Shown here: piece by piece, positions 1-64,000 of the stretch
How positions within the stretch are numbered: the first letter of the stretch is position 1
Layout of the letters: every line of letters starts with the position of its first letter
Origin: Methanoculleus chikugoensis
GTDB taxonomy: Archaea; Halobacteriota; Methanomicrobia; Methanomicrobiales; Methanoculleaceae
Length of the DNA stretch: 64,000 nt
Direction of reading: 5' to 3'
NCBI RefSeq assembly: GCF_019669965.1
Contig: NZ_AP019781.1
Span: 1,116,001 to 1,180,000, forward strand
The notes under the pieces: model-generated
Database searches by the model: none
What the model saw: the letters and a program-made list of their open reading frames with translations, nothing else
Told to the model about the DNA's origin: nothing
Translations under genes and position numbers: made by a program

Positions 1-819
1 GGTCAGGATCTCCTCCGGCGTGCCGACCTGCACGATCGCGCCGTCCTTCATCAGGGCGATCCGATCCCCGAGTTTCAGGGCCTCATCGAGGTCGTGGGTG
101 ACGAAGATGATCGTCTTTTCCAGCCGCTGCTGGAGATCCAGCAGTTCATCCTGCATATCCCTCCTGATGAGGGGGTCAAGAGCGCTGAACGCTTCGTCCA
201 TCAGGAGAATATCCGGATCGCTCGTGAGCGCCCGGGCAAGCCCGACGCGTTGTTTCATGCCGCCGGAGAGGTCGCCGGGCATGCTCGCCCCGTAGCCGCC
301 GAGCCCCACCATCTGGAGCACCTCTTCGGCTTTTTTGTGTCGTTCTTCCACCGGGACACCCTGGATCTCGAGCCCAAAGGCAACGTTGTCGAGAACCGTT
401 CGGTGGGGAAGAAGAGCGAAACTCTGGAAGATCATCCCGAGTTTGCGCCGCCGGATCATCCGGAGTTCTTCCTGGCCCATGCCGACGATCTCCTCGCCGT
501 CGATCCGTATCTCGCCCTCGGTCGGTTTGATGAGCCGGTTGATGCAACGTAACAGCGTCGATTTCCCGCTCCCGGACAGCCCCATCAGCACGAACGTCTC
601 GCCCGGCATGACATCGAACGAGACGCTGGTGAGGGCCAGCGTCGAGCCGGTCTCCTCAAGGATCTCCTGTTTCGAACGGCCTCTCCTGTGGAGTTCCAGT
701 GCCTTCTCCGGGTTCTGCCCGAATACCTTGGTCAGGTTCCTGACCCTGATTATTGGTTGTAGCGGTGTTGTATCCTCTATGGGTCTCTTCTCAAAAATGA
801 CGGAACCCTCCAGCTTCAC
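1..819 (-). CDS. proV: Glycine betaine/proline-type ABC transporter ATP-binding protein (ProV/OpuAA), 3' end cut by window edge
   Basis: ATP-hydrolysing subunit of an osmoprotectant importer; it would act at the cytoplasmic face of the membrane with a permease and a binding protein lying left of the window. Visible are Walker A GLSGSGKST (about residues 80-88), the ABC signature LSGGMKQRVGLARAL, Walker B ILLMDEAFSALDP and the H-loop FVTHD. The N-terminal stretch before Walker A (FGQNPEKALEL...KQEILEETG) is the insertion typical of ProV and absent from most other ABC ATPases. I chose a GTG start at 819 because no in-frame ATG precedes the conserved start of the domain. The C-terminal region, which often carries CBS domains in this family, is outside the window. 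It is transcribed divergently from argG. Confidence 0.9.
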   Translation of the reverse strand, partial: MKLEGSVIFEKRPIEDTTPLQPIIRVRNLTKVFGQNPEKALELHRRGRSKQEILEETGSTLALTSVSFDVMPGETFVLMGLSGSGKSTLLRCINRLIKPTEGEIRIDGEEIVGMGQEELRMIRRRKLGMIFQSFALLPHRTVLDNVAFGLEIQGVPVEERHKKAEEVLQMVGLGGYGASMPGDLSGGMKQRVGLARALTSDPDILLMDEAFSALDPLIRRDMQDELLDLQQRLEKTIIFVTHDLDEALKLGDRIALMKDGAIVQVGTPEEILT

Positions 820-1253
820 GTTTTCTCGGTCATCAGCCTTATAATTTCGTTTTTCACGAAATGGGCAAAAATCCGTTCGATTTTTGTTTTTACGTCACTC
901 TGCAGCGTTTTCTGTAGTACCCCTCAGTCGAGACGCTAATCTCGGATTTTATCCGCATTTTTCTGCTGATTCCTTTAATTACGTTCGCTCTTCCGGGATC
1001 CCAATATCCCGTTCTCCGGCCCCCGGGTGACCCGGTCGCGCAGATGGGTCCTGGGGTTGCCGGCTCGCCCTGATAGCGTCCCCAAAACCTCTGCGGCCAA
1101 TCCTCATGCACCCGGAAAAAAAGAGTGAATGGATGGGATTCCTGCCGGTGCGCCCGTCCATACCACTTCTTTTATTGGGTCAAAGGTCATAATAATGTAG
1201 ATTACTCCAGTCTGCCGTCAGACAAGGAACCAGGAACGCGGAGATCAATTACC
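820..1253. other. Divergent intergenic region proV/argG
   Basis: About 430 bases separate the divergent proV and argG starts. No convincing gene is seen. An AT-rich TATA-like stretch around 1167-1177 (CTTTTATTGGG) and another at 1188-1197 lie at suitable distances for argG, which would then have a leader of a few tens of bases. GGAG at 1240-1243 is the likely ribosome binding site of argG. Confidence 0.5.
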
Positions 1254-2441
1254 ATGGAAAAGGGAAAAGTCGTCCTAGCATTTTCGGGAGGTCTCGACAC
1301 CTCCATCTGTATCCCCCTCCTGCGGGAACACTACGGGTTCGACGAGATCGTCACCGTTGCCGTCGACGTGGGCCAGCCCGAAGCAGATATCGCCCGGGCA
1401 ACCGAGAAGGGCCAGAAGCTTGCGGACAAACACTACACCATCGACGCCAGGGAGAAGTTCGTAACGGACTGCATCTTCCCCTCGATCAAGGCGAACGGGT
1501 CCTACGAGGGTTACCCGATGGGCACGGCGCTTGCTCGCCCACTGATCGCCGAAGAGATCGTGAAGGTCGCAAAGAAGGAAGGCGCCTCAAAGATCGCACA
1601 CGGGTGCACCGGCAGAGGAAACGACCAGCTCCGGTTCGACTTCATCTTCAGGTCTGCCGGGTACGATATCGTTGCGCCGATGCGGGAGATGAACCTGACC
1701 CGCGAGTGGGAGATCTGCTACGCGCAGGAGCACAACGTCCCGGTGACCGTGGCAAAGGACAAGCCCTACAGCATCGACGAGAACTTCTGGAGCCGGAGCA
1801 TCGAGGGCGGCAACCTCGAAGACCCGGCTTTCCACCCGCCGGAGGAGATCTACGCCTGGACGGTATCGCCGAAGGACGCCCCCGACGTCATGGAGAAGGT
1901 CCGGATTGAGTTCGAGCAGGGTGTCCCGGTCGCTCTCAACGGGAAGAGACTCCCCGGCATCGCCCTGATCCAGGAACTGAACCAGATCGCGGGAAGGAAC
2001 GGCGTTGGCCGCAACGACATGATCGAGGACCGGGTCCTCGGCCTGAAGGCCCGGGAAAACTACGAGCACCCGGCCGCAACCGTCCTCCTTGCCGCGCACC
2101 GCGACCTTGAGCACCTCGTCCTGACCCGCTCGGAACTTGCGTTCAAGCATATCGTCGACGACAAGTGGTCAGAACTTGCCTATATGGGGCTCGTGCACGA
2201 ACCGCTCTTCTACGCGCTCAATGCGTTCATCGACAAGACCCAGGAGCGGGCGAGCGGCTTCGTGGACGTCGGCCTGTATAAGGGCAGCGTCAGGGTGCTC
2301 GGCCGGAGCTCGGACCTCGCGCTGTACTCGGACGACCTGGTCTCCTTCGACTCGACGACGATCGACCAGAACCATGCCGTCGGGTTCTCGAACTACTTCG
2401 GGCTGCAGGCGCGTCTCTTCCAGAACCTTAAAAAACGTTGA
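1254..2441 (+). CDS. argG: Argininosuccinate synthase
   Basis: Catalyses ATP-dependent condensation of citrulline and aspartate to argininosuccinate, the second last step of arginine synthesis. The 395-residue length fits the family. The PP-loop motif AFSGGLDTS lies at about residues 8-16 and the downstream [10 protein letters not shown] motif, which binds citrulline and aspartate in this family, is intact. The ATG at 1254 is chosen because it begins [13 protein letters not shown] as in homologues and has GGAG about ten bases before it; the reading frame stays open upstream but without similarity. argF, encoding the enzyme of the preceding step, lies 3.4 kb downstream on the other strand. The gene ends eight bases before the convergent PNPOx-like gene. 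Confidence 0.97.
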
Positions 2442-2465
2442 AGAGGTGCTTAGAGCACCTTCTTC
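2441..2465. terminator. Hairpin between convergent argG and PNPOx-like genes
   Basis: A perfect 7-bp stem AGGTGCT/AGCACCT with loop TAG spans 2444-2460. It sits exactly where the two converging transcripts meet and overlaps the last codons of the leftward gene. A shared bidirectional terminator or mRNA 3'-end stabiliser is likely, by position only. Confidence 0.5.
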
Positions 2466-2854
2466 CCGGCTTCTTTTCCCGGAGTACACTCGAAGACATC
2501 GGTGATTGTGATGACGATGAGCGATTTCGCCGGGTATTTGTCGCTCTTTGCCTTCACCTGAGCCCGGAATTTCTCGTAATCGGGGCCGGACGTCTTGATC
2601 TCCGTCGAGCCTTTTACCTGGAAGCAGCGCTTGGTCTCCTGGTCGTAGAAGTAGAGCGCCGTGATAGGGTTCTCTTTGAGGTTTTCAAGCGTCTTTACCA
2701 TGTAATTGTCCATGATCCAGATGGTATCGTCGCCGACGAGCTGGATCGATGCCATCGGCGCCACGTTCGGAACGCCGTCCTTCGACGCGGTGGCCATCGG
2801 CATCACTTTCGTCTTTGTAAATATCTCCTTAATCTCGCCTGAAAGCGCAACCAT
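2450..2854 (-). CDS. Pyridoxamine 5'-phosphate oxidase-like flavin-binding protein
   Basis: A 134-residue split-barrel protein of the PNPOx-like superfamily. The pattern PMATASKDGVPNVAPMASIQL near the N-terminus and IWIMDNYMVKTLENLKENP in the middle are the usual flavin-phosphate contact strands of small archaeal FMN or F420-binding members. The substrate cannot be read from sequence; in methanogens such proteins may bind F420 or FMN. ATG at 2854 is preceded by a strong AAAGAGGTGA ribosome binding site. A TATA-like ATATATAAG around 2934-2942 may serve this gene on the minus strand. It is a single-gene unit converging on argG. Confidence 0.85.
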   Translation of the reverse strand: MVALSGEIKEIFTKTKVMPMATASKDGVPNVAPMASIQLVGDDTIWIMDNYMVKTLENLKENPITALYFYDQETKRCFQVKGSTEIKTSGPDYEKFRAQVKAKSDKYPAKSLIVITITDVFECTPGKEAGKKVL

Positions 2855-3265
2855 ACGGTTCACCTCTTTTTCGGGCGAAACGGGTGCGACGGAGCGCCGC
2901 AGCCTGCCCGCTAATGGGGTTATCCGTGTTATCGATATATAAGCGCTCTGCCGGAACCGGAGATGCCGGCCGTTCGGCGATGCTCTGTGATGGCGGCAGG
3001 GCGCGCTCCCCCCGGTGCGGGTATCTGAAGCCGGGCGGCTTCTCACGCCCCTCTTCCTGCACAGCAACGACCGTGCCTCTCCGACCTCATGGATTCGATC
3101 CGGGACGTCAACCATCGTCCGAATCAACAAATCCTGCGGGAGAACCCGAAGTGAAGTCCCCGGAATCGGAAGCAGAGTTTTCCCGGGAATTTCCTCCCTA
3201 TCCGGGCCCCGGAGCCGTATGGAATCATGGAAAGATATAAAATGGGAGACGAGGAAACGACTACT
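2855..3265. other. Divergent intergenic region PNPOx-like/mmp14
   Basis: About 410 bases with no convincing gene. It holds the TATA-like sequence at 2934-2942, readable toward the leftward gene, and GATATAAAA at 3234-3242, which lies about 27 bases before the ATG at 3266 and would give a leaderless mmp14 transcript. Confidence 0.5.
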
Positions 3266-4762
3266 ATGTGTGCCCGCTTTTTGGAGCGCTTTTTCAAACC
3301 TACACCGCATATCGTCGAAAGCCCGCCTCCTCCGGCGATCTCCCACGGAGCGGGTGCGTGTGTTCCCGAGTACCGGGTGAAGCCCTACTTCATCGTGGCG
3401 TCTGTTGAGATGGGCAACACCACGACCAAGTGCATCCTGACCGGCACGAATCTTGAGACGGGCAGGTCTTACGTCATCAACAAGACCGTGACCATGAGCC
3501 GCGACGTCCGGCCCCCGAAACCCGGCGAGACAGTCTTCGGGGCGACCCTGGACGGTACGGAACTGACGCGGGAATCGGTTACGGAACTGGTGCGCGACAC
3601 CCTGATCCAGTGCCACAAGGAGGCTCACCTGAGCATCAAGGACGATCTCGACTTCGTCGTCCGGAGCACCGGCGTCGTGGCGGCGATGGACTCCCCCGAC
3701 CAGGTCGGGGACTTCATCATTGCTCTTGCAAACGGCTGCCTCGAGGCCGGCGTCCCCCCGCGGAAGATGACCCCGCCGATGTCGATCGACAACCTCCCGC
3801 CGAAACTCCGGCAGTTCTCGTTTGCCGACAAGGTGGTCTTCGTCGGTGCGGTGGCCGGCGTCGTGCCGCCGGTCGGGTGCACCGGCGTCGAGATGGTGGC
3901 AAACGAGATGGAAGGCGAGCTCGCGATGGCGGGGATCAAGGAAGGCGCCAAATGGACGCCGGTCGACTTCCGGAACCCCTGTATATCCATCGACTTCGGG
4001 ACGACGCTCGACGGCCGGATCACGAGCGATGTCGCACGCGATGACCCGAACCCGTTCGCCCAGACGACCGGGAACTTCTGCGGGCTCGCGGGAGCCATAC
4101 CGGACGCGATCGTCCGGGGCACCGGGCTCGTCAAAGATCGGACGGGGACCGCGCTCGACCTCTTCGGCGACCACAGTATCAAGGGCGCGTTCGGGGGCAG
4201 GAAGCGTTCCGTCGTCGACAGTTACGTCGACCGCTGCCACGAGCACATCGATATCCGTATCGTCCCTCCCGACCGGACGAGGTTCGGGCGGGTTCCGGTC
4301 TGCGCCGACGTGGCCGACAGGTCGGGCGTCGCCCTCATCGGGTGCGACTGCGGCGTCAACGGGAGCGCAACGCCGGCTCTTGAGGAGATCGGGCGCGAGA
4401 TCCACGAGAAACACGGCATGGGCGTACTGACCGAGGTCGTCGACCGGGTCTGCGCGAGGATGGCGCTCCGGCTCATCGACATCGCCGTCGAGAGAGGGAT
4501 GGTTCCGCCGAACTCGTCGATCGGGTTCACCGGGCGTGCGGCGATATCGGGGAGGAAGCCCGAGTACATCATCGAGGGCGTCGCCGAACGGAACCTCTAC
4601 GACGTCCCGAACGACCACCTGGTCTTCGTGGACGACGGTCTTGCCCGGGGGGCGGCACTGATGGGCAGGTGCATGAACTCGCTCGGGAAACCGAAGGCCC
4701 CGCTCGGCGGCGTGCGTGGAGGGCCATGTATTATGTCCCGCCGGATCAAAATAGGAAAGTAG
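3266..4762 (+). CDS. mmp14: Putative methanogenesis marker protein 14
   Basis: Member of the methanogenesis marker 14 family, found almost only in methanogens; biochemical function is not established. The protein has an ASKHA-like look (VASVEMGNTTTKCILTGTN near the start; ISIDFGTTLDGRI; FTGRAAISGRKPEYIIEG near the end), suggesting an actin-like ATPase fold, which is inference. ATG codons also occur in frame at 3227 and 3242, but GATATAAAA at 3234-3242 looks like a TATA box and would place transcription start near 3266, so I prefer the MCARF start (498 residues). It is followed after 13 bases by a small gene that is probably co-transcribed. Confidence 0.85.
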   Translation: MCARFLERFFKPTPHIVESPPPPAISHGAGACVPEYRVKPYFIVASVEMGNTTTKCILTGTNLETGRSYVINKTVTMSRDVRPPKPGETVFGATLDGTELTRESVTELVRDTLIQCHKEAHLSIKDDLDFVVRSTGVVAAMDSPDQVGDFIIALANGCLEAGVPPRKMTPPMSIDNLPPKLRQFSFADKVVFVGAVAGVVPPVGCTGVEMVANEMEGELAMAGIKEGAKWTPVDFRNPCISIDFGTTLDGRITSDVARDDPNPFAQTTGNFCGLAGAIPDAIVRGTGLVKDRTGTALDLFGDHSIKGAFGGRKRSVVDSYVDRCHEHIDIRIVPPDRTRFGRVPVCADVADRSGVALIGCDCGVNGSATPALEEIGREIHEKHGMGVLTEVVDRVCARMALRLIDIAVERGMVPPNSSIGFTGRAAISGRKPEYIIEGVAERNLYDVPNDHLVFVDDGLARGAALMGRCMNSLGKPKAPLGGVRGGPCIMSRRIKIGK

Positions 4763-4775
4763 GATCTGGTGAACC

Positions 4776-5009
4776 ATGGCTGAAGAAGAACTCTACGATA
4801 TGCTTGTTCCCCCCGGTGTACCGCGGAAGATGATCTACGACGTTGCCGAGAAGTTCGACGTTGAGGTGGTGCGCCGGCAGCAGAGGCTGTCGTTCGCGAA
4901 TATGGACGGAGACGCACGGGAACTGATTGCGTTCCGCGGCAAACGAGAGGTCGTCGAAGAAGTGCAGGAATACCTTTTCGCGCGTCTCAAAGAGTTCGTC
5001 GCGGAATAA
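4776..5009 (+). CDS. Small conserved-looking protein downstream of mmp14
   Basis: 77 residues, rich in charged residues, predicted soluble (MAEEELYDMLVPPGVPRK...). I do not recognise a family. It begins 13 bases after mmp14 on the same strand, so the two are probably one transcript and may act together. A run of six T at about 5018-5023 just after the stop would fit an archaeal poly-T terminator. No cysteines or membrane segments are present. Confidence 0.7.
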   Translation: MAEEELYDMLVPPGVPRKMIYDVAEKFDVEVVRRQQRLSFANMDGDARELIAFRGKREVVEEVQEYLFARLKEFVAE

Positions 5010-5873
5010 CCACCTTTTTTGGCCCTGTTGAAATGCTTTCCACAACCTCTGGATAACACTCGGTTACCGGTATAGGTCGATGATGTGGTCTCACGGAGGC
5101 GCGAAGAACGCGAAGTCTGGATGGGTATTGACAGTCTCCCTTCGCGGCTTCGCGTGAGTCGGGGAGGTTTGGATAATCCGGAGATGATTCGTCCTCCGGA
5201 AGAGGATTTCAACAAAGGCCATTTTTTTGTTTGTGCGCCGGGGGTTGCCGGCGCGAGGCATGATCCCGGGATGCACGGTGAAGGCCGGGGCGGTGGTTTG
5301 AGGAAGAGTTGCCGCACGGGGACTGTTTGGGGGTTTTCGGGGTCTTCTTAGCAGAAAAATCCCGTCCAAGGATTTTTAGCGGACTGTGCAACTCGCACCT
5401 GACAGTACTCCTGTTTCATTTCTGACGCATCGTTACGGTTCGAAACCAGGTAACATCTCAAACTCGAACATACGGCCCTGGCCGTGAGAAATCACAGGAC
5501 ACTGGACCGTGGGGATATCGCCATTGGGGGAGGGGCTGACGGGGAGGGGGGTGCAGCCCCCCCCCTGTCTCCACTACATACAAAGACCCCTGTAACCCCC
5601 ACCCCGCCCGGCCTCCTCATTCGCACCTGCGGTGCTTAAACTCCTGCTGTTCCAGCAGTCGTTCCCCGCCCCAAGGGGCGGGGGCAGTGCGTGGCGATAT
5701 CTCCTGGAAAGCCGTGCATGGGGATAGGCGGTGCTCCAGTAAGAGCAAAATTCCGAAAAATCCTTGGACGGGCTCCCTCCGTCAGGGAATACTACGACCC
5801 CCCGGCCGGAAAGAGCCCACAACCGTTCTCACCCGTCGAACCCTGGGTGAAACGGTTCGGTTGCAGAGATATC
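5010..5873. other. Long non-coding region carrying palindromic repeat copy A
   Basis: About 860 bases without a believable gene between two converging transcripts. After a poly-T tract at about 5018-5023 comes roughly 340 bases with no recognisable feature, then the repeat element 5361-5772, then 100 bases to the argF stop. Short open frames here are artefacts of GC-rich palindromes. Confidence 0.6.
5361..5772. repeat. Dispersed palindromic element, copy A
   Basis: A 412-bp element bounded by a perfect 17-bp inverted repeat, CCCGTCCAAGGATTTTT at 5361-5377 and its reverse complement at 5756-5772. Inside are the core ends ATATCGCCA (about 5515-5523) and TGGCGATAT (5692-5700), a G-run/C-run palindrome around TGCA, two stem-loops (5623-5635 and 5644-5658) and CCCCGCCCC-AA-GGGGCGGGG. 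Copy D at 43650-44144 matches along most of its length, but its end repeats have a different sequence. There is no transposase gene. It may be a MITE-like element or a structured RNA/DNA element. Confidence 0.85.
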
Positions 5874-6803
5874 TTAATCCCCCGCCGGCATCCCGCCCGC
5901 GACCAGCCGCACGAGGAGCGCCTTCTGCGCGTGGAGCCGGTTCTCGGCCTGGTCCCAGACGATGCTCTGCGGCCCTTCCATCACCTCATCGGTGATCTCC
6001 TCGCCCCGGTGGGCGGGGAGGCAGTGCATCACGAGAGCGTCGGGGGATGCCTGTGTAAGGAGGCGGGAGTCTATCGTGTAGCCCTTGAGCGCCTGCAGCC
6101 GCTCGGCACGCTCCTGTTCGTCGCCCATGGAGACCCAGATGTCGGTGTAGAGGACATCCGCGTCTCTGACCGCTTCATCCGGGTCGGCGACGACGGTGAC
6201 CTTTCCTCCCATCGCCCGTGCCTGGTCGACGATCTCGTCCTTCGGCCGGTAGCGCGGGGGGCTCGCAATCGCAATCTCCATCCCGGTCAGGGCGGAGGAG
6301 AGGATCCACGAGTTGCAGACGTTGTTGCCGTCCCCGACCCACGCGAGTTTCAGGCCGTGGAGGTCACCGAACCGTTCGCTGAGGGTCATGATGTCGGCCA
6401 GCACCTGGCAGGGGTGCAGGCGGTCGGAAAGGCCGTTGACGACCGGAACATTCGCGTAACGGGCGAACTCCTCGATGGTGGCGTGACTGTAGGCGCGGAT
6501 CATCACCGCATCGACGTAGCGGGCAAGCACCCGTGCCGTGTCCCGGATCTCCTCGCCCCGTCCGAGCTGCATATCCTGGGGGTTTAAGAAGAGCGCGTGG
6601 CCGCCGAGATCGGACATCCCCACCTCGAACGAGACCCGGGTGCGGGTGGACGCCTTCTCGAAGATCATCCCGAGGCTCCTGCCCTTCAGGTATTCATGCG
6701 CGGTTCCTGCAGACTTCAGCCGCTTCAGACGCACCGCGTCGGCGACGATGCTCTCGAGTTCGCATTCGTCGAGATCGAGGAGCGAGAGAAAATCCTTCTT
6801 CAT
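5874..6803 (-). CDS. argF: Ornithine carbamoyltransferase
   Basis: Forms citrulline from ornithine and carbamoyl phosphate in arginine synthesis. 309 residues. The carbamoyl-phosphate motif STRTRVSFE (about residues 48-56), LHPCQVLAD and the ornithine-loop [11 protein letters not shown] are all present and are diagnostic against aspartate carbamoyltransferase. ATG 6803 begins [13 protein letters not shown], as is typical of the family. It overlaps the end of purD by four bases, so it is the last gene of a leftward carS-pyrE-purD-argF cluster and is probably translationally coupled to purD. Confidence 0.97.
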
Positions 6804-8086
6804 GCAATCTCCCTCATGTGACGGCACCGTTTTTCGAGGATCTCGGGAGTGCCGATGTCCCTGCGGTGAAAGACGCTTCCCGATACGGAAGATGCCGCCT
6901 TCTCGGCTATCGCTTCGGCCTCCGCGAGCGTCTCGCCCTTCCCGACGAACGCGAGCGCCCGCGACGTCAGGGTATGGAGCGTCCCGTTCCGCTCCTCGAC
7001 GTTTGCGTAATACAGCAGGGCGTCGCCATAGTCGCCGAGGGCGAGCGGTTCGTGAGCCCTCGGTGCCTCCGGGTAGCCCTCGGGGACAAGGTACTTGCAG
7101 ACCGTCGCCTTGTTCGCGAACCGGACGTGCGACGGCGCAAGATCGCCCTCGATGATGTGGCCGACGATTCCGGCAAAATCCGACTCCAGGAGCGAGAGAA
7201 CGTTCATGGCCTCGGGGTCGCCGAAGCGGGCGTTGAACTCGATGACCTTCGGGCCGTCGCGGGTGTTCATGAACTGACCGTAGAGAACCCCCCGATAGGG
7301 CGTCCCCTCGGCCCGCATGGCCGCGATCGTCTCTTCCATGATCCGGAGGGCCTTCTCGTAGTCCTCGCGGGAGACGAAGGGGAGCATGTGATCTCCCAGG
7401 GAGTACGAGCCCATGCCGCCGGTGTTCGGTCCCACGTCCCCTTCGTAGGCACGCTTATGATCCTGCACGAGCGGCATGGGCACCAGGTGTTCGCCGTCGA
7501 CGAATGCCTGGAGCGTGAACTCCTCCCCGATAAGCCGCTCTTCCAGGACGACGTTCCCCCCGATCTCCCGGGTGTACTCGACCGCCCCCGCCACATCGAC
7601 GTGCTCGCCCATGATCCGTACGCCCTTCCCGCCGGTGAGCCCGATCGGTTTGATCGCGAGATCGCCGTCGTAGGACTCGATGAACCGCCGCGCCTCCTCC
7701 GGGTCATGGCAGACCCGGTACTCCGGGCACCCCGCGATCCTGTGCCGCTCCATCAGCCGGCGGCAGAACGCCTTGTCCGTCTCTATCCGGGCCGCGGCGC
7801 GCGTCGGCCCGAGAGACGGTATCCCCGCCTCCTCGAGGCGGTCGACGATGCCTGCCTCAAGGGGGGCCTCCGGCCCGATGACCGCAGCATCGACTCCGCA
7901 ACTGATGGCGAATGGTAGTATTCTCTCGATATTGGTCTCTTTTTCGAGGAGCACCCGCTCCGCGACCCGGGCAATTCCCGGATTCTTGCTTGCCATGACA
8001 GAAAAGATCTTCGTGTCACTGTTGCAGGAAAGCGCCCTGGTGATCGCATGCTCCCTGCCACCACCGCCTACAACGAGTACTTTCAT
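6800..8086 (-). CDS. purD: Phosphoribosylamine-glycine ligase (GAR synthetase)
   Basis: ATP-grasp enzyme making glycinamide ribonucleotide, the second step of purine synthesis. It starts [15 protein letters not shown], the universal N-terminus of PurD, and carries [30 protein letters not shown] and [12 protein letters not shown], which form the ATP and product sites. 428 residues is a normal length. The ATG at 8086 is chosen over the in-frame codons just upstream because it places this N-terminus exactly. An AT-rich TATA-like stretch between pyrE and purD (about 8105-8115) could give a separate leaderless transcript. Confidence 0.97.
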
Positions 8087-8118
8087 ATCCATCATATATG
8101 CCCGCTCTTAAAAAATGT

Positions 8119-8631
8119 TTATCCGTCCAGCAGCTCGCTGACCCGCACAAGTGCAAGAAGAGACGCACCTTTTTCTGCAAGCGCCTCGCGAGCGCCCGCC
8201 TCCCGGTCGACGACGGTCACTACCCGGTCGACGTGCGCGCCCGCGGCACGAAGGGCATCAAGACCGTAGAGGGCGCTTCCCCCGGATGTGGTCACGTCCT
8301 CGACCAGCAGCACGTTCTTCCCGGCAACATTGCCGATGATCGTTCCGGCTTTGCCGTGATCCTTGGCTTCTTTCCTGACGATCGCGTACGGCCGGCCGCT
8401 CGCGAGCGAGACGGCGACGGCGATCGGTACGGCGCCGACCGCCACTCCGGCGACCATCTCGAACTCCCACCCTTCGGCGATGGCTTTCCCGATCTCTCTG
8501 AGGATGGCGGGGTTCGTTGTCGCAGCTTTTATGTCGATGTAGTAAGAACTCCGGGCTCCCGAGGCGAGGACAAACTCCCCGAACTCGATGGCCCCGCACT
8601 CAAGCAACAGTGTCGCGATTGGGTTCACCAT
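8119..8631 (-). CDS. pyrE: Orotate phosphoribosyltransferase
   Basis: Transfers the phosphoribosyl group of PRPP to orotate in pyrimidine synthesis. The PRPP-binding motif VLLVEDVTTSGGSAL lies near residue 107 and the N-terminal SGARSSYYIDIKAA matches archaeal PyrE. 170 residues is typical for the shorter archaeal form. Its start overlaps the end of carS by seven bases, suggesting coupling. pyrC and the UMP kinase gene of the same pathway lie elsewhere in the window. Confidence 0.95.
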   Translation of the reverse strand: MVNPIATLLLECGAIEFGEFVLASGARSSYYIDIKAATTNPAILREIGKAIAEGWEFEMVAGVAVGAVPIAVAVSLASGRPYAIVRKEAKDHGKAGTIIGNVAGKNVLLVEDVTTSGGSALYGLDALRAAGAHVDRVVTVVDREAGAREALAEKGASLLALVRVSELLDG

Positions 8632-9188
8632 GGTACCTCTTTAACTCCTATGTAATAACCGATAATGTTCACCACCCGGTGCAGGAGGGGTGTCATGACG
8701 ATGATCCAGACTGCAATGGGCAGGGTGATGTTCCAGGACAACCACTGGGGGTCGATGATGAGGATCAGCAGAAATGAACCGACGACCAGGTCGTACTGGT
8801 CGGCCAGGAACCAGGATTCTCCCCGTTCCTTACCCAGCCTCCGCTTCAGGAAACTCTTGACGAGATCGCCGAGAAGCGCGCCGGTTGCGAGGAGCGTGAC
8901 GGAGAGGAACGTCTGCCGGGGAAGAACACCCAGGCTGAACGTGGTAGCCGCCCAGATCTCGATGAGACCTACCAGCACCCCCGAGAGGACGCCTCCGAAG
9001 AACCCCCGGTACGTCTTTCCGTCACCGAAGATCCTTCTTCCGTCGGAGAACGTCCGCCCGAGATCGATGGGTCTCCCGCCGCCGAAGAGTGCGGCCGCTG
9101 AGTTCGGCACGTATGCCGGAAGCATGATCCAGAGTGCCGCAAGCCCGGAGACGATCCAGTAGCCGATGTCTGAATTGATAACTGTCAA
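8625..9188 (-). CDS. carS: CDP-archaeol synthase
   Basis: Integral membrane enzyme that activates unsaturated archaetidic acid with CTP in archaeal phospholipid synthesis. 187 residues with several hydrophobic segments and the family hallmark GRRIFGDGKTYRGFFGG followed by LGDLVKSFLKRRLG, part of the cytidylyltransferase-like active site. The gene is divergent from the tetraether lipid synthase gene, placing two membrane-lipid enzymes back to back. TATA-like AAATATAAAG at 9206-9215 read leftward lies about 25 bases from the ATG at 9188, so the mRNA is probably leaderless. Confidence 0.93.
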   Translation of the reverse strand: MTVINSDIGYWIVSGLAALWIMLPAYVPNSAAALFGGGRPIDLGRTFSDGRRIFGDGKTYRGFFGGVLSGVLVGLIEIWAATTFSLGVLPRQTFLSVTLLATGALLGDLVKSFLKRRLGKERGESWFLADQYDLVVGSFLLILIIDPQWLSWNITLPIAVWIIVMTPLLHRVVNIIGYYIGVKEVPW

Positions 9189-9267
9189 TATTCAGTACAA
9201 TCAGTAAATATAAAGATTAAAGTGTCGAAATATGAGATACGAATGAATAGGTGGGCACGGTGAGAGA
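9189..9267. promoter_or_regulatory. Divergent promoter region carS/tes
   Basis: 79 AT-rich bases. TATA-like sequence at 9204-9215 is at the right distance for a leaderless carS transcript to the left. GAAATATGAG at 9227-9236 may serve the rightward gene, which has GGTGAGAG just before its ATG. Confidence 0.5.
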
Positions 9268-10737
9268 ATGCTGATAAAAAAGACGAAGAGCCTCTGCCCA
9301 ACATGCGGTCGCGTGCTCGATGCCGATATCGTTGAGGAAGAGGGGAAGGTCTGGCTGGTCCGCACCTGCCCGGAGCATGGTGTGTACCGGGGCCTTTACT
9401 GGTCCGATGCGGAGATGTACCGGAGATTTGAAGATTTCGAATGCATCGGAGAGGGAGTCTCGAACCCACAGAAGACCGGTTCCCCGGCAGGATGCCCGAA
9501 CAACTGCGGTGTCTGCGAGAACCACCGGTCGACGACGCTGCTCGCAAATATCGACCTGACGAACCGGTGCAACCTCAACTGCGACTTCTGCTTTGCAAAC
9601 GCCCAGGCATGCGGCTATGTCTATGAACCGACCTTCGACCAGATCGTCGGGATGCTCTCCATGCTGCGCGAGGAAAAGCCTGTTCCCGCTCCTGCCGTCC
9701 AGTTCTCGGGCGGCGAGCCGACGATGCGCGACGATCTGCCCGAACTCATCCGGAAGGCAAAAGAACTCGGGATGTCCCAGGTGCAGGTCGCGACGAACGG
9801 TATCCGGCTCGCGCAGGACCCCGAATACGTGAAACAACTCAAGGAGGCAGGGCTCTCCACCGTCTACCTGCACTTTGACGGTGTAAGCCGCGAGACGAAC
9901 TCGAAAATCGCGAGCGATCAGCGGGCGATAGAGAACTGCGCGGCAATCGGCCTCGGGGTGGTGCTGGTGCCCACGGTCATCAAGGGCAGGAACGATCATG
10001 AGGTAGGCGCCATTGTCAAGTACGCCGCAGAGCGCATCAAGGTCATCCGTGGCGTAAACTTCCAGCCGGTGGCGTTCACCGGGGCTGCAAGCGAGGATGA
10101 CGTCAGGAACGAACGGATCACCATCCCGGAACTTGCGGAGCGGATCGAGGAGCAGACGGACGGCGTGATCAAGAAGGACTACTTCTACCCGGTGCCCTGC
10201 GTCGTCCCGATCTCCGAACTCGTCGAGGCCTACACGGGTAAACCCCAGATCACGTTCACCACGCACCAGCACTGCGGCGCAGCGACCTACGTCTTCGTCA
10301 CCGACGAAGGGATGGTTCCGATCAACAAGATGGTGGACGTCGACGCCTTCTTCGAGTCGGTCGAGAAGATGACGGCGAAACTCGCGAAAGGCGGGTCGCT
10401 CAACAAGTACATGACCCTCGTCGAGGGGGTCAAAGACCTCTACTACTCCACGAGGAAGGCGGAGCAGAAGAACACTGGGGAGTTCATGAAATTGATTGGG
10501 AAGGCTCTCATCATGCAGAACTTCGAGGCTCTGCGCGAGTTCCACTGGAACGCCCTCTTCATCGGCACGATGCACTTCATGGACAAGTACAACTACGACC
10601 TCTGCCGGGTGCAGCGGTGCTGTATCCACTACGCGACCCCGGACGGCCGCCTGATCCCGTTCTGCACCTACAACAGCGGCCCGGTCTACCGCGAACAGGT
10701 CTGGAAAGCCTTCGCAGAGCCCAGGACGGAAGAGTAA
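9268..10737 (+). CDS. tes: Radical SAM tetraether lipid synthase-like protein
   Basis: Resembles the archaeal radical SAM enzyme (Tes) that joins two archaeol lipid chains into tetraether lipids. 489 residues. The radical SAM cluster motif CNLNCDFCF lies at about residues 105-113, preceded by an N-terminal cysteine-rich region (CPTCGRVLD; CPEHG; CPNNCGVCENH) and followed by FSGGEPTMRDDL. Further cysteines near the C-terminus (CRVQRCCIHYATPDGRLIPFC) fit extra iron-sulfur clusters known in this family. The ATG at 9268 has a GGTGAGAG ribosome binding site. The neighbouring divergent carS supports a lipid role. Other members of this radical SAM subfamily have unknown substrates, so the exact product is inferred. 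Confidence 0.85.
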   Translation: MLIKKTKSLCPTCGRVLDADIVEEEGKVWLVRTCPEHGVYRGLYWSDAEMYRRFEDFECIGEGVSNPQKTGSPAGCPNNCGVCENHRSTTLLANIDLTNRCNLNCDFCFANAQACGYVYEPTFDQIVGMLSMLREEKPVPAPAVQFSGGEPTMRDDLPELIRKAKELGMSQVQVATNGIRLAQDPEYVKQLKEAGLSTVYLHFDGVSRETNSKIASDQRAIENCAAIGLGVVLVPTVIKGRNDHEVGAIVKYAAERIKVIRGVNFQPVAFTGAASEDDVRNERITIPELAERIEEQTDGVIKKDYFYPVPCVVPISELVEAYTGKPQITFTTHQHCGAATYVFVTDEGMVPINKMVDVDAFFESVEKMTAKLAKGGSLNKYMTLVEGVKDLYYSTRKAEQKNTGEFMKLIGKALIMQNFEALREFHWNALFIGTMHFMDKYNYDLCRVQRCCIHYATPDGRLIPFCTYNSGPVYREQVWKAFAEPRTEE

Positions 10738-11339
10738 CTCACCTGCTCCATACGGAGCCGGGAGGGATCGGGCAACCCCCTCCCCGGCGGCTTTTCTTCG
10801 GTGCTCACGCTCCAGTTTTCACGAACCGTCGCGTCCTACGGGCAGTCGTTCTCAGGGATGTTACACCTTCTTCGGCCAGCTGTGCTCTGCGCCGTCACCA
10901 CTCGCACCAGCGGTGTTCATACGTGACAGTTGGAATTCCCCGGCATGGATTCCGTGGGGACATCGCCCTTGGGGGGGCGGCTCGCGGGGAGGGGGTTCGC
11001 CCCCCTCCCCTGTCTCTACCTCGTACGCGGACATCTGTAACCCCCACCCCGCCCGCGCTTCGCGCTCCTCCCCCGCCCCCGGGGGCGGGGGCAGTGCGTG
11101 GCGATAGGCGATGCCCCTACGGGACATCGCTGGAGAAGACCGAATGTTCTGGGCTTACGACGTCCAGGTAGGCACGGAGTTTGAGCACCGGAGGTGCGCA
11201 CCTCGCACCTCCCTTGAAATCCGTGTCAGTGCGACTGCAGAATATTGCTGGACAGTCCCACCCTCGAATTTTGGCGCGAGTCAAGTATGGATAATCTGGG
11301 AGTCTCGGCCTCCGGGGTGGGGTTCCCGCAGGGCCGATC
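10738..11339. other. Long non-coding region carrying repeat copy B
   Basis: About 600 bases between two converging genes, with no credible coding sequence. It contains the repeat core at 10951-11120. On the minus strand at about 11160-11200 there is a stem-loop pair of the same design as in copies A and D: GCACC-TCC-GGTGC, spacer TCAAACTC, then a degenerate second stem. Confidence 0.6.
10951..11120. repeat. Dispersed palindromic element, copy B (core)
   Basis: Shares the conserved layout of the family: a G-run/C-run palindrome, GTCTCTACC, a CATCTGTAACCCCCACCCCGCC block, GCGCTTCGCGC and a CCCCCGCCCC/GGGGCGGGGG hairpin, ending in GGCAGTGCGTGGCGATA. Its ends pair as GGGG(A)CATCGCC (10956-10967) with GGCGATGCCCC (11107-11117). 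This pairing differs in sequence from copies A and C. Confidence 0.8.
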
Positions 11340-12278
11340 TCACGGGAACGGCAGTTCGTACTCCCCCTCGTCCCGCAGGACGAGGGCGGCGATGGCGAGG
11401 TCCTGGATGGCAAGCCCGGTGGAGTCGAAGATCGTGACGGCGTCCGGGGACGACCGTTCTTTCTTCCCGATGACGACCTCGCCGAGGGTTCCCGCGATCC
11501 GGGCGAGGTCGTAGTGCCCGGTGCCGACCGGGACGTTGATCTCGCCCGAGTGGGCCGCCTGGCCGGGGTCGTCGACGAAGACCTCGGCTTTGAGCAGAAT
11601 CGCGGGATCCAGTTCCTGCTTGCCGGGGGCATCCGCGCCGATCGCGTTGATGTGCGTTCCTTCGTGGATCCAGTCCGCCATCACGACCGGTTTTGTCGAC
11701 GGCGTCGTCGTGGTCAGTACGTCGCAGTCGCAGGCGCGCTCGATCGGGACGCTCCGGGCGTTGTACTCGGAGTAACGTGTCGCAAAAGCCTCCGCACTCT
11801 TCTCTGTCCTGCTCCAGACCAGGATCTCCTCGATCGCGAGCGAGGCAGCCGTCGCCTCGACCTGCGCCTCCGCCTGCCGCCCGGTTCCCACGATCCCGAG
11901 GGTGACGGGGTGACGGGGCGCGAGATACTTCGCCGCAATCGCGCCCGCCGCCCCGGTGCGCAACGCGGTGAGTTCGGTGGCGTTGATGATCGCCGTCGGA
12001 ATACCGGTCTTGATATCGATGATGATGGTGAGCGCCATGACGGTGGGAAGGCCTCTCGTGCGGTTATGCGGGTGGACGTTGACGATCTTCACCCCGGCAA
12101 TCCCCCGGGCCGGGAGGTAAGCAGGCATCGTCCGAAAGTCCCCGTTCTCGACGAGCGTCACGTAGACCTTCGGCGGCATCTGGACGTTGCCTCTCCCGTG
12201 CTCGGCAAAGGCCGCTTCAATCGCCGGATTCACCTCGGCATACGGCGGGTATCCGGCATGAACCGGATAATACTTCAT
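11340..12278 (-). CDS. ala: Ornithine cyclodeaminase/mu-crystallin family, probably alanine dehydrogenase
   Basis: NAD-binding enzyme of the OCD/mu-crystallin family, 312 residues. The Rossmann motif LGIVGTGRQAEAQ begins near residue 126, and the active-site block TALRTGAAGAIAAKYLAP with GADAPGKQELDP further on match archaeal alanine dehydrogenases, which interconvert alanine and pyruvate. Ornithine cyclodeaminase activity or another imine-reductase role cannot be excluded by sequence. It lies 240 bases downstream of the hydrogenase operon on the same strand and may or may not be co-transcribed; the gap suggests not. Confidence 0.8.
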   Translation of the reverse strand: MKYYPVHAGYPPYAEVNPAIEAAFAEHGRGNVQMPPKVYVTLVENGDFRTMPAYLPARGIAGVKIVNVHPHNRTRGLPTVMALTIIIDIKTGIPTAIINATELTALRTGAAGAIAAKYLAPRHPVTLGIVGTGRQAEAQVEATAASLAIEEILVWSRTEKSAEAFATRYSEYNARSVPIERACDCDVLTTTTPSTKPVVMADWIHEGTHINAIGADAPGKQELDPAILLKAEVFVDDPGQAAHSGEINVPVGTGHYDLARIAGTLGEVVIGKKERSSPDAVTIFDSTGLAIQDLAIAALVLRDEGEYELPFP

Positions 12279-12518
12279 AGGGCGATCCCCCCGCGAGGGC
12301 GGGGTTGCCTCGCCGTTCTCTTCGATCCGATGAAGAGATGCATAGAAATACTCCGGCGGGCGGAGATATCAACTGTTTGGTGCGTTCGTGCGCGCTCCGG
12401 GAGATCCTGCAATGCGGCAAAAATGAGTGCATGCGGGTTCTCCCGTACACAGGCCTCGCGTGCACCGTCAAAACGGTTCGCCGGGAGAGAGCGGGGAGTG
12501 CCGGAACCGTCCCTTCTC

Positions 12519-13190
12519 TCACCCGGGGTTATCCTGCATCCCTCGTATAGAGAGCCGGATCAGGCCGAGGTTGGCATCCGGCTTTGCAAGGATGCAGAGG
12601 GAGAGATCGCCGTAGGGTGCGATGATGAGCTTCCCCGTCGGTGTCTCGAGGATTATCTGGGAGAGGCCGCCCATCTCCATATCGCCGGTGATGCGGGTGC
12701 CGGCACGGAGCAGGTCTTCGGAGACCGCGGCCACCTGCTCGAAGTCCCCGGATCCGAGCGACTGGAGGGCAAACCCCTCGTGGAAGACCGAGACGGCAAC
12801 GACACCCGGCTGCCGTGCGATCTGGTCGAGGCAACTCGTGTTCACCGACCCTATCCGGGAAGATGGCTTTGCACCGCCCTCGGTGATCAGGCACCCGGCC
12901 TCACGGGAGGCTTCCCGGGCCACCTCGGTCTCCCCGGCGGTGTAGGCGATCAGTTCGGATTCAAGCGACGGCCGATCAAACAGGTATCTGTACGCTTCGT
13001 CTCCGCTGAGCAGCAAACCTTTGCTGCGGTTCTCGAACGCAGATGCATAGGGTTTCCCGGCCTGAATCAGGACAAAACCGGTTCCTCCGGTCTCGCTGAT
13101 GCGCACCGCTCCGGTGAAGTGAGGGCTGATTGAAGCAAGGGCCGAGAGAGGCCCCTGCAGTCGTCCAAGTGAGATGCCGTCGGGTAGCAT
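12519..13190 (-). CDS. Two-domain protein: DUF2226-like N-terminus, roadblock/LC7-like C-terminus
   Basis: 223 residues. The first half (FTGAVRISETGGTGFVLIQAGKPYASAFEN) resembles the domain seen in the DUF2226-like protein at 18323-18955. The second half (SCLDQIARQPGVVAVSVFHEGFALQSLGSGDFEQVAAVSEDLL...GGLSQIILETPTGKLIIAPYGDLSLCILAKPDANLGLIRLSI) has the roadblock/LC7 pattern of small regulators of Ras- and MglA-like GTPases. It starts four bases after the small roadblock gene ends, so it is the last gene of the hydrogenase operon. The function is inferred as regulatory only. Confidence 0.75.
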   Translation of the reverse strand: MLPDGISLGRLQGPLSALASISPHFTGAVRISETGGTGFVLIQAGKPYASAFENRSKGLLLSGDEAYRYLFDRPSLESELIAYTAGETEVAREASREAGCLITEGGAKPSSRIGSVNTSCLDQIARQPGVVAVSVFHEGFALQSLGSGDFEQVAAVSEDLLRAGTRITGDMEMGGLSQIILETPTGKLIIAPYGDLSLCILAKPDANLGLIRLSIRGMQDNPG

Positions 13191-13194
13191 CGTC

Positions 13195-13542
13195 TCACAG
13201 AGCAGCAGTTATCCGATCCCTGTTCTTCTTCAGTTCGTAGCGGATTCTCCCGACATTAACGTTCGCGTTCGCCACGATAGCGATCAGCTCGTCCTCCGAG
13301 AGCGGGGAGAGCAGGATCGGCCCGTTCTCCAGTTCGATGAGCATCTGGCTCATCTCACCCTTCCCGAGTTCGTCGCTCATGGCTTCGGACGTGCCCATAC
13401 CGGTCGACGCCATGGCGCCCAGGGCCTCGACGTCCACGTCCCCGGCAACGACGCTCTCGATCACAAAGCCGTCCCGCCCCGCCACGACTGCGGCGGTAAC
13501 CCCGTCAAGTTTCAGGAATTCTCCCAGAATCTGTTTAAGCAT
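13195..13542 (-). CDS. Roadblock/LC7 domain protein
   Basis: 115 residues, a single roadblock/LC7 domain: LDGVTAAVVAGRDGFVIESV, then an acidic helix, LIELENGPILLSPLSEDELIAIVANANVNVGRIRYEL. Such proteins normally dimerise and control small GTPases or form scaffolds in polarity systems; no GTPase gene is in the window. It sits 11 bases after the hydrogenase large-subunit gene, which ties a signalling-type protein to the enzyme. Confidence 0.88.
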   Translation of the reverse strand: MLKQILGEFLKLDGVTAAVVAGRDGFVIESVVAGDVDVEALGAMASTGMGTSEAMSDELGKGEMSQMLIELENGPILLSPLSEDELIAIVANANVNVGRIRYELKKNRDRITAAL

Positions 13543-13553
13543 GGTCTATCTCC

Positions 13554-14921
13554 TCACGTTCTCCGAACGCATTCTATCTTGAGGGGCATCCTCCCGATCG
13601 CGTGCGTTGCGCACGAGATACAGGGGTCATACGCCCTGATGATCATCTCGATGCGGTTTGCTGCCCCTTCGGTCAGCGCTCCGTTCTCCACCACCCGGCG
13701 TGCCATATCCTCCACGCCGCGATCCATCCCGTAGTTATTCTGGCAGGTCGCCACGATCAGGTTGCACCGCTCGATGATGCCGTTCTCATCGACGGTATAG
13801 TCGTGGATCAGAGTGCCCCGGGGAGCCTCGATGATCCCGACGCCCCGACGGTTCACGACCGCTCCCACCGGCGTCCGGATCTCTGAGCCGGTGATGCCCG
13901 GGTCGGAGAGCAACTGGACGGCCCGCTCGCACGAGGCGAGGAACTCGATGTAGCGTGCCAGGTTGTATGCGAGCGTGGCCTGGGTGAGGGTGCCGAACCA
14001 CTCGCGGTACTCCGCGAGAGCGGCGTCCGCGTGCTCCGTGCCCATCTTCTGCACGATGTTGAGCCGGGCGAGCGGCCCGACCCGGTAGTAGTTTCCGCCT
14101 TTGAACCGGGCGAACTTCAGGTACGACCAGTCTTCCGAGTACTCCTCGATGAAGTTCGTGTAGTCCTGACCCGAGAACGAGCCGAGGTGGTTCCCGTCCG
14201 GGCCGAGCATCATAGCAGGCCCATCACAGGTCGAGTAGACCCCGTTGTTGGCCATGCCGAGGAACCCGGTCGTTACTGCCCCGAACTCCGTGTCGACGCC
14301 GTCGAGGAGACCGCGAGCGAGATCCCATCCCTCGCGCGCGATCCCGAGCGCCTCGTTCGCCATAGTCATCAGCTCGGCTCTCTTCCCTTCCGTGAGCGGC
14401 GTCGACATCCCGCCGGGCAGCGCGTTCGACGGGTGGATGGGTTTGCCGCCGACCGCCTCCGTCAGGCGCTGACCGAACTTCCTGGCCGCAATCGCCTTCT
14501 TCGCAAGATCCGGCGAGTGGCGAGCAAGCCCGATGACGTTCCTCTCCTCCGCAGGCGCGTCGTGTCCCAGGATGAAGTCGGGAGCCGCGAGCATGAAGAA
14601 GTGGAGGGCGTGGGAATGGATGAACTGCCCGATGCTCAAGAGTTCCCGGAGTTTCTTTCCGGTCGCGGGCGGTTCGACGCCGTAGATCTGGTCGGTCGCC
14701 TTCGCTGCAGCCAGGTGGTGCGCCGAGGGGCATATCCCGCATATGCGGGGCGTGATCCGAGGTGCCTCCTCGATTGAAGCGCCGATAAGGAACTTCTCGA
14801 ATCCCCTCAGTTCCACGACCTGGAAGTGGGCCGAGTCGACCTCTCCCCGGTCGTTGAGGTAGATCCTGACGCCTGCATGACCCTCGATCCGGGTCACCGG
14901 GCTGATCGTGATCTCTTTCAT
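13554..14921 (-). CDS. NiFe hydrogenase large subunit, group 3 (Mvh/Frh-like)
   Basis: Catalytic subunit holding the NiFe(CN)2CO centre. 455 residues. Both metal-binding motifs are intact: RICGIC (Cys61 and Cys64) and the C-terminal DPCISCATH (Cys434, Cys437, His440). The 15 residues after His440 are the peptide removed by a maturation protease; such a protease is encoded at 19057-19533. Similarity is to the F420-reducing and F420-non-reducing cytosolic hydrogenases of methanogens. Its ATG overlaps the small-subunit stop by four bases. No FrhB or MvhD subunit is encoded nearby, so the electron acceptor is not evident. Confidence 0.95.
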   Translation of the reverse strand: MKEITISPVTRIEGHAGVRIYLNDRGEVDSAHFQVVELRGFEKFLIGASIEEAPRITPRICGICPSAHHLAAAKATDQIYGVEPPATGKKLRELLSIGQFIHSHALHFFMLAAPDFILGHDAPAEERNVIGLARHSPDLAKKAIAARKFGQRLTEAVGGKPIHPSNALPGGMSTPLTEGKRAELMTMANEALGIAREGWDLARGLLDGVDTEFGAVTTGFLGMANNGVYSTCDGPAMMLGPDGNHLGSFSGQDYTNFIEEYSEDWSYLKFARFKGGNYYRVGPLARLNIVQKMGTEHADAALAEYREWFGTLTQATLAYNLARYIEFLASCERAVQLLSDPGITGSEIRTPVGAVVNRRGVGIIEAPRGTLIHDYTVDENGIIERCNLIVATCQNNYGMDRGVEDMARRVVENGALTEGAANRIEMIIRAYDPCISCATHAIGRMPLKIECVRRT

Positions 14922-15835
14922 CTGCTCCTCTCCTTTACCAGATCCCGGATCTTTGAGTTCTCCTTGTCTTCCATGATCAGGCTCCCGATGGTGAAGGCAT
15001 ACATCGTGTGTGCGACGTCGTAGAGTTCCTTCTCCACCTCTTTCTGCGGCTTATCGGTGAGATCCGAGATTCTTCGCACCATCATGCCATAGATGTCCCG
15101 GCAGGGCTCGCGAAGGATATCGAGCGAGGGGCCGTTGCACCCGTGGCACGGGATGTTGTTTTTGGGGCACGACGCGCCGCATCTCCCGAAGGTGACGCTC
15201 CCGAGGCAGAGATAGCCCTGCCCGAGCAGGCAGTGTTCGCGGTCGGGAACACCCTCGTGCCGGCGCTTGAGCGTCCAGTTCTCGACCTGCCCCATCTTCC
15301 TGTCGCATTCCGAACAGACGGACTTGCGCGAGAGTTCAAGGGTGTTTCCCGAAACCATCGCCGGGATGAGGTCTCTCAGGAACGCCTCTTTCGGCGGGCA
15401 GCCCGTGACGTAGTAATCGATCTTCACGAGATCGCCGACCGCGAACGCCCGGTAGAGGAACGGCGGCACGTCCGTCGGGATAACCCCGTCGGGCTTCGTC
15501 GTCGCCGCCTCCCGGTAGACGCAGGAGAAGATGTCCTCGTTCGAGCTCAGCATCGAGAGACCCGATACGCCCCCATAGCAGGCGCAGGTCCCGAGTGCGA
15601 CAAGTGTCTTTGACCGTTTCCGGATCTTTTCGAGGCGCTCGCGGTTCTCTTCGTTGCGGACGGCTCCGGTCACGAACGCTATATCGATATCCTCAGGAGG
15701 CTCCTTGACGTCCATGATCACCGGGGAGTAGACGATCTCCGCTTCCGCGAGGATGTCGAGCAGCATCTCGTGGAGGTCGAGCACCGCGATCGTGCATCCC
15801 GAACACCCTGCGAGTTCTTCAATAGCAATCTTCAT
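14918..15835 (-). CDS. NiFe hydrogenase small subunit, group 3 (MvhG/FrhG-like)
   Basis: Electron-transfer subunit with three predicted iron-sulfur clusters, 305 residues. The proximal cluster ligands appear as CSGC (11-14), GTCACYGG (Cys84, Cys86) and VTGCPP. The C-terminal block CLLGQGYLCLG...CGASCP...PCHGC supplies two further 4Fe-4S clusters, as in MvhG and FrhG. There is no signal peptide, so it is cytosolic. It precedes the large subunit and follows the V4R-like protein in one operon. An F420-specific partner (FrhB) is missing. Confidence 0.94.
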   Translation of the reverse strand: MKIAIEELAGCSGCTIAVLDLHEMLLDILAEAEIVYSPVIMDVKEPPEDIDIAFVTGAVRNEENRERLEKIRKRSKTLVALGTCACYGGVSGLSMLSSNEDIFSCVYREAATTKPDGVIPTDVPPFLYRAFAVGDLVKIDYYVTGCPPKEAFLRDLIPAMVSGNTLELSRKSVCSECDRKMGQVENWTLKRRHEGVPDREHCLLGQGYLCLGSVTFGRCGASCPKNNIPCHGCNGPSLDILREPCRDIYGMMVRRISDLTDKPQKEVEKELYDVAHTMYAFTIGSLIMEDKENSKIRDLVKERSR

Positions 15836-15845
15836 CGTCCTCGCC

Positions 15846-16409
15846 TCATTTCAGGATCAGTTTCTTCAGGCAGGCGTTCGGGCCGGTGTGAACGATCTCC
15901 AGTTTGGCTTTCCTGCCGGTGATCTCCTCGACCGCGCCGACGACGTACCCGAAGAGGGTCTGGCAGAGCGGGCCGCCCTGGTCGAGACCGTTGCGCCGGA
16001 GCGTCTGGCGGACGATGCAGTCGTGGAAGACGAGGTAGATGAACGTCTCGCCGTTCTCCTCGATGATAAACGTCTCCTTGTCCTCGGGCTTCCAGACCTC
16101 GAACGAGTACTGGCCCCGGAGCAGGTCGGAGAGTTCATGGAGTGCTCCCTCCACGTCCTCGCGCTTCTGGAAGTACTGGGCGACCTCGTGACCGAACTTC
16201 TTCCCGGCGCGGTAGGTGACGGCATTTGCCCCGCGGCCGGCGATCTCCTCAAGCGACCTGATCACGAGGCCGTTGAGTTTCATCACGCCGTGGAGCGTAT
16301 GTTCCAACTCTTTTGGTTTCGGTGAACACTCGAGGGGAATATCCTCGGCACGGTAGACGAGATCGGAGTGAAAAGCCTCGTGCATCTCATCAATGTATCC
16401 GGCGCTCAT
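15846..16409 (-). CDS. V4R-like small-molecule-binding protein in the hydrogenase operon
   Basis: 187 residues. The C-terminal pattern LCQTLFGYVVGAVEEITGRKAKLEIVH...NACLKKLIL resembles the V4R (4-vinyl reductase) fold used by methanogen proteins to bind hydrocarbons or sense ligands. In this protein the terminal cysteines usual for V4R are reduced to one or two. The N-terminal half contains a helix-rich segment ending YRAGKKFGHEVAQYFQ, also usual for the fold. It overlaps the ferredoxin stop by one base (TGATG), so the two are translationally coupled. A sensing or assembly role is inference. Confidence 0.65.
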   Translation of the reverse strand: MSAGYIDEMHEAFHSDLVYRAEDIPLECSPKPKELEHTLHGVMKLNGLVIRSLEEIAGRGANAVTYRAGKKFGHEVAQYFQKREDVEGALHELSDLLRGQYSFEVWKPEDKETFIIEENGETFIYLVFHDCIVRQTLRRNGLDQGGPLCQTLFGYVVGAVEEITGRKAKLEIVHTGPNACLKKLILK

Positions 16410-16651
16410 CAGACCACCTTCCGAAGCATTTCACAGACCTTGATGTCGATGTAGTGTCTCCGGGCGGCGTAGATGCCCCGGTGCTCGAGTGCCTGAGCCG
16501 GGCAGATCTCGTGGCAGGAAAGGCATCCCATGCAGTTGTTCGGCCTGACCGCGACACTCACGTTGTCCTGGAGTTCGTACACGTGCATCGGGCAGTCCTT
16601 GACACAGAGACCGCACCCTACGCACGCGTCCTTATCCACATGTATCTCCAT
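16409..16651 (-). CDS. 2[4Fe-4S] ferredoxin
   Basis: 80 residues with two complete cluster motifs: CVGCGLCVKDCP (Cys10, 13, 16, 20) and CMGCLSCHEICP (Cys40, 43, 46, 50). It is the first gene of the hydrogenase operon and the likeliest immediate electron partner of the hydrogenase, since no FrhB- or MvhD-type subunit is present. The C-terminal 28 residues (HRGIYAARRHYIDIKVCEMLRKVV) extend past the usual ferredoxin and may dock to a partner. Confidence 0.93.
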   Translation of the reverse strand: MEIHVDKDACVGCGLCVKDCPMHVYELQDNVSVAVRPNNCMGCLSCHEICPAQALEHRGIYAARRHYIDIKVCEMLRKVV

Positions 16652-16958
16652 TGCGAGCCTCAGGGAGTGGTTAACACTTCCTGCTATTAAAAGTATATAG
16701 TTTGTTCGCTAAGAGCATCTCTCACGCAGAAGAATATTTCTGATTTTATGCCGTTTTACTTCATTCTAGGGTTGTACAGGGCGTTTTAGAGTTCATGCAA
16801 AAATAACCGTGCCGGCGGCGGCGGGAAGGACGCTCTCTCCCTGGCGCCTCACGCAGCCGGGACCGGTATCGGCGGGGTCGGCTCCGCATTGCTCTCCGTG
16901 CGAAAACGAATCGATGAAAGGGGGTGATGAGCGTGATAGGTCTTGCCGACCGCAACGA
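16652..16958. other. Intergenic region between the two hydrogenase-linked operons
   Basis: About 300 bases containing the promoter near 16695 and the end of the minD transcript. I see no gene. The segment 16710-16800 is AT-rich; the remainder is GC-rich and featureless. Confidence 0.5.
16684..16705 (-). promoter_or_regulatory. TATA-type promoter of the ferredoxin-hydrogenase operon
   Basis: Read leftward, AACTATATACTTTTAA contains a clear archaeal TATA box (centre about 16695). Transcription would begin near 16668, leaving a leader of about 17 bases before the ferredoxin ATG at 16651. Confidence 0.6.
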
Positions 16959-17747
16959 TCACGCTTTCGTCCGGAAGAGGGCACGGGCAAGCCGGTCGAC
17001 AAAGCCTTCCCGGGAAGGTTTTGTCTCTTCCTCGGTGTACTCGATGCCGGCTATATCGGCGGAAAGGCGCTTGAAGGCACGGGATGCACCGGACGAGGGG
17101 TACTTCACCACGATCGGCGACCTCCCGGCAGATGCGCGCCGGATGTTCGGGTCTTCAGGTATGATCCCGAGCACCCGGACCCCGAGGAGTTTCTCCATCT
17201 GTGCGCTGTTGAAATCGTTCCCGGTGGCCGCGACCCGGTTGATGATCGCCCCTTCGACATGCCCGCCGACGGTCTCGGTCAGGATCTTTGTCTTTAATGA
17301 GTCGACGATCGAGGAGATCTCGGGATTTACCACGAGAATCACCCCGTCGGCAATCGTCAGCGGGATGACGCCGTCCCTGCTGATCCCTGCAGGAGCATCC
17401 AGGATCAGGATTTCGAACTCGCTCACGAGGTCGGTCATGATGTCCTTGAGCCGGTCGGGGTTCGATTGCTGGAAGCCCTGGAGGGAGAGCCCGCACGGGA
17501 CGACCTTCACGCCGAACGGCCCGTCGTAGATGGCGTCCCGGACGCGCGCTTTGCCGGCCAGCACTTCGTGCAGGGTCACCGGGAGGTTTTCAAGCCCGAG
17601 AATGAGCCCGAGATTCGCCATTCCGACATCGGCATCCAGAATGCATGTCTTCTTTCCATATTGGGCCAGCATCGGACCCAGATTTGCTGTGACCGTCGTT
17701 TTGCCGGTACCGCCCTTACCGGACGCAATCGTGTATACTTTTACCAT
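16959..17747 (-). CDS. minD: MinD/ParA-family ATPase
   Basis: 262-residue P-loop ATPase with the deviant Walker A SGKGGTGKTT (about residues 9-18), ILDADVGMANLGLILG (Walker A' region) and ILILDAPAGISRD (Walker B). The C-terminal EGFVDRLARALFRTKA can form an amphipathic helix like the membrane-targeting sequence of MinD. Members position cell-surface or enzyme assemblies, or load metals (CooC type). It follows the membrane roadblock-like protein by 32 bases. ATG 17747 is preferred over the GTG nine bases upstream. Its place beside a hydrogenase operon suggests either a positioning or a maturation role. Confidence 0.88.
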   Translation of the reverse strand: MVKVYTIASGKGGTGKTTVTANLGPMLAQYGKKTCILDADVGMANLGLILGLENLPVTLHEVLAGKARVRDAIYDGPFGVKVVPCGLSLQGFQQSNPDRLKDIMTDLVSEFEILILDAPAGISRDGVIPLTIADGVILVVNPEISSIVDSLKTKILTETVGGHVEGAIINRVAATGNDFNSAQMEKLLGVRVLGIIPEDPNIRRASAGRSPIVVKYPSSGASRAFKRLSADIAGIEYTEEETKPSREGFVDRLARALFRTKA

Positions 17748-17779
17748 GGTGATCACTCGCTGTTTTGATCTTCCCGCTC

Positions 17780-18301
17780 TTACACCCAGTGCTGCAGGGT
17801 TTCCCGGATATCGTGCTCGAGTGCGTTCGTCTGTTCACCGGAGAGATGCCCCGATGGGTGGGCGATGCCGACCACCGTCTCTCCGCGGTAGGAAAAACCA
17901 AGGAGTTCCGCTCCTTCCTCGTCGTGCAATCTTCCCTGTGCGTAGAGATGACTGTACCGTGCGGCCTCGTCCTCGCTGCCGGACTTCGTCGAGCCGATCA
18001 GCAGACCGTCTGCGGTCGCCAGCGTCAGGGATGCAAGACTGTATTTCTCGCTGATTGCACCGAGCGTCTCCTCAAGGCTTCCCATCTTCGCGGGCTCGAT
18101 CGGCTTCGAGGGAGGCGTGGAGACTGGCTCGGCGAGATCCGGACCCCGGGGCGTCCCCGGCGTTACTGAAACCTGGGGAGAACCCTGCCCTTTGATTGCC
18201 CGGGATAACTCCGCAAGGTAGTACGTAATGCCAGTAAAACCGGCTACCGTTATTATCGTGAGGAGGATGAGGAAAAACTGGATAGTGCCTGTTGAATCCA
18301 T
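17780..18301 (-). CDS. Membrane-anchored roadblock-like protein
   Basis: 173 residues. One N-terminal transmembrane helix (IQFFLILLTIITVAGFTGIT, residues about 8-27), a proline-rich linker (about 40-70), then a domain (LEETLGAISEKYSLASLTLATADGLLIGSTKSG...LLGFSYRGETVVGIAHPSG) with the secondary-structure pattern of roadblock/LC7 proteins. It would hang in the cytoplasm from the membrane. It lies between the DUF2226-like gene and minD in one operon, so it is a plausible membrane anchor for the roadblock proteins of the neighbouring hydrogenase operon. The domain call is by pattern only. Confidence 0.7.
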   Translation of the reverse strand: MDSTGTIQFFLILLTIITVAGFTGITYYLAELSRAIKGQGSPQVSVTPGTPRGPDLAEPVSTPPSKPIEPAKMGSLEETLGAISEKYSLASLTLATADGLLIGSTKSGSEDEAARYSHLYAQGRLHDEEGAELLGFSYRGETVVGIAHPSGHLSGEQTNALEHDIRETLQHWV

Positions 18302-18322
18302 TCTGTTACCAGCTCCTGAAGT

Positions 18323-18955
18323 TTAGGTCTCTTTGTCCTTGATGAGGTGGTCGAGGTGGATCTTCTTGAGCATGTCTTTGCAGTTCAGTTTGAAACTGCC
18401 GACCAGTTGCTCGACGTCCATCTCTTCCATGTTCTGGACGAGCGCATCGATCTCGTCACCTCCCGATTGAGACGCCTCGGCCGTCTCCTGTGCGGGTTTC
18501 ACTCCCGGCATGGGAATATGATGCACCTCTGCGGTCGGTTTCGGACGACGCCTGGATGAAGAGACCGCACCGACACCCTTCGGTCCGGCAGGTGGCGTTG
18601 CTCCTCCCGGAGCACCTCTCCCCGCCGACGGCCGGCCGGATCTCCCGGGCGTCCCTATCGTAAACGGGGAATTGAACTCCAGAGCGAGCCGTACCTGTTC
18701 GGGCGTCAGAAGGTTCAGTTCTGCCGCCACCTCGTCTTCTCCGCCATCTAACACCGTGTCCAGTGCGTGCTGCCCTTTCATGCCCCCATATTCGGCAAGC
18801 ACAACCTCACCGTCGTTCAGCACAAGGATAACGCTCTCGCTACCCAGAACAATTGTGCAGATCCCGGTGAACCGTTCTGCGTTAATCTCATTTGTCAGGG
18901 CGCGGGTTGTCGTGGATTTGATTAGACGATGGAACCGGCCGCGTGGCAGTTGCAT
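18323..18955 (-). CDS. DUF2226-like protein
   Basis: 210 residues. The N-terminal ~95 residues (MQLPRGRFHRLI...FTGICTIVLGSESVILVLNDGEVVLAEYGGMKGQHALDTVL) resemble the archaeal DUF2226 family; the middle (about 100-150) is a low-complexity Pro/Gly/Arg linker; the C-terminus (DIDALVQNMEEMDVEQLVGSF-like, KDMLKKIHLDHLIKD) is helical. No function is known. It heads the operon that continues into the membrane roadblock-like gene and minD, and its N-terminal domain recurs in the last gene of the hydrogenase operon, linking the two operons. Confidence 0.75.
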   Translation of the reverse strand: MQLPRGRFHRLIKSTTTRALTNEINAERFTGICTIVLGSESVILVLNDGEVVLAEYGGMKGQHALDTVLDGGEDEVAAELNLLTPEQVRLALEFNSPFTIGTPGRSGRPSAGRGAPGGATPPAGPKGVGAVSSSRRRPKPTAEVHHIPMPGVKPAQETAEASQSGGDEIDALVQNMEEMDVEQLVGSFKLNCKDMLKKIHLDHLIKDKET

Positions 18956-18976
18956 TCAGAGACTTTTAGCTCAGTG

Positions 18977-19008
18977 GTATATGATAAATCTTGTTATTTA
19001 TATCCACA
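18977..19008 (-). promoter_or_regulatory. Promoter of the DUF2226-roadblock-minD operon
   Basis: Read leftward, GGATATAAATAACA (about 18993-19006) is a good archaeal TATA box, with a second AT-rich stretch at 18977-18990. Transcription would start near 18973, about 18 bases before the ATG at 18955. Confidence 0.55.
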
Positions 19009-19056
19009 CGAAGGGGAGTCGATACGCAGTAATTCAGGTGGTATGGTGACGCCTAT

Positions 19057-19533
19057 CTATGATCTGCTCTCCTGATCACCGGTCCACTCCCTGAGGATGG
19101 TGAGGATCTTCTGCTCGGCAATCTGGATCCCCTCTACAACCTCCGGATCGATATCCCTGCTGAATGCCTGGATCTCGCCTACTTCAATCCCGACGGTCAC
19201 GATCTCTCCGGCATACCCGAGTTCCCGGGCAAGCGTCACCACCTCGCCGATCCCGATGTCGTGGAGCGCGTATACCGGGATATCCCACGACGGCGGGACT
19301 TCAAATGTACGGACTTCTCCGATGCGGTCGCCGATACCCACCATCGCATCGACGATAACCACCTGTTCGTAACCTTCCATCAGCGGGATCAGACCAAACC
19401 CGCCGGTGCCGCCGTCGATCGCATCCACACCGGGCAATCTCCCGTCGAAGAGGTGCATCACCGAGATCCCTGCCCCGTCGTTCCCCATGAGGGGGTTTCC
19501 GCACCCGATGATACATACCCGGCTCTTCTGCAT
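19057..19533 (-). CDS. Hydrogenase maturation protease (HycI/HyaD family)
   Basis: Endopeptidase that removes the C-terminal peptide of a NiFe hydrogenase large subunit after nickel insertion. 158 residues. It starts MQKSRVCIIGCGNPLMGNDGAG, with the conserved GxGNPLxxDDG-type motif (here GNDG, Asp kept), and has VVIVDAMVGIG and YALHDIGIGE, where the second Asp and the His sit that bind nickel. Its likely target is the large subunit at 13554-14921. The ATG at 19533 is chosen because this N-terminus is fixed in the family. Confidence 0.92.
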   Translation of the reverse strand: MQKSRVCIIGCGNPLMGNDGAGISVMHLFDGRLPGVDAIDGGTGGFGLIPLMEGYEQVVIVDAMVGIGDRIGEVRTFEVPPSWDIPVYALHDIGIGEVVTLARELGYAGEIVTVGIEVGEIQAFSRDIDPEVVEGIQIAEQKILTILREWTGDQESRS

Positions 19534-19620
19534 GTTACCTTCCCTACCGATTATATCCGTCAAGGTACAAAATGGTACTGAAAATTCCCCGACCGTGAAC
19601 TGCCGTTCCGGGAGCGGGAT

Positions 19621-20424
19621 GTGAGGCGCATGATCCACATCGTACCAAAACCGACCGATACGCCGGACGACAACTCGACCGGCGCTGTTATGCGTGAACT
19701 GGAGAGAGCCGATGCCCGATACGGGGTTCTCGATCTCGGCGCAGTCAACTCCCTCGACTCCGGGCTTGAGAACGAACTCATATGGGTCTGCGGTATCCGG
19801 CAGGACGGGCACCAGTTCGAGACCTTAAACGTGCTCTCGCTCAATAACCGGGTGATCAACACGCCCGAAAGTATCGTTGCCTGTGCATCCAAGGTGATGA
19901 CGACGGCACTCCTCCTCGCAAACAATGTGAGGACGCCCGAGACGGTCTACACGCAGTCCGAGGGGCAGGCGCGGCAATTCCTCCAGCGGCACGGGAAAAT
20001 TGTCTACAAACCGCTCTATGGGTATGACGGAAACGGTATCCGGCTCGTGACGGGGCCCGGTGAACTCGGGCCGGGGCCCTGGTACCTGCAGGAGTACGTG
20101 AAGAACGACCGGGACTTCCGCGTCTTCGTCCTCGGCGGCGAGGCCGTCGGTGCGATAGCCCGGGTCTCCGATACCCTGATGCACAACATCCACCAGGGCG
20201 GGATCGGGATGCCGGTCGCGATCGACGAGGAGATGCGCGCCACTGCCGAGGCGGCGGCGGCGGCGATCGGGATCGACTACTGCGGGGTCGATCTCCTCCT
20301 CGATCGCGAGGGGTACACCGTCCTCGAGGTGAACGGGACGCCGAACTGGCACTGCATGGCGGCGCCCATCCCGAAACTGCTCGCCCGATACCTCATCGAG
20401 CGCGAGCGCGAGATGCGTGCCTGA
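19621..20424 (+). CDS. RimK-type ATP-grasp glutamate ligase (MptN/CofF-like)
   Basis: ATP-grasp amide ligase of the RimK group, 267 residues. ATP-binding signatures are KPLYGYDGNGIRLV, WYLQEYVKNDRDFRVFVLGG and CGVDLLLDREGYTVLEVNGTPNW (metal-binding Glu/Asn). In methanogens this group adds glutamate to tetrahydromethanopterin (MptN) or F420 (CofF); I cannot tell which from the sequence alone. I chose the GTG at 19621, which has GGGAG about eight bases upstream; an ATG at 19630 is the alternative. It is divergent from the hydrogenase protease gene. Confidence 0.8.
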   Translation: MRRMIHIVPKPTDTPDDNSTGAVMRELERADARYGVLDLGAVNSLDSGLENELIWVCGIRQDGHQFETLNVLSLNNRVINTPESIVACASKVMTTALLLANNVRTPETVYTQSEGQARQFLQRHGKIVYKPLYGYDGNGIRLVTGPGELGPGPWYLQEYVKNDRDFRVFVLGGEAVGAIARVSDTLMHNIHQGGIGMPVAIDEEMRATAEAAAAAIGIDYCGVDLLLDREGYTVLEVNGTPNWHCMAAPIPKLLARYLIEREREMRA

Positions 20425-20469
20425 AGGAGAGGGGCGGGGGCAGGGGGCCTCCGGCCCTGCATAACATTC

Positions 20470-20754
20470 TTATTGGAGATATTCTATCTCTTTCAAGGTC
20501 TTCTCGGCAAGTTCCTTCATCCGGGCGGAGATCCGGCCGGATGACGAGAACTCCACGTCCTTCATGGCGTTCGCAAGTTCCGTGCCGAGCACGAATATCG
20601 CATACTTATGTTCCATCTTGCTCTTATGCACCTGAGAAGGGTCTATCTTCAACGCGTAATATTGGGAAAATTTCAACTCCGGGTTCTGCAACTCAAAAAA
20701 GTCTTTAATCTCAGTAAGAATCCCATGTAAGGCTATCAACTCTTCCTTGTGCAT
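20470..20754 (-). CDS. UPF0058 family protein
   Basis: 94-residue helical protein of the archaeal UPF0058 family (MHKEELIALHGILTEIKDFFE...YYALKIDPSQVHKSKMEHKYAIFVLGTELANAM). Function unknown; the family is widespread in Euryarchaeota. ATG 20754 has a GGGAGAG ribosome binding site. The stop is 45 bases from the end of the convergent ATP-grasp gene. Confidence 0.9.
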   Translation of the reverse strand: MHKEELIALHGILTEIKDFFELQNPELKFSQYYALKIDPSQVHKSKMEHKYAIFVLGTELANAMKDVEFSSSGRISARMKELAEKTLKEIEYLQ

Positions 20755-20779
20755 ATTCTCTCCCAGAGATAAAAATGGT

Positions 20780-20800
20780 GGATATAAATATATATAAATT
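20780..20800 (-). promoter_or_regulatory. TATA-type promoter of the UPF0058 gene
   Basis: The run GATATAAATATATATAAATT at 20781-20800, read leftward, provides a strong TATA box centred about 35 bases before the ATG at 20754, giving a leader of about ten bases that carries the ribosome binding site. Confidence 0.6.
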
Positions 20801-20817
20801 TGCACCGGGGATAACCG

Positions 20818-22032
20818 TCACCCTATCTTTATGAGTCTTATGGAGAGCGGGCGCTTTATTATCCCCTTAAAGTCCCGGGCAGCCACGAACTCGAGGTCCC
20901 TCCCCCCCAGCTGATCGAGGAGTTTCTGGTCGATGATACGATCGACGACAACCCCCTCGACATCGCCGTTCAGGTTCTGGAGTGCGCCTTCGACATCGGT
21001 TGCGTTGGATTCCAGGAGGACGGTGTAGTCCGGTGAGAGGAACCGCGCAATCTTTTTGTCCCGGACGTCGGCCATATGTTCCCCGAGCGTCGAGGGGGGC
21101 TTTGGGCCCCATTCACGGCGCGGCGACTGCTCGTTCTCGTCCGCATCGGTGGGAGCCCGAATCCCGGCGCGGGCTGCGCGTGCAGCCCCCTCGTTCTTCT
21201 CGTCGGCGGGAGGCTGGTCGATAACCCCCACTGCGGGCACCTTGTTCCGGAGCGCCTTGACGATCTCTTTGCGGCTCATCTCCTCGACGCTCTTTCCGCG
21301 GGGACTGTAGGCCACAAAGTCGATCTCGGCGACCTGGAGGAGCTCGCGAAGGATCAGTTCTCCGCCCCGGTCGCCGTCGAGCAGGGTCGTCACGGTCTTC
21401 TGCGAACAGAGATCGACGATGATGCGTGGGACGTTGGTTCCTTCGACCGCAACGGCGTTCTTGATCCCGCAACGGAGCAGGTTGATGACGTCGGCCCGCC
21501 CCTCGACGAGGATGATGGCGTCGGAGTCCATGACGTTCGGCCCCGCGTGCACCTTCTCTTCGCCGAGGTACTCGAGTTTCTCGATCCTGATGGTCTCCCT
21601 GACCTCGTCGAGGAGTTCGTCGCTGTTGATGGAGCCCTCGTCGAAGTCTTCGAGGAGGAGTTCTTTGGCGCGCTCGACGATCCTGCGCCGCTTGGTCACC
21701 CGGATATCCTCGATCCGGTCGACCTTCACGTGCGCCGTGCACGGCCCGACCCGGTCGATCGTCTCGAGCGACGAGGCGAGGAGCGCGGTCTCAGCCCGGT
21801 CGAGTGAAGACGAGATGAGTATCTCGCCTTTTGTCTCTCCTCGTTTCGTGGTGATCTGAACATCGATCCGGCCGACGCGGCCGGTTCTCTGTAAGTCGCG
21901 CAGGTCGAGGTCTTCGCCGAGCAACCCCTCGGTCTGGCCGAAGATGGCGCCCACTACGTCGGGTTTATCTACCACCCCCTCGATCTGCAGGATAAGATGA
22001 ATAAGATACTTTGTGGTATCCGGTGAGTACAT
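20818..22032 (-). CDS. dnaG: Archaeal DnaG-type primase / exosome-associated DnaG
   Basis: 404 residues. Toprim domain in the middle: AIILVEGRADVINLLRCGIKNAVAVEG and TTLLDGDRGGELILRELL supply the acidic metal-binding residues. Archaeal DnaG has weak primase activity in vitro and is known as a subunit of the RNA exosome. The N-terminal MYSPDTTKYLIHLILQIEGVVDKPDVVGAIFGQTEGLLG is the archaeal signature. A charged linker (about residues 290-325) separates the Toprim domain from the C-terminal exosome-binding part. ATG 22032 has an excellent GGAGG ribosome binding site. Confidence 0.96.
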   Translation of the reverse strand: MYSPDTTKYLIHLILQIEGVVDKPDVVGAIFGQTEGLLGEDLDLRDLQRTGRVGRIDVQITTKRGETKGEILISSSLDRAETALLASSLETIDRVGPCTAHVKVDRIEDIRVTKRRRIVERAKELLLEDFDEGSINSDELLDEVRETIRIEKLEYLGEEKVHAGPNVMDSDAIILVEGRADVINLLRCGIKNAVAVEGTNVPRIIVDLCSQKTVTTLLDGDRGGELILRELLQVAEIDFVAYSPRGKSVEEMSRKEIVKALRNKVPAVGVIDQPPADEKNEGAARAARAGIRAPTDADENEQSPRREWGPKPPSTLGEHMADVRDKKIARFLSPDYTVLLESNATDVEGALQNLNGDVEGVVVDRIIDQKLLDQLGGRDLEFVAARDFKGIIKRPLSIRLIKIG

Positions 22033-22289
22033 GGAGTCTTGCCTCCTTTTGTATGGATAAGCCTGATGCCGTACCCGCATGGGTTTTGATCTGCGCGGAC
22101 GTACGGGTTAATCATATATCTAGGGTGCAATTACTTAAATCAGATGGCGAGTTCGGCGCAAGTTTTTTTAAAAGATGAATCCCGGGCTATGCCCCTGATG
22201 GAGAGCATTTTTCCACGTCGTTCTGTATCGCTCGTTCACGGCAAAAGCCGTTCTGTCCCGGGTATCCCGCTTTTCCTGTCCGCACCGGG

Positions 22290-22607
22290 TCAGGTCCCGG
22301 CGGTCTCCAGGCACGCGAGAGCATGAGATCTCGATACGCCGGCGATTGCCACGGTCTTCGAGGAAGACGTGTGTCCGGCGATGATGGTCACGTCGGCGCG
22401 GGAGACGCCGAATATCTCCGCGAGGAGGTCGGTGATAGCGCGGTTCGCTTTCCCGCCGACGGCGGGGGCCGTTATCTGGCACTTGATGCTTTTGCGCCAC
22501 TCGTTGTAGCCGGCAGGAAACGCCGATCGTTTTGCACCCGCCGTGACATCGAGCGTGATCGTCACCCCGTGCGGGGTCTCGGCGACGGCATCGACGTAGG
22601 TCTCCAT
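22290..22607 (-). CDS. DUF167 (YggU-like) protein
   Basis: 105-residue member of the DUF167/YggU family, with the typical VTAGAKRSAFPAGYNEWRKSIKCQITAPAVGGKANRAITDLLAEIFGV core. Function unknown. The expected length and both conserved blocks are present, so the gene is intact. It stands alone between dnaG and pyrC with about 200 non-coding bases on each side. Confidence 0.88.
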   Translation of the reverse strand: METYVDAVAETPHGVTITLDVTAGAKRSAFPAGYNEWRKSIKCQITAPAVGGKANRAITDLLAEIFGVSRADVTIIAGHTSSSKTVAIAGVSRSHALACLETAGT

Positions 22608-22803
22608 GAGAAAAGTCCTCTCGAAGGGATGTCGCCCGACACTAACGATCGGTGTTCACAGGCGGCTTTTGCCGTTCCTCACCCGATCGAACCCATATGC
22701 CGGGCGTGCCTGTCGCGCACCTGGGTTGTCCCGCGGATCATGTCCGGGCGTCTCGCCAGATGATCACCCGGGGACCTATAAGGTGCGCTTTATCGGCCTT
22801 GTA

Positions 22804-24066
22804 TTATTTATTCTGCAAAGATAAATATCCTTGCCCGGGATACCACGCTGCACAGGCTTCCCGGAGATCGCCGTGGGCGTAGGCCCGCGTTCCCCCGACG
22901 ACCACCTTTTGTGGGAAGATCGCGTCGAGCCCTTCGAACGGCGACCAGCCGCACTTTGCGTGGAGGTGGGAGGCGTCGATCCGGGTGATCTCGTCCGGGT
23001 AGAGGGCGTAGTCCGCCCGGTCGCCCGGCTCGAATCCCGCGCGCGGGATGCCGAGGATGGCTGCGGGTCTCCACGACGTCTTCTCGATAACCGAGGCAAG
23101 GGTGATCCGGCCTTGCTGCACCGCCGCCATCAGGAGCGGCACCATCGTCTCGACCCCGGGGATGCCGGAGGGCGCGGTCTCGAAGGGCACCCCCTTCTCT
23201 TGAAACGTGTGCGGGGCGTGGTCCGAGGCGACGACGTCTATCCTGTCCCAGCACGACCATAGATTGCGCCGGGTCACCTCGTCCCGGAGGGGGGGGTTCA
23301 CCCGTGCTCTGGTCTCGTCCGGATCGAAGTTCTCACGCGAGAGGAAGAGGTGGTGCGGCGTCACCTCCACCGTGCCGCGCGCGGCCCTGACTGAGGCGGC
23401 GGTGCTGAGGTGGCAGAAGTGGAGCCGCAGCCCTGCCGGGGCGAGGGCCGAGATCGTCCGGACGGCCCGTGCCTCTCCTTCGCCGGACCGGGCGCGGTCG
23501 TGGTCGGCGAGCGTCGCCGGTGCCCGGCCGGAGACCTCCTCGGCGTGGACGGTCGCGACCCCCCCGAGGGCGTGGATGTTGGCAAACAACTCCTTGAGCG
23601 TCTCTTCATCGAGCCCCTCGCCGTAACTCGACGGAGCGGCGAAGGTCTCCCCGAAGGCCATCGCGCCGGCTTTCCACATCCCGTCAAGATCGGCCCCCGG
23701 CACGACGCCCGCGTTCACCGCGAACCCGCATACGGCCCGCTCCTCCGCCTCGCGGATGCGTGCCCGGAGGAGTTCGGGCGTGGTCAGGGGGGGGACTGTG
23801 TTCGGCTGGTCGACGACGACCGTCACCCCGCCGGCGACCGCGCTCGTCGTCCCCGTCCGCCAGTCTTCCTTCCCGGCCTGCATTCCTCCCCGCATGTGGA
23901 CGTGCATGTCGATCGCACCGGGGAGGCAGGTGTACCCGGTGCAGTCGATCGTCTCGTCGGCACGCACCGGCGCACCGACGTGCCGGACGATACCGCCGGC
24001 GACGACGATATCGGCGCTCCGGCCCGTCGGGAGCGTCACGTTCCGGAGCACCAGGTCGGCGTTCAT
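22804..24066 (-). CDS. pyrC: Dihydroorotase
   Basis: Zinc amidohydrolase closing the dihydroorotate ring in pyrimidine synthesis. 420 residues with the DMHVHMRG metal motif near residue 58, later histidines (ATVHAEE; LRLHFCHLST) and VVASDHAPHTFQEK, which is characteristic of class I dihydroorotases. The start ATG at 24066 overlaps the stop of the DUF2156 gene by four bases; the open frame continues far upstream, but that part belongs to the other gene's antiframe. It completes, with pyrE and UMP kinase, three pyrimidine genes in the window. Confidence 0.94.
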   Translation of the reverse strand: MNADLVLRNVTLPTGRSADIVVAGGIVRHVGAPVRADETIDCTGYTCLPGAIDMHVHMRGGMQAGKEDWRTGTTSAVAGGVTVVVDQPNTVPPLTTPELLRARIREAEERAVCGFAVNAGVVPGADLDGMWKAGAMAFGETFAAPSSYGEGLDEETLKELFANIHALGGVATVHAEEVSGRAPATLADHDRARSGEGEARAVRTISALAPAGLRLHFCHLSTAASVRAARGTVEVTPHHLFLSRENFDPDETRARVNPPLRDEVTRRNLWSCWDRIDVVASDHAPHTFQEKGVPFETAPSGIPGVETMVPLLMAAVQQGRITLASVIEKTSWRPAAILGIPRAGFEPGDRADYALYPDEITRIDASHLHAKCGWSPFEGLDAIFPQKVVVGGTRAYAHGDLREACAAWYPGQGYLSLQNK

Positions 24067-24977
24067 CGGCAGCACGCCTCCAGGTCGTCCCGGGTCACGT
24101 AGTAGACCTTGACCATGCACGCGGGATGGTAGCGCGTCTTCGACTCCCGGAGCCCGGCGACGCCCATATCGCACTCCCGGTTGACGTAGCGGTAGCGGTT
24201 CCGGAGCCCGGCCGCCGTCTCGGTCGTGATCACCTTGTAGATGCTGCGGTAGGTCTCGGGAAGGGCTTTCTCGAAGTGGACGACCGCCATCGATTCGTTG
24301 ACCGGCCCGACGATCGATATCGCCCCGATGGTGCCGCCGATCCTGACGAGCCATCCCTCGAGTTCGGTGGCGAAGAAGTTGTTCGCGGCAAAGAGGATGG
24401 CGTCTTTTTCGTAAGCAAGAAGGGGTTCGGAGTCGCAGTCCCGCCACTCGCACCAGACGACCAGGAACTCCCAGACCTCCTCGATGTTCTCCTCCGTGAT
24501 CTTCTCGACGGTATACGCGTATTCCCGCCCGAACCGGTTGACCTGGCGGCGGATGGTGGCGTAGTCCTTCCCGGCGAGTTCGGCGAGGTCTTCGGTCCGG
24601 TAGACGTAGTCGAAGAAGTCCCGGTTCTCGTGCAGCGGGAGGTCCGGGTAGGCCTCCCGGAGCCACTCCTCGTTTGCCGGGTCGAGAACCCGCAACGGTA
24701 TATCGTTCCCCTCCCGGAGTGCGAGGTCGATGACGTCCTCGAGGAGATCCGGGTTTCTCGGGCCGATCGGCATCCGGAACGCCGTCACGCCGTCGATGGT
24801 GCTCGAGAGGACGATCGAACCTTCGACCTCTACGAAGCGGTAGTCAGCGTAGTGGTTCCAGCAGACCATGTTTGCGAACGTGTTGTCGCTGTGCACCTGG
24901 GGGTACTGCCGGTAGTGCCTTGAGAAGAGGTCGCGATCGTCCAGGCTCACGGGTTTGAAGTCGGCAAATCTCAGCAT
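24063..24977 (-). CDS. DUF2156 (phosphatidylglycerol lysyltransferase C-terminal-like) acyl/aminoacyl transferase-fold protein
   Basis: 304 residues of the DUF2156 family, a double GNAT-fold domain related to the catalytic part of lysyl-phosphatidylglycerol synthases. Typical features are the N-terminal VSLDDRDLFSRHYRQYPQVHSDNTFANMVCWNH and the end block YRYVNRECDMGVAGLRESKTRYHPACMVKVYYV. No membrane segments are present, so it is a soluble stand-alone version; substrate unknown. It overlaps pyrC by four bases and follows an acetyltransferase gene by six bases, so the three are probably co-transcribed. Confidence 0.85.
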   Translation of the reverse strand: MLRFADFKPVSLDDRDLFSRHYRQYPQVHSDNTFANMVCWNHYADYRFVEVEGSIVLSSTIDGVTAFRMPIGPRNPDLLEDVIDLALREGNDIPLRVLDPANEEWLREAYPDLPLHENRDFFDYVYRTEDLAELAGKDYATIRRQVNRFGREYAYTVEKITEENIEEVWEFLVVWCEWRDCDSEPLLAYEKDAILFAANNFFATELEGWLVRIGGTIGAISIVGPVNESMAVVHFEKALPETYRSIYKVITTETAAGLRNRYRYVNRECDMGVAGLRESKTRYHPACMVKVYYVTRDDLEACCR

Positions 24978-24983
24978 GTCTCA

Positions 24984-25412
24984 TCAGTCTTGTGGATACC
25001 ACCGCATGGGTGTGTGCCCTTCCATCCTCCGGAAACCGAGCGCGGTGTAGAACGGCTCGGTTCCGGGTTCGGCGACGAGGGCGACCCAGGCGACACCTTT
25101 AGCCGTACAGTAATCGAGCAGTGCAGATAAGATCATCGTTCCGATGCCGTGGCCGCGGTACCCGGGGAGGACGACCAGGTCCTGGACGTAGCCGTCCGAG
25201 ACCCCGTCCGAGATCACCCTGCCCATGCCGACCGCTTTGCCGGTCGTCCGGTCGACGGCGACGACGAAGGCGAAACTCCCTTCGATGAGGGCGGTGAGGT
25301 CGGCAGGATCCCATCGCTCGTCCCACCAGCCGCCGGCCCGGTAGAGATCGGCGATCGTCTCAACGTCCCAGACGTTCACCAGGCGCACCTCGATGCCCGC
25401 CTCCTCCGTCAT
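24984..25412 (-). CDS. GNAT-family N-acetyltransferase
   Basis: About 142 residues with the acetyl-CoA pyrophosphate-binding loop VLPGYRGHGIGTMIL and the final strand GTEPFYTALGFRRMEG, both typical of GNAT enzymes. Substrate unknown. Three in-frame ATG codons compete (25442 region is non-ATG; 25430; 25412). I chose 25412 because GGAGAGG lies nine bases upstream; a TATA-like CATATACGATAAA at about 25449-25461 would instead fit a leaderless start at 25430. It leads the GNAT-DUF2156-pyrC unit. Confidence 0.85.
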   Translation of the reverse strand: MTEEAGIEVRLVNVWDVETIADLYRAGGWWDERWDPADLTALIEGSFAFVVAVDRTTGKAVGMGRVISDGVSDGYVQDLVVLPGYRGHGIGTMILSALLDYCTAKGVAWVALVAEPGTEPFYTALGFRRMEGHTPMRWYPQD

Positions 25413-25505
25413 CGTTTCATGCCTCTCCATAAGAGTGCTCACGGCGTTTATCGTATATGACAGGCGCGGGTCACGTCCGGGCGATGCAAAAAAATGTCGT
25501 GTCTT

Positions 25506-26501
25506 TCAGCAGACACGCGGAACCGGGTCGCCGACCGGCGGTTCGATGAACCGCTCTCCGCCGATGGCGGTGCGCATGACCACGTTCGAGCCTTCGACGA
25601 CCTCGCCGACGATCGCGGCGTCACGCCCGTAGGGGTGGCTCCGGAGCGCCGCGAGGACGGCCTCCGCATCATGGGGCGCGACCCCCATCACGACCTTGCC
25701 CTCGTTCGCCACCTCGAGGGGGTCGAGGCCGAGCATCCCGGCGGCGCTCCGGACGCTTGCCCGGAAGGGGAGAGCCTCCTCCTCGATGACGACGCCGACG
25801 CCGCTCTTTCTCGTCATCTCGTTGATGGCGTTTGCAAACCCGCCTCGTGTCGGGTCTTTCATGGCGTGGATGTCCCCGGCGGCGAGCGCCTTCTCGACGA
25901 GCGGCCAGAGGGGAGCGACGTCGGACTTGATCTGGCCGCCGAAATCGAACCCCTCGCGGTGGGCCATGATGGCGATGCCGTGGTCGCCGATGGTGCCGCT
26001 GACGATGATCGTATCTCCGGGCTGAAGGCCGTTGTCCCGCACCACCCGCTCGGCGACGCCGATGCCGGCGGTGTTGACGACGATGGTGTCGAGCGCGCTC
26101 CGCTCAAGCACCTTGGTGTCCCCCGTGACGAGGCTCGCCCCGCACTCACCGAGTGCTGCGTCCATCGACGCGACGATCCGCTCGAGGTCGGCGACCTCGA
26201 AGCCTTCGGGGATGACCATGCCGCACGAGAGCGCGATCGGCCGCCCGCCCATCATCGCGAGGTCGTTGATGGTTCCGCAGACGGCGATGCGCCCGATATC
26301 CCCTCCGGGGAAGAAGATCGGCGAGACTACGTGGTTGTCGGTCGTGAAGACGATGTTCTGACCGTTCAGTGGGATGACTGCGCCGTCGTCCAGCGATTCG
26401 AGCCCGATCCCGCCGGCGTTGTTGTGCTCGAGGTTGGTGATGACGCGCAGGAGCTCGCCCATCACTTCGCCGCCGGCACCGTGCATGAGGTTGACTTTCA
26501 T
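25506..26501 (-). CDS. hypE: Hydrogenase maturation protein HypE
   Basis: Carbamoyl dehydratase that makes the cyanide ligands of the NiFe site. 331 residues, AIR-synthase fold, with HGAGGEVMGELL at the start, TTDNHVVSPIFFPGGDIGRIAVCGTINDLAMMGG and KDPTRGGFANAINE. The protein ends in PRVC; this C-terminal cysteine is the carbamoyl/cyano carrier and is intact. The ATG at 26501 overlaps the hypA stop by four bases. hypC-hypA-hypE form one leftward unit; hypB, hypD and hypF are not in the window. Confidence 0.97.
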   Translation of the reverse strand: MKVNLMHGAGGEVMGELLRVITNLEHNNAGGIGLESLDDGAVIPLNGQNIVFTTDNHVVSPIFFPGGDIGRIAVCGTINDLAMMGGRPIALSCGMVIPEGFEVADLERIVASMDAALGECGASLVTGDTKVLERSALDTIVVNTAGIGVAERVVRDNGLQPGDTIIVSGTIGDHGIAIMAHREGFDFGGQIKSDVAPLWPLVEKALAAGDIHAMKDPTRGGFANAINEMTRKSGVGVVIEEEALPFRASVRSAAGMLGLDPLEVANEGKVVMGVAPHDAEAVLAALRSHPYGRDAAIVGEVVEGSNVVMRTAIGGERFIEPPVGDPVPRVC

Positions 26502-26839
26502 TCTTCGTCCACTTCTATCTCGATGTTGGTGACTACAATTTCCATTCCTGCAACGATCTCCGGGAGTTTCCCGCACCCGGGGCAGACAAACCGCTCGTCC
26601 CCCTCGTAGCCGCAGGAGCAGCGGGTGCGTGCCTCGACGTCCCGGCACGAGAGTTGTGCCCCCGATAAGAGCGGGTCGTCCTCGATGATGACGTTGAAGA
26701 GGAACGCTACCTGTTCGGGGTTCACCATCGCCAGTTTGCCGACATCTACAGAGACGCACTTCACCTCTTTTGCGTTGTTCTCGATCGCAGCCCGGCGGGC
26801 GGTCGTGTAGATGTCGTAGGCGATGCTGTACTCGTGCAT
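26498..26839 (-). CDS. hypA: Hydrogenase nickel-incorporation protein HypA
   Basis: 113-residue nickel chaperone. It starts MHEYSIA, giving the conserved nickel ligand His2 and Glu3. The zinc site is CSCGYEGDERFVCPGCG: the first cysteine pair is spaced C-x-C rather than the usual C-x2-C, while the second is normal. It delivers nickel with HypB to hydrogenase precursors such as the large subunit at 13554-14921. Coupled by overlap to hypC upstream and hypE downstream. Confidence 0.95.
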   Translation of the reverse strand: MHEYSIAYDIYTTARRAAIENNAKEVKCVSVDVGKLAMVNPEQVAFLFNVIIEDDPLLSGAQLSCRDVEARTRCSCGYEGDERFVCPGCGKLPEIVAGMEIVVTNIEIEVDEE

Positions 26840-27063
26840 TACTCCTCCATCGCGGCGTAGACCTGCCTGAAGACCTCGCGGGTCTCAAGCCCCTCCTCTC
26901 TGCTGAGGCGCTGGATGGCAAACCCGACGTGGACGAGCACGAACTCCCCGACCTTCACGTCGACGAGGTCGAGCCTGACCTCCTGCTGCAGGTCGCCGAA
27001 GTCGACGACGCCGATGTTGCCCTCTTTTATCTCGAGTACCTCAGCGGGCATTGCAATACACAT
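26839..27063 (-). CDS. hypC: Hydrogenase assembly chaperone HypC
   Basis: 74-residue chaperone that carries the Fe(CN)2CO group with HypD and holds the large subunit open. The N-terminal MCIAMPAEVLEI contains the essential Cys2. It is first in the hypC-hypA-hypE operon and ends by one-base overlap with hypA. AT-rich CTTATACG-like sequence about 27180-27192 may be its promoter, with a long leader; this is uncertain. Confidence 0.95.
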   Translation of the reverse strand: MCIAMPAEVLEIKEGNIGVVDFGDLQQEVRLDLVDVKVGEFVLVHVGFAIQRLSREEGLETREVFRQVYAAMEE

Positions 27064-27520
27064 GACCTCTCTTCCTCATCTGTTGTTGTGTCCGAATGTC
27101 AAAAAAGATTGACCATGCTGCACGGAGGGGCCCGGGAGCAGCCGCACCGACCGGCGCGGTTCGCGCATCCTCCGTATTCAGGTACGTATAAGTCGGTTCG
27201 GGCGGGTAAAAAGGTATGTCTATCCCCGGTTCCGGCCGCTGGAGGGGTGGAGGGCGTGGCCGACCGTGGGGCGCCGGCGCCGCCGGCCCGCGCCCTTTTG
27301 GTGTTTGTGCCCGGGAGCGTAATCTTATGGGAGTACCGTATCTATTCCCGCCTGTCCCTGTGCAGTGGACGGTGGTGGCCTGCCGCCCGCCGGTGCTCGA
27401 GATCCTGAATCGAAACCCTTCGGGTTTCTCATCCAAACCTTCGGCATACCCTAATCGGAGAGCATAATTCCTAGAAATCTGCCATATGAGGCCTATTCTA
27501 GGCGTTGAGGGTGAAACGGC

Positions 27521-27685
27521 TTTCCATTGGGTATCGCCATTGGGGGAGGCGGCTCGCGGGGAGGGGGCGTGCCCCCCTCCCCTGTCTCTACCTTGTACTC
27601 GGACATCTGTAACCCCCACCACCCGCGCTTCGCGCTCCTCCCGCCCCCAAGGGGGCAGGCAGTGCGTGGCGATAGGCGATGGAAA
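27521..27685. repeat. Dispersed palindromic element, copy C (core)
   Basis: Ends pair over two blocks: TTTCCAT (27521-27527) with ATGGAAA (27679-27685), and TATCGCCA (27532-27539) with TGGCGATA (27667-27674), separated by a symmetric 4/4 mismatch. The interior matches copy B closely, with the G-run palindrome, a block of CATCTGTAACCCCCACC and GCGCTTCGCGC. Confidence 0.8.
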
Positions 27686-27864
27686 TCCGTGCATGGGGTT
27701 ATGCGATATTCCGATGGGAACGACAGTCTGCAGGATGCGATGGCCCGGAGAGTGCGACGTTCCAACGGAACGGAGAATGAGAGGACCAAAGGTCTTCGAG
27801 TCCAGAGTTTGTCTTTTGGGACGACCTCATCCTCAATGGGGAGAGACCGGGGGGATGCGCCCTC

Positions 27865-27996
27865 GCACCTGCGGTGCTCAAGCTCGCTATCGCTCACGCC
27901 TCGAAACCCTGCGGGTTTCTCGAACTCCGTCCTTTCAGGACGTCGTTCTCCGGAGCGGCGTTCCCGCAATGGCGATATCCCCACTGTCCAGTGCAT
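27865..27996. repeat. Stem-loop array plus inverted element end near copy C
   Basis: Three consecutive short stem-loops: GCACC-TGC-GGTGC (27865-27877), GAAACCC-TGC-GGGTTTC (27903-27919) and CGTCCT-TTC-AGGACG (27928-27942), followed by TCGTTC. The last two are separated by TCGAACTC. The segment 27969-27996, read on the minus strand, matches the left end of copies A and D (CACTGGAC, then a G-run, then ATATCGCCAT). Confidence 0.75.
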
Positions 27997-28085
27997 CGGG
28001 GCGAAGGGAGAAAGTGGTTCGTGTCAACCTCAAGTATACGTACCTTTCAGACCGGGATCCGGCCGCCCTGAGTGCAGAACCCTCT

Positions 28086-28709
28086 CTACCCCTCCCGGCG
28101 AAACACCGCCTCCACCTCGGCCCGGGGGAGGTCCTCCCCCCTGACCCGCATCCGCCAGCGGTGCGTCCGGACCGAGACCGCCACGAGCGGCGCGAAGAGT
28201 TCCGCCGTCTCGGCCTCGGTGAAGTAGTGGGTGATGATGCCCTCGCCCCGCCGGAACGTCCACGGCTCCGTCTCCGTCCCCTTCCCGGCGCGCATATCCT
28301 CGACGGAGAAACTCCTGAAGAAGAGCGTCCCGCCGGGCCTGAGCACCCGGACGGCCTCGGAGGCCACGGCCTTTCTGCCCTGCGCGGGGAGGTGGCCGGC
28401 GACGTGGACCAGGAAGACCGCATCGAACGCCTCGTCCCGGAACGGCAGGTGCTGGGCGTCGGCTACGGCAAGACCGATCTCCGCCGTCGCCGGGCGGCGC
28501 CGGGCGAGGGCGGCGGCCTCGGGAGAGATATCGACCGCGGTCACGCGCGAGGATCGCCGGGCGAGGGCTTCGAGGGTCTTGCCGTTTCCGCAGCCGACCT
28601 CGAGGACGGCGGCATCGGCAGGAATCTCCGGGAGCGGCGCTGGCGCTCCTCCCCAGAGGTTTCCCCGCCTCCGGTAGTCCTCGTCCCAGGGGGATGGTTG
28701 GGCGGTCAC
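28086..28709 (-). CDS. Class I SAM-dependent methyltransferase
   Basis: 207 residues. SAM-binding motif I VLEVGCGNGKTLEAL (about residues 35-49), acidic motif VTAVDISPEA, then VADAQHLPFRDEAFDAVFLVHV and VLRPGGTLFFRSFS, typical of Methyltransf_11 enzymes. Substrate unknown. It lies alone between the repeat region and msrB on the same strand. Confidence 0.85.
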   Translation of the reverse strand: MTAQPSPWDEDYRRRGNLWGGAPAPLPEIPADAAVLEVGCGNGKTLEALARRSSRVTAVDISPEAAALARRRPATAEIGLAVADAQHLPFRDEAFDAVFLVHVAGHLPAQGRKAVASEAVRVLRPGGTLFFRSFSVEDMRAGKGTETEPWTFRRGEGIITHYFTEAETAELFAPLVAVSVRTHRWRMRVRGEDLPRAEVEAVFRREG

Positions 28710-28740
28710 TGATCAGTGGGTCGGCGCCGCTCCCGGATAA

Positions 28741-29241
28741 TCATTCGCGCCGGCCGGGGAGATCCTTCTGCCGCACGAATCGGAGCGACGCCGAGTTCAT
28801 GCAGTAACGTGTATGGGTCGGCGGCGGCCCGTCGTCGAAGACGTGGCCGAGGTGGGCGTTGCACCGCCGACAGAGCACCTCCGTCCGGTTCATGGAGAAC
28901 CGGGTGTCGGGTTCCGTCCTGATGTTCCGTCCGGAGACCGGTTTTGTGAAACTCGGCCAGCCCGTCCCTGACTCAAACTTCGTCTTCGAGGAGAAGAGGT
29001 GGTTGCCGCAGCAGACGCAGACGTAGAGGCCGTCCTCCTTGCAGTCGTGGTACCTCCCGGTGAAAGCCGGTTCCGTGCCCGCCTTCCGGGCAATGGAGAA
29101 CTCTTCCGGCGTCAGGCGGCGCCGCCACTCCTCGTCGGATCTGACGACCCTCTCGACCTCCTCCATCTCCCCGGTCACGGCGTTGCAGACCAACACCCTC
29201 CCGGCGGTTTCTCCCGTCTCCCTGATCATCGTCCCGGCCAT
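28741..29241 (-). CDS. msrB: Peptide-methionine (R)-S-oxide reductase
   Basis: Repairs oxidised methionine. The core has CVCCGNHLFSSKTKFESGTGWPSF and CRRCNAHLGHVF, giving the four zinc cysteines, and RYCMNSASLRF with the catalytic cysteine. An N-terminal extension of about 30 residues precedes the domain. Start uncertain: ATG codons at 29241 and 29229 are in frame, and TTTAT at about 29255-29260 would fit a leaderless message from near 29232; ATG at 29289 is also open. It is divergent from the lipoprotein gene. Confidence 0.93.
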   Translation of the reverse strand: MAGTMIRETGETAGRVLVCNAVTGEMEEVERVVRSDEEWRRRLTPEEFSIARKAGTEPAFTGRYHDCKEDGLYVCVCCGNHLFSSKTKFESGTGWPSFTKPVSGRNIRTEPDTRFSMNRTEVLCRRCNAHLGHVFDDGPPPTHTRYCMNSASLRFVRQKDLPGRRE

Positions 29242-29272
29242 TGTCCGGAGAGCAGATAAATCGTTCCCCGCC

Positions 29273-29301
29273 CGGATGCGTTTTCGCATCCGTTATATAC
29301 C
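29273..29301. promoter_or_regulatory. Palindrome and TATA box between msrB and the lipoprotein gene
   Basis: GGATGCG-TTTT-CGCATCC at 29273-29290 is a perfect 7-bp inverted repeat between two divergent genes. GTTATATAC at 29291-29299 follows directly and lies about 26 bases before the lipoprotein ATG at 29321, giving a leaderless mRNA. The palindrome could be an operator; this is inference. Confidence 0.5.
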
Positions 29302-29320
29302 CGCCGGTCGATGAACCATC

Positions 29321-29788
29321 ATGGAGAGAGACCCTCTTCCGGGAAGGAATTTTGTAATCTTTATCCTCCTCGGCTGCCTCTTCGGCGCTGCCGTCACGGC
29401 GGGCTGCATGGGGGATTCCGCGGAGCCGGAGCCGGAGGACCCGACCCCGGAGGCGACACCGGGCGCTTATACCACCTACTCCCCCGCCGGGCCGAAACCG
29501 TCGTTCTCGGCCAGCGTCACCACGCCCGAGAAGCGAATGCGCACCGACGGATCCTGCTACTGGACCGTGACGGGAACGGTGACCAACGACGGTGACGGCC
29601 CCGCGAGAAACGTCGTCATCCGGTTCATGCTCATCGACGACCAGAGCAGCATGATCCGGGCGACCGAGACCGTTCTCGCTCCCCGGTTCCAGGCGGGCGA
29701 GACGAAGATATTCACCACCAACCCACTCCCCGGCGACTGTGACCGGCAGTATCACGCCGAGATCGACGTCACGCACGACATCCCGTAA
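29321..29788 (+). CDS. Predicted lipoprotein of unknown function
   Basis: 155 residues. N-terminal signal (FVIFILLGCLFGAAVTAGC) with a lipobox TAGC, cysteine at about residue 28, then an acidic Pro-rich linker and a beta-rich domain (WTVTGTVTNDGDGPARNVVIRFMLIDDQSSMIRATETVLAPRFQAGETKIF) resembling FxLYD/archaeal secreted beta-sandwich domains. It should be lipid-anchored outside the cell. No substrate can be assigned. Confidence 0.78.
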   Translation: MERDPLPGRNFVIFILLGCLFGAAVTAGCMGDSAEPEPEDPTPEATPGAYTTYSPAGPKPSFSASVTTPEKRMRTDGSCYWTVTGTVTNDGDGPARNVVIRFMLIDDQSSMIRATETVLAPRFQAGETKIFTTNPLPGDCDRQYHAEIDVTHDIP

Positions 29789-29842
29789 GGCTGCGGGTAA
29801 AGGGTTATCCGGGATACGGGTTTATAGGCAGGAGGAGATGAG

Positions 29843-30511
29843 ATGAAGATACTTGGGATAAATGGAAGTCCCCGCGCCTCAAGGAGCCAGACGCTCCGGC
29901 TCGTTCAGGCCGTCCTCGACGGGGCAAAGAGCGCCGGAGCGGAGGTGGAACTCGTGGATGTCGCGAAGCTCCGGATCGAGTACTGCATCGGGTGCACGGT
30001 CTGCTACGAGCGGGGGGAATGCGTCAGGAAAGACGATTTTGCCGAACTCTACCAAAAGATGCTCGATAGCGACGGGATTGTTCTCGGGTCGCCCAACTAC
30101 ATCAACTCGGTCACCGCCCAGATAAAGACGATGCTCGACCGGATGGCGGACGCCATCCACTGCCAGATGTTCATCGGGAAGTACGGGTGCGCCGTCTCCA
30201 CGGCAGGCGGCTCCGGGGCGGACGAGGTCGTGGCGTACCTGAACCGGGTTCTGCAGACCCTGGGCGCGAACACCGTGGGCGGCGTCGGCGTGGTTCTCGG
30301 CGGCGACCCGGAGACGATCGTGCCTGCGGAGGGGCGGGCCTACGAGCTCGGGAGAAAACTCGCAAGAGCCATCGAGAAGAAGGAGACCTATCCTGATCAG
30401 GAGGAACTCCACGCTGCGATGCTCGAGGGGATGCGGGCGCTGGTCACGGCAAACAAGGATCGCTGGCACCACGAGTACGACTACTGGAGAGAAGCCGGGC
30501 GGCTGCCCTAA
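29843..30511 (+). CDS. Iron-sulfur flavoprotein / NADPH-dependent FMN reductase family
   Basis: 222 residues with a flavodoxin-like fold: ILGINGSPRASRSQTLRLV (FMN phosphate loop) and LGSPNYINSVTAQIKTMLDRM. The compact cysteine motif CIGCTVCYERGEC at about residues 49-61 matches the 4Fe-4S site of methanogen iron-sulfur flavoproteins, which reduce O2 or peroxide. GGAGGAG precedes the ATG by five bases. Its stop overlaps the stop of the converging HEAT gene by two bases. The last ~16 codons recur as a broken copy at 34164-34218, showing that this gene flanked the duplicated unit. Confidence 0.88.
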   Translation: MKILGINGSPRASRSQTLRLVQAVLDGAKSAGAEVELVDVAKLRIEYCIGCTVCYERGECVRKDDFAELYQKMLDSDGIVLGSPNYINSVTAQIKTMLDRMADAIHCQMFIGKYGCAVSTAGGSGADEVVAYLNRVLQTLGANTVGGVGVVLGGDPETIVPAEGRAYELGRKLARAIEKKETYPDQEELHAAMLEGMRALVTANKDRWHHEYDYWREAGRLP

Positions 30512-33500
30512 CTCTTCTCCGTCTCTTTCGCGCGGATCTCTCTCGCGATCCGCTGCAGCCCTTCCCGGCCTTCCGGCTGCGCTTCCTCGCTCTCCGCCAG
30601 GTCGAGTGCCGGGAGCACCGCCTCGCCCATCTGGATCAGGGCCCATTCGGCCCGTTTTCTGACCGCAAGCGCATCGTCCCTGAGTGCCTGAATGAGCGGG
30701 GCGACAGCGTCTTCTCCCCCGATCCGGTCGATAGCCCGGACGGCATTCGTCCGCACCTCGATCAACGGATCGGAGAGCGCTTCCACAAGTACCGGAAGTG
30801 CGTCGGCGCCGAGCCGTTCCACATCGGCCCACCTCCCCCGCGCCATGAGGTGGATCGTCCGTTCTTCGCCGGTCTCCGGTCTCCAGCCGCCCGCTTCCAG
30901 CGCCTCGGCGACCCCTGCCCGGAACGTCTCGTCCCCCGAGCGAAGAGCGTCGATCAGGTGGCGGCGCATCGTGTCGCCGGGATCCTTCAGGGCCTCGAGT
31001 GCGGCGTACCTGACCCGGTCGTCCACATCGCTCAAGGCCCCGATGAGCGGTTCGAGGGCGCGAAGGTCCCCGATGTAGCCGAGCGACCGCGCGGCGGCAA
31101 CCTTGACCGCCTCGTCCCGGTCCTGCAACGCCAGTGTCAGCGGCTCGATCGCCTCCCTGCTTCCCATGTACCCGAGGGCTTCCGCCACGGCCGCCCGGAC
31201 CGCGCTGTCGCGTTCGCTCTTCAGGGATCCGCTCAGGGCCTCGATGGCCCGTGCGTCTCCGATATTGCCCAGGTTTCGGGCAGCAACCAGCCGGACGAAC
31301 CGGTCTGTGTCGTTCAGGGCGTCCATGAGCGGTTCGACTGCCGCTTCGCGCATCTCGCCGAGAACCCCGGCGGCGGCGCGCTGCAACTCCGGGTCATCGT
31401 CCTTGAGCACCCGGAGCAGCCCTTCGGCGGCCGGCCGCCCCATCGCGATAAGCCGGGTGGCAGCAGACGCCTGCACCTCCACCGACCTGTCATTGAGCGC
31501 AGTGATGAGCGTATCGATCTCTTCCCGGCCCGCCTGTCCGACGGAACTCTTCATGGAGACCTCTTTCTCCTCCCGGGCCCTGTTGCCGAAGGTGCTCTGC
31601 CACATGTTCGCTGCGCGCCGTCTCATGAGTATGGTAGCCGCTTTTTCCCGGACCTCCTGGTCCTCGTCGCTCAGGGCGTATGCCAGTGCCTCGTCCGCTC
31701 TCCCCGGCTCAATCCCCCCGAGGGCATCGACTGCTGCGAGGCGCCCTGCCTTATCTCCTTCGCGCAGCACTGCCGCGAGCGGTTCGACTGCGAGGTTCCC
31801 GTATCCCCCGAGAACCCGGGCGGCAGTCACGCTGACCTCCCGGGCGGGGTCTTCAAGATGCCTGATGAGGAGCGGTATCGACCGGGGGTTCCCGACGATC
31901 CCGATCGCCCTCGCCGCCGTCAACCGGACTACCGGCACCGGGTCCTCGAGTGCCGCTTCCAGCGGCTCAAGCACATCCGGCCCGAACGCCGCAACGGTCT
32001 CGGCTGCGACGGACCGGACCCTGGAGTACCTGTCGCCGAACAGTCGTATGAGCGGGCCGACCGCACACGCATCCCCGATCCGTCCGAGCGCGGCGGCAGC
32101 GGCACTGCGGACATCCTGCTCGGCGTCACCGGTGAGGAGAACCAGCGCGTCGACGCCGTTTTCGTCGCCGATCTCGCCGAGCCCTTCCGCGGCGGCGATC
32201 CTGACCGCGTCGTGCGGATCGGAGAGTGCGGCGATGAGGTACTCGACCGCCGGCGTTCCCATGCTCCGTAGCGCTGTAACCGCCGCGGCCCGAATATCCG
32301 CGTCGTCGCTCTGCAGGGCGTTGAGGCACCGTTCGAGCGATGCCTTCCCCGGTGCCTGCTCCGGAGGTGCGGCGGAGGTGCGTGGTTCCGGCAGGATCGT
32401 CCTCTCCCGCGTTGCAGGAGCGGGTCTCTCCTCTTTTGTGCGCTTCTCATCACCGGTCTCCTGTTCAACGCCCGTATCCGGGACGAGTTCGTCCAGCGAG
32501 ACCGGTCTCCTCGATCCCGGCTGGATCTTCTCTCCGGCCCATGCCTCTTCGGTCTCCGGTCTCTCCTCGAGGAGCTTCCCGACCTCTCCGGCATCTTCCG
32601 ATTGTTGGGCGACGGGTTCCGGCGCGAGGGTGTTCTCCTCCCCCTCGTCGGCCGGTTGCACCTCCTCCGCCCGTGCTGGCGGCCCGCGATGAGCCGGCCG
32701 ACTGTGTGGCCGGGAGGTCGATCCGAAGTGGTCTTCGATTCGCTTCTTGGCGGCAAGCCCCTCTCTGAGTTCCCGGTCGTAATTGGAAGGCGCAGTCTGT
32801 ACTGGCCTTGCCAGGGAGTTCTCCTCGTTGCGCGACCTGATGTAATCCAGCGCAACAGTTGCCTGCTCGCGGATCTCGGGACTGCCCGAATTCATCACCG
32901 CGTGCAGGGCATCAAGCGCGGGTTGTCCCAGTTGCCGCATCGTTTCGCTCGCGCCGGTGCGGACACCCGAGTACTCGACCTCCAGCGCCCGGATGAGCGG
33001 TGGGATGGCCGCCCTTCCCATCCGGATAAGTTCGTTCCACTGCTCCTTTGCGATCAGGTACCCCGCCCGTTCCAGATCGCTCTCCGGAATCCAGTCCAGC
33101 CGGTCCAGCGCCCAGGCCGCCTCCATCCGCACCGGATGGCAGGGATCGTTGAGCGCTTCGACCAGGGCGGGTTTCCCCCGGTCGTTGCCGATCTCCCCGA
33201 GCGCCTCGGCAGCACGTACACGGACGTCCATCTGCGGGTCTTCCAGCGCCCTGATAAGCGCCGGGATGACCCGGGAGTCGCGGATCTTCCCGAGCGCTCG
33301 TACCGACTCGCTCCGGATCCGGTGCTCTTTGCTGCCGAGGCCCTTGAAGAGGACCGGGACGGCTGCCGCCTGGAGTTTGGCGAGTTCCGTCCAGTCTTCC
33401 AGGAGGAAGTAATACCACACCTTCTCCGGGAGTTCGTCGGGCACCCACCGCAGCGCGGCAAGCGCGCCGGCAGCCTCTTTCCGGACCGGGTAATTATTGT

Positions 33501-33945
33501 CGTGGAATGCTTCAACGAGCGGCGGGATCGCCTTTTTGCCCATTCCCCGGATAGCTAGCACCGCGGCGCGCCGGACCGCCGGTTGCTTGTGGTGCAGCGC
33601 GAGCAGCAGCGCTTCAAACATCGAGTCGCCTGTCTCCGCGATTGCGCGGGTGATGGATGCCTGCAGGGTAGGGCTTGCCCTGAGAGTCAGGGCAAGGAGC
33701 AGGGGGATGGATGGAGCGCCGACCGAAGCCAGCGCCCCGAGCATCCGGGCCCGTGAGATGCGGTTGGCATTCTCGAGTCCCTTGAGAAGGTCGGGGACGG
33801 CGGAAACCCCGAGGGCAGAGAGAGCTTGCGCTGCATCGACGCGGCTACCGGGTTCTTCACCGTCCAGGACCGCAATCAGGCTGTGATAATCCGCCGTCTG
33901 CCGTAACCCCTCGATACTCGTCCGGAATTTATCAAAGAATGCCAT
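30508..33945 (-). CDS. Giant HEAT-repeat protein (paralogue 1)
   Basis: 1145 residues, almost all PBS-lyase/HEAT-like repeats of about 31 residues (pattern D..VR..AA.ALG.IGD..A...L..AL.D). Two interruptions occur: a low-complexity charged Pro/Glu/Arg linker at about residues 367-530 and a shorter one at about 775-815. No signal peptide or membrane segment. Such alpha-solenoids act as scaffolds or, in some cases, on bilin or iron-sulfur partners; no partner is evident. The N-terminus MAFFDKFRTSIEGL is shared with paralogue 2. The C-terminal ~150 residues are nearly identical to paralogue 2 at DNA level. Confidence 0.9.
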   Translation of the reverse strand: MAFFDKFRTSIEGLRQTADYHSLIAVLDGEEPGSRVDAAQALSALGVSAVPDLLKGLENANRISRARMLGALASVGAPSIPLLLALTLRASPTLQASITRAIAETGDSMFEALLLALHHKQPAVRRAAVLAIRGMGKKAIPPLVEAFHDNNYPVRKEAAGALAALRWVPDELPEKVWYYFLLEDWTELAKLQAAAVPVLFKGLGSKEHRIRSESVRALGKIRDSRVIPALIRALEDPQMDVRVRAAEALGEIGNDRGKPALVEALNDPCHPVRMEAAWALDRLDWIPESDLERAGYLIAKEQWNELIRMGRAAIPPLIRALEVEYSGVRTGASETMRQLGQPALDALHAVMNSGSPEIREQATVALDYIRSRNEENSLARPVQTAPSNYDRELREGLAAKKRIEDHFGSTSRPHSRPAHRGPPARAEEVQPADEGEENTLAPEPVAQQSEDAGEVGKLLEERPETEEAWAGEKIQPGSRRPVSLDELVPDTGVEQETGDEKRTKEERPAPATRERTILPEPRTSAAPPEQAPGKASLERCLNALQSDDADIRAAAVTALRSMGTPAVEYLIAALSDPHDAVRIAAAEGLGEIGDENGVDALVLLTGDAEQDVRSAAAAALGRIGDACAVGPLIRLFGDRYSRVRSVAAETVAAFGPDVLEPLEAALEDPVPVVRLTAARAIGIVGNPRSIPLLIRHLEDPAREVSVTAARVLGGYGNLAVEPLAAVLREGDKAGRLAAVDALGGIEPGRADEALAYALSDEDQEVREKAATILMRRRAANMWQSTFGNRAREEKEVSMKSSVGQAGREEIDTLITALNDRSVEVQASAATRLIAMGRPAAEGLLRVLKDDDPELQRAAAGVLGEMREAAVEPLMDALNDTDRFVRLVAARNLGNIGDARAIEALSGSLKSERDSAVRAAVAEALGYMGSREAIEPLTLALQDRDEAVKVAAARSLGYIGDLRALEPLIGALSDVDDRVRYAALEALKDPGDTMRRHLIDALRSGDETFRAGVAEALEAGGWRPETGEERTIHLMARGRWADVERLGADALPVLVEALSDPLIEVRTNAVRAIDRIGGEDAVAPLIQALRDDALAVRKRAEWALIQMGEAVLPALDLAESEEAQPEGREGLQRIAREIRAKETEKS

Positions 33946-34163
33946 TTCTGCAGTAGGTAGAGTGCGTTGTCAGAGGTGGCGTTCAGCCGGATCTCCGTCT
34001 ATTCAGATTCTATTAGTTATTCGTTGCCAATAAATCTTGCATTTCATGGTTTGCAGCATGCCGCGGTTGCAGGCGGGACCGATATCTTATCTTCCGGCGT
34101 TCCTGATCCTGCCCCGGCCGACGCGAATCTTTACCGGTGGAAGGCCGGCATACCGAGACCGGA
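33946..34163. other. Duplicated upstream region of HEAT paralogue 1
   Basis: Contains CCAATAAATCTTGCATTTC at 34027-34045, identical to 37791-37809 upstream of paralogue 2. Further right, 34112-34160 closely matches 37877-37925, the leader of the GalT-like gene. So this stretch is the duplicated copy of the region between the HEAT gene and the GalT-like gene, now without that gene. Confidence 0.8.
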
Positions 34164-34218
34164 GGACCGCTGGCACCACGAGTACGACTACCGGAAGGAA
34201 GCCGGGCGGATATCTTAG
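34164..34218 (+). pseudogene. Remnant of the iron-sulfur flavoprotein 3' end (duplication scar)
   Basis: Encodes DRWHHEYDYRKEAGRIS then stop, against DRWHHEYDYWREAGRLP at the end of the gene ending at 30511. It is preceded directly by the GalT-like leader sequence, so two sequences that are 7 kb apart elsewhere are fused here. No start or remaining body exists. Confidence 0.85.
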
Positions 34219-37200
34219 GTCCTCCCCGTCTCTTTGCGGATCTCCTCGATGATCCGCTGCAGCCCTTCCCGGCCTTCCGGCTGTGCTTCTTCGCTCTCCG
34301 CCAGGTCGAGTGCCGGGAGCACCGCCTCGCCCATCTGGATCAAGGCCCATTCAGCCCGTTTTCTGACCGCAAGGGCATCGTCCCCGAGTGCCTGAATGAG
34401 CGGGGCGACAGCGTCTTCTCCCCCGATCCGGTCGATAGCCCGGACGGCATTCGTCCGCACCTCGATCAACGGATCGGAGAGCGCTTCCGCAAGCACCGGG
34501 AGCGCGTCGGCGCCGAGCCATTCCACATCGGCCCACCTCCCCCGCGCCATGAGGTGGATCGTCCGTTCTTCGCCGGTCTCCGGTCTCCAGCCGCCCGCTT
34601 CCAGCGCCTCGGCGACCCCTGCCCGGAACGTCTCGTCCCCCGAGCGAAGAGCGTCGATCAGGTGACGGCGCATCGTGTCGCCGGGATTCTTCAGGGCCTC
34701 AAGCGCGGCGTACCTGACCCGGTCGTCCACGTCGTGAAGCGCCATGACCAGCGGTTCCAGGGCGCTGAGATCCCCGATGTAGCCGAGCGACCGCGCGGCG
34801 GCAATCTTGACTCCCTCATCCCGGTCCTGCAGTGCCAGGGCCAGCGGCTCGATCGCCTCCTTGCTTCCCATGTACCCAAGGGCTTCCGCCACGGTTGCCC
34901 GGACCTCGGCGTCGGGTTCCCGGTGCAGGGAGCCGATCAGGGCTTCGATAGCCCGTTTGTTCCCGATCCGGCCCAGGTTGCGGGCGGCAACGAGCCTGAC
35001 GAACCGGTCGCTGTCGCGCAGGGCATCCATGAGCGGCGTGACCGCGGTCTCGCGCATGTCACCGAGGATACTGGCCGCAGCAGACTGGATATCCGGGTCT
35101 TCGTCCCTGAGTGCACGGATGAGGGCGTCCACGGCAGGGCGCCCCATCATGATGAGGCGTGTAGCGGCACCGAGTTGCGTGTTCCAGTCCTTGTCCTTGA
35201 GCGCCCTGATCAGCGTATCGATATCCTGCTGGCCCGACTGCTCGAACGCCTTCTTCTCCTCCAGCCGGACCTTCCTCGTCTTCTTCGGGGTGCACTCCTC
35301 CTCCTCGACCTGGCTGCCGAGCGTCCTCCGCCAGACATCTATCACCTGCCGTTTTCTGAGGGCGGCCGCAGCTTTTGTCCTCACTTCCTCGTCTTCGTCA
35401 TCGAGAGCGTAGCGCAGAACGTCGGCTGCACGCTCGTCCGGTATCTCCCAGAGGGCATCGATTGCGGCAAGACGCACCTCCTTGTTGCCCGTTCTCAGCA
35501 CAAGGAAGAGCGGATCGATCGCCATGGCGCCGAAGGTGCTCAGGGCCCGGGCAACGCTCCACCGGACATCCGGCGCTGTATCTCCCAGGTACGTGATGAG
35601 GAGCGGGATCGACCCGGTTGCGCCGACGAGCCCTATCGCTTTCGCCGCGGTCACCCGGACGACCGGTAAGGGGTCGTTCAGTGCCTCTTCGAGTTCCTTG
35701 AGCGCGCCACGGCCGAACTCCGCGACGGCATCCGCCGCAGCGACCCGGACGCCGTGGTACCGGTCGCGGAAGAGGTGAATGAGCGGCCCAACTGCGCGTC
35801 GGTCGCCGATACGACCGAGCGCCGAGATGACGGCGATCCGCACGTCTTCTCTCGCGTCACCGAGTGCCTGGACCAGCGCCTCGACGGCATCCGGATCCCC
35901 GATCTCGCCGAGCGCTTCCGCGGCGGCGATGCGGACGCCGTAGTGGGGGTCGGTTAACGCTTCGATGAGGTATCCGACCGCCTCCTTCCCCATGCCCTGG
36001 AGCGCGGCGACCGCCGCAGCCCGGATGCTGGCGTCGCTGCTCCTGAGCGCTTCAAGGCACTTTTCGAGCGGCGTCTTTTCAGGGAGCGGTTCGAGGGGTT
36101 CCGGCGGTTCAACCGTCTCCCTCGGGATCTGTGGGATCTCCAGTTCCTGCGGCTCCCGGTCCTCCTCCTCGGGCCGGTAGGCAAACTGCTCCTCCTCTTC
36201 GGCCTCGCCGATCCTGAAGATCTCCTGCTCGAACTCAATCGGAATGAGCTGATCCAGCGAGATCGCACTCTCGGAAGCCGCCGGGATACCGGCCTTCCAG
36301 CGTGCCTTGACCTGTGCCCACGCAGCCTCCGCCTGCTGGCTCTCCCTGATGAGGTCGCTGAGGCTTACGGCCATTTCAGGCTCTTTTGGTGTCTCTTCTA
36401 TGGGCTGCTCGGGCTCGTTTTGCATCTCGTCGCCGGCCGGCGGCGAGGGTTTTTTGACCCGTTCGTCCGGGGCGTAGTTCGGGCGCCCGAACTGCTTCTC
36501 GAACCGTTTCTGGATAGCAAGCCCCTCTTTGAGTTCTTCCTTGTATCTGGAGGCGTCCTCCTGTGCGGGCTTTGTCCGGGACACTTCTTCCTGGCGCTGC
36601 CGGATGTACTCGAGGGCAGCCAGGGCCCGCTGTCTCCGTTCGGGGTCTTTCAACGCGGCTTCCATCTTCAGGGCGCTGAGTGCGGGCTGCCCCAGTTGCC
36701 GCAACGCTTCGCTCGCACCGGTGCGAACACCCGAGTACCCGATCCCCAGCGCCCGGATGAGCGGCGGGATGGCCGGTCCTCCCATCCTGACCAGCTCTTT
36801 CCACTGTTCGCCTGCGATCAGGTATTCCGCCCTCTGCAGGTCGCTTTGCGGCACCCAGCCCAGTTTGCCGAGGGCCCATGCCGCTTCCATCCGCACCTGG
36901 TGGTGGGGATCGTTGAGGGCATCGGCCAGCGGGGGTTTCGCCCGGTCGTCGCCGACCTCCCCGAGCGCCTCGACGGCACGTATGCGGACGTCCGGCCGGG
37001 GGTCTTTTACCGCTTTGATGAGCGGCGGGACAACCCGGGAGTCACGGATCTTCCCGAGGGTTCGCGCCGACTCGCTCCGTACCCGGGGGTCGTCGCTCGC
37101 CAGGGCTTTGAGGAGGGCCGGGACGGCGGCTCCCTGGAGTTTGGCGAGTTCCTTCCAGTCTTCCCGGAGGTAGTAGAACTGCACCTTCTCCGGGACTTCG

Positions 37201-37709
37201 TCGGGCGACCATTGCATTGAGGCGAGCACGTTTGCGGCCTCTCTCCGCACCGAACGGTTGCTGTCGTGGAGCGCTTTCGTGAGAGGGGGGATTGCCTTCC
37301 TGCCCATCCCCTGGAGGGCGATCACCGTGGCACGCCGGATTGCCGGCTGGTCGTGGTGCAGGGCGGGCAGCAGCGTCTCGGCCATCGAGTTGTCCGTCTC
37401 CGCGATTGCGCGGCTGATGGATGCCTGCAGGCCGGGGCTGGCCCGGAGGATCAGGGCGAGGAGCAGCGGGATAGACGGTGCGCCGACCGAAACGAGGGAT
37501 TCGACCATCCGGGCACATGACGCGGGACGGGCATGTTCGAGCGCCCTGAGGATATCCGGGATGGCGGGAACCCCGAGAGCGGTGAGAGCCCGCGCTGCAT
37601 CGGCACGGTTACGGGGGTCATCGCTGTTCAGAACCGCAACCAGGCCGGGATAGTCCTTCGCCTGCTGTAACCCGTCGACGTTCGTCCGGAACTTATCAAA
37701 GAATGCCAT
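34215..37709 (-). CDS. Giant HEAT-repeat protein (paralogue 2)
   Basis: 1164 residues with the same plan as the 1145-residue neighbour: HEAT repeats from the N-terminus (MAFFDKFRTNVDGL), an acidic linker at about 370-548, repeats, a short basic linker at about 785-831, then a C-terminal repeat block. The two linkers differ strongly between the copies, while the last third is almost identical. It is soluble and has no catalytic motif I can recognise. The gene is divergent from the GalT-like gene. Confidence 0.9.
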   Translation of the reverse strand: MAFFDKFRTNVDGLQQAKDYPGLVAVLNSDDPRNRADAARALTALGVPAIPDILRALEHARPASCARMVESLVSVGAPSIPLLLALILRASPGLQASISRAIAETDNSMAETLLPALHHDQPAIRRATVIALQGMGRKAIPPLTKALHDSNRSVRREAANVLASMQWSPDEVPEKVQFYYLREDWKELAKLQGAAVPALLKALASDDPRVRSESARTLGKIRDSRVVPPLIKAVKDPRPDVRIRAVEALGEVGDDRAKPPLADALNDPHHQVRMEAAWALGKLGWVPQSDLQRAEYLIAGEQWKELVRMGGPAIPPLIRALGIGYSGVRTGASEALRQLGQPALSALKMEAALKDPERRQRALAALEYIRQRQEEVSRTKPAQEDASRYKEELKEGLAIQKRFEKQFGRPNYAPDERVKKPSPPAGDEMQNEPEQPIEETPKEPEMAVSLSDLIRESQQAEAAWAQVKARWKAGIPAASESAISLDQLIPIEFEQEIFRIGEAEEEEQFAYRPEEEDREPQELEIPQIPRETVEPPEPLEPLPEKTPLEKCLEALRSSDASIRAAAVAALQGMGKEAVGYLIEALTDPHYGVRIAAAEALGEIGDPDAVEALVQALGDAREDVRIAVISALGRIGDRRAVGPLIHLFRDRYHGVRVAAADAVAEFGRGALKELEEALNDPLPVVRVTAAKAIGLVGATGSIPLLITYLGDTAPDVRWSVARALSTFGAMAIDPLFLVLRTGNKEVRLAAIDALWEIPDERAADVLRYALDDEDEEVRTKAAAALRKRQVIDVWRRTLGSQVEEEECTPKKTRKVRLEEKKAFEQSGQQDIDTLIRALKDKDWNTQLGAATRLIMMGRPAVDALIRALRDEDPDIQSAAASILGDMRETAVTPLMDALRDSDRFVRLVAARNLGRIGNKRAIEALIGSLHREPDAEVRATVAEALGYMGSKEAIEPLALALQDRDEGVKIAAARSLGYIGDLSALEPLVMALHDVDDRVRYAALEALKNPGDTMRRHLIDALRSGDETFRAGVAEALEAGGWRPETGEERTIHLMARGRWADVEWLGADALPVLAEALSDPLIEVRTNAVRAIDRIGGEDAVAPLIQALGDDALAVRKRAEWALIQMGEAVLPALDLAESEEAQPEGREGLQRIIEEIRKETGRT

Positions 37710-37927
37710 TTCCTGCTGCCGGTAGAATCTGTTAGTGGAGGTGCTATTTAGCTGAATCCCGTGTATTTAGATTACATTCTGCGCCCGTTACCAATAAATC
37801 TTGCATTTCGCGCCTCATGGCGCGCCGGGGCCGTGACCGGGAACGGTTCACCCCGGTCGGGCTGTCTCGCGGTCATCCCCGGCCGATGCGAATCTTTATC
37901 GGTGGAAGGCCGGTATACCGGGACTCC
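37710..37927. promoter_or_regulatory. Divergent region HEAT paralogue 2/GalT-like with leaderless promoter
   Basis: Rightward: ATCTTTATCGG at 37891-37901 lies about 30 bases before the ATG at 37928, so the GalT-like mRNA is probably leaderless. Leftward: AT-rich GCTAAATAGC (about 37745-37755, minus strand) may be the HEAT promoter. The conserved 19-mer CCAATAAATCTTGCATTTC is at 37791-37809. Confidence 0.5.
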
Positions 37928-38980
37928 ATGGTACGGCTTGATATCACCCGATTGCCGGGCATCGTGAAGGAACTCGCACCGGAGACGGAGGCCCTCGTCT
38001 CGCGGATATACTCCTGGTACGTCGAACCCGGACACCTGGTCCTCACTGACGGGATGCGCGAGTGGGTGCGGGAGAAGTACGGCGATATCGAGACACAGCA
38101 GATCGTGAGGGTGACCAATAACCAGACCGGCGAGAGCACGCTTTTTAACTCCGTTCGGGCACGCCGGCCGGTGCTGACGCCGCGCGCCGAGGAGACGCGG
38201 GATCTTTCGGTGCTCTCAGCGGAAGGTCCGTTCGCAAACCCCCTCGAGGAGACGCCGGCCGATACGTTCGGGCGGATCGACGGCGACCACTGGGTCACGG
38301 CAAGCAACATCGCCAAGTACGACTACCTCCACGCCGTCATCATCGCAAAAGAGGACGACCCCTACGTCACCAGCGAACCGCAGGTCGCCGATATGATCAG
38401 CGTGGCCATCCGGTGGTGCCAGGACGCGAACCGAACCGACCCCCGGGCGGTCTACCCCTTCGTCATCTGGAACTTCCTCTGGCGTGCGGGGGCGAGCATC
38501 GTGCACAACCATGCCCAGGTGCTGCTCACGCACCTTCCGTATGCCGCTCCGTCACGTCTTGAGCGGGTTCGCGATGAGTACCGGTGCCGCTACGGGAGCG
38601 AGTACTACGACGACCTCTTCGCCGCCCACACCGCCGTCGGACTCGGGCTCGTCTACAGGGGCGCCCGTATCATGGCGCACCTCGCCCCGAGAAAGGAGCA
38701 CGAGGTTGCAATCGTCACGGAGTCGCCGCACGATATCGCCCCGGCTCTCGCAAAGGTGTTCGAGTGTTACCGCAACATCGGGGTGCAGAGTTTCAACGCG
38801 GCGGTCTACATGCCCCCGCTCGGGGAGGAGGGGTATTATGTCACCTGGGTTGTCGACCGGGGCGACCTCCATTCCCGGACGTCGGATATCGGAGGGATGG
38901 AATTCTATGCCGGGACTCCGATCGTCTCGTCCGACCCGTTCCGCCTGATGGAACACCTTACGGCCGCAATGCTGCCGTGA
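37928..38980 (+). CDS. HIT-superfamily nucleotidyltransferase, GalT/Ap4A-phosphorylase-like
   Basis: 350 residues. The active-site motif reads ASIVHNHAQVLLTHLPY, an H-x-H-x-Q core as in galactose-1-phosphate uridylyltransferases and Ap4A phosphorylases, where the middle His forms the nucleotidyl intermediate. The N-terminal part (MVRLDITRLPGIVKEL) and ITESPHDIAPALAKVFE-like C-terminal block fit GalT-related proteins. The substrate is unknown; the adjacent glycosyltransferase suggests sugar-phosphate metabolism. ATG 37928 fits the TATA box about 30 bases upstream. The gene ends six bases before the converging glycosyltransferase. Confidence 0.8.
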   Translation: MVRLDITRLPGIVKELAPETEALVSRIYSWYVEPGHLVLTDGMREWVREKYGDIETQQIVRVTNNQTGESTLFNSVRARRPVLTPRAEETRDLSVLSAEGPFANPLEETPADTFGRIDGDHWVTASNIAKYDYLHAVIIAKEDDPYVTSEPQVADMISVAIRWCQDANRTDPRAVYPFVIWNFLWRAGASIVHNHAQVLLTHLPYAAPSRLERVRDEYRCRYGSEYYDDLFAAHTAVGLGLVYRGARIMAHLAPRKEHEVAIVTESPHDIAPALAKVFECYRNIGVQSFNAAVYMPPLGEEGYYVTWVVDRGDLHSRTSDIGGMEFYAGTPIVSSDPFRLMEHLTAAMLP

Positions 38981-38986
38981 CCGGGA

Positions 38987-40141
38987 TCAGCAGGGGATCG
39001 TGTCGTGCTTCGCGAGTTTTCTGTAGACGCCTTCCATCCGCCCGGCGACACGGTTCCACAGGAACTCTTTCTTCACTTTGTCGAGCCCTTCCCGGCCCAT
39101 GGCGAGCCCTTTCTCGGGTGAGTCGGCCACCCGGGAGAGCCCACGGGCGATCGAGTCCGGGTGCGGCCGCACCTTGACCCCGTCGGTCCCGTGCTCGATG
39201 TTCTCCGAGAGCCCGCCGACGTCGGAAGCGACGACGCTCCGGCCGGCGCTCCATGCTTCAAGGAGCACAAGCCCGAACGGCTCGTTTCTGCTCGGGATGG
39301 CGACGATGTCGCTTGCGTTGAGGAGCGGCACGTACTCCGCGTCGGAGAGCCGCCCGAGGAACCGGACGGGAAGCGACCGGGCCCGGGTCTCGAGCCCCCG
39401 GCGCATCTGTCCGTCGCCGACGAAGACGAACTGGCCATCGGCATGCTCCCGGAGGAGGGCGGGAGCCGCGTCCACCAGCATGTCGGGCCCTTTCTGCCAC
39501 GCAAGCCGCCCGACGAAGAGGATCAGCGGGGAGTCCGGGTCAAAGCCGTAGCGCCGTTTCACCGCTTCCGGATCGACGTCCGCCTGGTAGTGATCGGGCA
39601 CGATGCCGTTATGGACGACGTCGATCTTCCAGTCCGGGATGTTGTAGAGGCTCATGGCCTCCTGCCGGAGGGTCGAGGAGACCGCGGTTACGTGCTTTGC
39701 AATCGATGCACCGTAACGTTCGATCCTGGATATCTCCGTAAACGGCCACCCGGTGCTGAAATTATTCCCGTTTCTTCCAAACTCGGTCGAGTGGTAGGTG
39801 AAGACGGTCTCCCCGTCCCGGAGACGGTGGAGCGCGTCGACCACGTGCCAGTCGTGGAAGTGCAGGAGGTCGAACGGCTGTGCGTCGAATTCGCCGAACC
39901 GGTCGAGCATCTTCCGGCTCATATCAGAGCAGTACCGGACGATGTCCTCTCCCGACGGCCGGCAGTAGTGGTAGTGAACGTTGTTGATCTCGGCGTCCTC
40001 CCCTTCTCCCCGGGTGAAAAAATGCACCTCGTGGTTCTGCGCCAGCGTCTCGGCAAGATTTGTCGCCGCGCTCGCGAGCCCGCCAACCCGCTCCGCATAC
40101 AGCGACTCCCAGCAGAAAAATGCTATCTTCAGGCTCTCCAT
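38987..40141 (-). CDS. GT4-family glycosyltransferase
   Basis: 384 residues, GT-B fold. The N-terminus KIAFFCWESLYAERVGGLASAATNLAETLA carries the glycine-rich acceptor loop seen in glycogen synthase-like enzymes; the C-terminal domain has ILFVGRLAWQKGPDMLVDA and the nucleotide-sugar motif SRNEPFGLVLLEAWSAGRSVVASDVGG with the E-x7-E glutamates. It could make a glucan or a glycolipid; the convergent GalT-like gene would fit provision of an activated sugar. ATG 40141 gives the family N-terminus. Confidence 0.88.
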   Translation of the reverse strand: MESLKIAFFCWESLYAERVGGLASAATNLAETLAQNHEVHFFTRGEGEDAEINNVHYHYCRPSGEDIVRYCSDMSRKMLDRFGEFDAQPFDLLHFHDWHVVDALHRLRDGETVFTYHSTEFGRNGNNFSTGWPFTEISRIERYGASIAKHVTAVSSTLRQEAMSLYNIPDWKIDVVHNGIVPDHYQADVDPEAVKRRYGFDPDSPLILFVGRLAWQKGPDMLVDAAPALLREHADGQFVFVGDGQMRRGLETRARSLPVRFLGRLSDAEYVPLLNASDIVAIPSRNEPFGLVLLEAWSAGRSVVASDVGGLSENIEHGTDGVKVRPHPDSIARGLSRVADSPEKGLAMGREGLDKVKKEFLWNRVAGRMEGVYRKLAKHDTIPC

Positions 40142-40325
40142 GGTATTCCTCGTCTCTGTCGTCTCTGCCGGCCACCGGGGCTCACGGCTCCCTTCCGCTA
40201 CGTCAGGATCCACACCGGGCCGGCATGCAGTCCGAGCGCTTCATAATGCCTCTGAGATGATATATCTTTCCGGGATTCTCAAAAAAGACCTGAAATGGGG
40301 TGTTTTGGGGTTCCAATGCACCGGG

Positions 40326-40817
40326 TCAGGAAGAGAAGGACTCTTTGAGGCGGCGCTCAAGGCTGGTGCCGTGCGAGCCCATCCAGTAGAGTTTCCTGCA
40401 TGCGGGGCACCACGAGAACTCCTTTCCCCGGGTCGACCGCGGGGCGTAGCGTGCCTCCCGGATCTCCCGCACGGTGGCCAGCCGGAGGCGGGTGTTGCAG
40501 AGCGAACAGCGGCTCATCCGGATCTCGGGCTCGATCAGCCCGAGGTCGGCGACCTGCCGGATCTGAGCCATGATCTCTTCGGACTCGATGTAGACCGCCT
40601 GCTCCCCGCCCCGTCGTGCGAGTTCGCGGTCGCGGGTCAGGAGGAACCGGTCGTCCCCGGCGGCGATCTCGAGGAGGAGGGTATCTTCCCGGGTGCTCCC
40701 CGGGGAGAGGCTGTTTGCGCTCATGGTGTCGTAGCCCATGAACCGGAGGTAGCGGGTGAGCGTCCCGAGCATCCGGTCGGTCAGGAATCTCCGGCGTTCA
40801 CCGGATCTCCGAGACAT
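40326..40817 (-). CDS. Mut7-C RNase domain protein
   Basis: 163 residues. N-terminal PIN-like Mut7-C domain (RFLTDRMLGTLTRYLRFMGYDTM...LLTRDRELARRG) with the acidic residues of PIN-type nucleases, and a C-terminal zinc ribbon CSLCNTRLRL...WCPACRKLYW. The family is common in archaea and predicted to be an RNase; the target is unknown. It overlaps the amrS 3' end by 20 bases, so they are co-transcribed. Confidence 0.85.
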   Translation of the reverse strand: MSRRSGERRRFLTDRMLGTLTRYLRFMGYDTMSANSLSPGSTREDTLLLEIAAGDDRFLLTRDRELARRGGEQAVYIESEEIMAQIRQVADLGLIEPEIRMSRCSLCNTRLRLATVREIREARYAPRSTRGKEFSWCPACRKLYWMGSHGTSLERRLKESFSS

Positions 40818-41811
40818 ACTCGATCCGCCCACCGCATTCGGTGCAGGTGTGCCCTTCAAGCCCCGTTATCCGGACGGCGTAGCCCGACCGCTCGATGACG
40901 GGGCTGCCGCAGGCGGGGCAGTAGGTGTTCTCGTAGGGGTGCCCTCCGACGTTGCCGAGATACGGGTAATGAATCCCGAGTTCTTTCGCACGCTCGTAGA
41001 TCTTCTCAAGAGCCCTGATCTCGGTCGGCCTCGCGTCGAGCATCCTGTAGTCGGGGTGGAACCGGGTGAAGTGCATCGGGGTGTCGGGGCCGAGGTTCTC
41101 GAGCACCCACCGGATGAGCGTCTCCATCTCTTCCATCGAGTCGTTCTGCCCCGGGATGACCAGTGTTACTGTCTCGACGTGCATCCCGAACTCTTTCGCA
41201 AGCGCCGTCGCGTCGAGGATCGGCTGCAACCGCCCGCCGCAGACCTTCCGGTAGAAGGTGTCGGAGAACGATTTGATGTCGACGCGGAAGGCGTTGAGCA
41301 TTCCCGCGAGCTCGCGGAGCCCCTCTTCGGTGATGTAGCCGTTCGTGACGTAGACCGCTCCGAGACCCTTTTGCCGCGCCAGCGTCCCCATCGCGAGCGG
41401 GTACTCGTGCCAGATGGTGGGCTCGTTGTACGTCCATGCGATGCTTGCAGAGCCCGACCGGATCGCCCGCTCCACGCCCTGCTCCGGGCTGATATCCCTG
41501 AGCAGCTCCATCTCCAGTGTCTGCTGGGAGATGTGCCAGTTCTGGCAGTGCGCGCAGTGGAAGTTGCACCCGATGGTGCCGAGAGAGTAGGAGAGGGTTC
41601 CAGGCAGGAAATGGTAGAGCGGCTTCTTCTCGATGGGGTCGACCGCTTCGGCGCCGACCTTGCCGAAGGTGGCGGCATAGAGCGTACCGCCGCGGTTGAT
41701 GCGGACGCCGCAGACGCCCTGTCTGCCCTCCTTGATGGTGCACCTGTGTGCGCAGAGAGAGCAGCGGACGGTGTTCTCCTCCAGTTTCTGGTAGAGTCGC
41801 GCCTCGTGCAT
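40798..41811 (-). CDS. amrS: AmmeMemoRadiSam system radical SAM enzyme
   Basis: 337 residues. Radical SAM motif CNFHCAHCQNW at about residues 81-91, N-terminal cysteines CSLCAHRC and C-terminal zinc ribbon CPACG...CTECGG. Matches AmrS, a glycyl-radical-activating-like enzyme that in many genomes is linked to AMMECR1 and Memo genes; neither partner is in the window. The substrate is unknown. It is coupled to the Mut7-C gene by a 20-base overlap. Confidence 0.92.
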   Translation of the reverse strand: MHEARLYQKLEENTVRCSLCAHRCTIKEGRQGVCGVRINRGGTLYAATFGKVGAEAVDPIEKKPLYHFLPGTLSYSLGTIGCNFHCAHCQNWHISQQTLEMELLRDISPEQGVERAIRSGSASIAWTYNEPTIWHEYPLAMGTLARQKGLGAVYVTNGYITEEGLRELAGMLNAFRVDIKSFSDTFYRKVCGGRLQPILDATALAKEFGMHVETVTLVIPGQNDSMEEMETLIRWVLENLGPDTPMHFTRFHPDYRMLDARPTEIRALEKIYERAKELGIHYPYLGNVGGHPYENTYCPACGSPVIERSGYAVRITGLEGHTCTECGGRIEYVSEIR

Positions 41812-41855
41812 ATGATCACCGCGTGAGGGGAACCATGATAGTTATTGCGGGCGGG

Positions 41856-42014
41856 CTACCGGTCGCCCCGCTCCCCGTCTTCTCCGTCGTCGTACTCGAC
41901 GACCAGCGCCCCGGAGTAGCCGCAACGCTTGCAGCGGTAGATACAGCCGGTATAGCCGCCGGTAACCGCCCAGAGATCCGTGGAATTGCATACAGGGCAG
42001 TGCAGCCTCTTCAC
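41856..42014 (-). CDS. Small zinc-ribbon protein
   Basis: 52 residues from a GTG at 42014: a C-x2-C...C-x2-C ribbon (LHCPVCNSTDLWAVTGGYTG, then YRCKRCGYSGALVVEYDDGE) with an acidic tail. The longer open frame upstream runs into the divergent UMP kinase gene and is not real. TATTATTAT at about 42040-42050 (leftward) is about 30 bases before the GTG, fitting a leaderless message. Function unknown; it may bind nucleic acid or protein. Confidence 0.72.
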   Translation of the reverse strand: MKRLHCPVCNSTDLWAVTGGYTGCIYRCKRCGYSGALVVEYDDGEDGERGDR

Positions 42015-42054
42015 AACAGGTATATGAGTGAATCGGGGATAATAATAGGGTGGG

Positions 42055-42759
42055 ATGAAGAAGATCGTAATTTCTCTGGGCGGCTCGGTTCTGGTTCCTT
42101 CGCTTGAATCGAACAATATCGATCGATATGTGTCTGTTCTGAAAAAGATGGCCGGAAAGTGCCGGATTTTCATCGTCGTCGGCGGCGGCGGGGAGGCGCG
42201 CCGGTACATCGGGGTCGCCCGCGGTCTCGGCGCCGGGGAGGCGGTAGCGGACGAACTCGGCATCATGGTGACCCGGCTGAACGCGCGCCTTCTCATCGCC
42301 GGGCTCGGAGATGCGGCCTACCCGCGCGTTGCGGAGAACTACACGGAGGCGCTGGAGTTCGCAGAGACCGGCAAGATCGTCGTCATGGGCGGCATCACCC
42401 CCGCGCAGACGACCGATGCGGTCTCCGCGGTTCTCGCCGAGAGCGTCGGTGCCGACCTCCTCATCAACGCCACATCGGTCAACGGGATCTACAGCGCCGA
42501 CCCGAAGAAGGATGCCGGTGCGGTGAGGCACGAGCGTCTCACGCCGCAGGAGCTCCTCGATATCATCACGGGGAGCCGGATGGATGCGGGCGCGAACATC
42601 GTGCTTGATATCGTGGCGGGAAAGGTGATCGAGCGGTCGGGCATCCCGCTCCTGGTGCTCGACGGCCGCGACCCGGAGAACCTCTACCGGGCTATCGTGG
42701 AGGGCGCGTTCGTCGGCACCGTCGTCTGCGAAGAGGGTTCGACCCCCCTGCTCTCCTGA
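42055..42759 (+). CDS. pyrH: UMP kinase, archaeal type
   Basis: Phosphorylates UMP to UDP. 234 residues, amino-acid-kinase fold: MKKIVISLGGSVLVP, IFIVVGGGGEARRYIGVAR and VMGGITPAQTTDAVSAVLAE are characteristic of archaeal PyrH, and LLINATSVNGIYSADPKKD closes the nucleotide site. GGTGGG directly precedes the ATG. A TATA-like GGTATATGAG at 42019-42028 is about 30 bases upstream. It is followed by the tRNA-Pro gene. Confidence 0.96.
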   Translation: MKKIVISLGGSVLVPSLESNNIDRYVSVLKKMAGKCRIFIVVGGGGEARRYIGVARGLGAGEAVADELGIMVTRLNARLLIAGLGDAAYPRVAENYTEALEFAETGKIVVMGGITPAQTTDAVSAVLAESVGADLLINATSVNGIYSADPKKDAGAVRHERLTPQELLDIITGSRMDAGANIVLDIVAGKVIERSGIPLLVLDGRDPENLYRAIVEGAFVGTVVCEEGSTPLLS

Positions 42760-42814
42760 ACCTCTCCTTCATCGGCAACTATTTTTGTCTGGATTCCCAA
42801 CGTATGCAGGTACA

Positions 42815-42889
42815 GGGGCAGTAGGGTAGCCTGGTCCATCCTAGAGCGTTTGGGACGCTTTGACGGCAGTTCGAATCTGCCCTGCCCCA
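42815..42889 (+). tRNA. tRNA-Pro (anticodon TGG)
   Basis: Acceptor GGGGCAG (42815-42821) pairs with CTGCCCC (42882-42888), A73 at 42889. D-arm GGGT...TCCT, anticodon stem GAGCG/CGCTT with loop TTTGGGA (anticodon TGG), four-base variable loop, T-arm GGCAG-TTCGAAT-CTGCC. No intron; CCA is not encoded. The nth start codon follows only six bases later. Confidence 0.95.
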
Positions 42890-42895
42890 TCAGTC

Positions 42896-43552
42896 ATGAA
42901 CCGCACGACCGCCTGCGAGGTCTACCGCCGTCTTCTTCTACAGTATCCCGTCGTCGACGGCAGGCGCCATTTTCTCGACTTTCATAACCCGTACGAGACG
43001 CTGATCCTCACGATCCTCTCGGCGCAGACGACCGACCGCGCCGTCAACGCCGTTCGGGACGCTCTCTTCTCCCGCTACCCGACGCCGGAGGCGCTCGCCC
43101 GCGCGGAGCCCGGGGAGGTGGAGCCGATCATCAGGACGATCGGGTTTCACCGCACGAAGGCGCGCCATATCGTCGGGGCGGCGAGGAAGATCGTCGCCGA
43201 GTTCGGCGGCGAGGTCCCGCGGACGATGGAGGAGTTGCGGTCCCTCCCCGGTGTCGGGAGGAAGACCGCGAACATCATCCTCTCCCAGGCGTTCGACATC
43301 AACGTCGGCATCGCGGTCGACACCCACGTCCGCCGGGTCTCGAAGAGGCTGGGGTTCACCGAGAGCACGAACCCCGACATCATCGAGCGCGATCTCGTGG
43401 CTCTCTTCCCCGAGGAGGCCTGGGGGGACATCAACTATCTCCTGATCCGCCACGGCCGGGCCGTCTGCACGGCGCAGAACCCGAAGCACGCGGAGTGCGT
43501 CGTCGCGGACCTCTGCCGGTATTACCGGGAACTGGGGGGCGGGGAGGAGTAG
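42896..43552 (+). CDS. nth: Endonuclease III (DNA glycosylase/AP lyase)
   Basis: 218 residues. HhH-GPD core with LPGVGRKTANIIL (catalytic Lys123) and VDTHV (Asp142). The C-terminal cluster loop reads C-TAQNPK-H-AE-C-VVADL-C: Cys191, His198, Cys201, Cys207, so the second of the four cysteines that bind the 4Fe-4S cluster in E. coli Nth is a histidine here. It removes oxidised pyrimidines. The ATG is six bases after the tRNA-Pro 3' end, so the mRNA is probably released by tRNA 3'-end processing and is almost leaderless. Confidence 0.95.
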   Translation: MNRTTACEVYRRLLLQYPVVDGRRHFLDFHNPYETLILTILSAQTTDRAVNAVRDALFSRYPTPEALARAEPGEVEPIIRTIGFHRTKARHIVGAARKIVAEFGGEVPRTMEELRSLPGVGRKTANIILSQAFDINVGIAVDTHVRRVSKRLGFTESTNPDIIERDLVALFPEEAWGDINYLLIRHGRAVCTAQNPKHAECVVADLCRYYRELGGGEE

Positions 43553-44266
43553 GGCGAACTATTCCGGCTCGCGGTTGCGCGGGGCGCAACAGGTTGCAGG
43601 GTCGATCCGTTGCGCTCTGAACTGTTGTTTTCTGGGATTCCTGCAAAGCCCATCTACGGATTTTTCAGCGGCTGGGCTACTTGTAACTGATAGTGCTTCT
43701 GTTTCAGTTCTAGCGAATCTTGCGATTTGAACTCAGTGACGTCTCAAACTCGAACACGAAGCATAACTGTGAGAGATCCCGTGCACTGGACCGTGGGGAT
43801 ATCACCATTGGGGGGAGGGGCTGACGGGGAGGGGGGTGCAGCCCCCCTCCCCTGTCTCCATCCCTTAAGGGGGCATGTAGCCCCCACCCCGCCCGCGCTT
43901 CGCGCTCCTCCCCCGCACCTGACGGTGCTTTAACTCCTGCCGTTCCGGCAGTCGTTCCCCGCCCCGAGGGGCGGGGGCAGCGCGTGGCGATATCGCCGGG
44001 AAAGCCGTGCATGGGCGCAGGCTCCTTATGATGCGTTTTCGAAAATAGAGGGAGTGGCTCTGAGTTGTGATATTATATTAGAACTAACGTGGGAGGCATG
44101 CCCAGTCCGGGCTTCACAGCCGTACCTGAAAAATCCGTAGATGGAATTATGCAACGGCTGAATTTACAGGCTCATGTAAACCAGCCAGACTTCGTCCTGC
44201 GATCGTCAACTATCACAAAGTTCGATTAAAAGAGAGTGCGGGTGGCCGGGCAGCGAACCAGTTTAT
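43553..44266. other. Long non-coding region carrying repeat copy D
   Basis: About 710 bases between converging nth and the phosphate transporter gene. Contents: nth 3' flank, repeat element 43650-44144, then 120 bases including GGCTGAATTTACAGG with no identified feature. No gene. Confidence 0.6.
43650..44144. repeat. Dispersed palindromic element, copy D
   Basis: 495 bp bounded by a perfect 19-bp inverted repeat, CCATCTACGGATTTTTCAG at 43650-43668 and its complement at 44126-44144. The left ~130 bp and the core are homologous to copy A. Core ends are ATATCACCA and TGGCGATAT; stem-loops at 43915-43928 and 43937-43951 are followed by TCGTTC and CCCCGCCCC-GA-GGGGCGGGG. The end repeats differ in sequence from those of copy A while remaining perfectly paired. 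Confidence 0.85.
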
Positions 44267-45451
44267 TCAAAACACCCCGCCGAACACCGCCTGGCCGGCG
44301 AGGAGACAGATCCCGGCCACGACCGCCGCCGCCGGGACGGTCAGGATCCAGGCGATCAGGATCTCGCGGACCACGCCCCATTTGACTGCTGAGTAGCCGC
44401 GTGTCGCGCCGACGCCCATGATCGCCCCGGTCGTCGCGTGTGTCGTCGAGACCGGGACGCCGAAGACGTTCATCAGCGAGAGGACGCCCCCGGCGGAGGT
44501 CGATGCCGCAAACCCCTGGTAAGGCCGGATCCGGGTGATTTTGTTCGCCATCTTGTCGATGACCCGCCATCCCCCAAGGAGCGTCCCGATCGAGATCGCA
44601 AGTGAAGAGGCCAGTATCACCCAGAGCGGGACAGCAAATTCGGAGATCAGCCCGCCGGCAAGAAGCATGGCGGTGATGATGCCCATCGCGTTCTGGGCGT
44701 CGTTGCCGCCGTGACCGACCGCCTGCAGCGACCCCGAGAAGATCTGGAGGTTCCGAAAGAAGCGGGTCAGGCGCCGCGGAGCGTAGTTGCGGAAGGCGTG
44801 GACGACGGCGGTGCCGAATATGAACGCGACGACGAACCCGAGCGTCGGGGAGATGACGATGAAGATGATGATCGCAAGGAGGCCGCTGACCTTCAGGAAT
44901 CCAGTTGCGATGGCTATCGGGATTGCCAGCGTCACCCCGATGAGTCCTCCGACAAGGAGGTTCCACGGCTTGAACTCGCCCTTCAGGTATGCAAACGCTC
45001 CCGTGACGATTGCACCGAGGACGATGCCGGCGAGCCCATAGAAGACGGTCTGCTCGATCATCGAAAGCGATGGCCAGATGATCGCTCCTGTTCCGGCACC
45101 TGCAATGCCGGCACCAAGAAGCCCTCCAATCAAAGCATGGCTACTCGATACTGGGATCCCGAGAAGAGAGGTCGTAAGAACCCAGAGCACCCCGCCGACC
45201 AGGGCCACCAGGATCAGCGTCGGCGTAAGGAATGAGGGGTCGACGATCCCTCTTCCAATGGTTGCCGCAATCGCCGTAGTGAAGAGAAGGGGGCCGAGGA
45301 GGTTGAAGACCCCCGCGAGGAGGACCGCCTGCAGCGGGGTTAAGGCTTTTGTCGCGATGATGGTGGCGATCGAGTTTGCGGCATCGTTCAAGCCGTTTGC
45401 AAAGTTAAAGAGGAGGGCAAGAACGATGCCGAGGATGATGATCGGGTCCAT
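44267..45451 (-). CDS. pit: Inorganic phosphate transporter, PiT family
   Basis: 394-residue membrane protein with about ten hydrophobic segments. Both PiT signatures are present: FNFANGLNDAANS near the N-terminus and AVGHGGNDAQNAMG in the second half, plus VSSSHALIGG and VSTTHATTGA repeats reflecting the internal duplication. It would import phosphate with a cation. It follows the DUF47 gene by five bases; this pairing is common, the DUF47 protein acting as regulator. Confidence 0.95.
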   Translation of the reverse strand: MDPIIILGIVLALLFNFANGLNDAANSIATIIATKALTPLQAVLLAGVFNLLGPLLFTTAIAATIGRGIVDPSFLTPTLILVALVGGVLWVLTTSLLGIPVSSSHALIGGLLGAGIAGAGTGAIIWPSLSMIEQTVFYGLAGIVLGAIVTGAFAYLKGEFKPWNLLVGGLIGVTLAIPIAIATGFLKVSGLLAIIIFIVISPTLGFVVAFIFGTAVVHAFRNYAPRRLTRFFRNLQIFSGSLQAVGHGGNDAQNAMGIITAMLLAGGLISEFAVPLWVILASSLAISIGTLLGGWRVIDKMANKITRIRPYQGFAASTSAGGVLSLMNVFGVPVSTTHATTGAIMGVGATRGYSAVKWGVVREILIAWILTVPAAAVVAGICLLAGQAVFGGVF

Positions 45452-45456
45452 AGCGC

Positions 45457-46086
45457 TCAGGAATGTCTGATGGCTATGTCGCTCAAGACGTTGGCGACGT
45501 CTTCACACTTGTCGGTCGCCATCTCCAGGTTCTCGTAGATGTCCTTGAGTTTGATGATGGTGATCGCATCCTTCGTCTTGAAGATGTCCATGATGGCATG
45601 ACCGAGGACGTTGTCTGCGATGTTCTCCAGGCGGTTCACCTCGATGCACCGCTCTTCGATCAGGCCCGGATCCTTGATCGACCGTATGCTGGTGACGGCC
45701 TTCTCGATCTCGATGACGCTCAACTGGATCAACTTTGCAAGTTCGATCATCGAGTCGTCGGTCTCGGTGATGCCGTAACTGTACATCTGCTGTGCGGTGC
45801 CGTCGATGTAGTCGAGGATATCGTCCAGCGCTGAGGCGAGGCGGGAGATCTCTTCGGGCTCAAGCGGCGTGATGAACGTCCGGTTCAGCTGCTCGTAGAT
45901 CTGGTGCGTGATCTCGTCTCCCCGGTGCTCGATCTGCTTCACCTGGTAGCACTTTTCTTTCACGTTCTCGAAGTTCTCGACGAAATCAACGAGAAGATCG
46001 GCTGCGGAAACGACCGTTCCGGCCATCTCGTCAAAGAGGTCAAAAAAAACCTTATCCTGAGGGACTACCCACTCCTTAATGCCCAC
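45457..46086 (-). CDS. DUF47 (PhoU-like) protein
   Basis: 209 residues, all helical, with FENVKEKCYQVKQIEHRGDEITHQIYEQLNRTFITPLEPEEISRLASALDDILDYIDG, the E/D-x3-D metal-binding pattern of PhoU-like proteins. It probably regulates the PiT transporter encoded immediately downstream. The start is a GTG at 46086, as the conserved N-terminus allows no later ATG. Upstream CGGTATATAGC at about 46117-46127 is a candidate TATA box. Confidence 0.93.
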   Translation of the reverse strand: MGIKEWVVPQDKVFFDLFDEMAGTVVSAADLLVDFVENFENVKEKCYQVKQIEHRGDEITHQIYEQLNRTFITPLEPEEISRLASALDDILDYIDGTAQQMYSYGITETDDSMIELAKLIQLSVIEIEKAVTSIRSIKDPGLIEERCIEVNRLENIADNVLGHAIMDIFKTKDAITIIKLKDIYENLEMATDKCEDVANVLSDIAIRHS

Positions 46087-46269
46087 AATGATCGGTATAA
46101 GTTTCTCCCGCCAGGGGCTATATACCGATCGGTCATGCCGCCCCGGAAGGGCGGCAGGAGACGGCGAAACGGGGAGAGAGGATCTGCAAGGCCGCCTGGT
46201 GAGCGCATCGACCGGTTGTCGAGAGCGGTCTGTCCGGCGTTATGCCGGGCGAGCGGGACGCCCCGCCCC

Positions 46270-46578
46270 TCACTCCGAGATTTTCACGAGGTTGTCGCGG
46301 ATGAACTCGATATCCGCATCCTTTGCCGCGATCTCGAAGAGCATCGTCCCGTAACCGGGGCAGGGCTTCGTAAACGGCATCAGAATCTTCCCCTTCCGGA
46401 TCTGGAGGCCGACGAGCATGGGTTCTTTTAAGAGCATCCGGATCTCCTTGAAGACGAATCCCGGTTCCATCTCGTAATATTCTTTGCTGTGCTTTCGCAC
46501 GTAGTCGTTCACCTGATCGGGTGTCACGTCCTTGAGAAGCACCAGTCCACCCAGGTTGTTTACGCAGCGCGATGCCAT
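46270..46578 (-). CDS. Small conserved methanogen protein (DUF1894-like)
   Basis: 102 residues (MASRCVNNLGGLVLLKDVTPDQVNDYVRKHSKEYYEMEPGFVFKEIRMLLKEPMLVGLQ...ILMPFTKPCPGYGTMLFEI). The VPFTKPC-like block resembles the DUF1894 family of methanogens, but I hold this loosely. Two cysteines, no membrane segment. Function unknown. Confidence 0.7.
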   Translation of the reverse strand: MASRCVNNLGGLVLLKDVTPDQVNDYVRKHSKEYYEMEPGFVFKEIRMLLKEPMLVGLQIRKGKILMPFTKPCPGYGTMLFEIAAKDADIEFIRDNLVKISE

Positions 46579-46723
46579 CTATAAATAATTCGCATTTAGG
46601 CGAATAAACTTTGCGTAACCTCCCGGCCCGCCGCACCAGGGCGTTGCGCCGTGTTGCTCCCGGTATCGGACGTCTTTTTTCCGGCGAGGGAAAGGTTATC
46701 GCATACCGGGCTGATACCCGGGT

Positions 46724-47278
46724 ATGAAGCCGTATGGTATGCCGGCCCGCTCGCTCCGGCCCCGTCTCTTCCTCCTGGTGGCTTTCTCTGCCCTCCTCAT
46801 CATGCCCTGCTCCGTCTCGGGCGCGACGCCCCCGCCGCTTCCGTCTCTCACGCTCTCGCTATCGAACGACACCCTCTTCGGGGACGAAGACCTTGTTATC
46901 TCCGCTGCCTGGAGCCGGGACGCGAGTTTCTACCGTCCTCCGGGAAGCGTCGACGTGCTGATCTACAGCGCCTCTTCCGGATCGCCCGTTGCAGGCTACA
47001 CGATCCTCGAAGACGATCGTGTGGCCGCCGACGATACCACCCGGTATTTCCGCGGGACGGTGCCCTCCTCCGAGTTGCCGGAGGGGAAGCTCCTGCTCGT
47101 CGCCACCGACCCGGTCTCCGGCGCCGAAGCCCGCGCCCCGATCGACGTCATCGAACCGGGTCCGGATTACCCCGGCGTTCAGGCGAAGCGGTATGCCGAG
47201 ACCGCTTTCTTCGCGGTTGCGGCGGTCCTGCTGGCCGTCCTCGTTGCCGGTCTCGGCCTGCTCTTGCGGCGGCCGTGA
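46724..47278 (+). CDS. Secreted, C-terminally anchored protein of unknown function
   Basis: 184 residues. A signal peptide (RLFLLVAFSALLIMPCSVSG, about residues 13-32), a beta-rich domain of about 120 residues, and a C-terminal transmembrane helix (AFFAVAAVLLAVLVAGLGLLL) before a short basic tail. The layout places the domain outside the cell. I do not recognise the family. Codon use resembles its neighbours, so it is probably real. Confidence 0.72.
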   Translation: MKPYGMPARSLRPRLFLLVAFSALLIMPCSVSGATPPPLPSLTLSLSNDTLFGDEDLVISAAWSRDASFYRPPGSVDVLIYSASSGSPVAGYTILEDDRVAADDTTRYFRGTVPSSELPEGKLLLVATDPVSGAEARAPIDVIEPGPDYPGVQAKRYAETAFFAVAAVLLAVLVAGLGLLLRRP

Positions 47279-47347
47279 GGGGGGACGCTCCACCCCGGCG
47301 CCCCCACCGGTTCCCTTAATGTCTGCGGAAAACCAACTGTTCTTTAC

Positions 47348-49987
47348 GTGAACCGCGAACCGGCAGTAAAAAAAGTTCTCTACTGGTGCGACCAGTGCAA
47401 CGTCCCCCTCATCGGGCGCACCTGCTCCTGCAAGACGAGGGTCCGGGAGATCGAGCTCCTGCAGCCGCACGACGTCCGCCCGGCCCTCGCAGCGGATACG
47501 GCCCTCATACGCCGTCTTCTTACCGAACGGTTCGGCGATATCCCCCTGCCCCGCGTCGTGCTCCTGAACAAGACCGGCGGCGCCGACCGGGCGGACCTCG
47601 TGATCGTCCACGGCGACCGGCTCGGCTGGCTCACGTTCGACCCGATCGCGCGGAAGTTCAGCCTCGATATCGCTCCCGAAGCACTCCCGTACATCCTGCC
47701 GTATGCAACGAGAGGCATCGTCGATCTCGAGGCCGAGCCCGCCGTGCGCGCGCATAAGGGCCGCATCGGCGGGAAACGGTTCGCCCTGGCGACGGGGGTG
47801 CCCGACGGGACGGTCATCGTCGCCTACAAGAACCGGTTCGGCACCGGTGTCGTCAAGGACGGGCAGGTCCGGGTGAAGGAACTCGTCTCTGTTGCGCCCC
47901 GCACCCGGCCCGACCCGGGCTGGGACGAGGTGATCGAGAAGAACCGCTACCACTTGAAAAACCTTGAACGCAACGCCGTCCGCACCATCAAAAAGCACAT
48001 GAACGACCGGCCGTGCGTGAACGTCTCGTTCTCCGGCGGCAAGGACAGCACCGCCGTCCTCCATCTCGCGCGGAAGGCAGGGGTGGAGAAGGCGTTCTTC
48101 ATCGACACCGGGCTCGAGCTCCCCGAGACGGTGGAGTTCGCGGCGTCGCAGGACGTCGAGATCATCAAAAAAGGCGGCGACTTCTTCCAGGCGGTCGAGA
48201 AGGCCGGGCCGCCCGGGAAGGACCACCGCTGGTGCTGCAAACTCCTGAAACTGCAGCCCCTGAAGATCTACCTCGCCGGGCTCGGCCCCTGCGTCACCAT
48301 CCAGGGGAACCGCTGGTACGAGTCCTGGAACCGTGCCGACCTCGACGAGACGAGTCAGAACCCGGCAAATCCCCTGCAGTTGAACGTCTCGCCGATCCGG
48401 AACTGGCGGGCGTTTGAGGTCTTCCTCTACCTCTGGTGGCAGGAGGTCCCCATGAACCCGCTCTACGAGAAGGGTCTTGAACGGGTGGGCTGTTACCTCT
48501 GCCCGGCGGTGCTTGAGAGCGAGTACGAGGGGCTCCGGGAGATGCACCCGGACCTGACGGGCCGCTGGGACGAATTCCTTATCCGGTGGGCGGAGAAGAA
48601 TGGGTTGCCGGACGCCTACCACCAATGGGGACTCTGGCGGTGGCGGGCGCTGCCCCCGAAGATGCGCGAGATCTGCCGGGAACGGGGCATCGCCGTGAAC
48701 GAGGACTTCACCCTGAAGGAGGCCCCGGTGAAGAAGGAGGCCCGGGCGGCAGCCATGAAGAGTACGGGTACCCGCGAGCCGGCACCGCCGGCAGAGACCG
48801 AGTCCTTCCCGGACGGGATCCGCAAGGACTTCCCGATCCTCGGCGACATCGTTTATCTCGACAACGCAGCGACGAGTTTCTCGCCGGAGCCGGTGGTGGA
48901 GGCGCTCGTCGAGTTCGAGCACCGCTACCGGGCGAACGTCGGCCGGGGCGTTCACCGCCTGACCCGGATCGCGACGCAGCGCTACTGGCACGCCCACGAG
49001 AAGGTGGCCCGGTTCATCGGCGGGGAGGCGGGGGTGACGGTCTTCACGAAGAACGCCACGGACGCGATCAACGTGGTCGCACAGGGGCTCTCCTGGAAAC
49101 CGGGCGACCGCGTGGCGACCACCATCCTTGAGCACCACTCGAACCTCCTCCCCTGGAGGGCGCTGGCAAAGCAGGGGGTCGCGCTCGACGTGGTCGGGAT
49201 CGACGCCGACTACGCGCTCGACCTTGCCGCGCTCGAAGAGACCCTGGCCGGCGGCGGCGTCCGGCTCGTCGCCGTCACCCACGCCTCGAACGTCCTCGGC
49301 GTGACGACGCCGGTTAACGAGATCGCGGGGCTCTGCCGGGAGCACGGGGCGCTCCTCCTGGTGGACGGAGCACAGTCGCTGCCGCACATGCCGGTGAACG
49401 TCGCGGAACTCGGCTGCGACTTCCTCTGCTTTGCGGGGCACAAGATGTTCGGGCCGATGGGGACCGGGGTTCTCTGGATGCGCGAGGCGCTCATCGAGCC
49501 GCCGGTCCTCGGCGGGGGGATGGTCACGAGCGTGACGGCGGAGGGGCATGTGCCCGCGGAGGGCTACCAGCGCTACGAGGCCGGCACGCCGAACGTCGGC
49601 GGCGGGATCGCGCTCGGCGTCGCCGTGGACTACCTCTCGGGGATCGGGATGGAGAAGATTCACCGGCACGAGGAGCGCCTGACCGCCCGGCTCATCGCGG
49701 GGCTCTCCGGGATCGACGGGGTCACGGTCTATGCCGGCCGGAAGCCGGGTGCCCGGATCGGGGTCGTCTCGTTCACCATCGACGGTGTTCACCCGCAGGA
49801 GGCGGCGCAGATGCTCGACGAGGATGCGGATATCCTGGTGCGGTCGGGGCACCACTGCTGCCAGCCGCTGATGGAGCACCTGAACCTCCCGGAGGGAACG
49901 GTGCGGGCGAGTCTCGCGGCGTTCACGACGGAGCAGGAGATCGATCTCCTGGTTGCGGCCGTCGACGAGATCAGCCGGGGACGGTAG
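47348..49987 (+). CDS. Fusion protein: zinc ribbon + PUA-like + PAPS reductase-like PP-loop domain + SufS-type cysteine desulfurase
   Basis: 879 residues. Domains: C-x2-C...C-x-C ribbon (residues 14-28), PUA-like region (about 40-185), PP-loop domain with VSFSGGKDST (226-235) and cysteines HRWCCKLLK and GCYLCP, then from about 490 a full group II cysteine desulfurase with YLDNAATSFSPEP, the PLP lysine in CFAGHKMFGP (near residue 698) and the catalytic cysteine in RSGHHCCQP (near 836). Desulfurase and PP-loop halves could pass sulfur directly, for example in tRNA thiolation or sulfur assimilation; this is inference. GTG start at 47348, no ribosome binding site. Confidence 0.9.
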   Translation: MNREPAVKKVLYWCDQCNVPLIGRTCSCKTRVREIELLQPHDVRPALAADTALIRRLLTERFGDIPLPRVVLLNKTGGADRADLVIVHGDRLGWLTFDPIARKFSLDIAPEALPYILPYATRGIVDLEAEPAVRAHKGRIGGKRFALATGVPDGTVIVAYKNRFGTGVVKDGQVRVKELVSVAPRTRPDPGWDEVIEKNRYHLKNLERNAVRTIKKHMNDRPCVNVSFSGGKDSTAVLHLARKAGVEKAFFIDTGLELPETVEFAASQDVEIIKKGGDFFQAVEKAGPPGKDHRWCCKLLKLQPLKIYLAGLGPCVTIQGNRWYESWNRADLDETSQNPANPLQLNVSPIRNWRAFEVFLYLWWQEVPMNPLYEKGLERVGCYLCPAVLESEYEGLREMHPDLTGRWDEFLIRWAEKNGLPDAYHQWGLWRWRALPPKMREICRERGIAVNEDFTLKEAPVKKEARAAAMKSTGTREPAPPAETESFPDGIRKDFPILGDIVYLDNAATSFSPEPVVEALVEFEHRYRANVGRGVHRLTRIATQRYWHAHEKVARFIGGEAGVTVFTKNATDAINVVAQGLSWKPGDRVATTILEHHSNLLPWRALAKQGVALDVVGIDADYALDLAALEETLAGGGVRLVAVTHASNVLGVTTPVNEIAGLCREHGALLLVDGAQSLPHMPVNVAELGCDFLCFAGHKMFGPMGTGVLWMREALIEPPVLGGGMVTSVTAEGHVPAEGYQRYEAGTPNVGGGIALGVAVDYLSGIGMEKIHRHEERLTARLIAGLSGIDGVTVYAGRKPGARIGVVSFTIDGVHPQEAAQMLDEDADILVRSGHHCCQPLMEHLNLPEGTVRASLAAFTTEQEIDLLVAAVDEISRGR

Positions 49988-50029
49988 AGCCGTCTCCCTC
50001 CCAAAATTGACACTCTACCTCTTTTAGTC

Positions 50030-50113
50030 CCCCCACCGCCCGCGCTTCGCGCTCCTCCCGCCCCGGGAGGGGGGCGGGCAGTCCGTGGCGATAGCCGGGG
50101 GAAAGCCGTGCAC
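50030..50113. repeat. Dispersed palindromic element, right half only, copy E
   Basis: Contains the right part of the family: CCCCCCACCGCCC, GCGCTTCGCGC, a CCCGCCCC-type hairpin, GGCAGTCCGTGGCGATAGCC and GGAAAGCCGTGCAC. The left half (ATATCGCC end and G-run palindrome) is missing. Confidence 0.75.
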
Positions 50114-50138
50114 AGTTCTTTCCGAAACCCCCCTATGA

Positions 50139-50305
50139 AGTGGACCGTGGGGGTATCGCCATTGGGGGTGGGGCTGACGGGGAGGGGGGTGCAGCCCCCC
50201 TCCCCTGTCTCAACTACATACAAAGACTCTTGTAATCCCCACCCCGGCCGCAAGGGGCGGGGGCAGTCCGTGGCGATAGCCGGTGGGAAGCCGTGCACGG
50301 TCCTT
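50139..50305. repeat. Dispersed palindromic element, copy F
   Basis: Compact full copy: TATCGCCA at the left pairs with TGGCGATA at the right. The central palindrome GGGGAGGGGGG (50179-50189), loop TGCAG, CCCCCCTCCCC (50195-50205) is a perfect 11-bp stem. It lacks the stem-loop pair seen in A and D. It starts 25 bases after half-element E. Confidence 0.8.
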
Positions 50306-50451
50306 CCCGAATCTCATCATGAAGTGAACTAAGGGGATATTACCCGGGGGAACGTCCACAGAACGGGATTTCGACCACCGTCAGGTGCGGGGAGAGCAGG
50401 GTATTAGTGGTCAAACCCTTCGCGGCCTCGTATGAGGAACTGGCACCGGAG

Positions 50452-51195
50452 TTACGAGCCCCCTCGCCCCTCCATCCCCGCAACCCTCTCCGGATGCGTA
50501 TACACCGCCATCTCCGGCGTTCCCGCGGCCCCGACGATACAGAGCCCGGTCTCCTCCGCGACCTCCACGGCAAGCGCGGTCGGGGCCCCGGTGGAGGCGA
50601 GCACCGGAATGTTCGCCGCAAGGCACTTCCTGACCATCTCGGAGGTGACCGCCCCGGTGCCGACGGCGGCCGTCCGGGAGAAGTCGAGGGATTCCCGCAG
50701 CCCCCGGCCGATCACCTCATCAAGGGCGTTGTGCCGGTCGAGGTCTTCTGCGCGGGCGACGATGCGGCCTTCAGTGACAAGCGCAACCGCGTCGAGCGGT
50801 TCGGGGGCGTTGAGGGCGGCGACGGCGGCCTCGATCTCGGGCACGGCAACCACGAGATCGGAGTCGATTGCGGGCAACTTCTGGGTGTCGATGTAGGAGA
50901 CGGCTCCCCCGCACCCGGAGAGGATGGTCTTCTTCACGCTGACCCGCTTGAAGATGTTCTTCGTGATGACGCTGATCCTGTTCTCCTCGATCCTGACCGA
51001 CTCGATCTCGTCAGCGCTCCGGATGATCTCCTCGGTGTAGAGGTAGCCGGTGACGAAATCCTCAAAACCGCCGGGGCTCAAGGCAATGGTCGTCAGGTGC
51101 CGGCCGTTGACGAAGATCGCGACTGGTGTCTCTTCGGCGGCATCCCGGGTGACGCTTCCGCCGCCGATACGGATACAGGCAATTCTCTTGAACAT
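50452..51195 (-). CDS. fdhD: Formate dehydrogenase accessory sulfurtransferase FdhD
   Basis: Transfers sulfur to the molybdenum/tungsten cofactor of formate dehydrogenase. 247 residues with ETPVAIFVNGRHLTTIALSPGGFEDFVTGYLYTEEII, LSGCGGAVSY holding the cysteine loop (one cysteine, CGG, instead of the two-cysteine CxxC of E. coli), TAAVGTGAVTSEMV and LASTGAPTALAVEVAEE. It supports the FdhAB enzyme encoded 1 kb away. Confidence 0.94.
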   Translation of the reverse strand: MFKRIACIRIGGGSVTRDAAEETPVAIFVNGRHLTTIALSPGGFEDFVTGYLYTEEIIRSADEIESVRIEENRISVITKNIFKRVSVKKTILSGCGGAVSYIDTQKLPAIDSDLVVAVPEIEAAVAALNAPEPLDAVALVTEGRIVARAEDLDRHNALDEVIGRGLRESLDFSRTAAVGTGAVTSEMVRKCLAANIPVLASTGAPTALAVEVAEETGLCIVGAAGTPEMAVYTHPERVAGMEGRGGS

Positions 51196-51289
51196 GCTTC
51201 CTCACTTCAGCTCGTTGCACGCTCCCGGGCAGCACCGGGTACCGCCCGGTGTGGGGCGGGTCATGCTATAAGAGATCCGCGGGGATGAA

Positions 51290-51778
51290 CTATACTCTAT
51301 CGGGCCGCACCGCCTCAACACACTGCCGGACGAACTCTTCCGGCATCGAGGTGCGCCGTGCTGTCTCTTCGACTGAGAGTCCGCCCTTGAGGAACCTCTT
51401 CACCACGCTCTCCATGGGTTCGCCGACCTCGACGATGTGCATATCGGGGTCGTAGAGCCTGACGGCCCGCTGCCCCCAGGGCTGCTCTATCACCCCGTGG
51501 ACGTACCTCACCGAGTCCATCCTTTTGAGCCGTTCGAGAAAGGCGTCCAGGTCGTCCTCTTCAAAGTAGAGTTCGGCGTTCTTCGAGCCCCGGACGATAT
51601 CGTCTTCGTCGACGCCGATCAGATCGGCAAAATGCGACCGGAGGTGGATCGCAAAACCGCCCTCGAACGATACGTTCTCACCGAGATCGTAGCCGACCTT
51701 CTGGCCGAGCACCTCTTCGTAGAACGTCCTGGAGATCCCGATGTTGCGAACGACAATAAGCGGGCATACGAATCGCAT
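51290..51778 (-). CDS. VOC (glyoxalase/bleomycin-resistance) family protein
   Basis: 162 residues. VOC domain from the start (LIVVRNIGISRTFYEEVLGQKVGYDLGENVSFEGGFAIHLRSHF ... EQPWGQRAVRLYDPDMHIVEVGE), ending with the metal-ligand Glu position. A C-terminal extra segment, FLKGGLSVEETARRTSMPEEFVRQCVE, looks like a helix-turn-helix of the sigma-like kind, so the protein may combine ligand binding and DNA binding. That is speculative. Confidence 0.85.
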   Translation of the reverse strand: MRFVCPLIVVRNIGISRTFYEEVLGQKVGYDLGENVSFEGGFAIHLRSHFADLIGVDEDDIVRGSKNAELYFEEDDLDAFLERLKRMDSVRYVHGVIEQPWGQRAVRLYDPDMHIVEVGEPMESVVKRFLKGGLSVEETARRTSMPEEFVRQCVEAVRPDRV

Positions 51779-52088
51779 ACAAGTTTCGTAAGGATCTCCG
51801 ACAGTTCAGTCTTCCGATCGGCGGTTCGTCCGCTGCATGAACGTTCTCCGGTGAAATGCTCCGGATACCTGGAGAAGAGAGGTTATTACGGCTGGCCCGG
51901 CGGCGCAAAGAGATGACAGGGGAATCTCCCCCCGCCACCGGGTATTGCCAGACACACCTTCTGCGCCCCGGCACGAGCGCATTCAGGCTTTTATGGAACT
52001 CAAGACGGTCGACCACACACCCGACCGAACGGTCGGGCACCGGCAGGCTCAGGGGTGTTACCCCCTCACCGCCTGCCATAACACGAGA
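51779..52088. other. Intergenic region between fdhB and the VOC gene
   Basis: About 310 bases; the fdhB transcript ends here and the VOC promoter lies to its left end. GACCGAACGGTCGGGC at about 52022-52037 forms a small palindrome (CCGACCGTTCGGTC-type) that may be the fdh terminator hairpin. No gene seen. Confidence 0.45.
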
Positions 52089-53327
52089 TTATTTGAACAC
52101 GTCGAAGATCTGGTCGCTGCCGGTTGCGGAGAGCCGCTGGCGTTCCGCCTGCTCCTCAACGAGCGCAAGGACCGGGAGCTCCAGGTCCACACCCGGGGTG
52201 TGGCCGAACATCTTCTCCATGTCCGTCTGCAGGGCGTGCATATAGAGCGAGTTCGCGATCTCCATCGGGCAGTTCTCCTCGCACTGGCCGCAGTTGACAC
52301 AGGAGTCCGATACGTGGGCGTAGCGGATCAGGTGGAACATGAACGGCACGGGGAGCACACCCGGCGCCACCAGGTAGGGCTTCTTCGTGCTGCACTCGAC
52401 GCAGTAGCAGATCGGGCAGTTCTCGATGCAGGCGTAGCACTTGGTGCACCGGCTCGAGTCCTCCATGATCTTCTGGAGACGCTCCTTCCCTTCGCCGAGG
52501 CTCTCGAAGTAGCGCGCCCGCCACTTGTCGCCGAGTTTCAGCATCGAGTTCTCGACCTTGCCGCGGATCTCGATACCCTTCGGGTTCGCGGGCTCCGTGG
52601 CGACGGCTCCGGCCTTCACGGCCGCGTCGAGGAGGTTTGCACCTTTCTCGGAGCAGACCTCGACGAAGGTTGCCTTGCCGGCCTTATCCCCGATGACGCC
52701 CCAGTTACCGCAGGCGAGGTCCGCCTGGCGGGGGATCTTCATCTTGCACCGGCGGCAGTTGCCGCGGCGGCCGAAGCCCGCATCCTCGAGTTCGTCCATC
52801 GAGATGCCCTTGTGCTGGCCGTCCTTCGTGACGATGATGAACTGGCCCTTGTCGATCTCTTCCTTGACGACGTCGTTCGGGTCGACCCCGAACTTCTCGG
52901 TGATCATCTTCCGGGCGGTCACCGGGCTGACCGAACCGCCGCAGTTGACGCCGATCAGGAGGAGGTTGTCCAGGTTGACCTGGTTGCGCTTCGCGAGCTC
53001 GTAGATGCCCATTGCGTCGCAGCCCTTCACCGTCACGGCAAGGCGCATATCCTCGGCGCCCCCGAGGTACTTCTTGATCAGTTTCGCGAGCAGGACCGTC
53101 CCGCAGTGGAGCGAGCCTGCCGTCTGTGCGATCTCGGCCGGGTCGGTGATGATCGTGGGAACCGCATCGTAGAGGTCCACGCCCTTCTTCACCGCCAGCA
53201 CGGCGTCGACGATCTTGTTCTCCAGGGCGTACTTGAGAAGCCCGGTCACCGCGCCGCCGCACTCCGCCACTTTGGCGATGTCGGGGCTCGTCGTCCAGGC
53301 GTATACCATATCTCCCTTCGCTACCAT
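52089..53327 (-). CDS. fdhB: Formate dehydrogenase beta subunit, F420-reducing type
   Basis: Transfers electrons from the FdhA molybdopterin site to F420. 412 residues. FrhB-like N-terminal domain (YAWTTSPDIAKVAECGGAVTGLLKYALENK...SLHCGTVLLAK) holds FAD and F420; the C-terminal part adds two 4Fe-4S motifs CTKCYACIENCPICYC and CVNCGQCEENCP. It starts one base after the fdhA stop, so the pair is coupled. In methanogens this enzyme can also feed heterodisulfide reductase. Confidence 0.95.
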   Translation of the reverse strand: MVAKGDMVYAWTTSPDIAKVAECGGAVTGLLKYALENKIVDAVLAVKKGVDLYDAVPTIITDPAEIAQTAGSLHCGTVLLAKLIKKYLGGAEDMRLAVTVKGCDAMGIYELAKRNQVNLDNLLLIGVNCGGSVSPVTARKMITEKFGVDPNDVVKEEIDKGQFIIVTKDGQHKGISMDELEDAGFGRRGNCRRCKMKIPRQADLACGNWGVIGDKAGKATFVEVCSEKGANLLDAAVKAGAVATEPANPKGIEIRGKVENSMLKLGDKWRARYFESLGEGKERLQKIMEDSSRCTKCYACIENCPICYCVECSTKKPYLVAPGVLPVPFMFHLIRYAHVSDSCVNCGQCEENCPMEIANSLYMHALQTDMEKMFGHTPGVDLELPVLALVEEQAERQRLSATGSDQIFDVFK

Positions 53328-55397
53328 TTACTGCACCCCCGTGATCTTCTCGACGGCAACCGCACTGTGTTTCAACTCCGGCATCTTGGAGAGCGGGTCC
53401 AGCACATTGTTCGTAAGCAGGTTCACAGACCCCTTCCCGCCGAAGTGCATCGCCATCATCAGCACGCCGGGCGCGACCTCGTCGGTCACTCTGGCAAGGG
53501 CCTCCGCCTCACCGCGTCTGCTCCGAAGCCGGATCATCTCTCCGTTCTGGATCTTCAGCCGCGCGGCATCCTCTTCGTTGATCTGCACGTAGGCTTCCGG
53601 CACCTCCTGATGGAGGATCTTCGCCCGGCCGGTCTGGGTCCGGGTGTGGTAGTGGAAGATCAGACGTCCGGTCATCAGGGTGAACGGATACTCGGCGTCG
53701 GCGACCTCCGCGGGCGGCCGGTACTCGAGCCCGAAGAAGGTGCCGAGACCGTCGGCCGCGGAGAACTTCTCGCGGTGCAGGATCGGGGTTCCCGGGTGCT
53801 CCTCGGTGGGGCAGGGCCAGTGCACGGACTCCGGCTTCTCCATCCTCGCGTAGGAGATGCCGGCCATCGACGGGGTGACCCGCCGCATGTCGTCCCAGAT
53901 ATCCTCCGGAGAGTTGAAGTCGAATCCATTGAGGCCGAGCTTGTGGGCCAGGTCGACGAAGATCTGCCAGTCCTCCTTCGAATCGCCGGGGGTCTCGACG
54001 GCCTTCCTGATACGGTTGACACGCCGCTCGGCGCTGGTGAACGTCCCGTCCTTCTCGGCGAAGGATGCACCGGGGAGGATCACGTCTGCGTACTGGGCGG
54101 TCTCGGTCATGAAGAGGTCCTGCACGACCAGGAAGTCCAGTTTCTCAAGCGACTTCATTACGTGGTTCGCGTTGGGGTAGGAGACGACCGGGTTTAACGC
54201 GAAGATGTACATCGCCTTGATCGGGTCGCCGCACTGGTTGATCTGCTCCGTCAGGGTCACGCCGTACTCGCTTGAAAGCCCGGTGACGCCCCAGAGTTCC
54301 TCCATCCGCTTCCGGGCGACGGGGTCTTCGCACTTCTGGTAGCCGGAGAAGACGTTCGGGTAGGCACCCATGTCGCAGGCGCCCTGGACGTTGTTCTGGC
54401 CACGGAGCGGGTTGACGCCGACACCGGGTCTCCCGATGTTGCCGGTGAGCATTGCGAGGTTTCCGAGCGACCGGACGTTGTCGGTACCGGTCGAGAGTTC
54501 CGTGATGCCGAGGCAGTAGATGATCACCGCGTTGTTCGCGTTGGCGTACATCCGGGCGATCTCCTTGACCCGCTCGGTCGGAACGCCGGTGATCGACTCG
54601 ACATCCGCGTACTTCTCCACGACCTTCCTCATATCCTCGAATCCCTTCGTCCGCTTCTCGATGAACTCCTTGTCGTGGAGGTTCTCCTTGATGATCCAGT
54701 ACATGATCGAGTTGATCAGGGCAATGTTCGTCGAGGGGTTGTAGCGGACGTAGTGGTCGGCCAGGCGCGCCGTGGGCGTGTAGCGCGGGTCGCAGACGAT
54801 GAGCGTCTTGCCCGCCTTCTTTGCCTGGAGGATCCGGCGGCCGGCGAGCGGGTGTGCCTCAACCGAGTTTGCCCCGATCATGAAGATGAGGTCCGTGTTC
54901 GCGAGGTCTTCGAAGGGGTTCGTCGCGGCACCGGAGCCGAACGAGAGCGAGAGACCCGCGACGGACGGTCCGTGGCAGATACGTGCGCAGTTGTCGATGT
55001 TGTTGGTCTTAAAGGCCACCCGCGCGAGTTTCTGCAAGGCGTAGCACTCCTCGTTCGGCGTCCGGCACGAGACCTGGAAGCCGAGGGACTTCGGTCCGAA
55101 CTTCTCGTAGGTCTCCTTGAACTTCGAGGCGATGAGGTCGTATGCCTCGTCCCAGGACGCTTCTTCGAACTTGCCGTTCTTCTTGATGAGGGGCTTCGTC
55201 AGCCGGTCGGGGCTCTGCACGAACTCCCAGCAGGTCATTCCCTTGGGGCAGAGTTTGCCCTCGTTGATCGGGGTCCTCTTGTAGGGTTCGACCCCCACGA
55301 GTTTGCCATCGTTCACCACAAGGTTGAGTCCGCACCCTACGCCGCAGTAGGGGCAGGTTGTGGGAACGTAACGTAATTTACCATTAATGTCAGCCAT
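53328..55397 (-). CDS. fdhA: Formate dehydrogenase alpha subunit
   Basis: Molybdopterin (Mo or W) catalytic subunit, 689 residues. N-terminal 4Fe-4S motif CPYCGVGCGLNL (Cys15, 18, 22) with Cys50 in KLCPKG. The metal ligand is Cys141 in NCARICHGPS, so this is the cysteine, not the selenocysteine, form. ATG 55397 has GGGAG in front; an in-frame ATG at 55439 follows a hairpin and is the alternative start. First gene of fdhAB. Confidence 0.96.
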   Translation of the reverse strand: MADINGKLRYVPTTCPYCGVGCGLNLVVNDGKLVGVEPYKRTPINEGKLCPKGMTCWEFVQSPDRLTKPLIKKNGKFEEASWDEAYDLIASKFKETYEKFGPKSLGFQVSCRTPNEECYALQKLARVAFKTNNIDNCARICHGPSVAGLSLSFGSGAATNPFEDLANTDLIFMIGANSVEAHPLAGRRILQAKKAGKTLIVCDPRYTPTARLADHYVRYNPSTNIALINSIMYWIIKENLHDKEFIEKRTKGFEDMRKVVEKYADVESITGVPTERVKEIARMYANANNAVIIYCLGITELSTGTDNVRSLGNLAMLTGNIGRPGVGVNPLRGQNNVQGACDMGAYPNVFSGYQKCEDPVARKRMEELWGVTGLSSEYGVTLTEQINQCGDPIKAMYIFALNPVVSYPNANHVMKSLEKLDFLVVQDLFMTETAQYADVILPGASFAEKDGTFTSAERRVNRIRKAVETPGDSKEDWQIFVDLAHKLGLNGFDFNSPEDIWDDMRRVTPSMAGISYARMEKPESVHWPCPTEEHPGTPILHREKFSAADGLGTFFGLEYRPPAEVADAEYPFTLMTGRLIFHYHTRTQTGRAKILHQEVPEAYVQINEEDAARLKIQNGEMIRLRSRRGEAEALARVTDEVAPGVLMMAMHFGGKGSVNLLTNNVLDPLSKMPELKHSAVAVEKITGVQ

Positions 55398-55439
55398 GTG
55401 AATTCTCCCGATAGTTGCATTCAACGTCGGTTTTGCCAT

Positions 55440-55500
55440 GCATGTCCGGCTAGAACGGACATGTTAACAGTGGCTTTACTCTACTAAGTAGTATATAAAT
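55440..55500 (-). promoter_or_regulatory. fdhAB promoter with leader hairpin
   Basis: Read leftward, ATTTATATAC (55491-55500) is a strong TATA box. It abuts the palindrome CTACT-A-AGTAG (55481-55491). In the leader, CATGTCCG (55441-55448) and CGGACATG (55456-55463) form a perfect 8-bp stem with a 7-base loop. Both are candidate control sites. Confidence 0.6.
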
Positions 55501-55719
55501 TTAAACTTACTCTTTTAACCTTAGCCGACTTTTCACACTATATAGTTGATCGACTCCCAGACCCAATCTCCGGCACCGGGGGTATCAACCACGATATCGA
55601 TTATTATGTGATTCGGTGGCGCTTCATCGGCGATACGCCGCAACAACCCGTTTTGGGTAAATTAAACTCAATTTACAGATCCAAAATGTTTACAACCTAC
55701 CTTGACCATATACATCTCC

Positions 55720-56361
55720 GTGCAACCGAGACTGAATCATACATGGGAAGATATCGAGGCCCGGCTCGAGTCCAAAGGCTCCCCTCCGGAATTAATCGAT
55801 AATTTCCACAGATGCATCGATTTTCACACCTTTGCGGCCCCCGGACTCCTGGTCGGGGTCTATATGGTGGACTATGCTCTGGAACTCCTGGAATCTCCCC
55901 GGGGCAAGAAGATCTATGCCGTCTGTGAGACCACGAAGTGCCTGCCCGACGCCCTGCAGGTGATCGCCCACTGTACGACCGGCAACCACCGTCTCCGGGT
56001 GCTCCCGATCGGGAAGTTCGCCCTCACCGTGAACGGGCCGGCCGACGCCCCGTATGTGAACGGGACCCGGGTCTTCGTCGATGGTGCTAAGATCGAGCGG
56101 TATCCGACGTTCGCTCTCTGGTACACCAAGGATCCGCTCTTCGATCCGAGAACCCGGGGTATCGATCTGATCGACGAGGTCATCGATGCCGGGCGAGATT
56201 TCCTCTCCTGTGAGCGGGTGCGGGTGAAAGTGCCCCAGAAATGGCCGTGGAAGTCCGCGATCTGTTCCATCTGCGGCGAGATGGTTCCCGACAACCTGCT
56301 CGTCGACGGTGCCTGCTCCGACTGCCGGTCACAGTCCTATTACGAGAAGGTAGCGTACTGA
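55720..56361 (+). CDS. FmdE-family protein
   Basis: About 213 residues. The FmdE domain is recognisable (FHRCIDFHTFAAPGLLVGVYMVDYALELL...KIYAVCETTKCLPDALQVIAHCTTGNHRLRVLPIGKFALTV), although the canonical HGHxCPG cysteine is an alanine here. A C-terminal zinc ribbon, CSICGEMVPDNLLVDGACSDC, follows. FmdE proteins are linked to molybdenum-enzyme operons; activity unknown. The start is uncertain: GTG 55720 or TTG 55702, no ribosome binding site; no ATG fits. Confidence 0.85.
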   Translation: MQPRLNHTWEDIEARLESKGSPPELIDNFHRCIDFHTFAAPGLLVGVYMVDYALELLESPRGKKIYAVCETTKCLPDALQVIAHCTTGNHRLRVLPIGKFALTVNGPADAPYVNGTRVFVDGAKIERYPTFALWYTKDPLFDPRTRGIDLIDEVIDAGRDFLSCERVRVKVPQKWPWKSAICSICGEMVPDNLLVDGACSDCRSQSYYEKVAY

Positions 56362-56419
56362 GGAGCCCCTCCTCCCCCCGCGGGGAGGCATTACATCCTA
56401 TCGAGATAGAAGACACTGC

Positions 56420-57244
56420 ATGGAACTCTCTCCGATCGGACTCGTGCGTTCCAGTATCCGCTCAAGGAGCGATATGCCGGTCCAGGGCGTCGACGCCGAG
56501 ATCGAGATCTATTCCCGGTACGCCGGGGGGCTCTCCGGTATCGAGGAGAACTCGCACCTGATCCTCGTCTGCTGGCTGCACGAGGCCGGCCGGGACGTCC
56601 TGAGAGCGGTTCCCCGGAAGGTCTCGAGCGATCTGCCGGAGAAAGGTGTCTTCTCTCTCCGCTCTCCGGCGCGGCCGAACCCCCTCTCCGTCTCGGTGGT
56701 CCGGCTGCGCGGCATACGGGACGACCGGTTTCTTCTGCTCGCGAACGTCGACGTGATCGACGAAACACCGGTGATCGATATCAAACCCTACCAGACGGGA
56801 TGGGACTGCGTCTTCTCCGCGACCGGCCACGACCGGACGGAGAAGATCCGGAAGATGGGGCCCGGCGAGTACCGGGCGGGTCTTATCCGTGAGGCGGTGA
56901 ACTATCACGGGGAACTCTGCCCCGGGGTGGCGGTCGGGGTGCGGCTCGCGGAGGCGGCGATGCGCATCTTCGGGCGCGACCTCGCGTCCCCCGAGGTCTC
57001 GGTCGCGCCCGGCCCCGACCCCTGCATCGCCGACACGCTCATCGGGATCACCGGCGCGAGCCTCGGGAACCGCCGGCTGGGGTGTTCGGGAGGAGACCGG
57101 TACGTTCTCTCCTGCCCCGGGAAGGAGGCGGTCTTCCTCCTCCGGGACGTGCCGGAGAGCGTCGATGCGATCCTTGCGGCCGACGAGGCGTCGCTCTTCG
57201 ACTGCACCGTTCGTTCCCGGCCGCAGAAAGTAGAGAAACAATGA
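56420..57244 (+). CDS. Fusion of TrmO-like tRNA methyltransferase and FmdE domains
   Basis: 274 residues. Residues 1 to about 145 match TrmO/YaeB, which methylates N6-threonylcarbamoyladenosine at tRNA position 37 (PIGLVRSSIRS; SHLILVCWLHEA; GVFSLRSPARPNPLSVSVVRL; DVIDETPVIDIKPY). Residues about 160-260 form an FmdE domain with the intact YHGELCPGVAVGVRLAEAAM metal motif and CSGGDR. The two are joined in one frame. It lies between the FmdE gene and moeA, 12 bases before the latter, so the three are likely an operon. A link to molybdenum metabolism is inferred from that context. Confidence 0.87.
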   Translation: MELSPIGLVRSSIRSRSDMPVQGVDAEIEIYSRYAGGLSGIEENSHLILVCWLHEAGRDVLRAVPRKVSSDLPEKGVFSLRSPARPNPLSVSVVRLRGIRDDRFLLLANVDVIDETPVIDIKPYQTGWDCVFSATGHDRTEKIRKMGPGEYRAGLIREAVNYHGELCPGVAVGVRLAEAAMRIFGRDLASPEVSVAPGPDPCIADTLIGITGASLGNRRLGCSGGDRYVLSCPGKEAVFLLRDVPESVDAILAADEASLFDCTVRSRPQKVEKQ

Positions 57245-57256
57245 TCCAGGACGAAT

Positions 57257-59056
57257 ATGTCACGCAGATACCTGAACCTTACTCCGCTCTCGGAGGCGCT
57301 CGCGATGCTGCGGCGGGAGTTTTCCTCGCCGGGCCGCGCCGAGACCGTGCCGCTCGCAGAGGCTGTCGGCAGGGTGACGGCCGAACCCCTGTATGCGGGG
57401 TATTCCGTTCCCATGGCCGATATCGCGAAGTTCGACGGGTACGCGGTGAAGAGCGGCGAGACCCGTGGAGCGCAGGACCAGCGGCCGCTGCCCCTTGCCG
57501 GGTATGCCCGCGTCAACACCGGCGAGGTGCTCCCGCGACCGTTCGACGCCGTCGTCATGATCGAGGATACCTGGGACGAGGGCGGCATACCCCGGATCCG
57601 GAAGTCCGCCGCACCCGGGCAGAACATCCGCCGTACCGGTGAGGATGTCCGGGCGGGGGAACTCGTCCTCCCGAAGGGCCACCGGGTCAGGCCGTTCGAT
57701 ATCGGTGCGCTCGCGACCTACGGGATAACCCGGCTCGCCGTCCGGTCGGTCCGGGTCGGGATCGTCCCGACGGGGAGCGACCTCGTGCCGCTCGGTACGG
57801 CGCCGGGGCCCGGCCAGACGATCGAGACGAACACCCTCATGGCGGAGGCCTACCTCACCGGGATTGGGGCGACCTGCCGCCGGTACGGGATCGTTCCCGA
57901 CGAACCCGGCCTGATCCGTGAGGCGGTGGAGACGGCGGTCGCCGAGAACGATCTCGTCATCCTCTCGGCGGGTTCGTCGGCCGGCACCCGCGACTTCTCC
58001 CGTGACGTCGTCGAGGAGCTCGGGGAGATCGTCTTCCACGGGATCGCGGTCCGGCCGGGAAAACCGGTGCTGCTCGCGAACGTCGGCGGCAAGCCGGTTC
58101 TCGGGATGCCGGGGTATCCCGTCGCCGCCCAGACGGTTCTCCGCGAGGTTGCGGGGAGCCTTCTCGCGTGGTGGGGGCTTGAGCCGCTCCCGTTCGGGGA
58201 GCTGGATGTCCGGCTGGCGCGACGGCAGGCATCCGATCTCGGGTTCGACGAGTTCGTCCCGGTCTCGGTCGGGCGGGTCGACGGCACCTGCTGGGCGACA
58301 CCCCATCCCCGGGGCGGCGGCATCCAGATGGCGGTCGTCCGGGCGAACGGCTACCTCCATATCCCGGCCGCTCGCGAGGGGATCGAGGCGGGCGAGGAGG
58401 TGCGTGTCCGGCTCACCGTCCCGCCCGCTTCCCTCGCCCGGACGCTCGTCTGCGTCGGGAGGCGCGACCCCGTCCTCGGCGAACTGGGCAACCTTCTCGC
58501 GGAGGCCGGCTACCATCTCCACTGCTGCAACGCATCGACGGTTGGAGCGGTGCTTGCCCTGCGGGCGAAGACCTGCCATGCGGCTACGGTTGCTCTCCCT
58601 GAGACCGCATCGGCATGGAGCGATCAGGTGCTCCGGTACCTGCCCGACACGCGCCTCCTCAGGGTGCCGGTGGCCCGGACGGAGTTCGGGGTTGCGTCGG
58701 CCGATCCTCCCGACGCCGGGAGCCTTGCATCGCTCCGGGTAGCGAACCGCCCGAAGAGCGCGGCGGCGCAGTTCCTCCTCGATGCGTGGCTTGACCGGGA
58801 GGGTATCGATGCCTCCCCATCCGGCGAACCCGGGGACATCCGGGTCTGTTCGGCCCTTGAAGCGCGGGAGGCGGGGCTCCGGTTCACGTCGATCGGCTAC
58901 GAGTCGTGCGACCTGGTGATACGAGAGGAACTTGCCGCGGGCGAGGGCGTCGCCGCCCTCGTCGAGGCCGCACGCTCGCCGGGGTTCCGCGCGTACCTCC
59001 GGTCGATCGGGAGAGACCCGGGAGACGGGGACGCGCCCGGCGTCTTTTCGGTCTGA
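57257..59056 (+). CDS. moeA: Molybdopterin biosynthesis MoeA-like protein with C-terminal substrate-binding domain
   Basis: 599 residues. MoeA part (about 1-405): FDGYAVKSGETRGA, GEVLPRPFDAVVMIEDTW, RVGIVPTGSDLVPLG, LSAGSSAGTRDFSRDVV and PGKPVLLANVGGKPVLGMPGYPVAA, as in MoeA enzymes inserting Mo or W into molybdopterin. The C-terminal ~190 residues resemble the PBP/LysR-substrate-binding-like domain found in many archaeal MoeA paralogues, perhaps binding molybdate or tungstate. It belongs to the formate/molybdenum island. Confidence 0.93.
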   Translation: MSRRYLNLTPLSEALAMLRREFSSPGRAETVPLAEAVGRVTAEPLYAGYSVPMADIAKFDGYAVKSGETRGAQDQRPLPLAGYARVNTGEVLPRPFDAVVMIEDTWDEGGIPRIRKSAAPGQNIRRTGEDVRAGELVLPKGHRVRPFDIGALATYGITRLAVRSVRVGIVPTGSDLVPLGTAPGPGQTIETNTLMAEAYLTGIGATCRRYGIVPDEPGLIREAVETAVAENDLVILSAGSSAGTRDFSRDVVEELGEIVFHGIAVRPGKPVLLANVGGKPVLGMPGYPVAAQTVLREVAGSLLAWWGLEPLPFGELDVRLARRQASDLGFDEFVPVSVGRVDGTCWATPHPRGGGIQMAVVRANGYLHIPAAREGIEAGEEVRVRLTVPPASLARTLVCVGRRDPVLGELGNLLAEAGYHLHCCNASTVGAVLALRAKTCHAATVALPETASAWSDQVLRYLPDTRLLRVPVARTEFGVASADPPDAGSLASLRVANRPKSAAAQFLLDAWLDREGIDASPSGEPGDIRVCSALEAREAGLRFTSIGYESCDLVIREELAAGEGVAALVEAARSPGFRAYLRSIGRDPGDGDAPGVFSV

Positions 59057-59107
59057 ACCGCCGCACCTGCTCGAAACGAATAACTCTTTTTGACATGACC
59101 ACTCCTC

Positions 59108-59506
59108 ATGCGAGTCAGCGAGCAGACACGGGAGCAGATCATGGCGGTGCTCCGGCGGATGACGGATGCCATGGGCAGGAAGGATATCGAGACCCTGGTA
59201 GCGCTCGCCGACCCTGACTTCCGGGCTTTCGGCACAGGTGCCGCTGAGAAGGCGATCGGGAGGGAGGCTTATTGCCGACACCTCGAGCGCGGCTTTACGG
59301 AGGCGGAGACGGTCGCGCTCGACCTCTCCGACGTTCTCATCGGCGCCGAGGGGACGGTCGCCTGGGTGATGGCCGATATGACCTGCCGGTTTGTCGTCGA
59401 TGGCATCCCCCGGACCCGGAACGGGCGGATGACGGCGGTGCTCCGGGGAACCGGCCACGCGTGGGTCTTTGCCCAGATGCACTACTCGCTTCCGGCAGAG
59501 GGCTAG
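59108..59506 (+). CDS. SnoaL/DUF4440-like (NTF2-fold) protein
   Basis: 132 residues. NTF2-like fold: MTDAMGRKDIETLVALADPDFRAFGTG...GREAYCRHLERGF and VAWVMADMTCRFVVDG...MTAVLRGTGHAWVFAQMHYSLP, as in SnoaL-like and calcium/calmodulin-kinase association domains. Function unknown. TATA-like ATAACTCTTTTTG at about 59082-59094 precedes ATG 59108. Possibly expressed separately from moeA, which ends 51 bases upstream. Confidence 0.83.
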   Translation: MRVSEQTREQIMAVLRRMTDAMGRKDIETLVALADPDFRAFGTGAAEKAIGREAYCRHLERGFTEAETVALDLSDVLIGAEGTVAWVMADMTCRFVVDGIPRTRNGRMTAVLRGTGHAWVFAQMHYSLPAEG

Positions 59507-59572
59507 AAGGGCGGTCGTATCCTACAAACTAACTCTTTTAAGCCTGCAAAAAAGTGTCCTGATGGACTCTTC

Positions 59573-60424
59573 TCAGCCTTCCGTAGTAAAGAAGAGAATC
59601 GCCCTGCCGCTGCCGTCGATGACCGCGAGGGTGTCCCCGACGATCCGGTAGCCCGCCGCCGACCGGAGGAGGTCGAGGTAGGCCTTCTCCTGCTCCATGA
59701 CGCCGGCGGGCTCGGTAAAGGAGGCTTTCGTCGCGATGACCCGATCCACGCTAAGCCCCGTCTCGTTGACCCGGTAGGGGGCCGAGTAGGCGTTGCACCC
59801 TGCCGACCCCGAGAGCGTGCCGTCGCCGTCGAAGACCAGGGTGATATCGGTGCCGGGCACCGGCGATGCGACGGTGCTGCCGCTGCCGTTGGTGTAGCGG
59901 GCAAGGTGCCATTCGGTCGCAAGCAGCGGCGCGCTCTCGGGCTGCTCTGCCCGCGCAAAGGCGAGGAGTTCGCGGCCGGACGGCCCGGAGATCGTCAACC
60001 GGTTGTCCTCGACCCGGTAGGAGGCGGCCGCCACGAGGAGTTCCCGGTAGCGGTTCTCCTGCCGGACGAGTTCCTGCTCATTCGCGGGGTAGGCCGCGGT
60101 GGCGACGACCGGTTCCACTGCAATGGTGGAGCCGTTGATCCGGTAGGAGGCGGAATAGAGGTTGCACCCGGCGGACCCCGTGAGCGTTCCGCTCTCGCCG
60201 AAGGCGATGAGCGGCGCCTTCCCGTGCAGGGGCGCGACTACGGAACCGTTATCGGCGCGGAACTCGACCAGGTTCCATGCCGTCCCGCTAAGTGGTTCGG
60301 TGATGCGGTCGGTCTCGTCGGGGGACGTGTCCGCACCGCCGGTCCAGGCGACCGAGACGATGCACGCCGCCACGACGATCAGGAATGCCGTCTTTGCAAG
60401 TATGTTCTGTCCCTCTCGTCCCAT
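59573..60424 (-). CDS. META-domain protein, two repeats
   Basis: 283 residues with two META domains, residues about 45-160 and 165-283, each with the AGCN-x-Y core (LTGSAGCNLYSASY; LSGSAGCNAYSAPY). META domains are found in bacterial heat-shock lipoproteins such as HslJ. The N-terminal hydrophobic segment (TAFLIVVAACIVSVAWTGG) closely parallels the lipobox protein downstream, but the position of the lipobox cysteine is Trp (VAWTGG against VAGCTGG). So it is probably not lipidated; it may be secreted or membrane-anchored. Confidence 0.85.
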   Translation of the reverse strand: MGREGQNILAKTAFLIVVAACIVSVAWTGGADTSPDETDRITEPLSGTAWNLVEFRADNGSVVAPLHGKAPLIAFGESGTLTGSAGCNLYSASYRINGSTIAVEPVVATAAYPANEQELVRQENRYRELLVAAASYRVEDNRLTISGPSGRELLAFARAEQPESAPLLATEWHLARYTNGSGSTVASPVPGTDITLVFDGDGTLSGSAGCNAYSAPYRVNETGLSVDRVIATKASFTEPAGVMEQEKAYLDLLRSAAGYRIVGDTLAVIDGSGRAILFFTTEG

Positions 60425-60643
60425 CTCTTTCGGGTAGGCATGGGAGGCGAGAGAAGAAATAATAACCCATTTCCATCAAAATCCTCTCGATTCTCCTCTC
60501 CCCCCGGATCGGATGCGTCCTGGGCCGATCCGGGGTTTCCGTCCGGAGAGCGCTTCTAAGAGATAGACGGTCGCTCCGGCGGGGTGAAATGGGTAAAATC
60601 GGGCAGGGGCCGTGCGGCCCCTGAGCCGGAGATGGGGTAGGGA

Positions 60644-62221
60644 TCAGGCCCGGCCCGCGCTGTACGTGAGCAGGGTCGCTCCTGATTCATCGAGGAGATC
60701 GAGCCGGTTCCCGTCGATCCGGTAGCCTGCAACCGAGGTAAGGAGGTTGAGGTACCGGTTCTCCTGCTCCATGACGCCTTCCGGCTCGCCGCAGTACATC
60801 TTCGTGCTGATCGGCGGCTCAATGCTGAGTTCAGCGCCGTCGAGCTGGTAGCCGGCCCCGTAGGAGTTGCACCCGGCGTTGCCGCCGACGTTGCCGTCGG
60901 GCGAGAAGACCGCGGTGATCGTGGTCCCTGCGATCACCGAGGAGACGGACTCCCCGTCGGGGCTGCTGAAGGACTCGAGCGTCCACTCCGTCCCGGCGAG
61001 CGGTGCCGGCGGGACCTCCTCGGCCTGCACGAAGAAGAGGAGGTCGGTGCCCTCCGCGTCCGTGAGGATCAGGCGGTCGCCTTCCGTCCGGTAGGAGGAG
61101 ACGTTCGCGAGGTGGCTCATGAACGCCGCCTCCTGTTCCATGACCCCCGGCGTCTCGCAGTACATCAGGGTGCTGAAGAGCGACGAGACCGAGAGGTTCG
61201 CGCCGTCGAGGGAGTACTCGCCGCCGTAGTGGTTGCACCCGGCGTTCCCGCCGACGTTGCCGTCGGCCGCGAAGTTCGCGGTGACCTTCGTGCCGACGAT
61301 CACCGAGGAGATCGCGTCTCCATTGGTGCTGTAGGACTCAAGCACCCAGTCCGTTCCGACGAGCGGGAGGTTGGGCGTTTGTGCGGCTTTCTCGAAGACC
61401 AGCAGGTCGGTGCCGTCGCTGTCGGCGAGGATCAGCCTGTTGGCCTCCATCCGGTAGGAGGCGACATCGGTCAGGAGCGCAAGGTAGCGGTCCTCCTGGT
61501 CCATGATGCCGGGCGGCTCGTTGCAGTACATCTCGGTCCTGACGGCCGGCTTGATGGTGAGGGTTGCGCCGTCCACGGTGTAGTCCGCGCTGTAGTGGTT
61601 GCACCCGGCCGATCCGCCGAGGCTGCCCTCTGCGCTGAAGGTCACCGTCACGCCCGTGCCGTCAAGGACCGGCGTTTGGGTGCCGTTCTCCCCGGCGAGG
61701 CTCACAAGCGTCCACCAGGTGTTTCCCGCGAGCCCCGTGGGCGCGTCTTCCTCAACGAAGATGAGCGTCGTCGCTCCAGCAGCGTCGGTGATGACGAGCC
61801 GGTCGTTCTCGATCCGGCATTCAGCCGCCGAGCCGAGGAGATCGATGAACCGCGCCTCCTGCTCCATGATGCCTTCGGGCTCCGTGCAGAGTTTCAGCGT
61901 CTGGACGAGCGAAGAGACCGAGAGGCTCGTGCCGTCGAGCTGGTAGTCGCCGCCGTAGCCGTTGCACCCGGCGGAGCCGGCGACCTTGCCGTCGGGGCCG
62001 AAGGCCGCCGTGACCTCCGTTCCCGGCAGAACCGGGACGAGCGTGCCGTTCTCGTCGAGGTACGAATCGAGAGTCCAGGAGGTTCCGGCAAGCCCGACGA
62101 CCGTACCGGGCGTCGACGTGCCCCCCGTGCACCCCGCGACGACGATGCACGCCACGACTATGACGAAGAGCGATGCCGCCGTGAGGATGGTGTTCCTGTT
62201 CCTTTGTCTGTTCGGTGCCAT
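60644..62221 (-). CDS. META-domain lipoprotein, four repeats
   Basis: 525 residues. Signal peptide with lipobox VVAGC (LFVIVVACIVVAGCTGG), then four tandem META domains each with a GSAGCN or GNAGCN core (VAGSAGCNGYGGDY, LGGSAGCNHYSADY, VGGNAGCNHYGGEY, VGGNAGCNSYGAGY) and an EGVMEQE-type second block. It would be anchored outside the cell. The ATG at 62221 (MAPNRQRNRN) has a TTTATCAC box about 27 bases upstream, giving a leaderless message; the frame stays open further upstream. Probable parallel duplication with the 283-residue gene. Confidence 0.88.
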   Translation of the reverse strand: MAPNRQRNRNTILTAASLFVIVVACIVVAGCTGGTSTPGTVVGLAGTSWTLDSYLDENGTLVPVLPGTEVTAAFGPDGKVAGSAGCNGYGGDYQLDGTSLSVSSLVQTLKLCTEPEGIMEQEARFIDLLGSAAECRIENDRLVITDAAGATTLIFVEEDAPTGLAGNTWWTLVSLAGENGTQTPVLDGTGVTVTFSAEGSLGGSAGCNHYSADYTVDGATLTIKPAVRTEMYCNEPPGIMDQEDRYLALLTDVASYRMEANRLILADSDGTDLLVFEKAAQTPNLPLVGTDWVLESYSTNGDAISSVIVGTKVTANFAADGNVGGNAGCNHYGGEYSLDGANLSVSSLFSTLMYCETPGVMEQEAAFMSHLANVSSYRTEGDRLILTDAEGTDLLFFVQAEEVPPAPLAGTEWTLESFSSPDGESVSSVIAGTTITAVFSPDGNVGGNAGCNSYGAGYQLDGAELSIEPPISTKMYCGEPEGVMEQENRYLNLLTSVAGYRIDGNRLDLLDESGATLLTYSAGRA

Positions 62222-62475
62222 ACACCTGCATATGGGCGGGAATGAGTGATAAATGAATTGTAGGCTACGAAAAAAATCGAACCTATACATGGCCGGTTTG
62301 TCAAACCCGGTGATTATATGGTTTATCTGGGTTCTGTTATGTTATGCCGCCTAATGGCGAGGGGCGAGCTGTCCCGCCGTATTTGGGCGTTGCGGCATCG
62401 TTCGCCGGGCACCTTCCTGCATATGCAAGGGTTTTATCCGGGTGGGTCCCATACCGGGTGCGGAAGAAGAGTACT

Positions 62476-63222
62476 ATGGCAACGTTGATCCTGCTAAGGC
62501 ACGGCGAGAGCGCCTGGAACAGGGAGAACCGGTTCACGGGCTGGACCGACATCGACCTCACGCCGCAGGGTATAAAGGAGGCGCATCGCGCGGCTGAACT
62601 CCTCGGGGGCGGCGGGTATACGTTCAGCGTCGCCTACACCTCAGTCCTGAAGCGGGCGATCCGGACGCTCTGGATCGTCATGGACGACCTCGACCTTATG
62701 TACGTCCCGGTGCACCGTTCCTGGCGGTTAAACGAGAAGAGTTACGGCGCCCTGCAGGGCTTGAACAAGCAGGAGACCGCCGGGAAGTACGGTGCGGAGC
62801 AGGTGCACCTCTGGCGACGGGCATACGACGTGCGGCCGCCCCCGCTCGCATGGGACGATCCAAGGCACCCGCGGTTCGACTCCCGCTATGCGGACCTCGA
62901 CCCGGAGAGCCTTCCTGCGACCGAGTCCCTGCACGATACGCTCAAGCGCGTGCTCCCCTGCTGGGAGAACTGCATCAAGAGGGACCTTGCGGCAGGCAAA
63001 CCGGTCCTGGTCGCCGCCCACGGCAACAGCCTCCGGGCCCTGGTCAAGCACCTGGACGGGGTCCCCGACGACGAGATCGCGGCCCTCAACATCCCCACCG
63101 GCTATCCTTTAGTCTACGAACTGGGCGGGGACTTAACGGCCGTCCGGCGCTACTACCTTGGCGACCCGGAGGAGGTCGCGGCGGCTGCACGGGGCGTGGC
63201 GCGGCAGGCCGGGCCGGGATAG
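62476..63222 (+). CDS. gpmA: 2,3-bisphosphoglycerate-dependent phosphoglycerate mutase
   Basis: 248 residues. [22 protein letters not shown] places the catalytic histidine (RHG) near residue 9; later [18 protein letters not shown] gives the second histidine. Complete length and motifs match bacterial-type dPGM. It interconverts 3- and 2-phosphoglycerate. Many archaea use the cofactor-independent enzyme, so this gene may have been acquired laterally. ATG 62476 is the start fitting the family; the open frame upstream is not conserved. Confidence 0.95.
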
Positions 63223-63627
63223 GTGAGGGTGGTGGCCCCCTCCCGGAGGGGGGGATGCGCATACGTGCGCTCCGGCCTGTGGGAGGGTGCGGTCCCTCAC
63301 GTCTATCTTCCCGTGGAAGACGATGCGAACGCAAGAGGCATGCTCCGTTCCAGAGGTCATGCTAATCCCGAAGGCGTCGAAATGTCATTATCCGGCTGAA
63401 TGTCTGCTCATTTTATCGCCCGTTCATCGCTAATCGGACCAATTGTGCATCTCAATCCTGGAAGTATTGGGTTGAACCCTTCCCGGTTCACTTGCCCCGA
63501 GGCGGCCCGTCTGCAGACCATCATCGGCTTCGCAACGGGTCCATACTACGGTCCAACGATTGTAAAAGTGGGAGAAGTCAGGGAAGTAACGTGGGTTATC
63601 ATTACCCTCCGCCGGGCATCTCTGCAA
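63223..63627. other. Intergenic region between gpmA and the HEPN remnant
   Basis: About 400 bases. A G-rich/C-rich hairpin (CCCCCTCCCGGAGGGGGG, about 63236-63255) just after gpmA could be a terminator. No gene or repeat copy recognised. Confidence 0.5.
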
Positions 63628-64000
63628 TTACGGGGAAGGCGCCTCGAACCCCTGTTTTACAAGGTAGCCGGAGATTGTATCGAAGATCTGCTCCGCATCC
63701 TGCACGGTTCCGTTTGCAGAGGCTTCCCCGTACGTCAGACCATAGTCGGCTGCCTCTCGTGCAGTCTTCGCTCTCCGGAGGTCGGAGACGATTGCAGGAG
63801 AGGCAGGATTCCTCTATCGGTGAACAACTCTTCGATGGCGGCTATAAGGCACTCATGGCTCTTCTCGACGTAACCGGCACTGAAGAGCAGCGATTTGCAG
63901 GCATGAAACATGGAATAGTATGCCTTGATGATGGTCCACTTAAAGTCGGATTCGAGAAGCGATTTCTTTGCCGAGTCGAGATCTCCCTTTGTTTCAGTGA
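63628..64000 (-). pseudogene. HEPN-domain protein, frameshifted and cut by window edge
   Basis: Read leftward from the right edge, one frame gives an HEPN-like start (DLDSAKKSLLESDFKWTIIKAYYSMFHACKSLLFSAGYVEKSHECLIAAIEELFTDRGIL). It then runs to a stop at 63735-63737. The continuation is in the frame shifted by one base (IVSDLRRAKTAREAADYGLTYGEASANGTVQDAEQIFDTISGYLVKQGF), ending in TAA at 63628-63630. The shift lies near 63810-63830. HEPN proteins often pair with MNT nucleotidyltransferases as toxin-antitoxin modules; the partner would be right of the window. Decay or sequencing error are both possible. Confidence 0.75.

Follow-up and report, generated by a model that had tools for sequence, protein, structure and literature searches.

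Among the mobile elements of bacteria, inversion in place has been described for ISWpi1 in Wolbachia. Ling and Cordaux (2010) reported that ISWpi1 copies occur inverted at orthologous sites and that the two ends of these copies had been converted to a single sequence; they argued that the terminal repeats of 23 bp recombine with each other (PMC3004938). Inversion of Correia elements has been noted in a review (PMC10969869). The two elements described here, denoted A and D, are located in a 64,000-nucleotide stretch of the Methanoculleus chikugoensis genome (the window). As in ISWpi1, the interior is found inverted at orthologous sites, the ends appear to have been made identical by conversion, and short repeats apparently suffice. 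Unlike ISWpi1, A and D are archaeal, transposase-less and, by parsimony, flipped at least 4-5 times at one locus; furthermore, their end variants differ between species at one locus, and a second, inner repeat pair marks flips. The elements also resemble MITEs, such as Correia of Neisseria and the QMITEs of Coxiella (PMC10969869), in being shorter than 500 bp, lacking a gene, having inverted ends and occurring in many intergenic and truncated copies, but the family is GC-rich rather than AT-rich; here, no parent transposase was found among the matches listed, and no target-site duplication could be read. In human Y chromosome palindrome P6 (PMC3723533), inverted arms are kept identical by conversion and occasionally invert; A and D appear to behave alike, with arms of 17-50 bp versus the much longer arms and multi-kilobase conversion tracts of P6.

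Taken together, the observations presented below make it probable that A and D (Table 1) are ancient, full-length members of a MITE-like Methanoculleus family that lacks a transposase, and that they are fixed at two syntenic intergenic sites.

Table 1. Copies A and D, their modules, and further family copies in the window
Feature	Position	Strand	Remarks
Copy A of the element	5361..5772	+	intergenic; between convergent DUF2114-side genes (+) and argF (-)
Copy A, left end repeat CCCGTCCAAGGATTTTT	5361..5377	+	
Copy A, right end repeat	5756..5772	-	inverted match of left end, 17/17
Copy A, left arm (LA)	5378..5507	+	common to copy D; in this genome, A and D loci only
Copy A, dispersed core (CL-CR)	5507..5700	+	GC-rich hairpins; ~40 places in this genome, genus-wide dispersal
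Copy A, inner inverted repeat, left, GTGGGGATATCGCCA	5509..5523	+	
Copy A, inner inverted repeat, right, TGGCGATATC	5692..5701	-	
Copy A, right arm (RA)	5701..5755	+	family right end CCCATGCACGGCTTTCC inside, minus strand
Copy D of the element	43650..44144	+	intergenic; between convergent nth (+) and PHO4-family phosphate transporter (-)
Copy D, left end repeat CCATCTACGGATTTTTCAG	43650..43668	+	
Copy D, right end repeat	44126..44144	-	inverted match of left end, 19/19
Core-only family copy	~10952..11110	+	without matching outer ends
Core-only family copy	~27524..27707	+	
Double core-only family copy	~50029..50311	+	

The sequence-only reading of this stretch had reported perfect inverted ends within each copy, which is borne out at every position. 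The end pairs of A and D are the window's sole perfect inverted repeats of at least 15 bp whose arms are separated by 300-600 bp; in 100 first-order Markov simulations, the mean number of such repeats was 0.05, and a length of 17 bp was reached in 2. The copies are 412 bp (A) and 495 bp (D) long and contain no gene, as is typical of MITEs, and their interiors are homologous (80% identity over 366-371 bp). Only at A and D was the long outer left arm detected in this genome (G000), making these the only full-length copies. The argument that an ordinary transposon would have the same ends in every copy applies only in part: both A and D display variants of a single family end, CCC[A/G]T[G/C]CACGG[A/C]TTTC.

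The core of the family is represented by 97 BLAST pieces at its separate places in this genome, and family matches were detected in all 24 other Methanoculleus genomes searched, with few outside the genus. Typical copies encompass an imperfect CCC[A/G]TGCA... at both ends and strong GC-rich hairpins but no gene; terminal inverted repeats, a hallmark of MITEs, are thus imperfect in typical copies and perfect in A and D. According to a crude ORF-based call, 17 of the 30 family copies in G000 (L001-L030) lie between convergent genes and one between divergent genes, as expected for promoter-avoiding elements. In the relatives, the full-length copies that were found occupy the same two sites, beside argF (A) and beside nth (D), which are ~35-38 kb apart in those Methanoculleus genomes where both are on one contig. 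The orthologous loci were gathered via the flanking genes, and an ArgF scan of the genome contigs re-found the same species set at the A locus; end pairs were located by similarity to the consensus. The comparison involves sequence only, with one genome per species, including G010 (Methanoculleus sp. Afa-1), G014 (M. chikugoensis) and G044 (M. sediminis). A likely empty A site is present in G024 but contains no readable target-site duplication, and for D, there is no usable empty site. Among the matches listed in searches of the literature on Methanoculleus repeats, there was no account of this family.

The window also contains two adjacent paralogous genes on the minus strand (30508-33945 and 34215-37709) for proteins of 1145 and 1164 aa that are composed of HEAT repeats along nearly their entire length; the duplication seems to be fairly recent, given DNA stretches with up to 94% identity. 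Another minus-strand gene (60644-62290) encodes a protein with four tandem META domains, with a DNA period of ~366 bp. Directly after nth in G010 and G049 (L165 and L161), a CRISPR-like array (GTTTCAATCCCTATCGGGTTTTCTGATG[A/C]GCTGTGAC with differing spacers) occupies the place of the D locus where other species carry the element.

The end sequences differ between species at both loci. At A, the ends are CCCGTCCAAGGATTTTT in G000, CTC/CCCGTCCAGGG in G010 and G019, CTCGTCCAGGG/CCCGTCCAAGG in G014, and CCCATCCACGG on both sides in G008, G048 and G045. At D, CATCTACGG is found on both sides in G000, G044, G042 and G019, and CATCCACGG on both sides in G048 and G004; the ends are mixed (T/C) in G003 and show two single differences in G005. 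The mean end mismatch within copies is 1.44/16; between copies, it is 2.60 at A (permutation p = 0.002) and 2.21 at D (p = 0.009), with kinship ignored in both tests. Thus, the covariation of ends between copies that was originally perceived from A and D is real at these two loci. Changes on both sides affect 5 of the 16 end positions (17 cells versus 6.1 expected, with none of 500 shuffles as high), although the matched changes represent few independent events.

These distributions bear on the possibility that A and D belong to two transposon subfamilies with different fixed ends and transposases of their own, such that the ends match from the time of insertion. Each of the two end types is conserved at its own locus in part of the genus, as this scheme predicts, yet at A, the end types vary between species (CCCGTCCAAGG, CCCGTCCAGGG, CCCATCCACGG) while staying nearly matched within a copy. 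Furthermore, no transposase element with such ends was among the matches listed, and a search for a parent transposon by end pattern in 35 genomes yielded, among the matches listed, no pairs 1-3 kb apart but only facing end pairs separated by 300-380 bp. Given also that G000 has no full-length copies besides A and D, an origin from two such subfamilies appears extremely improbable.

The family as a whole does not share this matching of ends. In the 56 other family copies, an end matches its own partner no better than a foreign one (11.00/17 versus 11.02/17, p=0.64). At the A locus itself, the copies in G044, G005, G004, G007, G011 and G042 have no recognisable partner end, and in G050, the core is lost and the ends have diverged. 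One family copy away from both loci, L236 (G044:C13:13334-13642), is a rare instance with perfectly matched 17-bp ends (CCCGTGCACGGATTTCC).

The comparison of orthologous loci revealed both orientations of the element, as with ISWpi1. At A, the arms have the orientation seen in the window (+) in G000, G010, G008 and G048, and are inverted in G003, G011, G016, G014, G019 and G042; at D, they are + in G000 and G042, and inverted in G003, G005 and G019. Parsimony requires a minimum of 5 flips at A (15 taxa), or 4 under stricter calls (10 taxa), and 2 at D (5 taxa), on a species tree from ~3.7 kb in which several nodes are weak and two analyses disagree in places. G010 (+) and G014 (inverted at A) are sister species with 100% bootstrap. 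The position of the breakpoint can be gleaned from the left end of A, where the outermost T of CTC stays at the left flank in G010 (+) as well as in G014 and G019 (inverted). Because this flank-side CTC/CCC difference stays put in both orientations, the crossover maps inside the end repeat, and since excision followed by re-insertion would have moved the T, the element was not re-inserted whole. Breakpoints inside the repeat together with homogenised ends are what recombination between terminal repeats of the ISWpi1 type leaves behind.

Such recurrent inversion might also be expected of a genetic switch in which the ends are sites of a recombinase, with the layout AAATCC-7 bp-GGATTT in D and on the left side of A, and with a spacer match required as it is for tyrosine recombinases. 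The 7-bp segment is indeed spacer-like, that is, matched within a copy and variable between copies, with AAATCC/GGATTT alike at three of the four sites. However, the right end of A lacks the outer AAATCC arm in the species seen and nevertheless inverts, and the unrelated inner repeats (GATATCGCCA) mark flips too. G000 encodes a single tyrosine recombinase (PF00589) and a single resolvase-family protein (PF00239), both far from A and D; neither a nearby or dedicated recombinase nor uniform sites, the attributes of site-specific invertible elements, were found in this genome. Both loci lie between convergent genes, and accordingly, there is no promoter that would obviously be switched. Site-specific inversion therefore seems quite improbable.

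The clearest sign of sequence transfer between ends comes from the A locus of G008, where the ends are perfect over 50 bp. Three substitutions that are private to the left arm of G008 among the species seen are also present in its right end, and the right end of G048 differs from that of G008 at 21 of the 50 positions. The shared private substitutions mark this as a conversion of 50 bp from arm to arm.

The sequence-only reading had left two explanations for the perfect pairing of changed ends, namely, selection for pairing and intra-copy repair or gene conversion between the ends. The inverted orthologs, the fixed flank base and the copied arm in G008 favor the latter, and conversion would explain the matched ends such that selection for pairing is not needed. 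Under the former, the ends would pair to close the stem of a long, functional hairpin, either transcribed or extruded from DNA, and compensatory mutations would maintain this stem. Folding with the ends paired is indeed far better than that of shuffled sequences for both strands of A and the plus strand of D (z -5.5, -5.2 and -8.6), the both-sided stem changes exceed those in shuffles and slid controls, and many one-sided stem changes are G-U. Nevertheless, G-U cells number ~13 against 12 for the other non-standard cells, with no clear preference, and Rfam gave no match at the element, the only match in the window being a tRNA. The lack of end pairing across the family, the A copies without a partner end and the diverged ends in G050 fit less well with such selection, as do the many orthologs with the interior inverted against fixed flanks and the matched ends of G008 that run 33 bp beyond the 17-bp end repeat. 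We consider selection for pairing unlikely, although it may act at A and D alone.

The scenario that we find likely is that recombination between the ends flips the element and converts one end to the other, thereby keeping the ends matched. The inverted ends of one copy would recombine with each other; a crossover between them would flip the interior, and the accompanying heteroduplex or conversion would render both ends of that copy identical. A mutation arising in one end would then be lost or be copied to the opposite end; within a copy, the ends would thus stay alike, whereas they would diverge from locus to locus and from species to species. At the sequence level, the comparison of species demonstrates repeated inversion, breakpoints within the repeat, one arm conversion, and unmatched ends elsewhere in the family. 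From this pattern, we infer general homologous (RadA-type) recombination or template switching, as opposed to a dedicated recombinase, and conversion would be the main cause of every matched change. Repeats of 17-19 bp are short for homologous recombination. Ling and Cordaux, however, drew the same inference for ends of 23 bp (PMC3004938).

The order of the modules suggests that the inner repeat acts like the outer one. G014 and G019 have reversed arms around a core that keeps its orientation, and in these two genomes, the inner repeat CGTGGGGATATCGCCAC matches perfectly across 17 and 15 bp, respectively. About 6 of the 24 left core ends in this genome are joined to a right-type arm. In L013, L003, L006, L021, L022 and L023, the core adjoins the arm type that belongs to the opposite side, which would fit a flip of the core at GATATCGCCA. 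G045 has a D-type arm at A, and G042 and G003 have an A-type arm at D, an arrangement suggestive of exchange of arms between the two loci. It is conceivable, if rather far-fetched, that A and D are nested, actively inverting archaeal switches in which the outer and inner pairs flip independently, arms move between loci, and recombination frequent in populations acts on the 3' ends of the flanking genes.

The process that apparently operates at A and D is known for bacterial insertion sequences and here is seen repeatedly in an archaeal genus; it is not a new kind of system. What these loci seem to provide is a natural archaeal case in which the 'covariation' of ends comes from recombination, not from selection for base pairing, and hence a reason for care when RNAs are sought by covariation in inverted repeats. 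Because many species carry the locus in both orientations, recombination over 17-19 bp of homology in a methanogen is directly testable.
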